DNA of 38,844 bases, from contig CAIXKQ010000005.1 of the NCBI GenBank assembly GCA_903920065.1, forward strand, positions 1 through 38,844, in the 5' to 3' direction. A program made the translations under genes and the position numbers. Numbering within the stretch: position 1 is the first letter of the stretch; every line of letters starts with the position of its first letter. Shown one piece after another: positions 1 through 38,844 of this stretch. This stretch comes from an uncultured Actinomycetes bacterium (lineage in GTDB: Bacteria; Actinomycetota; Actinomycetes; Nanopelagicales; Nanopelagicaceae). The notes below the pieces were generated by a model. The model did not search any database, had not been told where the DNA came from, and was given only the letters and a program-made list of their open reading frames with translations.

Positions 1-1068
1 ATGTATACCTTTGAAGATCGTGGTGGCCGATCCATTACGTTACGCCCGGAAGGAACAGCTGGTGTGATGCGTGCTGTGATTGAACAGAATCTAGATCGTG
101 GTCAACTTCCCGTTAAGGTTTGGTACTCCGGACAATTCTTTAGAGCAGAACGTCCGCAAGCGGGACGCTATCGACAGTTCTACCAAGTAGGAATCGAAGC
201 GATTGGCGTGGATGATCCAGCCATTGATGCAGAAGTGATTGCAATTGCAGATCGCGGCTTTAAAAACTTAGGTCTTCGCAACTACCGTTTGGAAATTACC
301 TCATTAGGAGATGCGCAGTCGCGAGCGGCTCATCGCATAGATTTGATGGCCTTTATCAATAAACTTGATTTAGATGAGGCAACAGCCAAGCGAGCAGAGA
401 TCAACCCGCTTCGTCTCTTTGATGATAAGCGACCAGAGATGCAAGCGGCGATGGCTAAGGCGCCGCTCTTACTTGAGTATCTATCCGAGCCTTCCCGAAA
501 GAGCTTCGAGTTAGTGCAGAGTTATCTTCAAGCGATGAAGATTGACTTTGTCATCAATCCTCGCATGGTTCGGGGATTGGATTACTACACGGGCACGACC
601 TTTGAATTTGTTCATTCCGATCTAGGTGCGCAATCGGGAATCGGTGGCGGCGGTCGCTATGACGGACTGATGGAAATCTTGGGCGGACAATCTTTATCTG
701 GAATCGGATTTGGTCTCGGCGTTGACCGCGCACTGCTTGCAGCTATTGCTGAAAATTCACTTCCGGCGAAGGATTTCACCTCCGACTTATTCCTTATTCC
801 TTTAGGTGAGGAAGCGATGCAGATCGCCCTCATTACGGCCGAAGATTTACGAGCGTCTGGAATCCGAACAGAGATTGCCTTCGGAGATCGTGCGCTCAAA
901 GGCGCCATGAAAGCTGCTGATAAATCAGGAGCCCGATATGTAGTGGTGTTAGGGGATTCTGAGATTTCTAGCGGAAACGTTGACCTCAAGCGCATGAGTG
1001 ATGGAGTTCTAACTTCGGTTAAGATTACGCAATTGCGGGATCAGTTACGTCAGGCACTTTCGCTCTAA
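1..1068 (+). CDS. hisS: Histidyl-tRNA synthetase, 5'-truncated by window edge
   Basis: Class II synthetase that charges tRNA-His with histidine in the cytoplasm. The visible 355 residues begin at the MYTFEDR / TLRPEGT region, which lies some 60-70 residues into a normal protein of about 420. The true start is therefore outside the window and the first ATG here is internal. Motif 2 is seen as [14 protein letters not shown] (about 47-60), the histidine-specific segment as [13 protein letters not shown] (191-203), then GGGGRYDGL (215-223) and motif 3 [10 protein letters not shown] (234-243). The C-terminal anticodon-binding domain runs from about 260 to the end. aspS follows after 29 bases, the usual hisS-aspS pairing. 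The identification is secure; only the N-terminus is missing. Confidence 0.97.
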
Positions 1069-1097
1069 CGCACTCATTTCTTAAAGGTGGCTTTCTA

Positions 1098-2837
1098 ATG
1101 TTGAGAGATCATGATGCTGGCGCTCTATGGGCTACGCACGTCGGCCAGGTCGTGACTTTGGCTGGCTGGGTTGCTCGTCGCAGAGATCATGGCGGGGTTG
1201 CTTTTATTGATTTGCGTGATGGCACAGGTTCAGTGCAGGTAGTTATTCGCGATGAAAAACTGGCAGGTCAACTGCGGGCTGAGTGGTGTCTGCAAATCAC
1301 GGGAGAAGTTGCCCTACGTCCGGCCGGAAATGAGAATGCAAATATTCCGACAGGTGCGATAGAAGTAATGGGCGATGACATCGTGGTTCTGAGCGAATCT
1401 GCTCCGCTTCCTTTTCCAGTTGATTCTGGTAGTGAAGTCGATATCTCTGAAGAAGTTCGATTGCGATACCGATATTTGGATTTACGTCGTGAAGGGCCAG
1501 CAGCGAATTTACGACTGCGCTCCCGAGTCACATCAGCAATTCGTGGTGTGATGGAAGAGCTCGATTTCTATGAAATTGAAACTCCTTACCTCACCCGATC
1601 AACTCCGGAAGGGGCACGTGACTTTCTAGTTCCGGTTCGTCTGCAGCCAGGCAGTTGGTATGCCTTGCCACAGTCTCCACAGTTGTTTAAGCAACTACTG
1701 ATGGTCGCAGGCATGGAGCGTTACTATCAAATTGCACGTTGTTTCCGCGATGAAGATTTCCGGGCAGATCGTCAACCCGAGTTCACGCAGCTAGATATAG
1801 AGATGTCATTTATTGACCAGGCAGATATCTTGGCAGTTGCGGAAAAGATTCTGGTCAAAGTGTGGAAGCAGGCGGTTAATTACGATATTCCTACGCCCAT
1901 CCCACATATGACTTATGCCGATGCTATGAACAAATATGGTTCAGACAAACCCGATCTTCGCTTCGGACAGCAGCTCATTGAAGTCACTGACTTCTTTAGC
2001 CAGACACCTTTTAGAGTATTTCAAGCTCCGTATGTTGGAGCAGTCATCATGCCAGGCGGCGCAGATTCACCACGTCGTGAACTAGATGCTTGGCAAGATT
2101 GGGCAAAGGCACGTGGTGCAAAGGGCATCGCATATATTTTGGTCAATGCTGATGGCACTCTTGGTGGCCCAGTCTCGAAAAATATTTCCGAGACTGAACA
2201 AGCAGGAATTGTGGCTGCTGTGGGGGCTAAGGCAGGAGATGCAATCTTCTTCGCAGCCGGTGATAAGTCACCCTCACAACAATTGCTGGGTGCGGCGCGG
2301 CTCGAAATTGGTAAGCGTTGCGATCTGATTAAGCAAGGTTCGTGGGAGTTTGTTTGGGTAGTAGATGCTCCAATGTTTGAGCCAACTGATGGTGGAGGAT
2401 GGACTGCAGTTCACCACCCATTTACCGGGCCTAAGCCAGAATTTGCAAAGAGTTTTAAGAGAGATCCGGCATCGGCGTTGGCTTATGCCTATGACATAGT
2501 TCTCAATGGAACCGAGTTAGGTGGCGGTTCGATTCGTATTCATGATCGTGACATTCAAAAAGATGTCTTCTCAGTTATTGGTTTAAGTGATGATGAGGCT
2601 CAGAGCAAGTTTGGATTCTTGTTAGAAGCTTTTAACTATGGACCACCGCCCCATGGTGGAATCGCACTAGGTTTGGATCGAGTATGTGCATTGCTAACAA
2701 ACTCAGATTCAATTCGTGAGGTCATTGCCTTTCCAAAGACAGCCAGCGGGGGAGACCCACTTACTGGTGCGCCAACTCCCATTACTGCTGCGCAACGTAA
2801 AGAAGCAGCAATCGATTGGACACCTCCGAAGGAGTAA
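1098..2837 (+). CDS. aspS: Aspartyl-tRNA synthetase, probably non-discriminating (Asp/Asn)
   Basis: Class IIb synthetase of 579 residues, the usual bacterial length. An N-terminal OB-fold anticodon domain (about 1-105, with [11 protein letters not shown]) precedes the catalytic core. Motif 2 starts at F216-R217-D218-E219, a GAD insertion lies around 290-410, and motif 3 is G520-R528 (GGIALGLDR). Residue 31 is His and the RPAGNENAN loop (75-83) contains Gly. As I recall for non-discriminating bacterial AspRS such as that of Pseudomonas aeruginosa, His31 and a nearby Gly mark enzymes that also charge tRNA-Asn, for later GatCAB amidation. That part is inference, since no gat genes are in the window. 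The ATG is preceded by the purine-rich AAAGGTGG ending 7 bases upstream. Confidence 0.97.
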
Positions 2838-2843
2838 TTCCGG

Positions 2844-2849
2844 TAGGCT
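2844..2849 (+). promoter_or_regulatory. -10 hexamer TAGGCT, leaderless promoter of the DUF948-like gene
   Basis: TAGGCT fits the actinobacterial -10 pattern TANNNT and ends exactly 6 bases before the ATG at 2856. Transcription would then start at or next to the A of the start codon. No Shine-Dalgarno is at the proper distance. The same spacing recurs at ten other genes here. Confidence 0.6.
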
Positions 2850-2855
2850 AGATAT

Positions 2856-3218
2856 ATGGGTCCTGGTGGAATAGCAACAATAATTGCAGCGGCATCACTT
2901 TTCGTGATCGCCGTGGCTGTTGCCTATGCCGTTATCCGTGTGGGCAGATTCATTGACGAGGCCAAGGTTTCATTGAAGGCTTTTACCGAAGACACAACGC
3001 CTCTCTTAACCGAGTCAACTCGCACACTGGAACTGATCAATAGTCCGCTGGCTAGCTTTGCCAAGATCACCAAGAATGTTGAAGAAGTCACCACAAAGGT
3101 AACTGATGCAACAACGGGTTTCATAGATAAGAACGGCCCGGCTGTTAAGGTTGCGGGTGCACTTATTAGCGCGGCGCAAATGAGTAAGGGTCGTAAATCG
3201 AAGAAGAAATCTGACTAG
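2856..3218 (+). CDS. DUF948-like small membrane-anchored protein
   Basis: A 120-residue protein of unknown function. It has one N-terminal membrane segment (about 6-28, rich in Ala, Val and Ile), then an amphipathic Thr/Glu/Lys-rich helix-like region (about 35-95) containing TEDTTPLLTEST and KNVEEVTTKVTDAT. It ends in a strongly basic tail (GRKSKKKSD). This matches my recollection of DUF948 proteins, which sit between aspS and alaS in many actinobacteria and resemble structural or envelope proteins rather than enzymes. It is likely tethered to the inner face of the membrane with a cytoplasmic helical domain. It has its own probable leaderless promoter, with alaS 38 bases downstream. The family call is moderately firm and the function unknown. 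Confidence 0.75.
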   Translation: MGPGGIATIIAAASLFVIAVAVAYAVIRVGRFIDEAKVSLKAFTEDTTPLLTESTRTLELINSPLASFAKITKNVEEVTTKVTDATTGFIDKNGPAVKVAGALISAAQMSKGRKSKKKSD

Positions 3219-3256
3219 TCAGAAATCTCAATAGTCAGAGTGGGTGAATGTAACTA

Positions 3257-5932
3257 GTGGAGTCCTCGGAGATACGTTCGCGTTGGCTACGATTCTTTGA
3301 ATCTGAAAATCGCCAAGGCTTAACCCATACCGTCGTACCTTCTGCATCCTTAATTGCCGATGATCCGAATCTGCTCTTGGTCAACGCTGGCATGGTGCCT
3401 TTTAAGCCATTCTTCCTCGGCGAGGTAACGCCTCCTTATAAGCGCGCTACCTCAGTTCAGAAATGCGTTCGAACGCTAGATATTGATGAAGTAGGAAAGA
3501 CCACTCGTCACGCTTCCTTCTTTCAGATGTGTGGCAACTTCTCTTTCGGTGATTATTTCAAGGAAGGTGCGATCGCACTTGCTTGGGAACTTCTGACTCG
3601 AGCAATCAAAGATGGTGGTTATGGTTTTCCAGAAGAGAAGTTATGGGTAACCGTTTATTTAGATGATGACGAAGCTGCAGATATTTGGCATAAGAAGATT
3701 GGTGTTCCTCGCGAACGCATACAACGTCGAGATATGGCAGATAATTTCTGGTCGATGGGCGTTCCAGGACCTTGTGGTCCATGTTCTGAGATTTATTATG
3801 ATCGAGGTCCTGCATATGGCGTTGACGGTGGTCCGATCGCCGATGAAAACCGCTATTTGGAAATCTGGAATCTCGTGTTCATGCAAAATGAGCGAGGTGC
3901 TGGCGGCGGTAAGGATGGCTATCCGATTCTTGGCGAACTACCAGCTAAAAGTATTGATACCGGTTTAGGTTTGGAGCGAACAGCTGCGCTCTTGCAAGGT
4001 GTTGAAAATATCTATGAGATTGATACCACGATGAAGATTCTCAAGAGAGCATCTGAGCTATCTTCAGTCACGTACGGCTCTTCGCAGAAATCAGATGTGG
4101 CCCTACGAGTTGTTGCAGACCATGCTCGTACATCGGCGATGCTTATCGGCGACGGTGTAACACCGGGAAATGAAGGCCGGGGTTATGTTCTCCGACGAAT
4201 GATGCGCCGGACAATTCGTAATATGCGCTTGCTCGGGGTTAATGATCCCATCATGTCCGAACTCACTGTTGCAGCCATTGAGGCTATGGGAGCGCAATAT
4301 CCAGAGTTGATTTCAGATAAGAAGCGAATTCTTTCTGTTTCTGAGTCAGAGGAAGAGTCATTTTTGCAGACGCTAAAAAGCGGAACGCAGATTTTTGACC
4401 TTGCTTCGACACAAATCAAGGCGAGTAAGAAGAAAGTCCTTCCCGGAGATGAAGTTTTTAAGCTTCACGATACCTATGGATTCCCCTTCGATCTCACGCT
4501 AGAAATGGCGCGCGAAGAAGGTCTAGAAGTCGATGAAGATGGCTTCAGAAGGTTAATGAACGAACAGCGCGATCGAGCTAAGGCTGATGCAAAGGCGAAG
4601 AAGAGTGGCCACACAGATGTATCTGAGTATAAGAAGATTGCAGATGTATCAGGAATAACGAACTTTGTTGGCTATACCCACACCAGCACCGAATCAACAA
4701 TCACTGGTCTCTTGGTAGACGGTGTCAGTGTTGAGTCGGCTCAGGCGGGGCAAGAAATTGAAGTCATTCTTGATCGCACTCCTTTTTATGCTGAGGGCGG
4801 TGGTCAGCTAGCTGATGGTGGAGTAATCACACTTGCATCTGGTGCGGTCATAGAAATTGATGATGTGCAAACTCCGGTCAATGGGCTTTCAGTCCACCGC
4901 GGACGAATACTTTCAGGTGAAGCGAGCATTAAGTCTTCGGTGCAGGCTGTCATAGATATTGAACGTCGTAATGCAATCTCACGTGCACATACTGCAACTC
5001 ACATGGTGCACAAGGCTTTCCGTGAACTTCTAGGTGAAACTGCTACCCAAGCTGGTTCTGAGAATTCACCGGGCAGATTCCGCTTTGATTTCCCATCTAC
5101 TGGAGCGGTGCCAGCATCTGTCTTAGACGATGTTGAATCACGAGTGAACACATTGCTTTTGGATAACCTGGCTGTCACTGCAGAAGTGATGTCGCAGGAG
5201 GCGGCGAAAAAAAGTGGAGCGATGGCACTCTTTGGTGAGAAGTATGGAGATCAAGTGCGCGTTGTCAGCGTCGGTGACTGGGCGCGAGAGCTCTGCGGAG
5301 GAACACATGTGGAGCGTTCTGGCCAATTAGGTGTGGTTAAACTCTTAAGTGAATCTTCCATTGGTGCAGGTGTGCGCCGAGTTGAGGCTCTAGTTGGCAT
5401 CGATGCATATAAGTTCCTGGCTCGCGAGCATGTTTTATTGAACTCTTTGACTGAGCTCATGAAGGGCTCACGAGCTGAGGAGTTACCTGAGAGAATCTCT
5501 GAGCTACTCGGGAAGATGAAAGAGATTGAGAAAGAATTAGCAGTTGTTCGCTCCGCACAGGCACTAGGGCAGGTTGATTCATTGCTCAAGGGTGCAAAGG
5601 TAATTGGTGGAACAACTGTTATCACCGCTCTTTTGCCTGATTCCATCGCCGCAGATGATTTAAGAAAGATAGCCCTAGATTTACGTAATCGCACTGCGCA
5701 GTCAGCAGTGGCACTTATCAGCTCAGTAGATTCGAAACCAGTATTAATCGTTGCGGTAAGTGAGAAGGCGCGCGAGCTAGGTCTTAAGGCGGGGGCTTTG
5801 GTCAAGATTGGTTCCACAATTTTGGGCGGCGGTGGTGGTGGCAAAGATGACGTCGCACAAGGCGGTGGAGTTGATGCATCAAAATCTTCACTGGCTCTCT
5901 CGGCAATCGAAGATTCAATCGCTGGAAATTAG
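3257..5932 (+). CDS. alaS: Alanyl-tRNA synthetase
   Basis: Full-length class II synthetase of 891 residues. The start is GTG at 3257, giving [15 protein letters not shown], which aligns with the conserved AlaRS N-terminus; a weak GGGTG lies about 10 bases upstream. The catalytic domain holds [13 protein letters not shown] and [19 protein letters not shown]. The editing domain shows the zinc-type motif H578-TAT-H582 and C680-GGTH684, which deacylates Ser- and Gly-tRNA-Ala. A C-Ala domain ends in a glycine-rich run and KDDVAQGGG (about 855-875). ruvX begins 3 bases after the stop, so the two are almost certainly cotranscribed. Confidence 0.98.
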
Positions 5933-5935
5933 CCG

Positions 5936-6355
5936 ATGAGAGGTCGAAGAATTGCCTTCGATTACGGGGATATTCGTATCGGTGTCGCGATCAGTGATCC
6001 AGATAGCATTCTCGCTACTCCACTGACAGTGTTGCAGGCACAAAGTCCACAATTAATATCGGAGCTCACCTCAATTTTCGCTGAGTATGAACCGGTTTCA
6101 GTATTTATCGGAGAACCAAAACATATGTCTGGTCAAAGCGGAGATAGTGTTGCAAAAGCTAAAACCTTCGGAGAATTGATCGCGAAAACTTTCGGCGTCA
6201 GCGTTATCTATGTTGATGAGAGGCTTTCTTCGGTCTCGGCTCAGAAGAAGCTAAAGGATGCAGGAGTCAATACCCGCGATTCTAAGAAAGTGATCGATGC
6301 CATGGCAGCTGTTGCCATCCTAGAACAAGGGTTGGCGATTGAAAAACTTTCTTAG
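5936..6355 (+). CDS. ruvX: RuvX/YqgF-family RNase H-fold nuclease
   Basis: A 139-residue YqgF protein, the family's normal size. The RNase H fold opens with RRIAFDYGDIRIGVAISD (4-21), where Asp9 is the first acidic catalytic position. It continues with VFIGEPKHMSGQSG and ends in YVDERLSS ... KVIDAMAAVAIL with the later acidic residues. The family includes pre-16S rRNA 5'-end maturation nucleases and was earlier predicted to be a Holliday-junction resolvase. The alaS-ruvX-mltG order is a common conserved cluster. Its last 17 bases overlap mltG in another frame, pointing to translational coupling. Confidence 0.95.
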   Translation: MRGRRIAFDYGDIRIGVAISDPDSILATPLTVLQAQSPQLISELTSIFAEYEPVSVFIGEPKHMSGQSGDSVAKAKTFGELIAKTFGVSVIYVDERLSSVSAQKKLKDAGVNTRDSKKVIDAMAAVAILEQGLAIEKLS

Positions 6356-7376
6356 AATTGCAATATTTAGAGTGGGTCTTGCCTGTGTTGCTGTATTCGT
6401 TCTTACTTTTGGTCTGGATTTAGTGCGCAATCTTGATTCATCGGCACCGGATTTTTCATGTGCGGCAAAGTCCGAAGAAGAAGTGCTGATAAAGATTGAC
6501 GCTGGTGAAGCCGGCTCATCCATTGGTGCATCCTTGGCTAAAGCCGGAGTAATCAAGTCTTCGGAAGCATATTTTCGTCTCGCGGTAGCTGATGCAAGGG
6601 CGGCGCAGGTTGCGCCCGGAACTCACAGATTACAGAAGAATTTATGTGTAGCAGATTCATTGGAACAGTTACTTGACTCGAAGAGAATCGTTGGGCTGAT
6701 AAATATCTCTGAAGGTATGTGGGTGAGTGAGGTCTTGCCTCAGATGCATGCCTCAGGTTTCACACAAGAAGCGGTTAAGTCGGCTTTGAAAACTCTCAAC
6801 AAACCTCGTGGCTTTGATCAGATTGAAGGCTTACTTTTCCCTGCGCAATACAGTTTTGCGCAATCAACTTCTGCAAGTGATGCGCTATCAGCGATGATTT
6901 CTCGTGCTGAGAAGGAGATGCGAAGTGCAGGCTTCTATAGTTCGAACACTGGTTACACCCCAACCCAACTACTTGTAATCGCCTCCCTGATTCAGGCAGA
7001 AGTCGGAGAGAAGGACTTCACAAAAGTCTCGCAGGTAGTGCGAAATAGATTGAAGAAAGGGATGCCACTGCAGTTCGATTCGACGGTGCACTATGTGATG
7101 CAATCTCGAGGCAGTATTTTCTTAAGCACAAAATCTACCTTGCTTACTTCAAGTTATAACACGTATCGAAAGTATGGGCTTCCGCCTGGACCGATTAACA
7201 ATCCTGGATCGGCAGCCATGCGCGCGGCAGCCACTCCACTGCAAGGTGATTGGCTATATTTCATCACAGTGGCACCCGGTGATACTAGGTTTACCGCCGA
7301 TCTCGAAGAATTCAATCAGTGGAAGTACGAGTACAAGAAGAATTTGCGGGCTGGAAAGTTTAGGAGTCAGAAGTGA
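6339..7376 (+). CDS. mltG: Endolytic murein transglycosylase MltG (YceG-like)
   Basis: Membrane-bound enzyme that cleaves nascent peptidoglycan strands. It has 345 residues: a short cytoplasmic N-terminus, one membrane segment (about 8-28), a LysM-like region (about 45-110) and the YceG catalytic domain. Visible motifs are EGLLFPAQYSF (about 163-173) and LLVIASLIQAEVG (211-223), in which Glu221 matches the catalytic Glu218 of the E. coli enzyme, followed by QFDSTVHYVM and LPPGPINNPG. The start is TTG at 6339, 17 bases inside ruvX; it is the only start that keeps the membrane anchor complete. It overlaps aroE by 4 bases, although the two have unrelated roles. Confidence 0.94.
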   Translation: MKNFLRIAIFRVGLACVAVFVLTFGLDLVRNLDSSAPDFSCAAKSEEEVLIKIDAGEAGSSIGASLAKAGVIKSSEAYFRLAVADARAAQVAPGTHRLQKNLCVADSLEQLLDSKRIVGLINISEGMWVSEVLPQMHASGFTQEAVKSALKTLNKPRGFDQIEGLLFPAQYSFAQSTSASDALSAMISRAEKEMRSAGFYSSNTGYTPTQLLVIASLIQAEVGEKDFTKVSQVVRNRLKKGMPLQFDSTVHYVMQSRGSIFLSTKSTLLTSSYNTYRKYGLPPGPINNPGSAAMRAAATPLQGDWLYFITVAPGDTRFTADLEEFNQWKYEYKKNLRAGKFRSQK

Positions 7377-8173
7377 TTAGAGGAGCGGTACTAGGTTCGC
7401 CCATAACTCACTCACTTTCTCCCCGATTACATCGCGCCGCTTTTGACTATCTAGGGGTGGAGGCAAACTATGAGGCGATCGATGTTCCGGCGGGATCATT
7501 GGAGTCTTTCATTAAGGAACGCGGAGCCGAATTCGATTATTTCTCGCTCACGATGCCTTTGAAAGAGGAAGTTCTTAAACTTCCTACTCATGCTGATCCG
7601 CTACTTGCCAAGATTCAATCTGCAAATACTCTCTGGAAAGAAAATGGTGGCTGGTCACTCACATCTACTGATGGTTCAGGTTTTCTTGCTGCGTTAAGTT
7701 ACGCCGACCTTCACGATTTTAATAGAGTACTTATTCTCGGAGCCGGGGGAACTGCGCGTGCGTTAGCCGGTGCGATGGATGGGAAAGCCAAAGAGATTCA
7801 TATTCTCGGACGTAGTTCGGTACGCGCTCCTGCGCTTAAGTCTGCCGTTACCACCTCCGAGTTTGAATATCTCGCCTGGAATTCAGGGGCAGATTTCTCT
7901 TTGTATGACCTCGTTATCAATACAACTCCGGCTGGTGCAGCCGATCTTTTAGCCGATTCCCTTGATGTCGGAATAGAGACTGTGTTTTTTGATGTGATCT
8001 ATAAACCCTGGCCGACTGTGCTAGCTGCCGCCTGGAGGGATTCAGGAGGAAGAGTTATCAATGGGCTTGAACTCTTGCTCTATCAGGGCATCGATCAAAT
8101 GGAGATTGTTCTTGGTAAAAGTCTAGATCGCGTTAATTTGGCCAGTCACCTGCGCCCGCTACTTCGTAAATAG
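7373..8173 (+). CDS. aroE: Shikimate dehydrogenase (NADP+)
   Basis: Reduces 3-dehydroshikimate to shikimate with NADPH in the chorismate pathway. It has 266 residues. The shikimate site is visible as PITHSLSPRLH (10-20) and SLTMPLKEE, with the catalytic Lys64. The Rossmann nucleotide loop is LILGAGGTARAL (about 122-133), followed by VINTTPAGA. The GTG start at 7373 overlaps the mltG stop by 4 bases and has TAGGAG upstream. The substrate motif reads SLTMPLK rather than the common NVTxPxK; actinobacterial homologues usually look like this. aroC, aroK, aroB and aroQ follow, interrupted only by a prepilin-peptidase-like gene. Confidence 0.95.
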   Translation: MIRGAVLGSPITHSLSPRLHRAAFDYLGVEANYEAIDVPAGSLESFIKERGAEFDYFSLTMPLKEEVLKLPTHADPLLAKIQSANTLWKENGGWSLTSTDGSGFLAALSYADLHDFNRVLILGAGGTARALAGAMDGKAKEIHILGRSSVRAPALKSAVTTSEFEYLAWNSGADFSLYDLVINTTPAGAADLLADSLDVGIETVFFDVIYKPWPTVLAAAWRDSGGRVINGLELLLYQGIDQMEIVLGKSLDRVNLASHLRPLLRK

Positions 8174-8212
8174 TTAATCCACAGCTACTTAATTCCACTT
8201 GCCTGGATTGCC

Positions 8213-8218
8213 TAGGCT
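8213..8218 (+). promoter_or_regulatory. -10 hexamer TAGGCT, leaderless promoter of the A24 peptidase gene
   Basis: TAGGCT, identical to the hexamer before the DUF948-like gene, ends 6 bases before the ATG at 8225. There is no Shine-Dalgarno. It lies in the 51-base gap after aroE, so this gene can be transcribed apart from the mltG-aroE unit. Confidence 0.6.
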
Positions 8219-8224
8219 CGGCCT

Positions 8225-8614
8225 ATGGCGCTGATTATTGTTCTTTCTCTTTACATCAGTCTCTTTGACTTACGTCATCACCGAATCACGAATCTTTCTA
8301 TCGTCCTCATCTCGGTGCTGTTGCTTATCGAGGGAGATTTTCACTTCTACTTTCGGACTGGGATCATCTTTCTTTGTGTACTGCTCGTCGCAGCCATTTT
8401 TGGGGGATTGGGCGCAGGGGATGTGAAACTACTCTTTGCGGTGGCTCTCGTGGCCATTCCGATGGAGTCAATGAATATCTTCTTAACCTTTCTGGTGCTG
8501 GCCGTTTTAATCTTGGCCGTGTTAACAATTGCGGCCCGAATGCGCATACGGGGCAATATTGCGCTAGCTCCTGCGATATGTGCGTCTTATCTCGCCCTTT
8601 TGTTATCGAGGTGA
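8225..8614 (+). CDS. Type IV prepilin peptidase-like protein (A24 peptidase, CpaA/TadV size)
   Basis: A 129-residue polytopic membrane protein carrying only the A24 aspartyl peptidase domain, without the N-methyltransferase domain of full-length PilD. The two catalytic aspartates are visible: Asp15 in SLFDLRHHRITN and Asp66 in GLGAGDVKL, the GxGD signature. About four hydrophobic segments cover most of the chain. Members of this size (TadV/CpaA) process Flp or type IV prepilins by cleaving the leader at the cytoplasmic face. No pilin, secretion ATPase or Tad gene occurs in the window, so its substrate must be encoded elsewhere. It sits between aroE and aroC, a position I recall as common in actinobacteria. 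Confidence 0.88.
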   Translation: MALIIVLSLYISLFDLRHHRITNLSIVLISVLLLIEGDFHFYFRTGIIFLCVLLVAAIFGGLGAGDVKLLFAVALVAIPMESMNIFLTFLVLAVLILAVLTIAARMRIRGNIALAPAICASYLALLLSR

Positions 8615-8659
8615 GTAAATAATGCACGAGATTGCAATACTTTCTGCAAGAATAGGCAC

Positions 8660-9841
8660 ATGCGTTGGATCACTGCGGGCGAATCTCATGGCCAGGCCCT
8701 TTCGGCAATTATCGAAGGCATGCCGGCGCATATTCAGATCACTACTTCCGACATTGATTTCCATTTAGCGCGTCGCAGACTTGGCGTGGGTCGCGGAGCG
8801 CGACAGAATTTTGAGGCAGATAAGGTAACCATTCTCGGCGGAATCCGATTGGGCTCGACTCAAGGTGGTCCGATTGCAATTCAGGTGGGAAATAGTGAGT
8901 GGCCTAAATGGGAAAAAGTGATGTCAGCAGATCCGGTGCCACTTGATGAAATTGAGAATTTAGCGCGCAATGCCCCGCTGACTCGCCCTCGACCAGGTCA
9001 CGCTGACTTAGTAGGAATGCAGAAATATGACTTTGATGATGCGAGACCAATTTTGGAGAGAGCTAGTGCGCGAGAAACAGCATCGCGGGTGGCACTCGGT
9101 GCAATCGCCAGAAAATTCTTGGAACAGTCGGTGGGGATAACGATTCTTAGCCACGTAGTTTCTATCGGAAGTGTTCGTATTCCCGATGACTATGAACTAC
9201 CAAGTGAAAATGACATGTCGAGAATCGATGAAGATCCCGTGCGTTGCACGGATGCGGCGACAAGTGCAAAGATGATTACTGAGATTGAAGCAGCTCACGC
9301 TGATGGAGATACCTTGGGTGGCGTCTGTGAAGTACTTGCTTACAATCTTCCGCCAGGCTTAGGTTCACATGTTCATTGGGATCGCAGGTTAGACGCCCGC
9401 CTTGCAGCTGCGATGATGGGAATTCAGGCGATTAAAGGTGTTGAGATTGGTGATGGTTTTAGAACCGCTACCCGTCGTGGATCAGTTGCTCATGATGAAA
9501 TTGAACGTGCGAAAGATGGACACATAGCAAGACGTACTGATCGAGCAGGCGGTACCGAAGGCGGAATGTCCAATGGTGAGATTCTTCGAGTTTCTATCGC
9601 GATGAAGCCTATTTCTACCGTTCCTAAAGCCTTAGACACTATTGATGTCAAGACTGGTGAGGCTGCCAAAGCTATTAATCAACGATCTGATGTCTGCGCA
9701 GTTCCTGCCTCGGGAGTCGTAGCGGAGGCGATGGCTGCACTCGTTTTAGCTGAAGCAGTACTTGAAAAATTCGGTGGCGACTCAGTGCAAGAAGTTCGTA
9801 GAAATTTTGAGTCATATATGAAGAATTTGCGTTTCAAGTAG
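8660..9841 (+). CDS. aroC: Chorismate synthase
   Basis: Makes chorismate from 5-enolpyruvylshikimate 3-phosphate using reduced FMN. It has 393 residues, normal for the family. Signatures seen are [16 protein letters not shown] (2-17), [23 protein letters not shown], the central [15 protein letters not shown], and [16 protein letters not shown] near 295-310, followed by the C-terminal [17 protein letters not shown]. The start is ATG at 8660. An AAGAAT hexamer ends 6 bases upstream, the leaderless spacing but with an imperfect -10; no clear Shine-Dalgarno is present. aroK follows after 8 bases, and aroK-aroB-aroQ are joined by 4-base overlaps, so this is the head of the shikimate unit. Confidence 0.97.
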
Positions 9842-9849
9842 GCCTCACC

Positions 9850-10356
9850 ATGGCCCCGCGAATAATCCTCATTGGCCCCATGGGCTGCGGCAAGTCCACA
9901 ATTGGTAAATCACTTGCGCATAAGCTCGCTCTAGAATTTCGAGATACTGACTCTGTCATTGAGCAACGAGAGCATAAATCGGTTTCTCAAATCTTCATTG
10001 AAGATGGCGAAGAGGTCTTCCGTGCTTTAGAAAAAGAGGTCTTGCGCCAGGAGCTTGCGGCAAGTGACACTGTGTTAGCACTGGGTGGCGGGGCGCCGAT
10101 TTCAACTGAGGCACAATCAGCACTTAAGTCGACAACATCGCATGTCATCTATCTTGATATTTCATTAGCTAATGTTGCCCCTCGAATAGGTTTTAATAGA
10201 GATCGTCCCTTGTTACTCAATAATCCACGTGGGCAATGGCAGACGCTGATGGAAGCGCGTCGTCCTATCTATGAGGATATAGCCGATACAGTCGTTGATG
10301 TGAATAAAAGATCTCAGAGTGAAATCGTGGCGCAGATACTCGAGGTTCTAGCATGA
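9850..10356 (+). CDS. aroK: Shikimate kinase
   Basis: Phosphorylates shikimate at the 3-OH with ATP. It has 168 residues, the normal size. The Walker A loop is GPMGCGKST (9-17). The shikimate-binding DTD follows in FRDTDSVIEQ, then FRALEKEVL and LALGGGAP (the GGG substrate loop), and the lid arginine region FNRDRPLL near 115-122. The ATG lies 8 bases after aroC. The gene's last 4 bases overlap the aroB start (ATGA), so the two are probably translationally coupled. Confidence 0.96.
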   Translation: MAPRIILIGPMGCGKSTIGKSLAHKLALEFRDTDSVIEQREHKSVSQIFIEDGEEVFRALEKEVLRQELAASDTVLALGGGAPISTEAQSALKSTTSHVIYLDISLANVAPRIGFNRDRPLLLNNPRGQWQTLMEARRPIYEDIADTVVDVNKRSQSEIVAQILEVLA

Positions 10357-11408
10357 GAAAGATTTCAGTTCGGGCAGAACGAAATTACTCAGTATTAGTT
10401 GATACTCCTTATCTACAGGCGCTGGCTCCTCACTTCAAAGAGCGTGAACGCATTGCCATAATCTTTTCGGAATCAATGAAATCAGATATTCCACACATTG
10501 ATGCTCAAGATTCGGAAGTGTTCTACTTTGGAATTCCAGATTCGGAGAAGGGCAAGAGTTCAGAGACTCTGCTCAAAGTCTGGGATTGGCTAGGCTCAGC
10601 GGGATTCACTCGTTCTGATTTGATTGTCGCCATTGGTGGGGGAGCGGTTACAGATTTTGCTGGGTTCGCCGCAGCTTCTTGGTTGCGCGGATTGGATTGG
10701 GTGGCAGTGCCCACAACTGTTGCTGGAATGGTTGATGCGGCAGTGGGTGGAAAGACTGGAATTAACAGTGATTTTGGAAAGAACCTGATTGGAGCTTTTC
10801 ATTCTCCGATAGAGGTAATTATTGATCCAGAATGGTTATCAACGTTATCCGATCGCGATTTTGCAGCAGGCCTGGCGGAGGTTGTTAAGTGCGGATTCAT
10901 ACGTGATCCTCAGATTCTCACTTTACTTGAAGAAAAAAGCATTTCCGACATCCGCGCTTCGCGTGAATTGACTATTGAACTCATTCATAGAGCCATCAGC
11001 GTGAAGGCCGATGTAGTCTCGGCTGATTTCAAGGAGAGTTTTGAGAGAGAGATTCTCAATTACGGACATACTTTTGGTCATGCAGTGGAGTTAGAGAGTA
11101 AGTACTCATTGCGTCATGGAGAGTGCGTTGCTATTGGAATGGTCTACGTTGCCCACCTAGCTCATTCACTTGGGCTATTGAGCCCTGAGTTAGTCGATCA
11201 ACACGTGAAGATTCTCAGTCAGTTGGGCCTGCCGATTCGCTATCGGGAGGGAGATTGGCTAAACCTGCTGGCTTCCATGCGAGTAGATAAGAAATCACGC
11301 GGAAAGCAGATTCGTTTTGTAGTGGTCTCCGAGATTGCCAAAACCAAGAGAGTCGAGTCGGTAACTGACGACCAACTCCTAGCCGCATATGAGAAGGTTA
11401 GCCAATGA
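10353..11408 (+). CDS. aroB: 3-Dehydroquinate synthase
   Basis: Converts DAHP to 3-dehydroquinate, an NAD+- and metal-dependent reaction early in the shikimate pathway. It has 351 residues. The NAD-binding IVAIGGGAVTDFAGFAA is at about 90-106, followed by PTTVAGMVDAAVGGKTGIN (about 121-139) and GLAEVVKCGFI. Metal ligands are in the GLAEVVK Glu and the HTFGHAVE / HGECVAIGM histidines (about 239-265). The start ATG overlaps the aroK stop and the stop overlaps the aroQ start, both by 4 bases. Confidence 0.97.
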   Translation: MRKISVRAERNYSVLVDTPYLQALAPHFKERERIAIIFSESMKSDIPHIDAQDSEVFYFGIPDSEKGKSSETLLKVWDWLGSAGFTRSDLIVAIGGGAVTDFAGFAAASWLRGLDWVAVPTTVAGMVDAAVGGKTGINSDFGKNLIGAFHSPIEVIIDPEWLSTLSDRDFAAGLAEVVKCGFIRDPQILTLLEEKSISDIRASRELTIELIHRAISVKADVVSADFKESFEREILNYGHTFGHAVELESKYSLRHGECVAIGMVYVAHLAHSLGLLSPELVDQHVKILSQLGLPIRYREGDWLNLLASMRVDKKSRGKQIRFVVVSEIAKTKRVESVTDDQLLAAYEKVSQ

Positions 11409-11836
11409 AGGTATTAGTTCTTAATGGTCCAAATCTCGGGCGCCTCGATATTCGAGATTCTTCCATCTACGGAGATATGACTTATCCAGCATTGGTAAGC
11501 CATATTGAAAACGCGGCTAAGACTCATGGTTTTGAAGCCGATGTTCGGCAGAGCAACGATGAGTCTGAGATCATCGGCTGGTTACATGAAGCTGCCGACA
11601 CAAAAACTCCGGTCATTATCAACCCAGCTGCCTTTACTCACTACTCATATGCGATCCGTGATGCCGCAGAACTAGTGAAGGCACCTCTCATCGAAGTTCA
11701 TCTATCGAACCCGCTTGCTCGTGAAGAATTCCGTCACACGTCGGTTATCTCTGGTGTGGCAAACGGAACTATTGGTGGTTTTGGGCCCAATTCATATGTA
11801 CTAGCGCTCATCGCGTTGAAGGCACTTCTGTCTTAA
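11405..11836 (+). CDS. aroQ: 3-Dehydroquinate dehydratase, type II
   Basis: Dehydrates 3-dehydroquinate to 3-dehydroshikimate by trans elimination. It has 143 residues, typical of the dodecameric type II enzyme and unrelated to type I AroD. NGPNLGRLDIRDSSIYG (8-24) holds the flexible-loop Arg and the catalytic Tyr. NPAAFTHYSYAIRDA (about 73-87) carries the substrate-binding Asn and the first His, and EVHLSNPLAREEFRHTS the second. The loop is GRLDIR where many relatives have GxLGxR. It is the last gene of the 4-base-overlap chain aroK-aroB-aroQ, with efp 64 bases downstream. Confidence 0.95.
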   Translation: MKVLVLNGPNLGRLDIRDSSIYGDMTYPALVSHIENAAKTHGFEADVRQSNDESEIIGWLHEAADTKTPVIINPAAFTHYSYAIRDAAELVKAPLIEVHLSNPLAREEFRHTSVISGVANGTIGGFGPNSYVLALIALKALLS

Positions 11837-11846
11837 TTTGATGAGG

Positions 11847-11852
11847 TAAAGT
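11847..11852 (+). promoter_or_regulatory. Candidate -10 hexamer TAAAGT of efp-nusB
   Basis: TAAAGT fits TANNNT and sits in the 64-base aroQ-efp gap. A start about 7 bases on would give a leader of roughly 40 bases that includes the GGAG before the efp GTG. No convincing -35 is seen, so this is tentative. Confidence 0.4.
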
Positions 11853-11900
11853 TCGCTCTCTATTGCACTTCGATGGGCGAAGGCATGAACTGGAGTTATC

Positions 11901-12461
11901 GTGGCAACTACAAATGATCTTAAAAATGGCATGACACTTGATATCGATGGTCAGCTATGGACTGTAGTTGAGTTTCAACACGTCAAGCCAGGCAAAGGTC
12001 CAGCATTCGTTCGCACAAAGCTCAAGCAAGTCATGACAGGCAAGGTTGTCGATAAGACATTTAACGCTGGTGTCAAGATTGAGATTGCGATCCTAGAAAA
12101 GCGCGAGATGAACTTCCTTTATAAAGAGGGCGATGATTTCGTATTTATGGATAACGTCAATTTTGATCAAATGACTATCTCGGCAGTCACCGTTGGTGAG
12201 GCATCTAATTACATGCTAGAAAACACTGAAGCCATTGTTGCAATCCATGAGGGAAATCCGCTCTACCTAGAATTGGCAGCATCTGTTCCGCTTAAGGTCA
12301 CATACACCGAGCCAGGACTCCAAGGTGATCGCTCCTCTGGTGGAACTAAGCCAGCGACAGTAGAGACTGGAATCCAGATTCAGGTTCCATTGTTTATTAA
12401 GCAGGATGAAATTGTCCTTGTTGACACACGTGATGGCTCTTATTTGGGTCGCGCTAACTAG
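11901..12461 (+). CDS. efp: Translation elongation factor P, PGKGP-loop type
   Basis: Relieves ribosome stalling at polyproline stretches by binding between the P and E sites. It has 186 residues in three beta-barrel domains. The domain I loop reads P30-G31-K32-G33-P34, with Lys32 at the tip that meets the peptidyl-tRNA CCA end. The double-proline PGKGP loop is known from actinobacterial EF-P that works with an unmodified lysine. No EF-P modification gene (epmA, epmB, ymfI or earP) is seen nearby, which agrees. The GTG start has GGAG 7 bases upstream. The stop shares one base with the nusB GTG. Confidence 0.97.
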
Positions 12462-12883
12462 TGTCAGCTCGCAGTAAAGCTCGAAAACAAACTCTAGATC
12501 TGCTCTACGAGTCAGATATTCGTGGTTCATCGGCTGCGGATTTATTGGTGATTCGCGATATTCCAGCGGATGGCCCTGATGCAAGGCCCATTAGAGATTT
12601 CACCAAAGCCCTCATTGGTGGCATCACCGAAAATCGTAGAAAGATCGATGAACTAATTGCAACCTATGCGCAAGGCTGGGATATGGATCGTCTTCCGGCT
12701 GTCGATCGCAATATTTTGCGGCTTGGGATTTACGAAATAGTTTGGTCAGATGAAGTTGAAGATGCGGTTGCTATTGATGAGGCACTTAATCTGGCAAGAG
12801 ATCTTTCAACAGATGAATCAGCTGGATATATTCACGGTGTTTTAGGAAGAGTCTCAACAATCAAAGCTAGTATCGCGCGTTAA
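12461..12883 (+). CDS. nusB: Transcription antitermination / rRNA-processing factor NusB
   Basis: All-helical RNA-binding protein that, with NusE/S10, binds boxA in rRNA leaders and supports antitermination. It has 140 residues, the full NusB length. The N-terminal ARSKARKQTLDLLYESD (2-18) and the C-terminal VDRNILRLGIYEIVWSDEV ... AIDEALNLARDLSTDESAGYIHGVLGRV (about 81-133) are characteristic. The GTG start overlaps the efp stop by one base. Its stop TAA is immediately followed by the stop of the minus-strand BldD-like gene with no base between, and no terminator is visible. Confidence 0.96.
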   Translation: MSARSKARKQTLDLLYESDIRGSSAADLLVIRDIPADGPDARPIRDFTKALIGGITENRRKIDELIATYAQGWDMDRLPAVDRNILRLGIYEIVWSDEVEDAVAIDEALNLARDLSTDESAGYIHGVLGRVSTIKASIAR

Positions 12884-13378
12884 TTAGCGTATTTTCAATA
12901 AGAGTGTTTCTCGCTCAAGCCAGTTCAGGACCTTCTCCTCGCTCTCGTCAAAGAGCACAGTCAGTGTTGCGATGTCATTTGTACGCAAGGAGATAACTTC
13001 GCCATTCCAATCCTGGCGCGTGCGTACTATCTTTTGGAGGAGCCTAGAGAGATGGGTGTACTTGTCTAGCTCGAATCTGTCTTCTTGTTGCACCCGATGA
13101 TTAATAAGTCGCAGATCGAGAATGATTTTGGTCCCATTACTCCTCTCTAGTTTCTCAGAGTGGCCAAATATTTCCGATATCGGCACTTGGTAGAGTGCGG
13201 CAATCTGCAGTGCACGCTTGACACTTAAGGAGCGCGCCCCTCGTTCATATGAACCTAAGACAACTGCCTTGATCCGCCCTTCACTTAAGGTTTCCACATC
13301 GGAAAGTGAAAGGGATTTGGACTGTCTGATTGCGCGAAGTGTGGAATTAATCTCGTTCACTGTGGGCTGTTGATACAT
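12884..13378 (-). CDS. bldD: BldD-like HTH regulator with c-di-GMP signature
   Basis: DNA-binding regulator of 164 residues if started at the ATG at 13378. The N-terminal XRE-type HTH (about 9-70) contains STLRAIRQSKSLSL, KAVVLGSYERGARSLSV and LYQVPISEIFG, closely matching Streptomyces BldD. The C-terminal half carries R111-Q-D113, eight residues, then R122-T-N-D125. This is the RXD-X8-RXXD motif by which BldD binds tetrameric c-di-GMP. Position also fits: Streptomyces bldD lies with efp, nusB and pyrR. A longer frame to 13414 would add 12 residues (MGPCPGN...). I prefer 13378 because its N-terminus matches BldD in length and a TACCCT -10 ends 6 bases before it. It is divergent from pyrR and convergent with nusB. 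Confidence 0.85.
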   Translation of the reverse strand: MYQQPTVNEINSTLRAIRQSKSLSLSDVETLSEGRIKAVVLGSYERGARSLSVKRALQIAALYQVPISEIFGHSEKLERSNGTKIILDLRLINHRVQQEDRFELDKYTHLSRLLQKIVRTRQDWNGEVISLRTNDIATLTVLFDESEEKVLNWLERETLLLKIR

Positions 13379-13384
13379 CCAGCC

Positions 13385-13390
13385 AGGGTA
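13385..13390 (-). promoter_or_regulatory. -10 hexamer TACCCT, leaderless promoter of the BldD-like gene
   Basis: On the minus strand TACCCT lies 6 bases before the ATG at 13378, the same spacing as at ten other genes in the window. It supports the shorter BldD reading frame. Confidence 0.55.
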
Positions 13391-13444
13391 TGGGTTGCCC
13401 GGACACGGCCCCATCGGCTATCCACAGAGCGCTCCTAGTCCTGG

Positions 13445-13450
13445 TATCAT
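13445..13450 (+). promoter_or_regulatory. -10 hexamer TATCAT of the pyrimidine operon
   Basis: TATCAT lies about 7 bases before a predicted transcription start near 13457, giving a leader of about 45 bases that begins just before the PyrR-type hairpin. No good -35 is present. The bldD start lies on the other side of the same short divergent region. Confidence 0.55.
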
Positions 13451-13470
13451 TGCCCCGCATCCTTTAACGA

Positions 13471-13488
13471 CCCGTCCTGCGAGGCGGG
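13471..13488 (+). promoter_or_regulatory. PyrR-binding RNA hairpin in the pyr operon leader
   Basis: Bases 13471-13476 (CCCGTC) pair with 13483-13488 (GGCGGG), closing a hexaloop CTGCGA. The core GTCCTGCGAGGC (13474-13485) matches the known PyrR site pattern RUCCNGNGAGGY, including the CNGNGA loop. The Shine-Dalgarno AAGGAG starts at 13490 and pyrR at 13502. TCCTT at 13460-13464 can pair with AAGGA of the Shine-Dalgarno and enclose the hairpin. No terminator follows. PyrR bound with UMP/UTP would therefore probably block translation, as described for Mycobacterium smegmatis, rather than attenuate transcription as in Bacillus. Confidence 0.8.
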
Positions 13489-13501
13489 GAAGGAGATTGA
13501 C

Positions 13502-14035
13502 ATGAGTGTTGCCCTGCCTGCGCCAGATATCGCGCGTGCTATTACTCGTATTGCCCATGAAATTCTCGAACGAAACTTAGGTTCTGAGACTGTAACACTC
13601 TTAGGAATTCCGACTCGCGGTGCCCACTTGGCTCTTCGCATCGCAGATGCAATTCAATCAATCGAAGGAAAGTCCGTTGAATGCGGAACTCTGGATATCA
13701 CCATGCATCGCGATGACTTACGACTACGCGCTCCACGAGCATTAGCCCCAACGCTCATTCCGCCTTCGGGGATTGAAAACCGTAATGTAGTTCTCATTGA
13801 TGACGTTCTCTTCTCAGGCCGCACAATCCGTGCAGCTTTGGATGCCCTAGGCGAGGTGGGCCGACCAAGAACTGTGCAACTCGCCGTGCTCGTTGATCGT
13901 GGCCACCGCCAACTGCCTATCAAGGCTGACTATGTGGGTAAGAACCTTCCGACATCAGCGCAACAGATAATCAAGGTTCACTTGAGTGAGACTGATGGCG
14001 TGGATGAAGTTCTACTGGAAGAGGCGAGTAAATGA
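13502..14035 (+). CDS. pyrR: Bifunctional pyr operon RNA-binding regulator / uracil phosphoribosyltransferase PyrR
   Basis: Binds the pyr leader RNA when uridine nucleotides are plentiful and often has uracil phosphoribosyltransferase activity. It has 177 residues, the usual size. The type I PRTase fold shows [16 protein letters not shown] (about 36-51) and the PRPP loop [21 protein letters not shown] (about 97-117), followed by [28 protein letters not shown]. The ATG has AAGGAG 6 bases upstream, immediately after the PyrR hairpin, so autoregulation is expected. It is first in the operon and overlaps pyrB by 4 bases (ATGA). Confidence 0.96.
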
Positions 14036-14976
14036 ACCGCCATCTACTATCCATTAACGATCTCACCAAAAGTGATGCGCTCACCATACTTAATACCGCA
14101 GAGACACTGGCTCGTGCATCAGATGGGCCGATGAAGAAGCTTCCGACCTTGCGCGGGCGAACGATTGTCAATCTCTTTGCTGAAGATTCAACCAGAACCC
14201 GAATCTCTTTTGAAGCTGCTGCAAAAAGACTCTCCGCCGATGTCATTAACTTCTCGGCCAAGGGATCTAGTTTAAGTAAGGGGGAGTCACTGAAAGACAC
14301 TGCGCAAACGTTGCAAGCGATGGGCGCAGATGCGGTGATTATTAGACACAACGCTTCCGGTGCTGCACATACCTTAGCTAAAGGTGAATGGATGTCTGGC
14401 TCTGTCATCAATGCGGGAGATGGAACACATGAGCACCCAAGTCAGGCCCTGCTTGATGCATTTACAATTCGTAAACATTGTGCACATGGAAATGAAGATT
14501 TAACTGGTCTTCGAATCGCAATCGTGGGAGATATCTTGCACTCACGCGTTGCTCGTTCAAATGTTGCACTGCTGACGATGCTGGGTGCAAAAGTTGTACT
14601 TGTGGCACCGCCGACCTTGCTTCCAATCGGAGTTGACTCGTGGCCGGCCGAAGTGTCCTACGACTTTGACTCAGTAATTAGTGAAGTTGATGCTGTGATC
14701 ATGCTGCGTATCCAAATCGAGCGAATGACAGAGATGTATTTGCCCAATGCACGTGAGTATTCGCGCTTCTTCGGACTTGATAAAGATCGACTTGTAAGAA
14801 TGAAAACAAACGCAATCGTCATGCACCCGGGTCCAATGAATCGTGGTTTGGAAATTTCAGCCGAAAGTGCCGACAGCGCTCGATCAGTGATTATTGAACA
14901 AGTCAAAAATGGCGTGAGCGTCAGAATGGCTATCTTGTACTTGTTACTTGCTGGAACAGCGGAATTGGAGATCTGA
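14032..14976 (+). CDS. pyrB: Aspartate carbamoyltransferase catalytic subunit
   Basis: Condenses carbamoyl phosphate with aspartate, the committed step of pyrimidine synthesis. It has 314 residues. The carbamoyl-phosphate site is S53-T-R-T-R57 in [11 protein letters not shown], and [12 protein letters not shown] (about 138-149) follows. The aspartate-domain motif is [12 protein letters not shown] near 264-275. No regulatory subunit gene pyrI is present, as expected outside enteric bacteria. pyrC begins 2 bases downstream. Confidence 0.97.
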
Positions 14977-14978
14977 CT

Positions 14979-16265
14979 ATGAGCCAGAAACTATTCATCA
15001 AAAATGGGACGCTCGCTAACGGAACCAAAGCTGATATCAGCATCTCAGATGGGGTCATCATCTCAATTGATACATTGCCGAGTGCACCAGATGGCGCACA
15101 AGTAATCGATGCTAAAGATTGCATCATCCTGCCCGGTCTGGTTGATTTACATACCCACCTACGTGAACCTGGTAAAGAGAGTGCCGAAACAGTTCTCTCT
15201 GGATCTAGAGCTGCCGCCAAGGGTGGCTTTGTTGCAGTCAGTGCGATGGCAAACACATCACCTGTGGCAGATAATGCCAGCGTTGTAGAGCATGTCTATC
15301 GATTAGGACAAAAAGCAGGACTCGTTGATGTGTTCCCGGTTGGTGCTGTGACGCAAGGCCTTGCTGGTGAAAACTTGGCAGACATCGGTGCGATGGCCAA
15401 CTCAGAAGCGCGAGTGAGAGTATTTAGCGATGATGGCAATTGCGTCTCTGATGCACTTGTTATGCGACACGCACTTGAATACGTCAAGGGTTTTGATGGC
15501 GTCATTGCCCAACATGCGCAAGAACCGCGTTTGACCCAAGGTGCACAGATGAATGAAGGAATAGTCTCATCACAACTAGGTCTAAAGGGTTGGCCAGCTA
15601 TCGCCGAAGAGGCAATCATCGCGCGAGATATTCTCCTAGCTGATTTTTTGCAGGCACGCTTGCATATCTGCCATGTAACAACGGCAGGGGGAGTTGAGAT
15701 AATTCGCTGGGCGAAGGCGCGTGGAATCTCTGTCACCGCCGAAGTAACTCCTCATCATCTACTTCTCACCGATGAGTTAGCTAGAAGTTATGACGCGGTA
15801 TATAAAGTAAATCCACCATTACGTACTGAAAAAGACGTGATGTCACTCCGTGAAGGACTGGCTGAAGGCATCATTGATATTGTGGCAACAGATCACGCTC
15901 CGCACGCTTCTGAGAGCAAGGAGTGCGAGTGGCAGGAGGCGTCCTTCGGAATGTTGGGTCTGGAGACCGCGCTGCCAATAGTCATTCAGACTATGGTGCA
16001 GACCGGGCTGATGAGTTGGGAACAGGTTGCAGCGCGTATGAGTACTGCTCCGGCCCAAATTGGACGCTATGAAAATCATGGTCAGGAAATTGCTGTGGGA
16101 GCAAAGGCGCACATCACTGTGATTAATCCGACGGCAACTCACCGGGTGGATCGAGATCTAGTTCTATCAAGGAGTCGCAATACTCCCTTCCACGGCTTAG
16201 AGCTCCCTGGAGTAATCATGGCAACTGTATTTGGTGGAAAATTGACGTACGAAGGGAATAAGTAG
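14979..16265 (+). CDS. pyrC: Dihydroorotase, class I
   Basis: Zinc amidohydrolase that cyclises carbamoyl-aspartate to dihydroorotate. It has 428 residues, the length of class I enzymes. Metal ligands His58 and His60 are in DLHTHLREPGKE. FSDDGNCVSDALVMRHAL supplies the Asp expected in class I enzymes, LHICHVTTAGG and VTPHHLLL supply further histidines, and ATDHAPHASESKE holds the catalytic Asp near 304. The ATG is preceded by a GGAG in the end of pyrB. Its stop shares one base with the carA start. No signs of an inactive pseudo-dihydroorotase: all His and Asp positions are present. Confidence 0.96.
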   Translation: MSQKLFIKNGTLANGTKADISISDGVIISIDTLPSAPDGAQVIDAKDCIILPGLVDLHTHLREPGKESAETVLSGSRAAAKGGFVAVSAMANTSPVADNASVVEHVYRLGQKAGLVDVFPVGAVTQGLAGENLADIGAMANSEARVRVFSDDGNCVSDALVMRHALEYVKGFDGVIAQHAQEPRLTQGAQMNEGIVSSQLGLKGWPAIAEEAIIARDILLADFLQARLHICHVTTAGGVEIIRWAKARGISVTAEVTPHHLLLTDELARSYDAVYKVNPPLRTEKDVMSLREGLAEGIIDIVATDHAPHASESKECEWQEASFGMLGLETALPIVIQTMVQTGLMSWEQVAARMSTAPAQIGRYENHGQEIAVGAKAHITVINPTATHRVDRDLVLSRSRNTPFHGLELPGVIMATVFGGKLTYEGNK

Positions 16266-17392
16266 TGTCACAAGCATTCTTCGTTCTCGATGATGGTCGA
16301 ATTTTCCAAGGCAAATCATGGGCTGCTACTGGTAAAACATTTGGGGAGGCAGTATTTCAAACGGGCATGACTGGTTATCAAGAAACCTTGACTGACCCGT
16401 CATATCACAAGCAAGTTGTCGTGATGACAGCGCCTCATATCGGGAATACTGGAGTCAATACCTTTGATAATGAATCCAGTAAATACTGGGTAGCCGGTTT
16501 TGTTGTTCGAAATCCATCAACTGTCACCAGTAATTGGCGAAGTGAGAAAGACCTTGAATCTGAATTGATTAGCCAAGGAATTGTGGGTATTCAAGGAGTA
16601 GACACACGCGCAATCACTCGCCACTTACGTGATCGAGGAGCGATGAAGGTCGGCATATTCTCTGGTCTTGATCTCACTCGAGAAGAGATGGTTGTGGAAG
16701 TTCGCAAACAAGCCGATATGGCTGGTTCCTATCTGTGCGCCGATGTCTCAACGCCAAAGACATACGTGGTTGCCGCGCAGGGAGTGAAGAAATACACTGT
16801 TGCGGCAATTGATTTAGGAATCAAAGGCGCAACCCCGCGTGCGATGGCAGAGCGTGGGATTGAAACACATGTCATGCCTTATAACGTGACCCTCGATGAA
16901 ATCTTGGCCATCAATCCAGATGGGGTATTTCTCTCCAATGGTCCTGGAGATCCAGCGACGATGACTGAAACTATCGAGTTAGTGCGAAGTCTTCTGCTCG
17001 AAGAGATTCCCATTTTCGGAATTTGTTTCGGTCATCAAATTCTTGGACGAGCGCTTGGTTTTGAAACCTACAAATTGCAATTCGGGCATCGCGGAATTAA
17101 TCAACCTGTGCTTGATAAGCGAAGCGGTAAAGTTGAAATCACAGCGCATAACCATGGCTTCGCACTGAAAGCTCCGACTGATTCTGGTTTCTCCACCGTG
17201 TATGGCCTTGGTCAAGTGACTCACATCTGTCTTAACGATGGTGTTGTTGAAGGTATTGAGCTTCTTGAGCGTGGAGCTTTCAGTGTTCAGTACCACCCGG
17301 AAGCGGCCGCCGGACCACATGATGCTGCATACCTATTTGATCAGTTTGTTGACATGATGGCTAAATATCCAAGATTGGCGGCTTCCAAGTAA
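16265..17392 (+). CDS. carA: Carbamoyl-phosphate synthase, glutaminase (small) subunit
   Basis: Releases ammonia from glutamine for CarB. It has 375 residues: an N-terminal CPSase small-chain domain (about 1-140, with [17 protein letters not shown]) and a class I amidotransferase domain. The catalytic triad is visible as Cys254 (IFGICFGHQ), His344 and Glu346 (QYHPEA). [11 protein letters not shown] supplies the oxyanion region. Phe replaces the commoner Leu after the nucleophile (GICFGHQ), which should be neutral. The GTG start overlaps pyrC by one base and the stop overlaps carB by one base. Confidence 0.97.
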
Positions 17393-20300
17393 TGGCACGC
17401 GATGAGTCAATCAAGAGTGTTTTAGTTATTGGGTCTGGCCCCATCGTCATAGGCCAAGCCTGCGAGTTTGATTATTCTGGAACCCAAGCATGCCGTGTCC
17501 TACGAGCTGAAGGCATTCGAGTGATTTTGGTGAACTCTAACCCCGCAACAATCATGACTGACCCGGAATTTGCGGATGCAACATATATCGAGCCCATTAC
17601 GCCAGAGTTTATTGAGCGAATCATCGCAAAAGAGCGTCCAGATGCAGTGCTTGCAACTCTTGGGGGACAAACTGCGCTCAATGCTGCGATTGGTTTATTC
17701 CAGGCTGGAACGCTTGCTAAATACAATGTGAAACTAATTGGCGCAGATGTTGAAGCAATTGAACGAGGCGAGAACCGCGAAATCTTTAGAACCATCGTTG
17801 AGAAAATTGGCGGCGAGTCGGCAAAGTCAATTGTTTGTCACACCATGGAAGATGTTATGGGTGCTGTTGCCGTACTTGATTATCCAGTCGTGATCCGCCC
17901 ATCTTTTACTATGGGCGGGTTAGGTTCAGGAATTGCCTTTGATGAGGCAACACTTCGTCAAATAGCTGGAGCTGGATTACGACATAGCCCAACGTCAGAG
18001 GTACTGATCGAAGAATCAATTATTGGTTGGAAAGAGTATGAGCTAGAGGTTATGCGCGATAGAGCGGATAACGTGGTGATTGTCTGCAGTATTGAAAATA
18101 TCGACCCAATGGGTGTTCATACCGGTGATTCCATTACCGTGGCACCAGCACTTACCTTAACTGACGTGGAGTTCCAAAAGCTTCGCAATCTCTCGATTGA
18201 CATCATTCGTGAGGTTGGCGTTGATACGGGCGGCTGTAATATTCAATTTGCGGTAAATCCAGATACGGGTCGCATCATTGTCATTGAGATGAATCCACGC
18301 GTGTCACGCTCTAGTGCGTTGGCCTCGAAAGCAACTGGTTTCCCGATTGCAAAAATTGCAACCAAACTAGCTATTGGCTACACCCTTGATGAAATCAAGA
18401 ATGACATCACCCAGGTCACTCCGGCATCCTTTGAACCAACTCTGGATTACATTGTCGTGAAAGCACCTAGATTTGCTTTTGAAAAGTTCCAAGATGCAGA
18501 TCCGCGCTTGACCACCACCATGAAGAGTGTGGGAGAAGCGATGGCCATTGGTCGTTCGTTCCCAGAAGCGTTGATGAAAGCGCTACGATCATTAGAGCGT
18601 AAAGAGGCAACCTTCACATTCCCTAAGAACTTCCCGGACTCTCAAAAAGGTTCACTTCTTGAATCTATGAAGATTCCCACCGAGTATCGAATTCAGCAGG
18701 TTCAGCTCGCCATGTGGTGTGGGGCATCAATCGAAGAGGTTTATGCATCGACCAAGATTGATCGTTGGTACTTGCGCCAGATTGAATTAATCAATCAAGA
18801 AGCGCTTCGAATTGCTGAGCCAGGTGGATTAACTGCTGATTCAATGCGTTGCGCAAAGTCAATGGGCTTCTCTGATCTTCAAATAGCTCGTTTGCGCGGA
18901 GTATGGGAGGAAGATATTCGAAAAGCCCGTCATCATGAAAATATTCGCCCTGTATATAAGACGGTAGACACATGTGCAGCAGAGTTCGAGGCATTTACTC
19001 CGTATCATTATTCAAGCTATGAAGAAGAGACAGAGGTGCGCCCGCGCACGAAACCGGCTGTGATCATTTTAGGTAGCGGACCAAACCGAATAGGTCAAGG
19101 CATTGAATTTGATTACTCCTGCGTGCATGCCTCTTTCACGTTGAGAGAAGCAGACTTTGAAACGATTATGATCAACTGTAATCCTGAGACCGTTTCCACC
19201 GACTACGACACCAGTGATCGTCTCTATTTTGAACCATTGACCTTAGAAGATGTACTTGAAGTGGTGCACGCAGAGTCTCTTGCCGGTCCAGTTTTGGGAG
19301 TCATCACCCAATTAGGTGGGCAAACTCCATTGGGACTTGCAGCAGGTCTGAAAGCAGCCGGAGTTACGATTCTTGGAACTAGTCCAGAAGCTATCAACCT
19401 AGCGGAGGAGCGCGGTGCATTTGGCCAAGTGTTAGCAGATCAGGGACTTACCGCCCCAGAATTTGGAATGGCAGCAACACAATTAGAAGCACTCTCGATA
19501 GCACAACGTATTGGATATCCAGTCCTCGTGCGCCCGAGTTTTGTTCTTGGCGGGCGAGGCATGGAAATTGTTTATGACGATGAATCTCTCTCATCCTTTA
19601 TCGCCCGGGCTACCGATATCACTCCGGATCATCCGGTTCTCGTGGATAGATTCCTGGATTCTGCAATCGAATTAGATGTCGATGCACTCTATGACGGCCA
19701 CGAACTCTTCCTAGGTGGAATCATGGAACACATCGAAGAGGCGGGAATACATTCAGGAGATAGCGCCTGTGTTCTTCCTGCTATGACTATCAGTGAGGAT
19801 CAACGCAAAGCTATCCGCGAGGCGACTCTTAAAATCGCGCAGGGTGTTGGCGTTCGAGGCTTGATTAATATTCAATTCGCTATGGCTGAAAAAGTTCTAT
19901 ATGTGCTTGAGGCAAACCCGCGCGCTTCACGTACGGTTCCTTTTGTGAGCAAAGCAACGGGTGTGCCGCTAGCAAAGGCTGCGGCGCGGATTTCACTTGG
20001 TTCAACGATCGCCGAATTACGTCTTGAATCTATGTTGCCAACCGAAGGCGATGCAATAGCGAAAGGCATCAGCGTGAAAGAGGCGGTCTTGCCTTGGAAT
20101 CGATTTAGAAGAGTCGATGGACGAGGAGTAGATGCAGTCCTCGGACCAGAAATGCGTTCTACTGGCGAAGTTATGGGAATTGCCGATAATTTCGGTGAGG
20201 CTTATGCAAAATCACAGATTAGTTCATTTGGTCCACTACCTAAATCTGGAACCGTTTTTATCTCACTGGCGGATAAAGATAAGAGCTCGGGAATTAAGCC

Positions 20301-20658
20301 AGCTCGTAAACTCTCAAGCTTAGGATTTAGATTGCTTGCAACAGATGGAACTGCGAAGTTGCTAGAGCAATCAGGAGTGACGGTGGTGCGCGTGCGCAAG
20401 AATTCTGAAGGAACCGGACCGATGGGCGAGAAGACGATTGTTGAAATGCTCAACGCTGGTGATATTGATTTGGTAATCAATACTCCGGTGGGTCGAGGTA
20501 CGCGCGCAGATGGATGGGCAATTAGAACTGCTTCGGTGCAGAGATCGATTCCCATTATCACCACAACAGCTGGCTTTAGTGCCGCGGTAGAAGGCATTAA
20601 AGCGATTCAAGCTGGGGCTATGCCGGTGAAGCCTATTCAAGAGTGGCTGGGCAAGTGA
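17392..20658 (+). CDS. carB: Carbamoyl-phosphate synthase, large subunit
   Basis: Forms carbamoyl phosphate from bicarbonate, ammonia and two ATP, for both pyrimidines and arginine. It has 1088 residues with the expected internal duplication. The first half (about 1-400) has [21 protein letters not shown] and [25 protein letters not shown]. The second ATP-grasp half (about 555-940) has [19 protein letters not shown] and [27 protein letters not shown]-terminal MGS-like allosteric domain (about 945-1088), containing [16 protein letters not shown] and [17 protein letters not shown], is where UMP usually acts. The start overlaps carA by one base; the stop TGA overlaps the pyrK ATG. Confidence 0.98.
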
Positions 20659-21506
20659 TGAACACGATCAATAAGAACGCTCTTCAACAAATTGCGACTA
20701 TTCATTCCAATAAACGGGTCGGTGCCTATCACCAGATTTTGATTAACGTGGGAGAGATGGTTAAGAGTTGTCGACCTGGTAATTTTGTTGCAATCAGTGT
20801 GGGAGGCGATAGCTCGCGCATGATTTTGCGTCGTGCCTTTGCGATTTCCAGAGTTTCGGATAACAGCCAATATGGCGGAACGATGGAACTCATCGTTGCT
20901 CCGCATGGTTCGGGCTCGAAGTGGTTATGTGCGCAACCTGAAGGTTCAGAGCTCGACATTGTTGCCCCGCTAGGAACATCATTTGGAATACCAACAGAGC
21001 CAATTAATGCGTTACTTGTTGGTGGTGGCTATGGATCAGCACCACTCTTTGGACTCGCAGATGTCTTGAAGAATCGCGGATGCAAAGTGGATATGTTGTT
21101 AGGTGCCAGTATCGGTACCAAGATTTATGCACCTATGGAAGGCAAGAGATCTGTTAATTCGCTGAAGATTTATACCGAAGACGGCTCGATGGGAGAGAAA
21201 GGGCGAGTGACAGAATCACTCCTGGAAATCATCTCCAATCGAAGTATTGATGTGATTTATTCATGTGGTCCGATGGGAATGCTGCGGGCCATAACTGAGT
21301 TAGTTGCCAACACTGAAGTTATTCATCAATGTGCAGTTGAGGAATCCATGGCGTGTGGCATAGGAATCTGTATGACATGTGTTCTACCGGTTCGAAACGA
21401 AGATGGTTCGACATCGATGCTCAGATCATGTATTGATGGACCAGTGATGGATGGATCTCACGTGGAATGGGATTTAGTGGGACGCATTCCGGAGGCCCAT
21501 CCATGA
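20658..21506 (+). CDS. pyrK: Dihydroorotate dehydrogenase B electron-transfer subunit (PyrK-type)
   Basis: Flavin/iron-sulfur partner that passes electrons from PyrD to NAD+. It has 282 residues from the ATG at 20658, chosen because it overlaps the carB stop as TGATG like the other junctions; a GTG at 20643 would add five residues. The FAD-binding barrel contains RRAFAIS (59-65) and GSGSKWL, and the NAD domain contains LLVGGGYGSAPLFGLADVL (119-137). The C-terminus holds four cysteines, C223-X4-C228-X2-C231-X16-C248, the expected [2Fe-2S] cluster. Its place between carB and pyrD makes PyrK far more likely than a generic oxidoreductase. Confidence 0.92.
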   Translation: MNTINKNALQQIATIHSNKRVGAYHQILINVGEMVKSCRPGNFVAISVGGDSSRMILRRAFAISRVSDNSQYGGTMELIVAPHGSGSKWLCAQPEGSELDIVAPLGTSFGIPTEPINALLVGGGYGSAPLFGLADVLKNRGCKVDMLLGASIGTKIYAPMEGKRSVNSLKIYTEDGSMGEKGRVTESLLEIISNRSIDVIYSCGPMGMLRAITELVANTEVIHQCAVEESMACGIGICMTCVLPVRNEDGSTSMLRSCIDGPVMDGSHVEWDLVGRIPEAHP

Positions 21507-22444
21507 CCCTTCCAGTAGATATGTCCACAACGCTGGCAAATGCGTGGTTTCCTACCCCGATTTTTACGGCAAGTGGTTGCGCTAGTAGTGGAAAAGAGTT
21601 ATCCCAGTTCTTTGCACTTAAAGATGTGGGAGCAATTGTTACTAAATCAGTAATGACAAAGCCACGTCATGGTCGACCAACTCCTCGTATGGCTGAGACA
21701 CCTTCGGGAATGCTTAATTCAATCGGTCTGCAAGGCCCAGGAATAGATGCCTTTCTCGCTAACGATCTACCGTGGCTGCTAGAACAAAAAGCACGAGTGG
21801 TTGTTTCGATTGCGGGGGAGACAATCGAGGAGTATTCAACGTTAGCTCGTAAAATTAGATCGGCTTCTGGGATTAGCGCGCTAGAGGTAAATATTTCCTG
21901 TCCGAACGTGGAAAATCGAGGTTTGGTCTTTGCCTGCGATCCCGATGCTTCAAGGCGTGTTATTGATGGAGTTCGAAAGACTATAGGCGGGGAACTTCCC
22001 ATCATTGCAAAGCTATCGCCTGATGTAACCAACCTGCCAGAGATTGCTAAAGGTGTCGTTGATGCTGGCGCCGATGTGCTGGCGCTAATAAATACGGTAC
22101 TTGGCATGGTGATAAACCTGGAAACGATGAAACCCCATTTAGGTGGTAAAACTGGCGGATTATCTGGACCAGCAATTAAGCCCATTGCAGTGCGAGCGAT
22201 CTATCAGGTTCATGCTGCGCTTCCGCAGGTTCCAATTTTAGGAATGGGCGGTGTTTCCTCTGGTCGCGATGCGCTCGAACTTATTCTGGCCGGAGCATCT
22301 GCGATCTCGGTAGGAACTGCCAGTTTCGGTAACCCTACTGCGCTGATCACCATTCAGAACGAACTTCGTGAACTATTGGCAGCACGTGGCTTTGCAACGC
22401 TGCAACAAGCAATTGGGTATGCACATCGAGAAGAGACACAATGA
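21503..22444 (+). CDS. pyrD: Dihydroorotate dehydrogenase, class 1B catalytic subunit
   Basis: FMN enzyme oxidising dihydroorotate to orotate. It has 313 residues from the ATG at 21503, chosen because GGAGG lies 7 bases upstream and ATGA overlaps the pyrK stop. An ATG at 21467 would add 12 unlikely residues. Class 1 is shown by the catalytic Cys133 in VNISCPNVENRG, where class 2 enzymes have Ser, and by soluble character without an N-terminal membrane helix. The FMN region is GMGGVSSGRDALELILAGASAISVGTA. The adjacent pyrK makes it class 1B (NAD+-linked). Many well-studied actinobacteria instead use the quinone-linked class 2 enzyme. Confidence 0.95.
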   Translation: MTLPVDMSTTLANAWFPTPIFTASGCASSGKELSQFFALKDVGAIVTKSVMTKPRHGRPTPRMAETPSGMLNSIGLQGPGIDAFLANDLPWLLEQKARVVVSIAGETIEEYSTLARKIRSASGISALEVNISCPNVENRGLVFACDPDASRRVIDGVRKTIGGELPIIAKLSPDVTNLPEIAKGVVDAGADVLALINTVLGMVINLETMKPHLGGKTGGLSGPAIKPIAVRAIYQVHAALPQVPILGMGGVSSGRDALELILAGASAISVGTASFGNPTALITIQNELRELLAARGFATLQQAIGYAHREETQ

Positions 22445-23142
22445 AAGCTCCGATAGTTCTTGCCGTTGATACACAGGATTTAGATACAGCTCAGCGCTGG
22501 ATCGAGGCGACCCAAGACTATGTAAGTGTCTACAAGTTAGGCCTCGAATTTTTCCTCACCTTTGGCCATGAGGGAGTCAGACGAATTAGAGGTGTGACCG
22601 ATTCTGACATTTTCCTCGATCTTAAACTTCACGACATCCCACACACAGTCGGAGCTGCGGCAACTGCAGTTCAGTCATTGAATCCAAGATTTCTCACCGT
22701 TCACGCATCAGGTGGCAGAGCGATGGTCACTGCGGCGGTGAAAGCGCTTCCAACTACCGATGTCACGGCGGTGACAATACTTACATCGCTATCCGAAGAG
22801 GATCTCTTCGAAATAGGATTTGCAAATAATGCACTTGAAAGTGCGGTAGCACTTGCAAAGATGTCTGTGGCAGCTGGTGCTCGCGCGATTGTGTGCTCGC
22901 CGCTGGAGATTGTTGCCATCCGATCTGCGTTAGGAAAAGATGTTCACATCATCACACCTGGAGTTCGTCCCGCTGCGGGTTCAGCAAGCGATGATCAGAA
23001 GCGAACAATGACTCCGCATGCAGCGATATCCGCCGGTGCTAGTTATGTGGTGATTGGACGCCCAATCACGCAAGCCTGGACGCAAGGCGCGCAGGCTATG
23101 ACTTCGGCTGCACGCGCAATCGCGCAAGATATTTTGCAGTAA
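22441..23142 (+). CDS. pyrF: Orotidine 5'-phosphate decarboxylase
   Basis: Last step to UMP. It has 233 residues, type 1 OMP decarboxylase. The catalytic motif is D60-L-K62-L-H-D65 in FLDLKLHDIPHTVGAAA. The phosphate-binding C-terminus has TPGVRPAAGSASDDQKRTMTP and YVVIGRPIT (about 180-215). It starts with a 4-base overlap with pyrD and has no overlap downstream. pyrE (orotate phosphoribosyltransferase), which must act just before it, is not in this operon. Confidence 0.96.
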   Translation: MKAPIVLAVDTQDLDTAQRWIEATQDYVSVYKLGLEFFLTFGHEGVRRIRGVTDSDIFLDLKLHDIPHTVGAAATAVQSLNPRFLTVHASGGRAMVTAAVKALPTTDVTAVTILTSLSEEDLFEIGFANNALESAVALAKMSVAAGARAIVCSPLEIVAIRSALGKDVHIITPGVRPAAGSASDDQKRTMTPHAAISAGASYVVIGRPITQAWTQGAQAMTSAARAIAQDILQ

Positions 23143-23145
23143 GTT
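23140..23145 (+). promoter_or_regulatory. -10 hexamer TAAGTT, leaderless promoter of the mIHF-gmk fusion
   Basis: TAAGTT begins at the pyrF stop codon and ends 6 bases before the ATG at 23152. The fusion gene could therefore be transcribed separately from the pyr operon. Confidence 0.55.
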
Positions 23146-23151
23146 AAAAAC

Positions 23152-24024
23152 ATGGGTACGCCGCCACAATTAACTCCCGCGCAACGCGCCAGCGCCCTGG
23201 CGAAGGCAAAAGCTTCTAGACAAGAACGCTCCGAGGTGAAGGCTCGAATCAAAAGTGGTGAATTGACAATTGCTGACGTGATCTCCTTGGCCCAAAACAA
23301 TGAAGTCATTGCCAAGATGCGTGTTCTTGAAATGGTGGAATCGAAGAGCGGTGTGGGTAAAATTCGAGGTAAAGCGCTTCTAGAAAAACTTGGAATTTCG
23401 AGCACGCGTCGGATTCAAGGTTTAGGGCGCTACCAACGAGCGGCACTACTGAAGGAATTTGAATTGCCAACATCACTGCGCAGAGGAAAACTAATAGTTC
23501 TCTCTGGACCCGGGGGAGTAGGTAAAAGTACTGTTGCCAAGAAGTTACGTGAAGCATCTAATTTCGTGGTTATCGTATCTGCTACGACTCGTCCGGCAAG
23601 ATTCAATGAAGTTGCTGGCGTTGATTATCATTTCCTCAGCGAAATCGAATTTGACGCGGCAGTGAAAGCCAATGAGTTCCTAGAGTGGGCGCAATTTGCT
23701 GGAGCCCGATATGGAACCCCTCGACTACCCGTAGAAGAAGCCTTAAGCCAGGGTCATAGCGTCCTTCTCGAAATTGAGATCGAGGGCGCTAAGCAAGTCA
23801 AAGAAAAGATTCCTGAGTCAGTGCTGGTTTTCCTAGAGCCGCCTAGTTGGGAAGAATTGGTTTCGCGCCTAGAAGGTCGAGGCACAGATAGCGCAGAGCG
23901 CAGAGCTTCCCGACTTGCTTTAGCGCAAGAAGAGCTCGCTGCCGCCTCTTTCTTCGATAAAGTCCTGGTAAATGACGAGGTCGAGAAGGTGGTTGCAAGC
24001 CTGATAGAATTGGCGTCTGCCTAG
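23152..24024 (+). CDS. gmk: Fusion of actinobacterial integration host factor (mIHF) and guanylate kinase
   Basis: One uninterrupted 290-residue frame holds two proteins that are separate neighbours in mycobacteria and Streptomyces. Residues 1 to about 105 match mIHF, the essential nucleoid-associated DNA-binding protein: PPQLTPAQRASALAKAKASRQERSEVKARIKSG, then KIRGKALLEKLGISSTRRIQGLGRYQRAALLKEF with the H2TH-like core. Residues from about 112 are guanylate kinase, which phosphorylates GMP to GDP. Its P-loop is G119-PGGVGKS-T127, GMP-binding residues are in SATTRPAR and GVDYHF, and FLEWAQFAGARYGTP and RLEGRGTDS (lid) follow. The linker is only about six residues. The GMK P-loop reads GPGGVGKS where GPSGVGKS is usual. 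No internal stop or start with a Shine-Dalgarno separates the parts. Confidence 0.93.
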   Translation: MGTPPQLTPAQRASALAKAKASRQERSEVKARIKSGELTIADVISLAQNNEVIAKMRVLEMVESKSGVGKIRGKALLEKLGISSTRRIQGLGRYQRAALLKEFELPTSLRRGKLIVLSGPGGVGKSTVAKKLREASNFVVIVSATTRPARFNEVAGVDYHFLSEIEFDAAVKANEFLEWAQFAGARYGTPRLPVEEALSQGHSVLLEIEIEGAKQVKEKIPESVLVFLEPPSWEELVSRLEGRGTDSAERRASRLALAQEELAAASFFDKVLVNDEVEKVVASLIELASA

Positions 24025-24031
24025 TTCGGCG

Positions 24032-24037
24032 TAGATT
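24032..24037 (+). promoter_or_regulatory. -10 hexamer TAGATT of rpoZ
   Basis: TAGATT (TANNNT) lies 16 bases after TTGGCG (24010-24015), a plausible -35 inside the end of the gmk fusion. Transcription from about 24044 would give a leader of about 12 bases containing the AAGGGG Shine-Dalgarno of rpoZ. Confidence 0.5.
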
Positions 24038-24055
24038 ACTTTTTAAGGGGTACAC

Positions 24056-24316
24056 ATGAGTGCACACATGGACGGAATTACGAATCCACCAATCGATGAG
24101 CTTTTAGATAAGGCTGGATCTAAGTACTCACTCGTTCTCTATGCTGCCAAGCGTGCACGTCAGATTAACGCTTACTATTCACAACTTGGTGAAGGTCTTC
24201 TTGAATATGTGGGTCCACTTGTGGACACTCACGTCCACGAGAAGCCACTCTCGATTGCACTTCGTGAAATTAACGAAGGTTTGCTAACAATCGAAAATCT
24301 TGAGCCAACTGCTTAA
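24056..24316 (+). CDS. rpoZ: RNA polymerase omega subunit
   Basis: Small subunit that helps assemble and stabilise the beta-prime subunit. It has 86 residues, at the short end for actinobacterial omega. The conserved core is [31 protein letters not shown] (about 11-41), including the KRARQIN motif, and [16 protein letters not shown] in the C-terminal part. The ATG has AAGGGG 5 bases upstream. The order gmk-rpoZ-coaBC-metK-priA is strongly conserved across bacteria and supports the call. Confidence 0.96.
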
Positions 24317-24332
24317 TTAGCTTTCAATAGTT

Positions 24333-25517
24333 ATGCAAGGACATGGCCGCGAAGTAATTCTCGGTGTTGGTGGCGGAATAGCTGCCTATAAGTCCTGCGA
24401 TTTACTGCGTCGCCTGCAAGATATTGGTTTCCTCGTCACAGTCGTGCCCACTCCTTCGAGTTTGAACTTCGTAGGCGCAGCTACCTGGGAGGCTCTTTCA
24501 GGACGCGCAGTCACCACCGAAGTCTTTGAGAGCGTAGAAGAAGTTAGGCATGTTTCATTGGCAAAGAAGGCCGATTTCATCATCATCGCCCCAGCTACCG
24601 CCGATTTGATAGCAAGAATAGCCGCAGGTCGAGCCGATGATCTGCTGACAAATGTCATCTTGGCCGCCGATGTTCCTGTTCTAATTGTTCCTGCAATGCA
24701 TCCGAATATGTGGAGTGATCAAGCAACAACTGCAAATGTGCGGGTATTGCGAGAGCGTGGGTTTCACGTCTTAGACCCCGACATCGGAGCACTGACCAGC
24801 GGTGATGTGGGACAAGGAAGATTTCCAGATACCGTGAAGATTCTTCAGGCTTTCTCTGATCTAACTCAGGTGAAATCAGATTTCCTAGGAAAGCGGGTTT
24901 TGGTGAGTGCAGGTGGTACCCGCGAGCCAATAGATCCTATTCGTTTTATCGGAAACCAATCTTCTGGCAAACAAGGTTACGCAATAGCTTTGCAGGCACT
25001 GCGACGAGGAGCCAATGTTGTACTCGTATCGGCAAATGCTTCACTGCCAGATATTGAAGGTGTTCAGACTATTCATGTCAAGACCGCATCGGAAATGCAC
25101 GATGTATTGCATCAAGAATTTCCGAATTGTGATGTTCTAGTCATGGCGGCAGCGGTGGCAGATGCAAGGCCTGAAATTGTGCAGGATTCCAAGATTAAGA
25201 AGGATTCACTCACCACTATCAATCTGACTGAGAATGCAGATATTCTCAAGAGTCTTCATAGCCTCAAAGCGAAGCAAGTAGTCGTTGCCTTTGCCGCAGA
25301 GACGTCCCATGATGCAACTGCGGCCCAGAGCAAGATGTTGGCTAAAGGCGCCGATATTCTCTATCTCAACGATGTTTCTGGGGGAGATATCTTTAATAGC
25401 GAGACGACTTTTGGCGAGATTTTCACTCGCGCAGGTACCAGTTATAAAGTGGCCAAGACCACCAAAGACACGCTTGCCCAAGAACTACTCGACCACGCCC
25501 TCCATCAGTTAGGTTAA
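24333..25517 (+). CDS. coaBC: Bifunctional phosphopantothenoylcysteine synthetase/decarboxylase
   Basis: Catalyses two steps of coenzyme A synthesis. The N-terminal flavoprotein CoaC (about 1-185) has [18 protein letters not shown], catalytic His73 in VRHVSLAK, and the PAMHPNMW motif. The C-terminal CoaB domain (about 188-394) has [31 protein letters not shown] for CTP and pantothenate. The E. coli CoaC active-site Cys is replaced: the loop here reads TSGDVGQGR. As I recall, actinobacterial relatives also lack Cys at that position, so this need not mean loss of function. The start is ATG at 24333; I see neither a clear Shine-Dalgarno nor a correctly spaced -10. Confidence 0.95.
25510..25515 (+). 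promoter_or_regulatory. -10 hexamer TAGGTT, leaderless promoter of metK
   Basis: TAGGTT lies in the last codons of coaBC and ends 6 bases before the metK ATG at 25522. No Shine-Dalgarno precedes metK, which supports leaderless translation. Confidence 0.55.
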
Positions 25518-25521
25518 CCCA

Positions 25522-26712
25522 ATGTCAAAACGCCTATTCACCTCAGAATCAGTCACCGAAGGCCATCCCGATAAGATCGCAGATCAGATCTCTGATGCCA
25601 TTCTTGATTCACTGATAGCACAAGATCCATCAAGTCGAGTTGCCGTTGAAACGCTGATTACGACCGGTCAGGTTCACGTTGCTGGTGAAGTAACTACTAA
25701 TGGTTATGCCGATGTCATGGGAATCATTCGCGAAACTGTGATCGGTATTGGTTATGACTCTTCGGCTAAAGGTTTCGATGGTAATAGCTGTGGTGTTTCG
25801 ATTTCCATTGGTCAACAGTCACCGGATATCGCGCAAGGCGTGGATGACGCTTTTGAGCATCGCGTAGCATCTGCAGCAGACCCATTAGATCTACAGGGTG
25901 CTGGCGATCAAGGACTGATGTTCGGCTACGCATGTGATGACACCAAGGAACTTATGCCGCTACCCATTTGGCTTGCCCATGAATTGGCACAGCAGCTTTC
26001 GAAGGTGAGAAAGTCCGGAGCGCTTCCTTACTTGCGCCCTGACGGCAAAACACAAGTCACCATTGAATATGATGGAGACAAAGCTGTCGCACTCGACACT
26101 GTTGTCATCTCAAGCCAGCACGCGGAAGAGGTAGATGTTGCTGGGCAACTTACCTCTGAAATCATTGCTCAGGTAATCGATCCGGTTTTGGCTAAAATAG
26201 ATCTTCCACGCAAAGATATGAGAATCTTAATCAACCCAACAGGTCGCTTTGTTATTGGTGGACCGATGGGTGATGCTGGACTTACAGGGCGCAAAATTAT
26301 TGTTGATACCTATGGCGGAATGGCTCGCCATGGTGGTGGCGCATTTTCTGGAAAAGACCCATCGAAGGTGGATCGTTCTGCCGCCTATGCGATGCGTTGG
26401 GTTGCTAAGAATGTGGTGGCAGCTGGTTTAGCTCGCCGCTGTGAGGTTCAAGTTGCCTACGCAATCGGAAAAGCTCAGCCAGTTGGAGTTTTTGTGGAGA
26501 CCTTTGGAACCGAGACGGTTCCGGTTCAGAAGATTCAAGCGGCTGTGACATCCGTATTTGATTTGCGTCCGGCTGCAATCATTCGCGACTTGAATCTCAA
26601 GCGCCCTATCTATTCTCAGACTGCTGCATACGGTCACTTCGGTCGCGAGCTTCCTAATTTCACATGGGAAGTAACTAATCGAGTATCCGAACTGCAGGCA
26701 GCTGTTAAATAG
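25522..26712 (+). CDS. metK: S-adenosylmethionine synthetase
   Basis: Makes S-adenosylmethionine from ATP and methionine. It has 396 residues, the normal length. Signatures are [20 protein letters not shown] (9-28), [13 protein letters not shown] (about 126-138) and the P-loop-like [19 protein letters not shown] (about 271-289), followed by [17 protein letters not shown]. The N-terminus [17 protein letters not shown] is standard, so the ATG is secure. It lies 4 bases after coaBC. Confidence 0.98.
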
Positions 26713-26726
26713 GTTACCTGCACACC

Positions 26727-28598
26727 GTGGCACTTACGAGGCCACTACGTCTTAAGCGTGAGCTAGTTCAATCTGCGCCTGAGGTAAGTACAACTGAAAA
26801 ACCTGTCGCCCGTGTCTGGGTAGACAGTGGTGTCTTTCATTTAGATGAAAGTTATGACTATTTAGTTCCCGATAACCTCGATCCACACGTATCCGTGGGT
26901 GTTCGAGTTCAAGTTCCATTTAACGGGCGAGAGTGTGAAGCACTCGTGCTAGAACGAATAGCTGTGACATCAGGTAGAAAACTCAAAAGCATCACTAAAG
27001 TGATTTCCCGCGTTCCGCTGGCTTCGAAGCGTTCCCTTGATTTGATAGCACTCGTTGCAACCAGGTGGGCTTGTCATCCATATGACGTCATTCGCTCTGC
27101 AATTCCGCCTCGCGTTGCCAGTGTTGAGAAAAAGCAGTGGAGTGATAAGACCGCTCATGCACCAAGTCAGTCATCAGTTCGCCAATACCGGCAACTACCG
27201 CCATATCGGGATTCCTTTCAAGTGTTGTCTGATCACGTCAATGGCCTTAGCGCCAATGGTTCAATCTTGGTGCTGGTGCCAGATAAGAGATCCGTACTTA
27301 GGCTGATCAAGTATCTTCCCAAGGCGCTCGTTCTGGATTCAGATCTTCCTCGAAGTGAGCGATATGAGAATTTTCTGCGTGCCAGAACAACTTCGGCTCA
27401 GGTCATTATCGGAACCAGAAGCGCCATTTTTGTCGATAGTCCAGATTTAGCATCTATCGTCATCTTTAATGAATCATCGGAGCAGTACTTCGAAATTCGA
27501 TCCCCGGGATGGAATGCACGTGATATCGCAGTTCTTCGAGCACGTACTGAAAATATTCCGATTTACTGTGTGGGTTACAGCCCCAGTGCCGAGGTAGCCC
27601 GACTAATCGATATTGGCTGGTTTGATTTCAAGAGCGCGAAGGAGAAAGTTCGAGTTGATACTTTTCAGCAGGAATTTTCCGAGTTACTACCTGGAAAGAT
27701 CATCGGCGAGCTTCGCCAATTAATAAAACAGGGACCAATTCTCTTTATAGCGCCAAGAAAGGGATATTCGCAATCAATTAGTTGCAATAAGTGTCGAAAT
27801 ATCTCAATCTGTTCATGTGGCGGTCGACTAGAAAAGAAGGGGGTCACGACTGCAATTTCCTGTTCGCTCTGTGCGCATGTCTATTCAGAGTGGGCTTGCC
27901 AATATTGCGCAGGAGTAATTCCGTTCCTTCTTAATCGTGGAAGTGAACGATTCGCCCAAGAGATCGGAGTTGCGCTGCCAGGTGTGTCAATCACACTCAG
28001 TGAAGCTGACAAAAATGTTGAAGACTTTCAGGTGAGTTCCGGAATCGTCATTGCCACACCCGGTTCTGCTCCTATGTCAGTTAAGGGCTATGCCGCGGTG
28101 GTGATTCTTAATGGCGAGAAGTTACTCAACCAATCAGATCTCAGAGCACAAGAGCGAGCTCGGGAAATCTTCTTTACTCACGCTGCACTCTTAAATCCTT
28201 CTGGTTCGGCTCTTTTAGTCATCAATCACGCTAATCCAATAGTGGGTGCACTTGCTTCATGGAAGCCATCTCTGATTTCACGTCGAGAATTGGCTGAGCG
28301 CATCGAAGCTTCACTGCCTCCTTTCGTGAGGTCAATCTCACTTGATATTGATAGCGCCGAATCGGCCACCATGGTCAGAGCCTTAAATAAGTCGCGCGAT
28401 GAAGGCAGGCTTCCGGCGTCTACGAGAATTCTTGGACCATCAATTCTGAACACCTCTACACATCGGATTCTCTTACTTGCTCCACTTGAAGACGGTGAGG
28501 CGCTAGTTCTACTTATCCATGAGTTTCAGCGAAGACGCAGTGCAACCAGGAAGAAGTTGGCAACGCTTCGGATTGATCCATATTCGCTCTCGCGATAG
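26727..28598 (+). CDS. priA: PriA-like primosomal protein N', helicase motifs degenerate
   Basis: Replication-restart protein in most bacteria. This 623-residue copy keeps the N-terminal 3' DNA-end binding domain (about 28-125: VARVWVDSGVFHLDESYDYLVPD and GVRVQVPFNGRECEALV). It has lost ATPase motifs: no Walker A GxTGSGKT is present, only GSILVLVPDKRS, and the DEEH box position reads IVIFNESSEQYFE. The zinc region retains eight cysteines (C353, C356, C362, C364, C379, C382, C391, C394), but the second pair has one residue between instead of two. Loss of the helicase motifs is typical of actinobacterial PriA, so it is probably a DNA-binding or scaffold protein. The start is GTG at 26727 with no Shine-Dalgarno; a weak TTACCT precedes it by 7 bases. 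Confidence 0.88.
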   Translation: MALTRPLRLKRELVQSAPEVSTTEKPVARVWVDSGVFHLDESYDYLVPDNLDPHVSVGVRVQVPFNGRECEALVLERIAVTSGRKLKSITKVISRVPLASKRSLDLIALVATRWACHPYDVIRSAIPPRVASVEKKQWSDKTAHAPSQSSVRQYRQLPPYRDSFQVLSDHVNGLSANGSILVLVPDKRSVLRLIKYLPKALVLDSDLPRSERYENFLRARTTSAQVIIGTRSAIFVDSPDLASIVIFNESSEQYFEIRSPGWNARDIAVLRARTENIPIYCVGYSPSAEVARLIDIGWFDFKSAKEKVRVDTFQQEFSELLPGKIIGELRQLIKQGPILFIAPRKGYSQSISCNKCRNISICSCGGRLEKKGVTTAISCSLCAHVYSEWACQYCAGVIPFLLNRGSERFAQEIGVALPGVSITLSEADKNVEDFQVSSGIVIATPGSAPMSVKGYAAVVILNGEKLLNQSDLRAQERAREIFFTHAALLNPSGSALLVINHANPIVGALASWKPSLISRRELAERIEASLPPFVRSISLDIDSAESATMVRALNKSRDEGRLPASTRILGPSILNTSTHRILLLAPLEDGEALVLLIHEFQRRRSATRKKLATLRIDPYSLSR

Positions 28599-28599
28599 G

Positions 28600-28605
28600 T
28601 AAGAT
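28600..28605 (+). promoter_or_regulatory. -10 hexamer TAAGAT, leaderless promoter of def
   Basis: TAAGAT ends 6 bases before the ATG at 28612, in the 13-base gap after priA. It probably drives def-fmt-rsmB as one unit, since these abut or overlap. Confidence 0.55.
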
Positions 28606-28611
28606 TGAGCC

Positions 28612-29187
28612 ATGTCTATCAAGCAAATTCGTCACTTCGGAGACCCGGTTCTTGTGACACCGGCTTCAGAAGTGATCGACTTTGATAAAGAGCTGCGAAC
28701 GTTGGTCAAAGACCTCACCGAAACAATGCTTGATGCACCTGGTGCGGGCCTAGCAGCGCCACAGATTGGTGTGCCACTTCGAGTCTTTGTCTGGGATGTC
28801 GATGAAACTATTGGTCATCTCATCAATCCAACTCTTGATTTAAGTGAAGAGATGCAGGAAGGTGATGAAGGATGCTTAAGTTTTCCGGAACTTGTATATC
28901 CCACCCCGCGTGCCTTTAGAGCAGTAGCAAAGGGATTTACCATGCACGGTGAGCCTGTCACGATTGAAGGCACAGAACTTCTCGCTCGAGCGCTGCAGCA
29001 TGAAACAGATCATTTGAATGGAATTCTCTTCATTGACCGACTCTCGGATGAAGATCGCAAAATAGCGATGAAGGAGATTCGAGAATCCGATTGGTTCGGA
29101 CTAGCTGGGCAATCAGGAACCTCGCCGACAATTAAGGTGTCTCCGCATAGTCTTTTAGGGTCAGATAACCGCGGACTGGGTCTTTAA
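28612..29187 (+). CDS. def: Peptide deformylase
   Basis: Removes formyl groups from the N-terminal Met of new proteins. It has 191 residues. All three family motifs are intact: G44-AGLAAPQIGV, E86-G-C88-L-S and H130-E131-TD-H134. Cys88, His130 and His134 bind the metal and Glu131 is catalytic. The ATG has no Shine-Dalgarno but a well-placed -10, so it is probably read from a leaderless mRNA. The stop codon is followed directly by the fmt start with no base between. fmt and def act at opposite ends of the formylation cycle. Confidence 0.97.
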   Translation: MSIKQIRHFGDPVLVTPASEVIDFDKELRTLVKDLTETMLDAPGAGLAAPQIGVPLRVFVWDVDETIGHLINPTLDLSEEMQEGDEGCLSFPELVYPTPRAFRAVAKGFTMHGEPVTIEGTELLARALQHETDHLNGILFIDRLSDEDRKIAMKEIRESDWFGLAGQSGTSPTIKVSPHSLLGSDNRGLGL

Positions 29188-30093
29188 TTGCGGATCGCGG
29201 TAGCAGCAACACCGGAAGTAGCGATTGCCTCACTGGATGCACTTCTTGCCTCTGACCATGAATTGCTCTGTGTTATCACGCCACCTGATCGACCATCCGG
29301 TCGAGGCCAAAGCTTGAGTGAATCGGCAGTTTCACGATGGGGAACTGAGAATGGGATTGAAGTGTATAAGCCAGAGCGGGATGCCAACTTTGATTCCTAC
29401 CTATCAAATGTAGATGTGCTGATCACAATTGGCTACGGTGTCATCTTGCCTAAGAAAGTATTTGAGCAACCTCGTTACGGCTCGCTCAACCTGCATTTCT
29501 CGTTATTGCCAAGATGGCGCGGGGCAGCACCAGTTCAGCGTGCCATTGAAGCCGGGGATAAAGTCTCGGGCGTTACAGTTTTTGAGTTAGATGAAGGAAT
29601 GGATACTGGACCCATTTATACCCAGAATCGGTTCGCACTAGATCCCGATATCACCAGTGATGAACTCTTTGTCGAGTTGGCAGAATTGGGAGCGGAAGCA
29701 CTCCTTCACACGCTAGAACTCATGGAGTCCGGAGTTAAGCCCACACCACAAGATAATCACAGCGCGACTCGCGCTCTTAAATTGAGCAAGGAAGAAGGGC
29801 ACATAGATTGGTCGCAACCGGCTGTAGCCATATCCAATAAAGTGCGTGCTTTCACCTCTTCCCCTGGTGCTTGGACAAATTTTCGAGATTCCACGGTAAA
29901 AATTGATACTCCGGTTATGAGTGAGATTACGTTAGAGCCAGGTCTTCTACTTTTTACGAATATGAAGCTATTTGTGGGTACTGCGACTACCGCCCTTGAA
30001 ATCAGATACATCACACCTTCGGGTAAATCCAGAATGCCTTCCTCGCAATGGTCAAATGGGGCACGTTTAGCCCCCGGTGACCTCTTTGGTTAA
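29188..30093 (+). CDS. fmt: Methionyl-tRNA formyltransferase
   Basis: Formylates initiator Met-tRNA using 10-formyl-tetrahydrofolate. It has 301 residues. The formyl-transfer domain contains GYGVILPKKVFEQPRYGSLNLHFSLLPRWRGAAPVQRAI (about 75-113), with the catalytic Asn and His in LNLHFS, and ELDEGMDTG supplies the catalytic Asp. The C-terminal OB-like domain starts near 205 (KVRAFTSSPGAW). The start is TTG at 29188, directly after the def stop, giving MRIAVAATPEVA, which matches the family N-terminus. The last 17 bases overlap rsmB. Confidence 0.95.
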   Translation: MRIAVAATPEVAIASLDALLASDHELLCVITPPDRPSGRGQSLSESAVSRWGTENGIEVYKPERDANFDSYLSNVDVLITIGYGVILPKKVFEQPRYGSLNLHFSLLPRWRGAAPVQRAIEAGDKVSGVTVFELDEGMDTGPIYTQNRFALDPDITSDELFVELAELGAEALLHTLELMESGVKPTPQDNHSATRALKLSKEEGHIDWSQPAVAISNKVRAFTSSPGAWTNFRDSTVKIDTPVMSEITLEPGLLLFTNMKLFVGTATTALEIRYITPSGKSRMPSSQWSNGARLAPGDLFG

Positions 30094-31441
30094 ACCACGT
30101 AGAGATACTTTTAAATCACCTAAACCCGATGCTCCTAGAGTTTTGGTATTTGATTTACTGACAGAAGTTAATCGCAATGGGGGATACTCGAATCTTCTCT
30201 TGCCACAAGCACTATCGGCCTCTAATTTTGAAGTTCGAGATAAGGGATTCGTGACTGAACTTCTTTATGGAACACTGCGCATGCAAGGACGCCATGACTA
30301 TATTTTGCAGCAGGTATCGGATCGTCCGCTTTCAGAAGTCGACGCTGGCATCGTAGATATCTGCCGAATGGGAGTTCACCAACTTTTCGAGATGCGAGTA
30401 GCTACGCATGCTGCTGTCTCGGCTACTGTTGAACTGGCTCGAAAGGTAATCGGTGAGTCCAAAGCTTCCTTTGTTAATGCAATCTTGCGCAAAGTCAGCT
30501 CGCAAACCTTGGAGCAGTGGCTGGAACCGACAACATTTATTACCGATCCGATTGCGCGACTTTCAATCCAGTATTCGCACCCAGAGTGGATTGTTTCGGC
30601 CTACTTTGACCTACTCAAGGATTTAGAAAGAGTTGAAGAAGAACTTGCGGCGAATAATGTTCCAGCGATACCCACACTGGTCGCCTGGCCGGGGGATTCG
30701 ACGCAATCAGAATTAGTCGAGTTAGGGGCAGTTGCAACAGAGTATTCACCTTATGGCGCGCGATTTGATGGCGCTCCTGGAACGCTAGAGGTCATTAGAC
30801 ATCGCAAAGCAGGAGTACAAGATGAAGGATCGCAATTAGTTGCACACATCTTCTCGCTTGCAACTAAAGATTGTGGCTCGCTTCTTGATTTATGTGCCGG
30901 TCCTGGTGGAAAGGCGGCTCTACTTGCCCATTTAGCGAATGTAAATGGCCAGGAATTTGCCGCCAACGAAATTTCTGAGGCACGTGCCAAGTTAGTAAAG
31001 AACGTGATTGGCAAGTTTCCAGTGCAGGTTGGTGATGGCAGAGAGATTGCATCAATTGGAATGAGTTACGATGCGATTCTGGCTGATGTTCCTTGCACCG
31101 GTCTGGGAGCTTTGCGCCGCAGACCAGAGGTTCGTTGGCGAAGAACTGTTCAGGACCTTCGAGGTTTGCTGGTCTTGCAAAGAGAGTTATCCGATGCTGC
31201 AATCTCCGTTCTGAATCCTGGGGGAGTATTCGGATATGCAACATGTAGCCCGCATTTCTCCGAGACATCGGGAGAGGTCCTTCGAATTCTTAAAGATCAT
31301 CCCGAACTAGAGCAATTGGAGTTAGCGCAATTTCTACCTGCCAACCTTCTTGGCGCAACTCGTGAAAAGTCACTTTCGCTGTGGACTAGCAAACACGGCA
31401 CGGACGCGATGTTCTTAGCACTCTTTCGCAAGAGGAGATAA
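30077..31441 (+). CDS. rsmB: 16S rRNA (cytosine-967 C5)-methyltransferase RsmB-like
   Basis: SAM-dependent RNA methyltransferase of 454 residues. An N-terminal NusB-like RNA-binding domain (about 15-155: ARVLVFDLLTEVNRNGGY, TLRMQGRHDYIL) precedes the NSUN catalytic domain. SAM binding is at LLDLCAGPGGKAALLAHL (about 270-287). The conserved cysteines are in DVPCTGLGALRRRPEVRW and YATCSPHFSE, where the TCS Cys is the usual nucleophile. The start is GTG at 30077, 17 bases inside fmt; a TTG at 30086 is possible. The def-fmt-rsmB order is a classic bacterial cluster. Confidence 0.94.
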   Translation: MTSLVKPRRDTFKSPKPDAPRVLVFDLLTEVNRNGGYSNLLLPQALSASNFEVRDKGFVTELLYGTLRMQGRHDYILQQVSDRPLSEVDAGIVDICRMGVHQLFEMRVATHAAVSATVELARKVIGESKASFVNAILRKVSSQTLEQWLEPTTFITDPIARLSIQYSHPEWIVSAYFDLLKDLERVEEELAANNVPAIPTLVAWPGDSTQSELVELGAVATEYSPYGARFDGAPGTLEVIRHRKAGVQDEGSQLVAHIFSLATKDCGSLLDLCAGPGGKAALLAHLANVNGQEFAANEISEARAKLVKNVIGKFPVQVGDGREIASIGMSYDAILADVPCTGLGALRRRPEVRWRRTVQDLRGLLVLQRELSDAAISVLNPGGVFGYATCSPHFSETSGEVLRILKDHPELEQLELAQFLPANLLGATREKSLSLWTSKHGTDAMFLALFRKRR

Positions 31442-31444
31442 TCT
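31439..31444 (+). promoter_or_regulatory. -10 hexamer TAATCT, leaderless promoter of rpe
   Basis: TAATCT starts at the rsmB stop codon and ends 6 bases before the rpe ATG at 31451. A GAGGAG at 31432-31437 is too far upstream (13 bases) to be a good Shine-Dalgarno for rpe. Confidence 0.5.
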
Positions 31445-31450
31445 TCTCCC

Positions 31451-32110
31451 ATGTCAAATGAAGTTCGCATTACGCCAAGTATTCTCAATGCTGATATCAC
31501 TCATCTTGACTCTGAAATTGCCAAGATTTCGCAGGCAAGTGATTTGATTCATTTAGACATTATGGACAATGTTTTTGTTCCGAACATGACTTTTGATTTT
31601 CAAGCAGCGTCCGAGATTATCAAGAACTGCCCGATCCCAGTTGATTCCCACTTAATGGTTGCCGATGTAGACCTGATTGCTGTTCAGTATGCTGAAGCTG
31701 GTTCAGCCAGCGTGACTATTCATGTCGAGGCCACCAACGATATTCGCAATACTTTGAAGGAGATTAAGAGCCACGGCGCTCGGGCTTCTATCGCCCTCAA
31801 ACCGAATACTGACATCCAAGATTATTCGGAGTACTTCGATCTCATCGATATGGTGCTCATCATGACAGTTGAGCCGGGTTTTGGTGGTCAGAAATTCATG
31901 GAAAATATGATGAGCAAGGTCAAAGAAGCGAGAAGATTGATAGGTAGCAGACCAATCTGGTTGCAGGTCGATGGAGGTATTTCTCTTTCCACCATCGAAA
32001 TTGCTCGAGAGGCGGGAGCTGACACATTTGTAGCTGGTAGCGCCGTTTTTAGTGCGCAAGATCCGGCGATGATGGTCGAGCTATTACGGACGCAAGCCTC
32101 GCTTCGGTAA
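31451..32110 (+). CDS. rpe: Ribulose-phosphate 3-epimerase
   Basis: TIM-barrel enzyme of the pentose phosphate pathway interconverting ribulose 5-phosphate and xylulose 5-phosphate. It has 219 residues. Family motifs are ITPSILNADITHL (6-18), IHLDIMDNVFVPNMTF (with the metal-binding His and catalytic Asp), PVDSHLMV, MTVEPGFGGQKFM (about 138-150) and VDGGIS, followed by AGADTFVAGSAVF. It lies 9 bases after rsmB, in a conserved rsmB-rpe neighbourhood. Confidence 0.97.
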   Translation: MSNEVRITPSILNADITHLDSEIAKISQASDLIHLDIMDNVFVPNMTFDFQAASEIIKNCPIPVDSHLMVADVDLIAVQYAEAGSASVTIHVEATNDIRNTLKEIKSHGARASIALKPNTDIQDYSEYFDLIDMVLIMTVEPGFGGQKFMENMMSKVKEARRLIGSRPIWLQVDGGISLSTIEIAREAGADTFVAGSAVFSAQDPAMMVELLRTQASLR

Positions 32111-32138
32111 TACGGCCTCGTGCGCGTATTCTCTCTAG

Positions 32139-32144
32139 TAAACT
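32139..32144 (+). promoter_or_regulatory. -10 hexamer TAAACT, leaderless promoter of hisE-hisG
   Basis: TAAACT ends 6 bases before the ATG of hisE at 32151, inside a 40-base gap. hisG downstream has its own Shine-Dalgarno and no such hexamer at its start, as expected for a second gene on the message. Confidence 0.6.
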
Positions 32145-32150
32145 AGCGGC

Positions 32151-32414
32151 ATGAAATCATTTGATTCGCTCTGGATTGAGTTGACAGAAAAACTTGCCGA
32201 GCGTGCTGAAGGTTCGGCAACCGTTGCTGCTGTAGATGCTGGAGTGCACTCAATCGGCAAAAAGATCTTGGAGGAGGCCGGTGAAGTCTGGCTGGCAGCT
32301 GAACATGAGTCAGATGAAGCGCTAGCCGAAGAGATTAGCCAACTGATTTACCATCTTCAAACGATGATGCTCGCTCGTGGGCTCACGCCTACTGATATTT
32401 ATAAGTACCTCTAA
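32151..32414 (+). CDS. hisE: Phosphoribosyl-ATP diphosphatase
   Basis: Second step of histidine synthesis, hydrolysing phosphoribosyl-ATP to phosphoribosyl-AMP. It has 87 residues, a stand-alone HisE of the MazG-like fold. The metal-binding acidic helices are visible in [42 protein letters not shown] (about 37-78). It is unfused to HisI. The hisE-hisG pair apart from the other his genes is the usual actinobacterial arrangement. hisG follows after 18 bases. Confidence 0.95.
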
Positions 32415-32432
32415 GGAAAAACAAGGAGTTTC

Positions 32433-33278
32433 ATGTTACGTATCGCTGTTCCGAATAAGGGTTCACTTGCTGATGCATCCATTGAGATTCTCAAAGAGGC
32501 TGGGTATCGCCAACGTACTGACTCCCGCGATCTTGTCCTGATAGATCCCGCCAATGGGGTTGAGTTCTATTATCTTCGCCCACGAGATATTGCAATCTAT
32601 GTTGGCTCTGGTGAGCTAGAAGCAGGAATCACTGGAAGGGATTTGCTCATTGATTCTGGCGCAGCTGCGCAGGAGATTCTCCCGCTTGATTTCGGGGGAT
32701 CAACTTTTAGATTCGCCGGACCTGCGCAAGAGAAGTTGTCTCTCTCATCTATCAGCGGCAAGCGCGTGGCAACTGCCTATCCAGGACTGGTGCAGAAGCA
32801 CCTTGCAGATTTAAGGATTAAGGCAGATGTCGTTCGCCTAGATGGTGCGGTAGAGAGCAGCATCAGACTTGGGGTAGCTGACCTCATAGCCGATGTAGTC
32901 AGCACCGGAAATACCCTGCGCCAAGCTGGTTTAGCTATCTTCGGTGATCCAATTCTGGTTTCGGAAGCAATCTTGATTAAAGGAAATGCATCAGCTGCGG
33001 CTGCCGAATTAGAGATTCTGATACGTCGCTTGCAAGGCGTTGTTACCGCCAGACAATACGTACTTCTGGATTATGACATCCCAACGAAGAGTGTGGATCA
33101 AGCGTGCGCAATCACACCCGGTTTGGAGTCGCCAACGATTTCACCTCTTCAAAAGCCCGATTGGGTTGCGGTGCGCGCTATGGTCCTTCGTAAAGATACC
33201 AATCGCTTAATGGATGAACTTTGGGCACTGGGTGCACGCGGAATTCTCGTGACTGATATCCACGCCTGCAGACTGTAA
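32433..33278 (+). CDS. hisG: ATP phosphoribosyltransferase, long form
   Basis: Committed step of histidine synthesis, joining ATP and PRPP. It has 281 residues, so it is the long hexameric form with a C-terminal ACT-like regulatory domain (about 208-281) that normally binds histidine for feedback inhibition. No HisZ partner is needed. N-terminal MLRIAVPNKGSLADASIEIL and the PRPP loop DVVSTGNTLRQAGL (about 154-167) are diagnostic. The ATG has AAGGAG 5 bases upstream. Its stop TAA is followed at once by the stop of serB on the other strand. Confidence 0.96.
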   Translation: MLRIAVPNKGSLADASIEILKEAGYRQRTDSRDLVLIDPANGVEFYYLRPRDIAIYVGSGELEAGITGRDLLIDSGAAAQEILPLDFGGSTFRFAGPAQEKLSLSSISGKRVATAYPGLVQKHLADLRIKADVVRLDGAVESSIRLGVADLIADVVSTGNTLRQAGLAIFGDPILVSEAILIKGNASAAAAELEILIRRLQGVVTARQYVLLDYDIPTKSVDQACAITPGLESPTISPLQKPDWVAVRAMVLRKDTNRLMDELWALGARGILVTDIHACRL

Positions 33279-34538
33279 TTACTTCCGGCTTGCGCCAGCT
33301 TCCTCGATGTCTTCACGAGAGATTCCAAGTAGATAAAGAACTGAGTCTAGGTATGGCGCGCTCACAGAGCTATCTGCAGCAGCTTTGACTGCTGGCTTGG
33401 CGTTAAATGCTATTCCCATGCCGGCTATTGCAATCATATCCAGATCATTGGCACCATCGCCGATCGCAATTGTCTGTTCAAGTTCCACACCCACAATTTT
33501 GGCAAAATCACGGAGTGCAACCGCCTTCGCAGCACGATCGATGACTTCTCCAATAACTTTCCCAGTGAGCTTTCCATCGATAACTTCCAAAGTATTGGCA
33601 CGGTAATGAGCAATACCCAATTCTTTAAGTATGGGTTCAATAACAGCGGTAAACCCACCTGAGACAACGGCTACGTTATGCCCGAGTTTATGTAAGGTAT
33701 CAATCAGAGTACGCGCCCCAGGAGTAAGAACAATCTGCTCACGCACATCAGTAATTACCTTCTCTGGCAGCCCCGCTAGAAGTGCAACTCGGGCTTCCAA
33801 GCTCGCTCTAAAATCTAGTTCTCCTCGCATTGCCCGCTCAGTAATCTCTCGTACCTGAGGCTCAACGCCAGCATGAGCGGCAAGAAGCTCTATGACTTCT
33901 TGTTGAATGAGAGTGGAGTCGACATCTAACACAACTAACTTCTTAGCCCAGCGCATCAAACCACCGGGTGAGACTGCTATATCAATAGCAAATTCATTTG
34001 ATACCGCTGCAAGTGACTGGCGAAGAGTTCTCGTGTTGGCTCCAGAGACCGTCAATTCAATAGCGGTAATGGGATAACTAGCGGTGCGATGAATCCGCTC
34101 GATATTCCCATTCTGTGTAGAAATTGCCTCGGCAACGGCGGCAATTGAGCGAGGATGAAGTTCTGTTGTCAGAATAACTACGTGAACAAGTCCTGACTTA
34201 GCAGCGATAGAGGCCCCTTCTTGGACTCCGAAAGATGTTGCTATATCAACGGCTAACACTTGAGCACATTCATTGAGGTCCGCTTCGATCGCCTGCGCAT
34301 GATCGGGAGTAAGTGAGATGAGAGCGGTGAGAATAAGTCGCTCACGGATAACTACCTGCTCGATATCTAAAATGGTCACGGCAAAGGGCGCCAGGGTCTC
34401 GAAGAGAGCTTTCGTGATTCCGGGGGAGTCGACTCCGGATACGAGAATGAGACCTGTGTAGTGACTCTTTTCGGCGCTCATATGGCTGAGGTTATCGCGA
34501 ATCACGTTCACTTCGTTCGCAATTTGCGAGTGATTCAT
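33279..34538 (-). CDS. serB: Phosphoserine phosphatase with two N-terminal ACT domains
   Basis: Last step of serine synthesis. It has 419 residues from the ATG at 34538, or 400 from the ATG at 34481. Two ACT-like domains (about 27-110 and 115-190, starting GLILVSGVDSPGITKALFETL and VHVVILTTELHPRS) precede the HAD phosphatase. Catalytic motif I is D205-V-D207-ST in VVLDVDSTLIQQEV; motif II is in NVAVVSGGFT and motif III in AIGDGANDLDMI. Tandem ACT domains are as in mycobacterial SerB2, where they sense amino acids. The start is ambiguous: TATCGT ends 6 bases before the first ATG, and TAACCT ends 7 bases before the second. The second gives a better match to mycobacterial SerB length. It is convergent with hisG without a gap. 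Confidence 0.94.
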   Translation of the reverse strand: MNHSQIANEVNVIRDNLSHMSAEKSHYTGLILVSGVDSPGITKALFETLAPFAVTILDIEQVVIRERLILTALISLTPDHAQAIEADLNECAQVLAVDIATSFGVQEGASIAAKSGLVHVVILTTELHPRSIAAVAEAISTQNGNIERIHRTASYPITAIELTVSGANTRTLRQSLAAVSNEFAIDIAVSPGGLMRWAKKLVVLDVDSTLIQQEVIELLAAHAGVEPQVREITERAMRGELDFRASLEARVALLAGLPEKVITDVREQIVLTPGARTLIDTLHKLGHNVAVVSGGFTAVIEPILKELGIAHYRANTLEVIDGKLTGKVIGEVIDRAAKAVALRDFAKIVGVELEQTIAIGDGANDLDMIAIAGMGIAFNAKPAVKAAADSSVSAPYLDSVLYLLGISREDIEEAGASRK

Positions 34539-34544
34539 TGATTG

Positions 34545-34550
34545 ACGATA
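34545..34550 (-). promoter_or_regulatory. -10 hexamer TATCGT of serB (minus strand)
   Basis: Read on the minus strand, TATCGT ends 6 bases before the serB ATG at 34538. It directly abuts the plus-strand -10 of the ABC gene, so the 27-base gap between serB and the ABC ATG holds both promoters. Confidence 0.5.
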
Positions 34551-34556
34551 TATCTT
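34551..34556 (+). promoter_or_regulatory. -10 hexamer TATCTT of the ABC ATPase gene
   Basis: TATCTT lies 9 bases before the ATG at 34566. The transcript would have at most a few untranslated bases. It is back to back with the serB -10. Confidence 0.5.
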
Positions 34557-34565
34557 TTGTCACCT

Positions 34566-35354
34566 ATGAGTACCAATCGCGTTCTAGAGCTACGTGATGT
34601 CTCTGTCCGACGTGGCCAGAAGAACATTTTGGGACCGCTCAATTTCGCGATAGCCCCAGGCGAGCGATGGGTAGTCCTCGGACCAAATGGCGCCGGCAAA
34701 TCGACTCTTTTGCAAATATTGGCAACCAGAATGTTTCCCACGACTGGAACTGTATTTCTACTCGATAAGCAGCTGGGAAGAGTAGATGTCTGGGAACTTC
34801 GAACCCGGATCGGAATTTGTGGCTCTCTTATCTCCGAAGATATCCCACACGACGAGAAAGTACGAGACGTAGTACTGACTGCAGCTTATGCAATTCTCGG
34901 CCGTTGGAATGAGGCCTACGACCTATGGGATGAATCAAGAGCGGTAGCACTGCTCACAACATTTGGAGTCCGTGAGTTAGCTGATCGCGAGTATGGAACG
35001 CTGAGTGAAGGTGAACGCAAACGAGTACAAATTTCTCGTGCACTCATGGCTGACCCAGAATTGCTTCTTCTAGATGAGCCTGCCTCTGGATTAGATCTCG
35101 GTGGGCGTGAGGATCTCTTGAAGAGATTTAGTGTCTTTGCATCCAACCCGTTAGCTCCAGCATCAATTCTTGTCACCCATCACATAGAAGAAATACCTGC
35201 TGGAACTACCCACGCTCTCATTCTCAAAGATGGACTTGCGGCTGTTTCGGGTCCAATTCACGAGGTAATTACATCTGAACATATGTCTCATATCTTTGAT
35301 TTACCTATGGAAGTTAGTCACGATGGGTCGCGATTTTTTGCCCGTGCACTCTAG
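34566..35354 (+). CDS. ABC transporter ATP-binding protein, solitary
   Basis: ATPase of about 262 residues. Walker A GPNGAGKST (38-46), the signature LSEGERKRVQISRAL (about 146-160), Walker B LLLLDEPASGLDL, and the switch His in VTHHIEEI are all present, so it should hydrolyse ATP. I start it at the ATG at 34566 (MSTNRVLELRDVSV); a TTG at 34542 would add eight residues and overlie the promoter. No permease or substrate-binding gene is adjacent, so the substrate is unknown. It resembles the YlmA / ModF-like group of stand-alone ATPases. ung begins inside its 3' end. Confidence 0.88.
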   Translation: MSTNRVLELRDVSVRRGQKNILGPLNFAIAPGERWVVLGPNGAGKSTLLQILATRMFPTTGTVFLLDKQLGRVDVWELRTRIGICGSLISEDIPHDEKVRDVVLTAAYAILGRWNEAYDLWDESRAVALLTTFGVRELADREYGTLSEGERKRVQISRALMADPELLLLDEPASGLDLGGREDLLKRFSVFASNPLAPASILVTHHIEEIPAGTTHALILKDGLAAVSGPIHEVITSEHMSHIFDLPMEVSHDGSRFFARAL

Positions 35355-35964
35355 TTGGAACAGTGTTCTTAACCCGTTAGCTCCTGAGATTGAGAAGATT
35401 CTTCAGACAATCTCCAACGATGACATCGCACCAGGTAACGATCGTATATTTGCTGCTTTAGAAATGGATTTGAATTCGGTCAAATGTGTCATTGTGGGAC
35501 AAGATCCTTATCCCACCAGAGGTAATGCACATGGGCTTGCCTTCTCGGTAACACCTGATGTGCAGCCGCTGCCAGCATCACTCAGAAATATCTTTACCGA
35601 ATTAGTCAGTGATTTAGGAGTCGGGCATCCAAAGAATGGCGATCTCTCTCGATGGGTAGACCAGGGCGTTCTTCTTCTTAATCGCGTACTCACAACTAAG
35701 GTAGGTGAAAGCAACGCACACGCAGATATTGGTTGGCAGCAGATAACAGATGCGATTGCTCAAGCTGCAGCGGCACAAGGTGCCATTGCAGTTCTTTGGG
35801 GTAAGAGTGCGCAAGAAATTTCGCATCTTTTCACTCACACTATAGAAAGTGTTCACCCAAGTCCGCTTAGTGCATATCGTGGTTTCTTTGGCAGCAAGCC
35901 TTTTTCTCGTGTTAATCAAGAATTAACTCGCCGCGGAATTTCACCTATCGATTGGTCTCTCTAA
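35323..35964 (+). CDS. ung: Uracil-DNA glycosylase, family 1
   Basis: Excises uracil from DNA to start base-excision repair. It has 213 residues from the ATG at 35323. The water-activating Asp is in VGQDPYPTRGNAHGLAFSV, and the leucine-intercalation motif is HPSPLSAYRGFFGSKPFSRVN near the C-terminus. LLLNRVLTTK lies between. The start is uncertain: a TTG at 35296 gives nine more residues and a GTG at 35344 gives seven fewer. The ATG puts LPVHSSW at the usual place and overlaps the ABC gene by 32 bases. A strong hairpin follows directly after the stop. Confidence 0.93.
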   Translation: MGRDFLPVHSSWNSVLNPLAPEIEKILQTISNDDIAPGNDRIFAALEMDLNSVKCVIVGQDPYPTRGNAHGLAFSVTPDVQPLPASLRNIFTELVSDLGVGHPKNGDLSRWVDQGVLLLNRVLTTKVGESNAHADIGWQQITDAIAQAAAAQGAIAVLWGKSAQEISHLFTHTIESVHPSPLSAYRGFFGSKPFSRVNQELTRRGISPIDWSL

Positions 35965-35966
35965 AG

Positions 35967-36004
35967 CAACAAGGGCCCGCATCTTTCGATGCGAGCCCTT
36001 GTTG
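35967..36004. terminator. Bidirectional intrinsic terminator between ung and purine permease
   Basis: A near-perfect inverted repeat has arms 35967-35983 and 35988-36004 with a four-base loop TTTC. Sixteen of 17 positions pair; the exception is C35977 opposite A35994. It starts 3 bases after the ung stop and ends 12 bases before the permease stop. There is no long T-run on either strand, which is common for actinobacterial terminators. It is the only strong terminator seen in the window. Confidence 0.85.
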
Positions 36005-36016
36005 ACTAAGACTTAC

Positions 36017-37453
36017 TTATCCAACCCAATTGTTGATTGGGGAAGATAGGAAGTAGATCATAAAGAGACCGGAGACAAGAAGAAGCAGCGGATGCACCTC
36101 TTTGCGACGTCCTTGAATCACTCTAATTACTACGTGTGTAACAAAACCAGCACCGATACCCACAGAGATGTTGTAGGTAAATGGCATCAAGATGATGGTA
36201 AGAAATGCTGGAATTGCGATTCCGTAATCTTCCCAATCAATAGCCTTGATCTGCGTCATCATCAAGAAACCAACAATGACAAGTGCTGGTGTAGCAGCCT
36301 CGTAAGGAATGATTGCTACAAGGGGAGCCAAGAATGTGGTGAGCAGGAAGCAGATTCCTGTTACGACAGAGGCCAACCCAGTTCGTGCTCCTTCGCCCAC
36401 ACCAGCTGCTGATTCGATGTAGCTAGTGTTAGATGAAATGCTTCCAGCTCCACCGGCTGCTGCTGCAATAGAGTCAATCAACAAGATGCGATCATTATTT
36501 GGAATGTCGCCATTCTTATTGATCAAGCCTGATTCATGCCCAATAGCAGTAACTGTTCCGACAGTGTCGAAGAAGTCAGAAAGTAGTAGCGTGAAAACCA
36601 GAAGGATCACCGTGATGAGCGGAATGCGATCGAGTGAACCGAATAGATTAAACTGACCGAAGAGTCCGAAATCCGGTGTTCCAACGATCTTATCTGGCAT
36701 CGCCGGAACGTTTAGGCCCCAACCCTTAGGATTAACTTTCCCGGTAGCGCCATCAAAGTTTGGACCAATTTTTAGTGAGGTCTCGATGATTACGGCAACT
36801 ATTGTTGAAGTGACAATGCCGATCAGAATCGCACCCTTGACCTTCTTGATCATCAGACCGATGGTCAGAAATAGACCGAGTGCAAAGACAAGAATTGGCC
36901 AACCAACGAGTGTTCCGCCATCGCCAAGAGTTACTGGTACCGGACCAGAACCTGTCTTGCGAACGAATCCAGCATCGACTAAGCCGATGAGTGCAATGAA
37001 GAGGCCAATACCGACAGAGATTGCAACCTTAAGCTGTGCCGGAACGGCCTTAAAGACTGCAGTACGAAAGCCCGTGAGAACCAATACGGTAATGATCAAG
37101 CCTTCAAGTACGACAAGACCCATTGCATCTGCCCAAGTCATCTTAGAAGCAATTCCGACTGCTACGAATGTATTGAGACCGAGACCTGTTGCAAGCGCGA
37201 GTGGATAATTACCCACAACGCCCATCAGGATCGTAAGAATGCCAGCCATCAAAGCTGTCATCGCTGCGACGAGTGCGAGATTAGGGGCATCTCCGCCACC
37301 TAAGAATTTGCCATCCGCATCTTTTGCAAGTCCGATGATGAGTGGATTAAGGGCGACGATATACGCCATTGTGAAGAATGTGACCAGACCACCGCGAACT
37401 TCGCGACCGACCGTGGAACCACGTTCTGATATTTTGAAGTAGGTATCGAGCAT
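36017..37453 (-). CDS. NCS2 family purine permease (AzgA-like, adenine/guanine/hypoxanthine)
   Basis: Polytopic inner-membrane transporter of 478 residues, normal for the AzgA-like branch of NCS2, probably purine base:proton symport. The N-terminus GREVRGGLVTFFTMAYIVALNPLIIG (about 17-42) is diagnostic. TGLGLNTFVAVGI (about 89-101), the ALTLLLSDFFDTVGTVTAIG-like stretch near 296-312 and SSNTSYIESAAGVGEGARTGL (about 343-363) are the substrate-site segments. Some 12 or more hydrophobic helices are visible. The ATG has AGGAAGG upstream and a 66-base leader may precede it. Which base is carried cannot be told from sequence alone. It points the same way as the YczE-like gene upstream. Confidence 0.92.
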   Translation of the reverse strand: MLDTYFKISERGSTVGREVRGGLVTFFTMAYIVALNPLIIGLAKDADGKFLGGGDAPNLALVAAMTALMAGILTILMGVVGNYPLALATGLGLNTFVAVGIASKMTWADAMGLVVLEGLIITVLVLTGFRTAVFKAVPAQLKVAISVGIGLFIALIGLVDAGFVRKTGSGPVPVTLGDGGTLVGWPILVFALGLFLTIGLMIKKVKGAILIGIVTSTIVAVIIETSLKIGPNFDGATGKVNPKGWGLNVPAMPDKIVGTPDFGLFGQFNLFGSLDRIPLITVILLVFTLLLSDFFDTVGTVTAIGHESGLINKNGDIPNNDRILLIDSIAAAAGGAGSISSNTSYIESAAGVGEGARTGLASVVTGICFLLTTFLAPLVAIIPYEAATPALVIVGFLMMTQIKAIDWEDYGIAIPAFLTIILMPFTYNISVGIGAGFVTHVVIRVIQGRRKEVHPLLLLVSGLFMIYFLSSPINNWVG

Positions 37454-37519
37454 GACCGACCTTCCTAATTTTTTTAGCGAGGGTGTTTGCGACCTCGTGT
37501 GAAATGACGGCTCACAGAC
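37454..37519 (-). promoter_or_regulatory. Possible structured 5' leader of the purine permease
   Basis: This is most of the widest same-strand gap in the window (97 bases). If transcription starts near 37519, the RNA contains ACGG/CCGT and a CGAGG/CCTCG hairpin with a ten-base loop, followed by CTAAAAAAATTAG and then the AGGAAGG Shine-Dalgarno. It does not match the purine riboswitch consensus. Whether it is regulatory is unknown. Confidence 0.3.
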
Positions 37520-37525
37520 CGTGGG

Positions 37526-37531
37526 AAGATA
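37526..37531 (-). promoter_or_regulatory. -10 hexamer TATCTT of the purine permease
   Basis: TATCTT on the minus strand lies in the gap after the YczE-like gene. It is the only clear TANNNT there and would start the message about 66 bases before the permease ATG. Confidence 0.4.
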
Positions 37532-37550
37532 CGCGAACGCTAGTAGGTTC

Positions 37551-38225
37551 CTAGGCGTACTTGTGAGTTAACCGCGCCAAGATACCCAGAAAAATGGCGA
37601 CAGATTGACCTATCAAGAGGGCAAATAGGGCGGTTCCGAGCCCCACTGTGCCCCCGAGGAACCAGCCGATAATCAAGACCGTTACCTCAATGCCCATGCG
37701 CACTCGGCCTACTCGGATGCCAGTTTTGTAGTGGATACCAGTCATGGCGCCATCTCTGGGACCCCGACCGAGTCCACAGGTGATGTAGAGGGCCGAGCCT
37801 AATCCGACGAGTGCGATTCCTATGAAATCAAAGATCACGCCGATAGCAAAGTTGTTCTGCTTCGGAAAAATAATTGTTCCGACCTGAATAAAAGTTGCAA
37901 TGATGACGATATTAGAAATTGTTCCAAAACCAACGCGTTCATTAAGTGGGATCCATAGGAGCATGACGCACACGCTAATGATGAAAGTTGCCCAACCTAT
38001 ACTCAATCCAGTTTTTAGTGTGAGCCCTTGGGCAAAGACGGTCCACGGCGCATTTCCAATCCCGCCTTGAATAAGAAGTGAGTCACCTAAACCAAAAATT
38101 GCTAATCCAAAGAAAAGGATCGCAGTTCGAAGGGGTGTCAGGTCCCAAAGTCCCTTCGCAGTCCATGGAGTTATCGGGACTGTCTTATGTGGACGCAGAC
38201 TCTGGATGATAGATGCAAATTTCAC
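37551..38225 (-). CDS. YczE-like integral membrane protein
   Basis: A membrane protein of 224 residues with about five or six hydrophobic segments. It resembles the YczE/YyaS family of unknown function: LFFGLAIFGLGDSLLIQGGIGNAPWTVFAQGL (about 37-68) corresponds to the family's GxxPWDVxxxG region, and YITCGLGRGPRDGAMTGI (about 147-164) to GxGPRDxLM. The start is GTG at 38225 (MKFASIIQSLRP), chosen because TAGACT ends 6 bases upstream. It is divergent from the DUF554 gene, with overlapping -10 elements. The function is not known; family members have been linked to transport or peptide export only by context. Confidence 0.82.
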   Translation of the reverse strand: MKFASIIQSLRPHKTVPITPWTAKGLWDLTPLRTAILFFGLAIFGLGDSLLIQGGIGNAPWTVFAQGLTLKTGLSIGWATFIISVCVMLLWIPLNERVGFGTISNIVIIATFIQVGTIIFPKQNNFAIGVIFDFIGIALVGLGSALYITCGLGRGPRDGAMTGIHYKTGIRVGRVRMGIEVTVLIIGWFLGGTVGLGTALFALLIGQSVAIFLGILARLTHKYA

Positions 38226-38231
38226 TTGCTG

Positions 38232-38237
38232 AGTCTA
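38232..38237 (-). promoter_or_regulatory. -10 hexamer TAGACT of the YczE-like gene (minus strand)
   Basis: On the minus strand TAGACT ends 6 bases before the GTG at 38225. It shares two bases (TA, 38236-38237) with the opposite -10 of the DUF554 gene. Confidence 0.6.
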
Positions 38238-38241
38238 TAGT
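38236..38241 (+). promoter_or_regulatory. -10 hexamer TATAGT of the DUF554 gene
   Basis: TATAGT, close to the TATAAT consensus, ends 6 bases before the ATG at 38248. It overlaps the divergent -10 of the YczE-like gene. Confidence 0.6.
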
Positions 38242-38247
38242 GGTTAA

Positions 38248-38844
38248 ATGTTTGTAGGCCTCGGAACAGTAATCAATTTACTCACCATCATCGTAGGTGC
38301 TGGTATTGGAATCGCCTTAGGTGGTCGATTACCTAAGAGATCGCAGAAGATGATTACCGATGTTTTGGGACTTATCACCCTATTGGGTGCCACCTCTGCG
38401 TTGTTGCCGTTATGGTCAAGGGACTTTAAGGATTCACTTCCGGATGGATCACCCCTTCTTTTGGTTCTAGCATCCATGCTCATCGGGGGATTACTTGGTA
38501 CCGCTCTGAAGATTGAGAAAAGAGTCGAGAGCTTTGGTGAGAATCTAAGAAAGAAATTTAAGGCATCTAATGAGAGTCCCTTTGTTGAGGGGTTCGTGAG
38601 CGCATCACTTCTTTTCGTTATTGGCCCGCTTGCGATCCTCGGCAGCGTCAGCGATGGCATGTCTCAAGGTTTAGATCAGTTGATTCTCAAATCTTCACTC
38701 GACTTCTTCGCGGCGATGGCATTTGCATCAACCTTGGGGATAGGCGTGATGGCATCAATTATTCCGGTAGGTATCTACCAGGGCTTCTGGACGATAATCG
38801 GATTCTTTGCCGGATCTGTCCTTGATCAATATCAAATCGATGCC
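38248..38844 (+). CDS. DUF554 family membrane protein, 3'-truncated by window end
   Basis: An open frame from ATG at 38248 runs 199 codons to the window edge without a stop. It encodes a hydrophobic protein beginning MFVGLGTVINLLTIIVGAGIG. The DUF554 (YdfK/YqgA-like) signatures are clear: FVEGFVSASLLFVIGPLAILGSVSDG (about 111-136) and LKSSLDFFAAMAFASTLGIGVMAS (about 145-168). DUF554 proteins are about 225-240 residues, so some 30-40 residues are missing. Several membrane segments separate a cytoplasmic basic stretch (about 88-106). The function is unknown. The start is supported by a leaderless -10. Confidence 0.88.
   Translation, partial: MFVGLGTVINLLTIIVGAGIGIALGGRLPKRSQKMITDVLGLITLLGATSALLPLWSRDFKDSLPDGSPLLLVLASMLIGGLLGTALKIEKRVESFGENLRKKFKASNESPFVEGFVSASLLFVIGPLAILGSVSDGMSQGLDQLILKSSLDFFAAMAFASTLGIGVMASIIPVGIYQGFWTIIGFFAGSVLDQYQIDA

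Follow-up and report, generated by a model that had tools for sequence, protein, structure and literature searches.

The locus studied here raises the question of whether a nucleoid protein and an enzyme of guanine nucleotide metabolism are made as one polypeptide in Nanopelagicaceae, and of what such an arrangement would do for the cell. The window, the whole stretch of 38,844 nucleotides that was analyzed, contains one open frame of 290 aa (23152..24024, + strand, stop codon within these coordinates) whose translation has no internal stop. An actinobacterial IHF domain of the H2TH type (mIHF; residues 5-103, 23164..23460, +) is followed in this frame by a domain of guanylate kinase, an essential enzyme (GMK; residues 112-288, 23485..24015, +). 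The former was recognized by the NCBIfam profile NF041260 (actino_IHF; 114.2 bits against a curated cut-off of 60 bits, profile positions 3-101 of 102) and by PF22525 (residues 33-103, 84.5 bits), the latter by the equivalog profile TIGR03263 (guanyl_kin; 209.4 bits, cut-off 160.45 bits). Both halves therefore pass curated cut-offs as complete domains, confirming the preliminary description, which had read the frame as a full mIHF and a full guanylate kinase in 290 residues. Sequence matches in the PDB were to sIHF SCO1480 (4itq, 6bek; residues 5-104) and mIHF (6tob; residues 4-103) for the first half, and to many GMKs, including the M. tuberculosis enzyme (1znw; residues 111-287), for the second. 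The P-loop GPGGVGKST (residues 119-127, 23506..23532, +) has its G, P, V, G and K invariant across the fused proteins, and the GMP-binding motif S-x-T-T-R-x-x-R is kept in them (S143-A-T-T-R147-P-A-R150 in the window), so that by its sequence the GMK half would be an ordinary GMP kinase. Full domain, P-loop and GMP-binding motif are shared with bacterial GMKs (TIGR03263; M. tuberculosis Rv1389), which carry a short N-terminus in place of the predicted DNA-binding domain. The two domains are closely joined, as had been proposed, by a linker of about eight residues (104-111, 23461..23484, +) and not of about six.

Loss of a stop codon or a frameshift through sequencing or assembly error could create such a frame, and the window does come from a draft assembly of 191 contigs. 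However, the same intact frame recurs in dozens of assemblies made independently of one another, some of them single-contig genomes. All same-genus genomes with a full-length match were stop-free at 60-93% identity, among them the single-contig genomes G352-G365; a read error between the halves, the weak point named in the preliminary description, is thus excluded, and the probability of an artefact is negligible. In the window genome (85% complete) the mIHF search and the search with the fusion protein each returned one match, the fusion itself, and complete relatives also gave one match each. The fusion is the sole mIHF and the sole GMK match in these genomes; a second stand-alone mIHF, for which a check had been suggested, was not found in the 85% complete window assembly. 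With the families searched, the window genome yielded one HU match and no Lsr2 match, making the fusion one of two nucleoid proteins recognized there. A reduced nucleoid-protein set was seen across the Nanopelagicaceae genomes tested (one HU, no Lsr2 match), with two HU matches in G374, a genome with split genes.

How far the fusion is spread, a point raised in the preliminary description, was examined across the phylum, and it proved not to be confined to one genome. Most Nanopelagicaceae genera and all Microbacteriaceae genomes examined have the fused gene as their usual form, and a genus from a third family brings the number of lineages to at least three. Fused Nanopelagicaceae genera are g1, g220, g221, g222, g224, g227, g228, g230, g232 and g234; mihF and gmk are split in g223, g225, g226, g229, g231 and g233. 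The window's genus, g1, appears from sequence comparison to include Ca. Planktophila, whose fusion (L214) is 92% identical to one from g1. The named Microbacteriaceae loci were fused in 10 of 10 cases (Cryobacterium, Curtobacterium, Leucobacter, Microbacterium and others). Family f9, fused in the genomes among the matches listed, would correspond to Microbacteriaceae, since its proteins are 96% identical to that of Cryobacterium flavum (L227); two matches in one f9 genome (G685) represent a single fused gene split by contig ends. In the third family (f98), the genes are joined in genus g287, whereas its relatives keep them split or have no mIHF. All remaining named families in the locus survey were split, and in the rest of the phylum mihF and gmk lie side by side as separate genes, often with a single stop codon between them. 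The surveyed Mycobacterium and Streptomyces loci likewise carry separate, adjacent genes, as had been stated for these genera. Among about 180 genomes sampled outside the class Actinomycetes no fusion was found, with the proviso that very diverged fusions could be missed; 30 of them had both matches in one frame with at least one stop between. Both protein families are already known, and a search of a library holding few subscription journals found no earlier description of a mIHF-GMK fusion. That NF041260 is typed as 'equivalog_domain' suggests that longer proteins were known to its curators.

The fused gene lies within a largely conserved gene order, carB-pyrK-pyrD-pyrF-mihF-gmk-rpoZ-coaBC-metK-priA, represented in the window by pyrF immediately upstream (22441..23142, +), rpoZ immediately downstream (24056..24316, +) and the block of coaBC, metK and priA (24333..28598, +); the f9 loci gave no detectable pyrK, pyrD or pyrF matches. 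Within 61 loci, mihF and gmk were fused in 29 of about 60 by frame and HMM checks and in 25 of 56 by a BLAST rule, compared with none of 400 other neighboring pairs in the shared operon. General operon compaction as the sole cause was rejected on this count. The suggestion in the preliminary description that the fusion is a by-product of genome compaction is accordingly weakened as a full explanation, also because Microbacteriaceae genomes measure 2.8-4.3 Mb. Where Nanopelagicaceae carry the genes split, the start of gmk abuts or overlaps the end of mihF (CTGATG at the junction in G424, an in-frame TAG right before ATG in G468), and a small mutation would thus be enough for joining.

Mapped onto a tree of six concatenated neighboring proteins, the fused state requires at least five changes, and one origin for all fusions is therefore unsupported. 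The minimum within Nanopelagicaceae is three, which may represent a single gain followed by two re-splits, or else several gains, the two being indistinguishable on this tree. A single fused clade within this family was rejected by the AU test (p-AU 0.0098), a result that is less secure because one row (G472) is long and 41% filled, the tree was a quick one and the group was chosen from the data. On the species tree, the Microbacteriaceae fusion probably has a separate origin. It has the same domain order in one frame as the fusion in the window, but a different linker and a more diverged mIHF half.

Purifying selection, as estimated from the sequences, is acting on both domains. By a simple counting method, with some dS values saturated, dN/dS in close Nanopelagicaceae pairs was mostly 0.03-0.1 for mIHF and 0.015-0.06 for GMK, and in two Microbacteriaceae pairs 0.18-0.28 and 0.12-0.16, respectively. 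Of the two halves, mIHF diverges more quickly. Its mean identity to slow outgroups was 36.7% in fused f9 and 29.4% in fused g287, compared with 43.7% in split f98, while that of GMK changed little (56-60%). The trend toward divergence in fused proteins is not strict, for in Nanopelagicaceae the split g225 mIHF is as diverged as that of the fused genera. A particular difference concerns codon 89 (23416..23418, +), which encodes Gln in the window but Arg, preceding the GLG turn, in most stand-alone mIHFs. Arg was present at this position in 79 of 91 split mIHFs and in 0 of 49 fused ones, counts drawn from related and hence non-independent sequences. Split g225 also lacks this Arg, so the residue may have been lost before fusion or after an earlier fusion event. 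Given the absence of Arg 89 from all 49 fused sequences and the faster divergence of the mIHF half, DNA binding may be altered or lost.

These observations, together with the apparent complete loss of mIHF in some Actinomycetes, would fit a protein whose mIHF half no longer does much at the nucleoid and is kept as a structural or oligomerizing extension of GMK. We regard this as unlikely, however, as the half is under purifying selection, is strongly basic (net charge +4 to +12), keeps R23, R26, G69, R87, G92 and Q95 nearly invariant and is predicted with an intact sIHF-like fold. Like the stand-alone proteins mIHF (Rv1388) and sIHF (SCO1480), the fusion has a complete H2TH domain scoring over the NF041260 cut-off, matches sIHF-DNA structures in its fold and occupies the same operon place before gmk; it differs in being joined in frame to GMK instead of forming a separate protein of 105-107 aa, and in lacking the usual Arg before the GLG turn. 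The mIHF half probably still binds DNA without sequence specificity, in a weaker or different manner than stand-alone mIHF.

AlphaFold predicted the window protein with a mean pLDDT of 95.3 and a pTM of 0.73, the linker region (residues 101-110) forming the lowest-confidence block at a pLDDT of about 74. A second, distant member from Microbacteriaceae gave the same two-domain picture (mean pLDDT 93, pTM 0.71) with a similar dip at the linker. In the window model the mIHF half matched the sIHF-DNA structures 6bek at residues 14-105 (Z 17.1, rmsd 1.2 over 92 aligned residues) and 4itq (Z 16.4, rmsd 1.0 over 90), whereas the GMK half matched GMKs at residues 111-290, including M. tuberculosis GMK 1s4q (Z 24.8). 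Across 109 distinct fused genes, with one aberrant row (L121) left out, linkers differed in length and sequence, the two domain matches lying mostly 8-10 residues apart (range 6-22). Two confidently modeled domains, a low overall pTM, which is the sole hint on domain orientation from these models, and variable linkers do not favor a fixed inter-domain interface.

A fused frame might nevertheless yield two products in the cell, through internal initiation near the linker or through cleavage. Consistent with initiation, the window has AAGGAA followed by an in-frame TTG at codon 105 (23452..23466, +), a possible internal start for GMK alone, and 15% of fused genes had an ATG or GTG with an SD-like sequence at the junction, compared with 6% elsewhere, an excess that may only mirror conserved KE codons. 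Against this, ATG or GTG codons as such were not enriched at the junction (43% compared with 51% elsewhere), leaving a conserved internal start unsupported, and the window's own signal is a TTG and is not conserved in the family. Production of two separate proteins thus appears quite unlikely.

The structural evidence also bears on a regulatory coupling of the halves, in which GMP, ATP or ppGpp on the GMK half, or GMK oligomerization, would alter DNA binding by the mIHF half and so link the nucleoid to guanine nucleotide supply. Such coupling would be in keeping with the recurrent fixation of the fusion in several lineages and for this operon pair only, and with how few other known nucleoid proteins the window's lineage retains (one HU, no Lsr2). 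GMK is a dimer, and in several phyla (p)ppGpp inhibits it to an extent tuned by the dimer interface (PMC6783271). The varying length and sequence of the linker, the models' lack of any sign of a fixed interface and the split genes of some Nanopelagicaceae genera all speak against it, and we judge coupling to be fairly improbable. A guanine-nucleotide-sensing nucleoid protein, whose DNA binding or bridging would change with GMP, ATP or (p)ppGpp occupancy or with dimerization of the GMK half, is very improbable; if true, chromosome packing in Microbacteriaceae and in bacteria of the Planktophila type would follow the supply of guanine nucleotides.

On balance, the locus probably encodes a bifunctional fusion, two working domains on a short tether that would be kept because the arrangement is tolerated or mildly useful, and not on account of a demonstrated regulatory switch. 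Stop-free full-length frames in the window's genus, in other Nanopelagicaceae genera, in Microbacteriaceae and in g287 support this reading. Neighbors of an ancestral pyrF-mihF-gmk-rpoZ block would have been joined into a genuine bifunctional protein, a step easily reached as mihF and gmk are adjacent and often in frame. Since the halves are predicted to fold independently on either side of a short flexible linker, the main consequences would be a tethering of GMK to the nucleoid and a copy number of mIHF to GMK fixed at one to one. mIHF bends and compacts DNA and is a homodimer in solution (PMC3724605); with both halves dimeric, the fusion could also bridge DNA. In M. tuberculosis mIHF is an essential and abundant protein (PMC6155035), which agrees poorly with a one-to-one tie to a housekeeping enzyme. 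Deletion of its gene there required gmk and rpoZ to be supplied as well because of polar effects (PMC6155035).

In every Microbacteriaceae genome examined, and in most genera of the Nanopelagicaceae, a family abundant in fresh water, a packing protein essential in M. tuberculosis is covalently attached to an enzyme of nucleotide metabolism. In these groups, genes resembling plain guanylate kinase hide the cell's only mIHF, which affects surveys of nucleoid proteins. The repeated fusion of one gene pair and the loss of a single Arg offer a natural experiment on which tasks mIHF has to perform. In some Actinomycetes mIHF appears to have been lost in spite of its essential role in M. tuberculosis: no mIHF match was obtained for L190 (G799), G606, G748, G333, G579, G619 and G657, and in L190 gmk lies directly after pyrF, where mihF would lie. 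Two surveyed records have questionable names. L254 is titled Rhodococcus sp. under a taxonomy reading Chroococcidiopsidaceae/Gloeocapsa, and L193, listed as Bifidobacterium breve, has a fusion of the kind seen in the window's genus, so that its name is probably wrong.

Follow-up and report, generated by a model that had tools for sequence, protein, structure and literature searches.

By sequence criteria, the 22-nt spacer between yczE and a DUF554 gene in a Nanopelagicaceae genome is a probable conserved leaderless bidirectional promoter

Bidirectional promoters have been defined by divergent transcription starts lying 7-25 bp apart (PMC10268837, accessible text), and in E. coli a start separation of 18 bp is commonest, with 10 and 23 bp also common (PMC12825309, accessible text). 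According to the accessible part of the latter report, two opposing polymerases cannot occupy such a promoter at the same time. At the five E. coli promoters that it tested, basal firing lay below the level of competition, which set in once one direction was substantially activated. Among actinobacteria, a leaderless TANNNT signal has been described, and in M. tuberculosis divergent promoters often lie in close juxtaposition (PMC3160421 and PMC3898074, available sections of both). One such divergent pair, Rv1130/Rv1129c, gives rise to two leaderless mRNAs (PMC3898074, available sections). The open-licence literature searched contained no paper combining 'leaderless' and 'Planktophila', and its accessible text held no case of two leaderless genes sharing -10 bases.

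The window analysed here is the whole 38,844-nt stretch of DNA from an uncultured Actinomycetes bacterium of the Nanopelagicaceae, whose 1.19-Mb assembly comprises 191 contigs. Close to its right end two genes diverge from a short spacer, with the following features:

37551..38225, minus strand: yczE, membrane protein YczE family, 224 aa (ORF and NCBIfam NF052291)
38248..38844, plus strand: DUF554 gene, first 199 aa, running past the window end (open frame and PF04474)
38226..38247, no strand assigned: intergenic spacer, the proposed bidirectional promoter, 22 nt, of equal length in 15 of 81 aligned rows
38232..38237, minus strand: -10 element TAGACT of yczE, ending 6 nt from GTG
38236..38241, plus strand: -10 element TATAGT of the DUF554 gene, ending 6 nt from ATG, conserved in the rows with a two-base overlap
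38236..38237, no strand assigned: shared TA, with which each of the -10 elements begins, invariant in 15 rows as fixed by the label used to select them
38226..38231, minus strand: yczE discriminator (-10 to GTG), variable among relatives
38242..38247, plus strand: DUF554 discriminator (-10 to ATG), variable among relatives
38225, minus strand: predicted transcription start of a leaderless yczE mRNA at the first base of GTG, from the 6-nt spacing
38248, plus strand: predicted transcription start of a leaderless DUF554 mRNA at the A of ATG, from the 6-nt spacing

The product of yczE scored 222.5 bits against the family 'membrane protein YczE' (NF052291, cut-off 205) and had no match in a Pfam search, while the neighbouring product matched DUF554 (PF04474, E 9.4e-50) and is 96% identical to its counterpart in Candidatus Planktophila versatilis (L002). 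Both names had been proposed in the initial annotation, and both hold. The window's contig ends within the DUF554 gene; residues 153-199 reappear at 100% identity on contig C4 (G000:C4:4414-4554), and that piece is probably the continuation of the same gene. On the yczE strand, 97 nt after yczE, lies a xanthine/uracil-type permease gene (PF00860, 36017-37453). An Rfam search of 35900-38844 matched no RNA element, so a known RNA element was rejected. Likewise, a sigma-70 scan requiring a -35 box gave no match in 37400-38844, and a standard -35/-10 promoter was ruled out on that ground.

The minus-strand GTG (CAC at 38223-38225) and the plus-strand ATG (38248-38250) are separated by 22 nt. The initial annotation had placed in this gap two -10 elements overlapping by two bases, each 6 bases from its start, and the letters agree exactly: TAGACT and TATAGT, on opposite strands, overlap in the TA at 38236-38237, and a TANNNT stands at a leaderless distance, exactly 6 nt, from the start codon on both sides. 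We examined this spacing in 400 kb of P. versatilis, with genes called by a simple home-made codon model. TANNNT ended exactly 6 nt before the ATG at 19.6% of 235 ATG starts and 7 nt before it at 6.8%, every other distance up to 39 nt accounting for 3.4% or less. Among the 68 genes with TANNNT 6 nt before the start (ATG 49, GTG 18, TTG 1), TAGACT was the commonest hexamer (10/68), and the -35 region held little signal. Judged from this sample, a TANNNT ending 6 nt ahead of the start codon is the chief promoter signal of the Ca. Planktophila lineage. Given the 6-nt peak and the rank of TAGACT, both halves of the spacer read as typical leaderless promoters of the lineage. The two genes, which the initial annotation had called leaderless, probably are so.

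Exact-pattern matches were rejected as proof of conservation, being circular for the core letters. Conservation was therefore assessed on loci picked for the resemblance of their DUF554 proteins, the spacer being disregarded: a DUF554 protein search of genome contigs yielded 142 loci encoding a relative, of which 80 were kept, making 81 rows with the window. A YczE homologue lay upstream of DUF554 on the opposite strand in 78 of the 80 loci, none being found in L074 and L079. Automatic assignment from the start codons and a TANNNT at 5-8 nt divided the rows into overlap-2 (15, including the window), overlap-4 (10), separated (37), far (3) and no pair (16). In 78/81 rows an in-frame YczE start had a TANNNT exactly 6 nt ahead of it (exceptions L070, L074 and L079), a count in which L015 depends on a doubtful TTG start.

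Within the 15 overlap-2 rows the ten-base core spanning both elements showed a mean difference between pairs of rows of 0.026, against 0.533 at the 12 discriminator positions and, at third codon positions, 0.645 in DUF554 and 0.659 in yczE. The discriminators thus vary almost at the rate of third codon positions while the core is nearly invariant in these related freshwater bacteria. The overlap-2 label by itself determines four of the core positions; the remaining six comprise five invariant ones and one variable. Only one of 463 ten-column windows in these rows was as conserved as the core, namely the core itself. It reads AGTCTATAGT in 13 of the 15 rows and differs at the ninth base in L004 and L011, where the palindrome CTATAG (38235-38240 in the window) is broken by loss of its G and both TANNNT elements are intact. 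L015 retains the core, and its yczE frame begins elsewhere. In L009 both full hexamers are present 15 nt apart, each 6 nt from its own start.

The palindrome is not enriched in the window (4 occurrences observed, 5.2 expected), and with its breakage in L004 and L011 this led us to drop CTATAG as a functional unit. The 6-nt TANNNT signature of the lineage, the standing of TAGACT as its commonest hexamer and the conservation of the core in homologues chosen by protein together indicate that both -10 assignments are real signal by sequence criteria; the palindrome is incidental and the elements have only TA in common. The proposal of overlapping divergent -10 elements is upheld by the 6-nt signature and the conserved core, and the overlap taken with its conservation makes a bidirectional promoter, also proposed, the natural reading of the letters. 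The word "symmetric", which the initial annotation had used, is a loose one, since it holds for the common TA alone: the C and the G on either side of it are parts of different hexamers, and it is the G that is lost in L004 and L011.

What the spacer would do can be outlined as follows. A housekeeping-type sigma factor would most likely serve it. Polymerase bound at the plus-strand TATAGT would start at the A of the DUF554 ATG (38248), and polymerase bound at the minus-strand TAGACT would start at the opening G of the yczE GTG (38225), 23 bp away. TA is its own reverse complement, and for this reason two TANNNT elements can overlap by two bases without conflict; on the letters of the motif, overlaps of one or three clash and an overlap of four requires TATA. 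The shared TA would be the tightest back-to-back packing of two TANNNT elements in which no other letter is constrained, and together with a 6-nt discriminator on each side it places the predicted start sites 23 bp from each other. The site would hold a single polymerase at a time, and basal firing is probably too sparse for this to matter, so that both genes would be expected at modest, largely independent levels. Further regulation is provisionally taken as absent. We consider it highly probable that the 22-nt spacer is one bidirectional promoter giving two leaderless mRNAs at modest and largely independent levels. The geometry, the 6-nt leaderless signal, the conservation of the core and the gene identities, on which this explanation builds, were observed directly. 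What counts against it is that row selection determined four of the core positions, that the scan requiring a -35 box found no promoter, and that many relatives have elements that do not overlap.

We also surveyed 1.2 Mb of sequence, drawn from three g1 genomes, for divergent gene pairs, again with home-made gene calling. TANNNT stood 6-7 nt from both starts in 28 of 129 divergent pairs, and four decoy motifs gave 1, 0, 0 and 0. Thirteen of the 28 were close pairs, and among these the two-base overlap with a shared TA was the commonest form (5/13); a stricter shared-TA count, 3/52, had omitted one pair through its start-codon limit, the limits of the 129-pair survey being wider. Two shared-TA pairs of P. 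versatilis were each traced in 14 g1 genomes. They adjoin genes that we take, from their protein sequences, to be NDH-2-like and PgsA-like. Beside the NDH-2-like gene the core AGTCTANNCT was found in 14/14 genomes (L172-L185), the start of that gene being impossible to place in L185. Beside the PgsA-like gene ANNNTANNNT was kept in 14/14 (L186-L199), usually 7 nt from the starts, with no plus-strand start at that distance in L195 and L196.

These recurrent short leaderless divergent spacers in the genus (13 close pairs of 129, 5 with shared TA) are what would be expected if two ordinary promoters had come to overlap through genome streamlining, the overlap being without consequence. This account departs from the bidirectional promoter only in denying shared function, and we judge it fairly likely. 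As far as sequence tells, the elements of L009 work apart, in keeping with it. Against it, shared-TA cores at two other pairs have been retained in 14/14 genomes, longer than drift by itself requires, but the function of each hexamer could explain it.

The geometry was also followed across the family. The exact overlap-2 motif with both start codons occurred in 19/296 family genomes, a single time in each; all 19 belong to genus g1 and carry it at this locus, and a reversed control pattern gave 0/296; with the 15 of 81 rows in which the geometry is exact, this answers the expectation that the spacer should be conserved in relatives. The overlap-4 pattern was found in 11/296 family genomes, all g1, at 12 places (two from G256), its control giving one match. 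In g2, g3 and g11 a third geometry appeared as the 15-base word CACTGTTAGAGTYTA, present in 25/49 genomes at 26 places (control word, 1/49), with a YczE match at all 26 loci (L146-L171). Near-identical genomes are included in the genome counts of all three forms. In the CACTGTTAGAGTYTA form the plus element TAGAGT starts within the yczE discriminator and the hexamers cross; the start codons lie 15 nt apart with 6 nt from hexamer to start, for yczE and DUF554 in L167-L169 and for yczE and an UppP-like gene in L164 and L170. The DUF554 gene of many g2 loci of this form has a leader with GGAGG-like letters. From spacer arithmetic the predicted start sites of the three geometries would lie 16, 21 and 23 bp apart.

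On a quick tree with SH-aLRT support only, one starred set of 18 rows holds the overlap-2 rows together with L009, L012 and L015. The overlap-4 rows cluster as a single group with a support of 93, and the labels require two changes for overlap-2 and one for overlap-4. In an order-wide draw of 61 genomes, 59 encode both YczE and DUF554 proteins, which are divergent neighbours within 2.5 kb in 55 of the 59, the remaining four having them on separate contigs. Some far-class loci, as well as L127, L128 and L129, carry an extra plus-strand gene between yczE and DUF554, directly before DUF554; these loci come from several genera. From a sequence motif we tentatively take this gene to be UppP-like. 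Wherever it was lost or gained, the partner of yczE at the shared promoter would change.

The overlap appears to be dispensable for the yczE/DUF554 gene pair, since 40 of the 65 rows in which both elements were assigned have them apart (37 separated, 3 far). The separated class was not accepted outright as proof that the overlap is irrelevant, g2, g3 and g11 having a crossing overlap. That this boundary shows overlap in three geometries across lineages, and that the core is strongly conserved wherever overlap exists, could mean that the overlap is kept as a regulatory switch, in which polymerase competition opposes yczE to its neighbour and activation of one lowers the other. One direction is indeed repressed when the other is strongly activated (PMC12825309, accessible text). 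We regard a switch as unlikely, however: the 37 separated and 3 far rows speak against it, no conserved activator site was seen in the aligned overlap-2 rows, and the core would be just as conserved if each gene needed its own element. Furthermore, the accessible text of PMC12825309 reports no competition at basal activity. The initial annotation was right that two polymerases cannot use the site simultaneously, as the same text states for such promoters. Its further suggestion of mutual exclusion as a means of control is not favoured: basal firing was too low at the five E. coli promoters (PMC12825309, accessible text), and 40 of the 65 rows have their elements apart. Steric exclusion comes with the site itself; as a form of regulation, mutual exclusion may occur, but the findings lend it no support. 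We are likewise doubtful, though somewhat less so, of the broader idea that the three geometries reflect selection for coupling of yczE and its neighbour through a single polymerase site, with start-to-start bidirectional promoters being standard in these streamlined bacteria. The claim that the spacer leaves no room for regulator sites stands insofar as no second window is as conserved as the core, but a putative repressor may cover the core itself. Finally, the position of CTATAG in the middle of a divergent spacer would suit a regulator's palindromic operator in place of two -10 elements, a reading we consider very improbable, since L004 and L011 break the palindrome and keep both TANNNT, other pairs have only TA in common with differing flanks, and the 6-nt distance on either side is that of the promoter signal found throughout the genome.

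The preferred reading, a leaderless bidirectional promoter, makes this locus a clean and conserved natural case in which the promoter is the entire intergenic region, seemingly driving two leaderless genes. Relatives with two-base, four-base, crossing and separate elements form a ready series on polymerase competition, and the arrangement suggests a simple limit on the packing of divergent genes in streamlined genomes. On all the sequence criteria applied, the spacer qualifies as a genuine bidirectional promoter, leaderless and conserved, of an already known kind. It resembles actinobacterial leaderless promoters in carrying TANNNT some 12 bp ahead of the start codon and in its weak -35 signal. 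It differs from the known actinobacterial pairs in that its -10 elements share bases, no such pair being described in the available sections of PMC3160421 and PMC3898074. The likeness to the bidirectional promoters of Warman and Grainger lies in the overlapping -10 elements and in a predicted start separation of 23 bp, which is within 7-25 bp and a common class (PMC12825309 and PMC10268837, accessible text of both). Unlike the E. coli and Salmonella cases, the products of this spacer are predicted to be leaderless, the promoter is the whole intergenic region, and the host is an actinobacterium.
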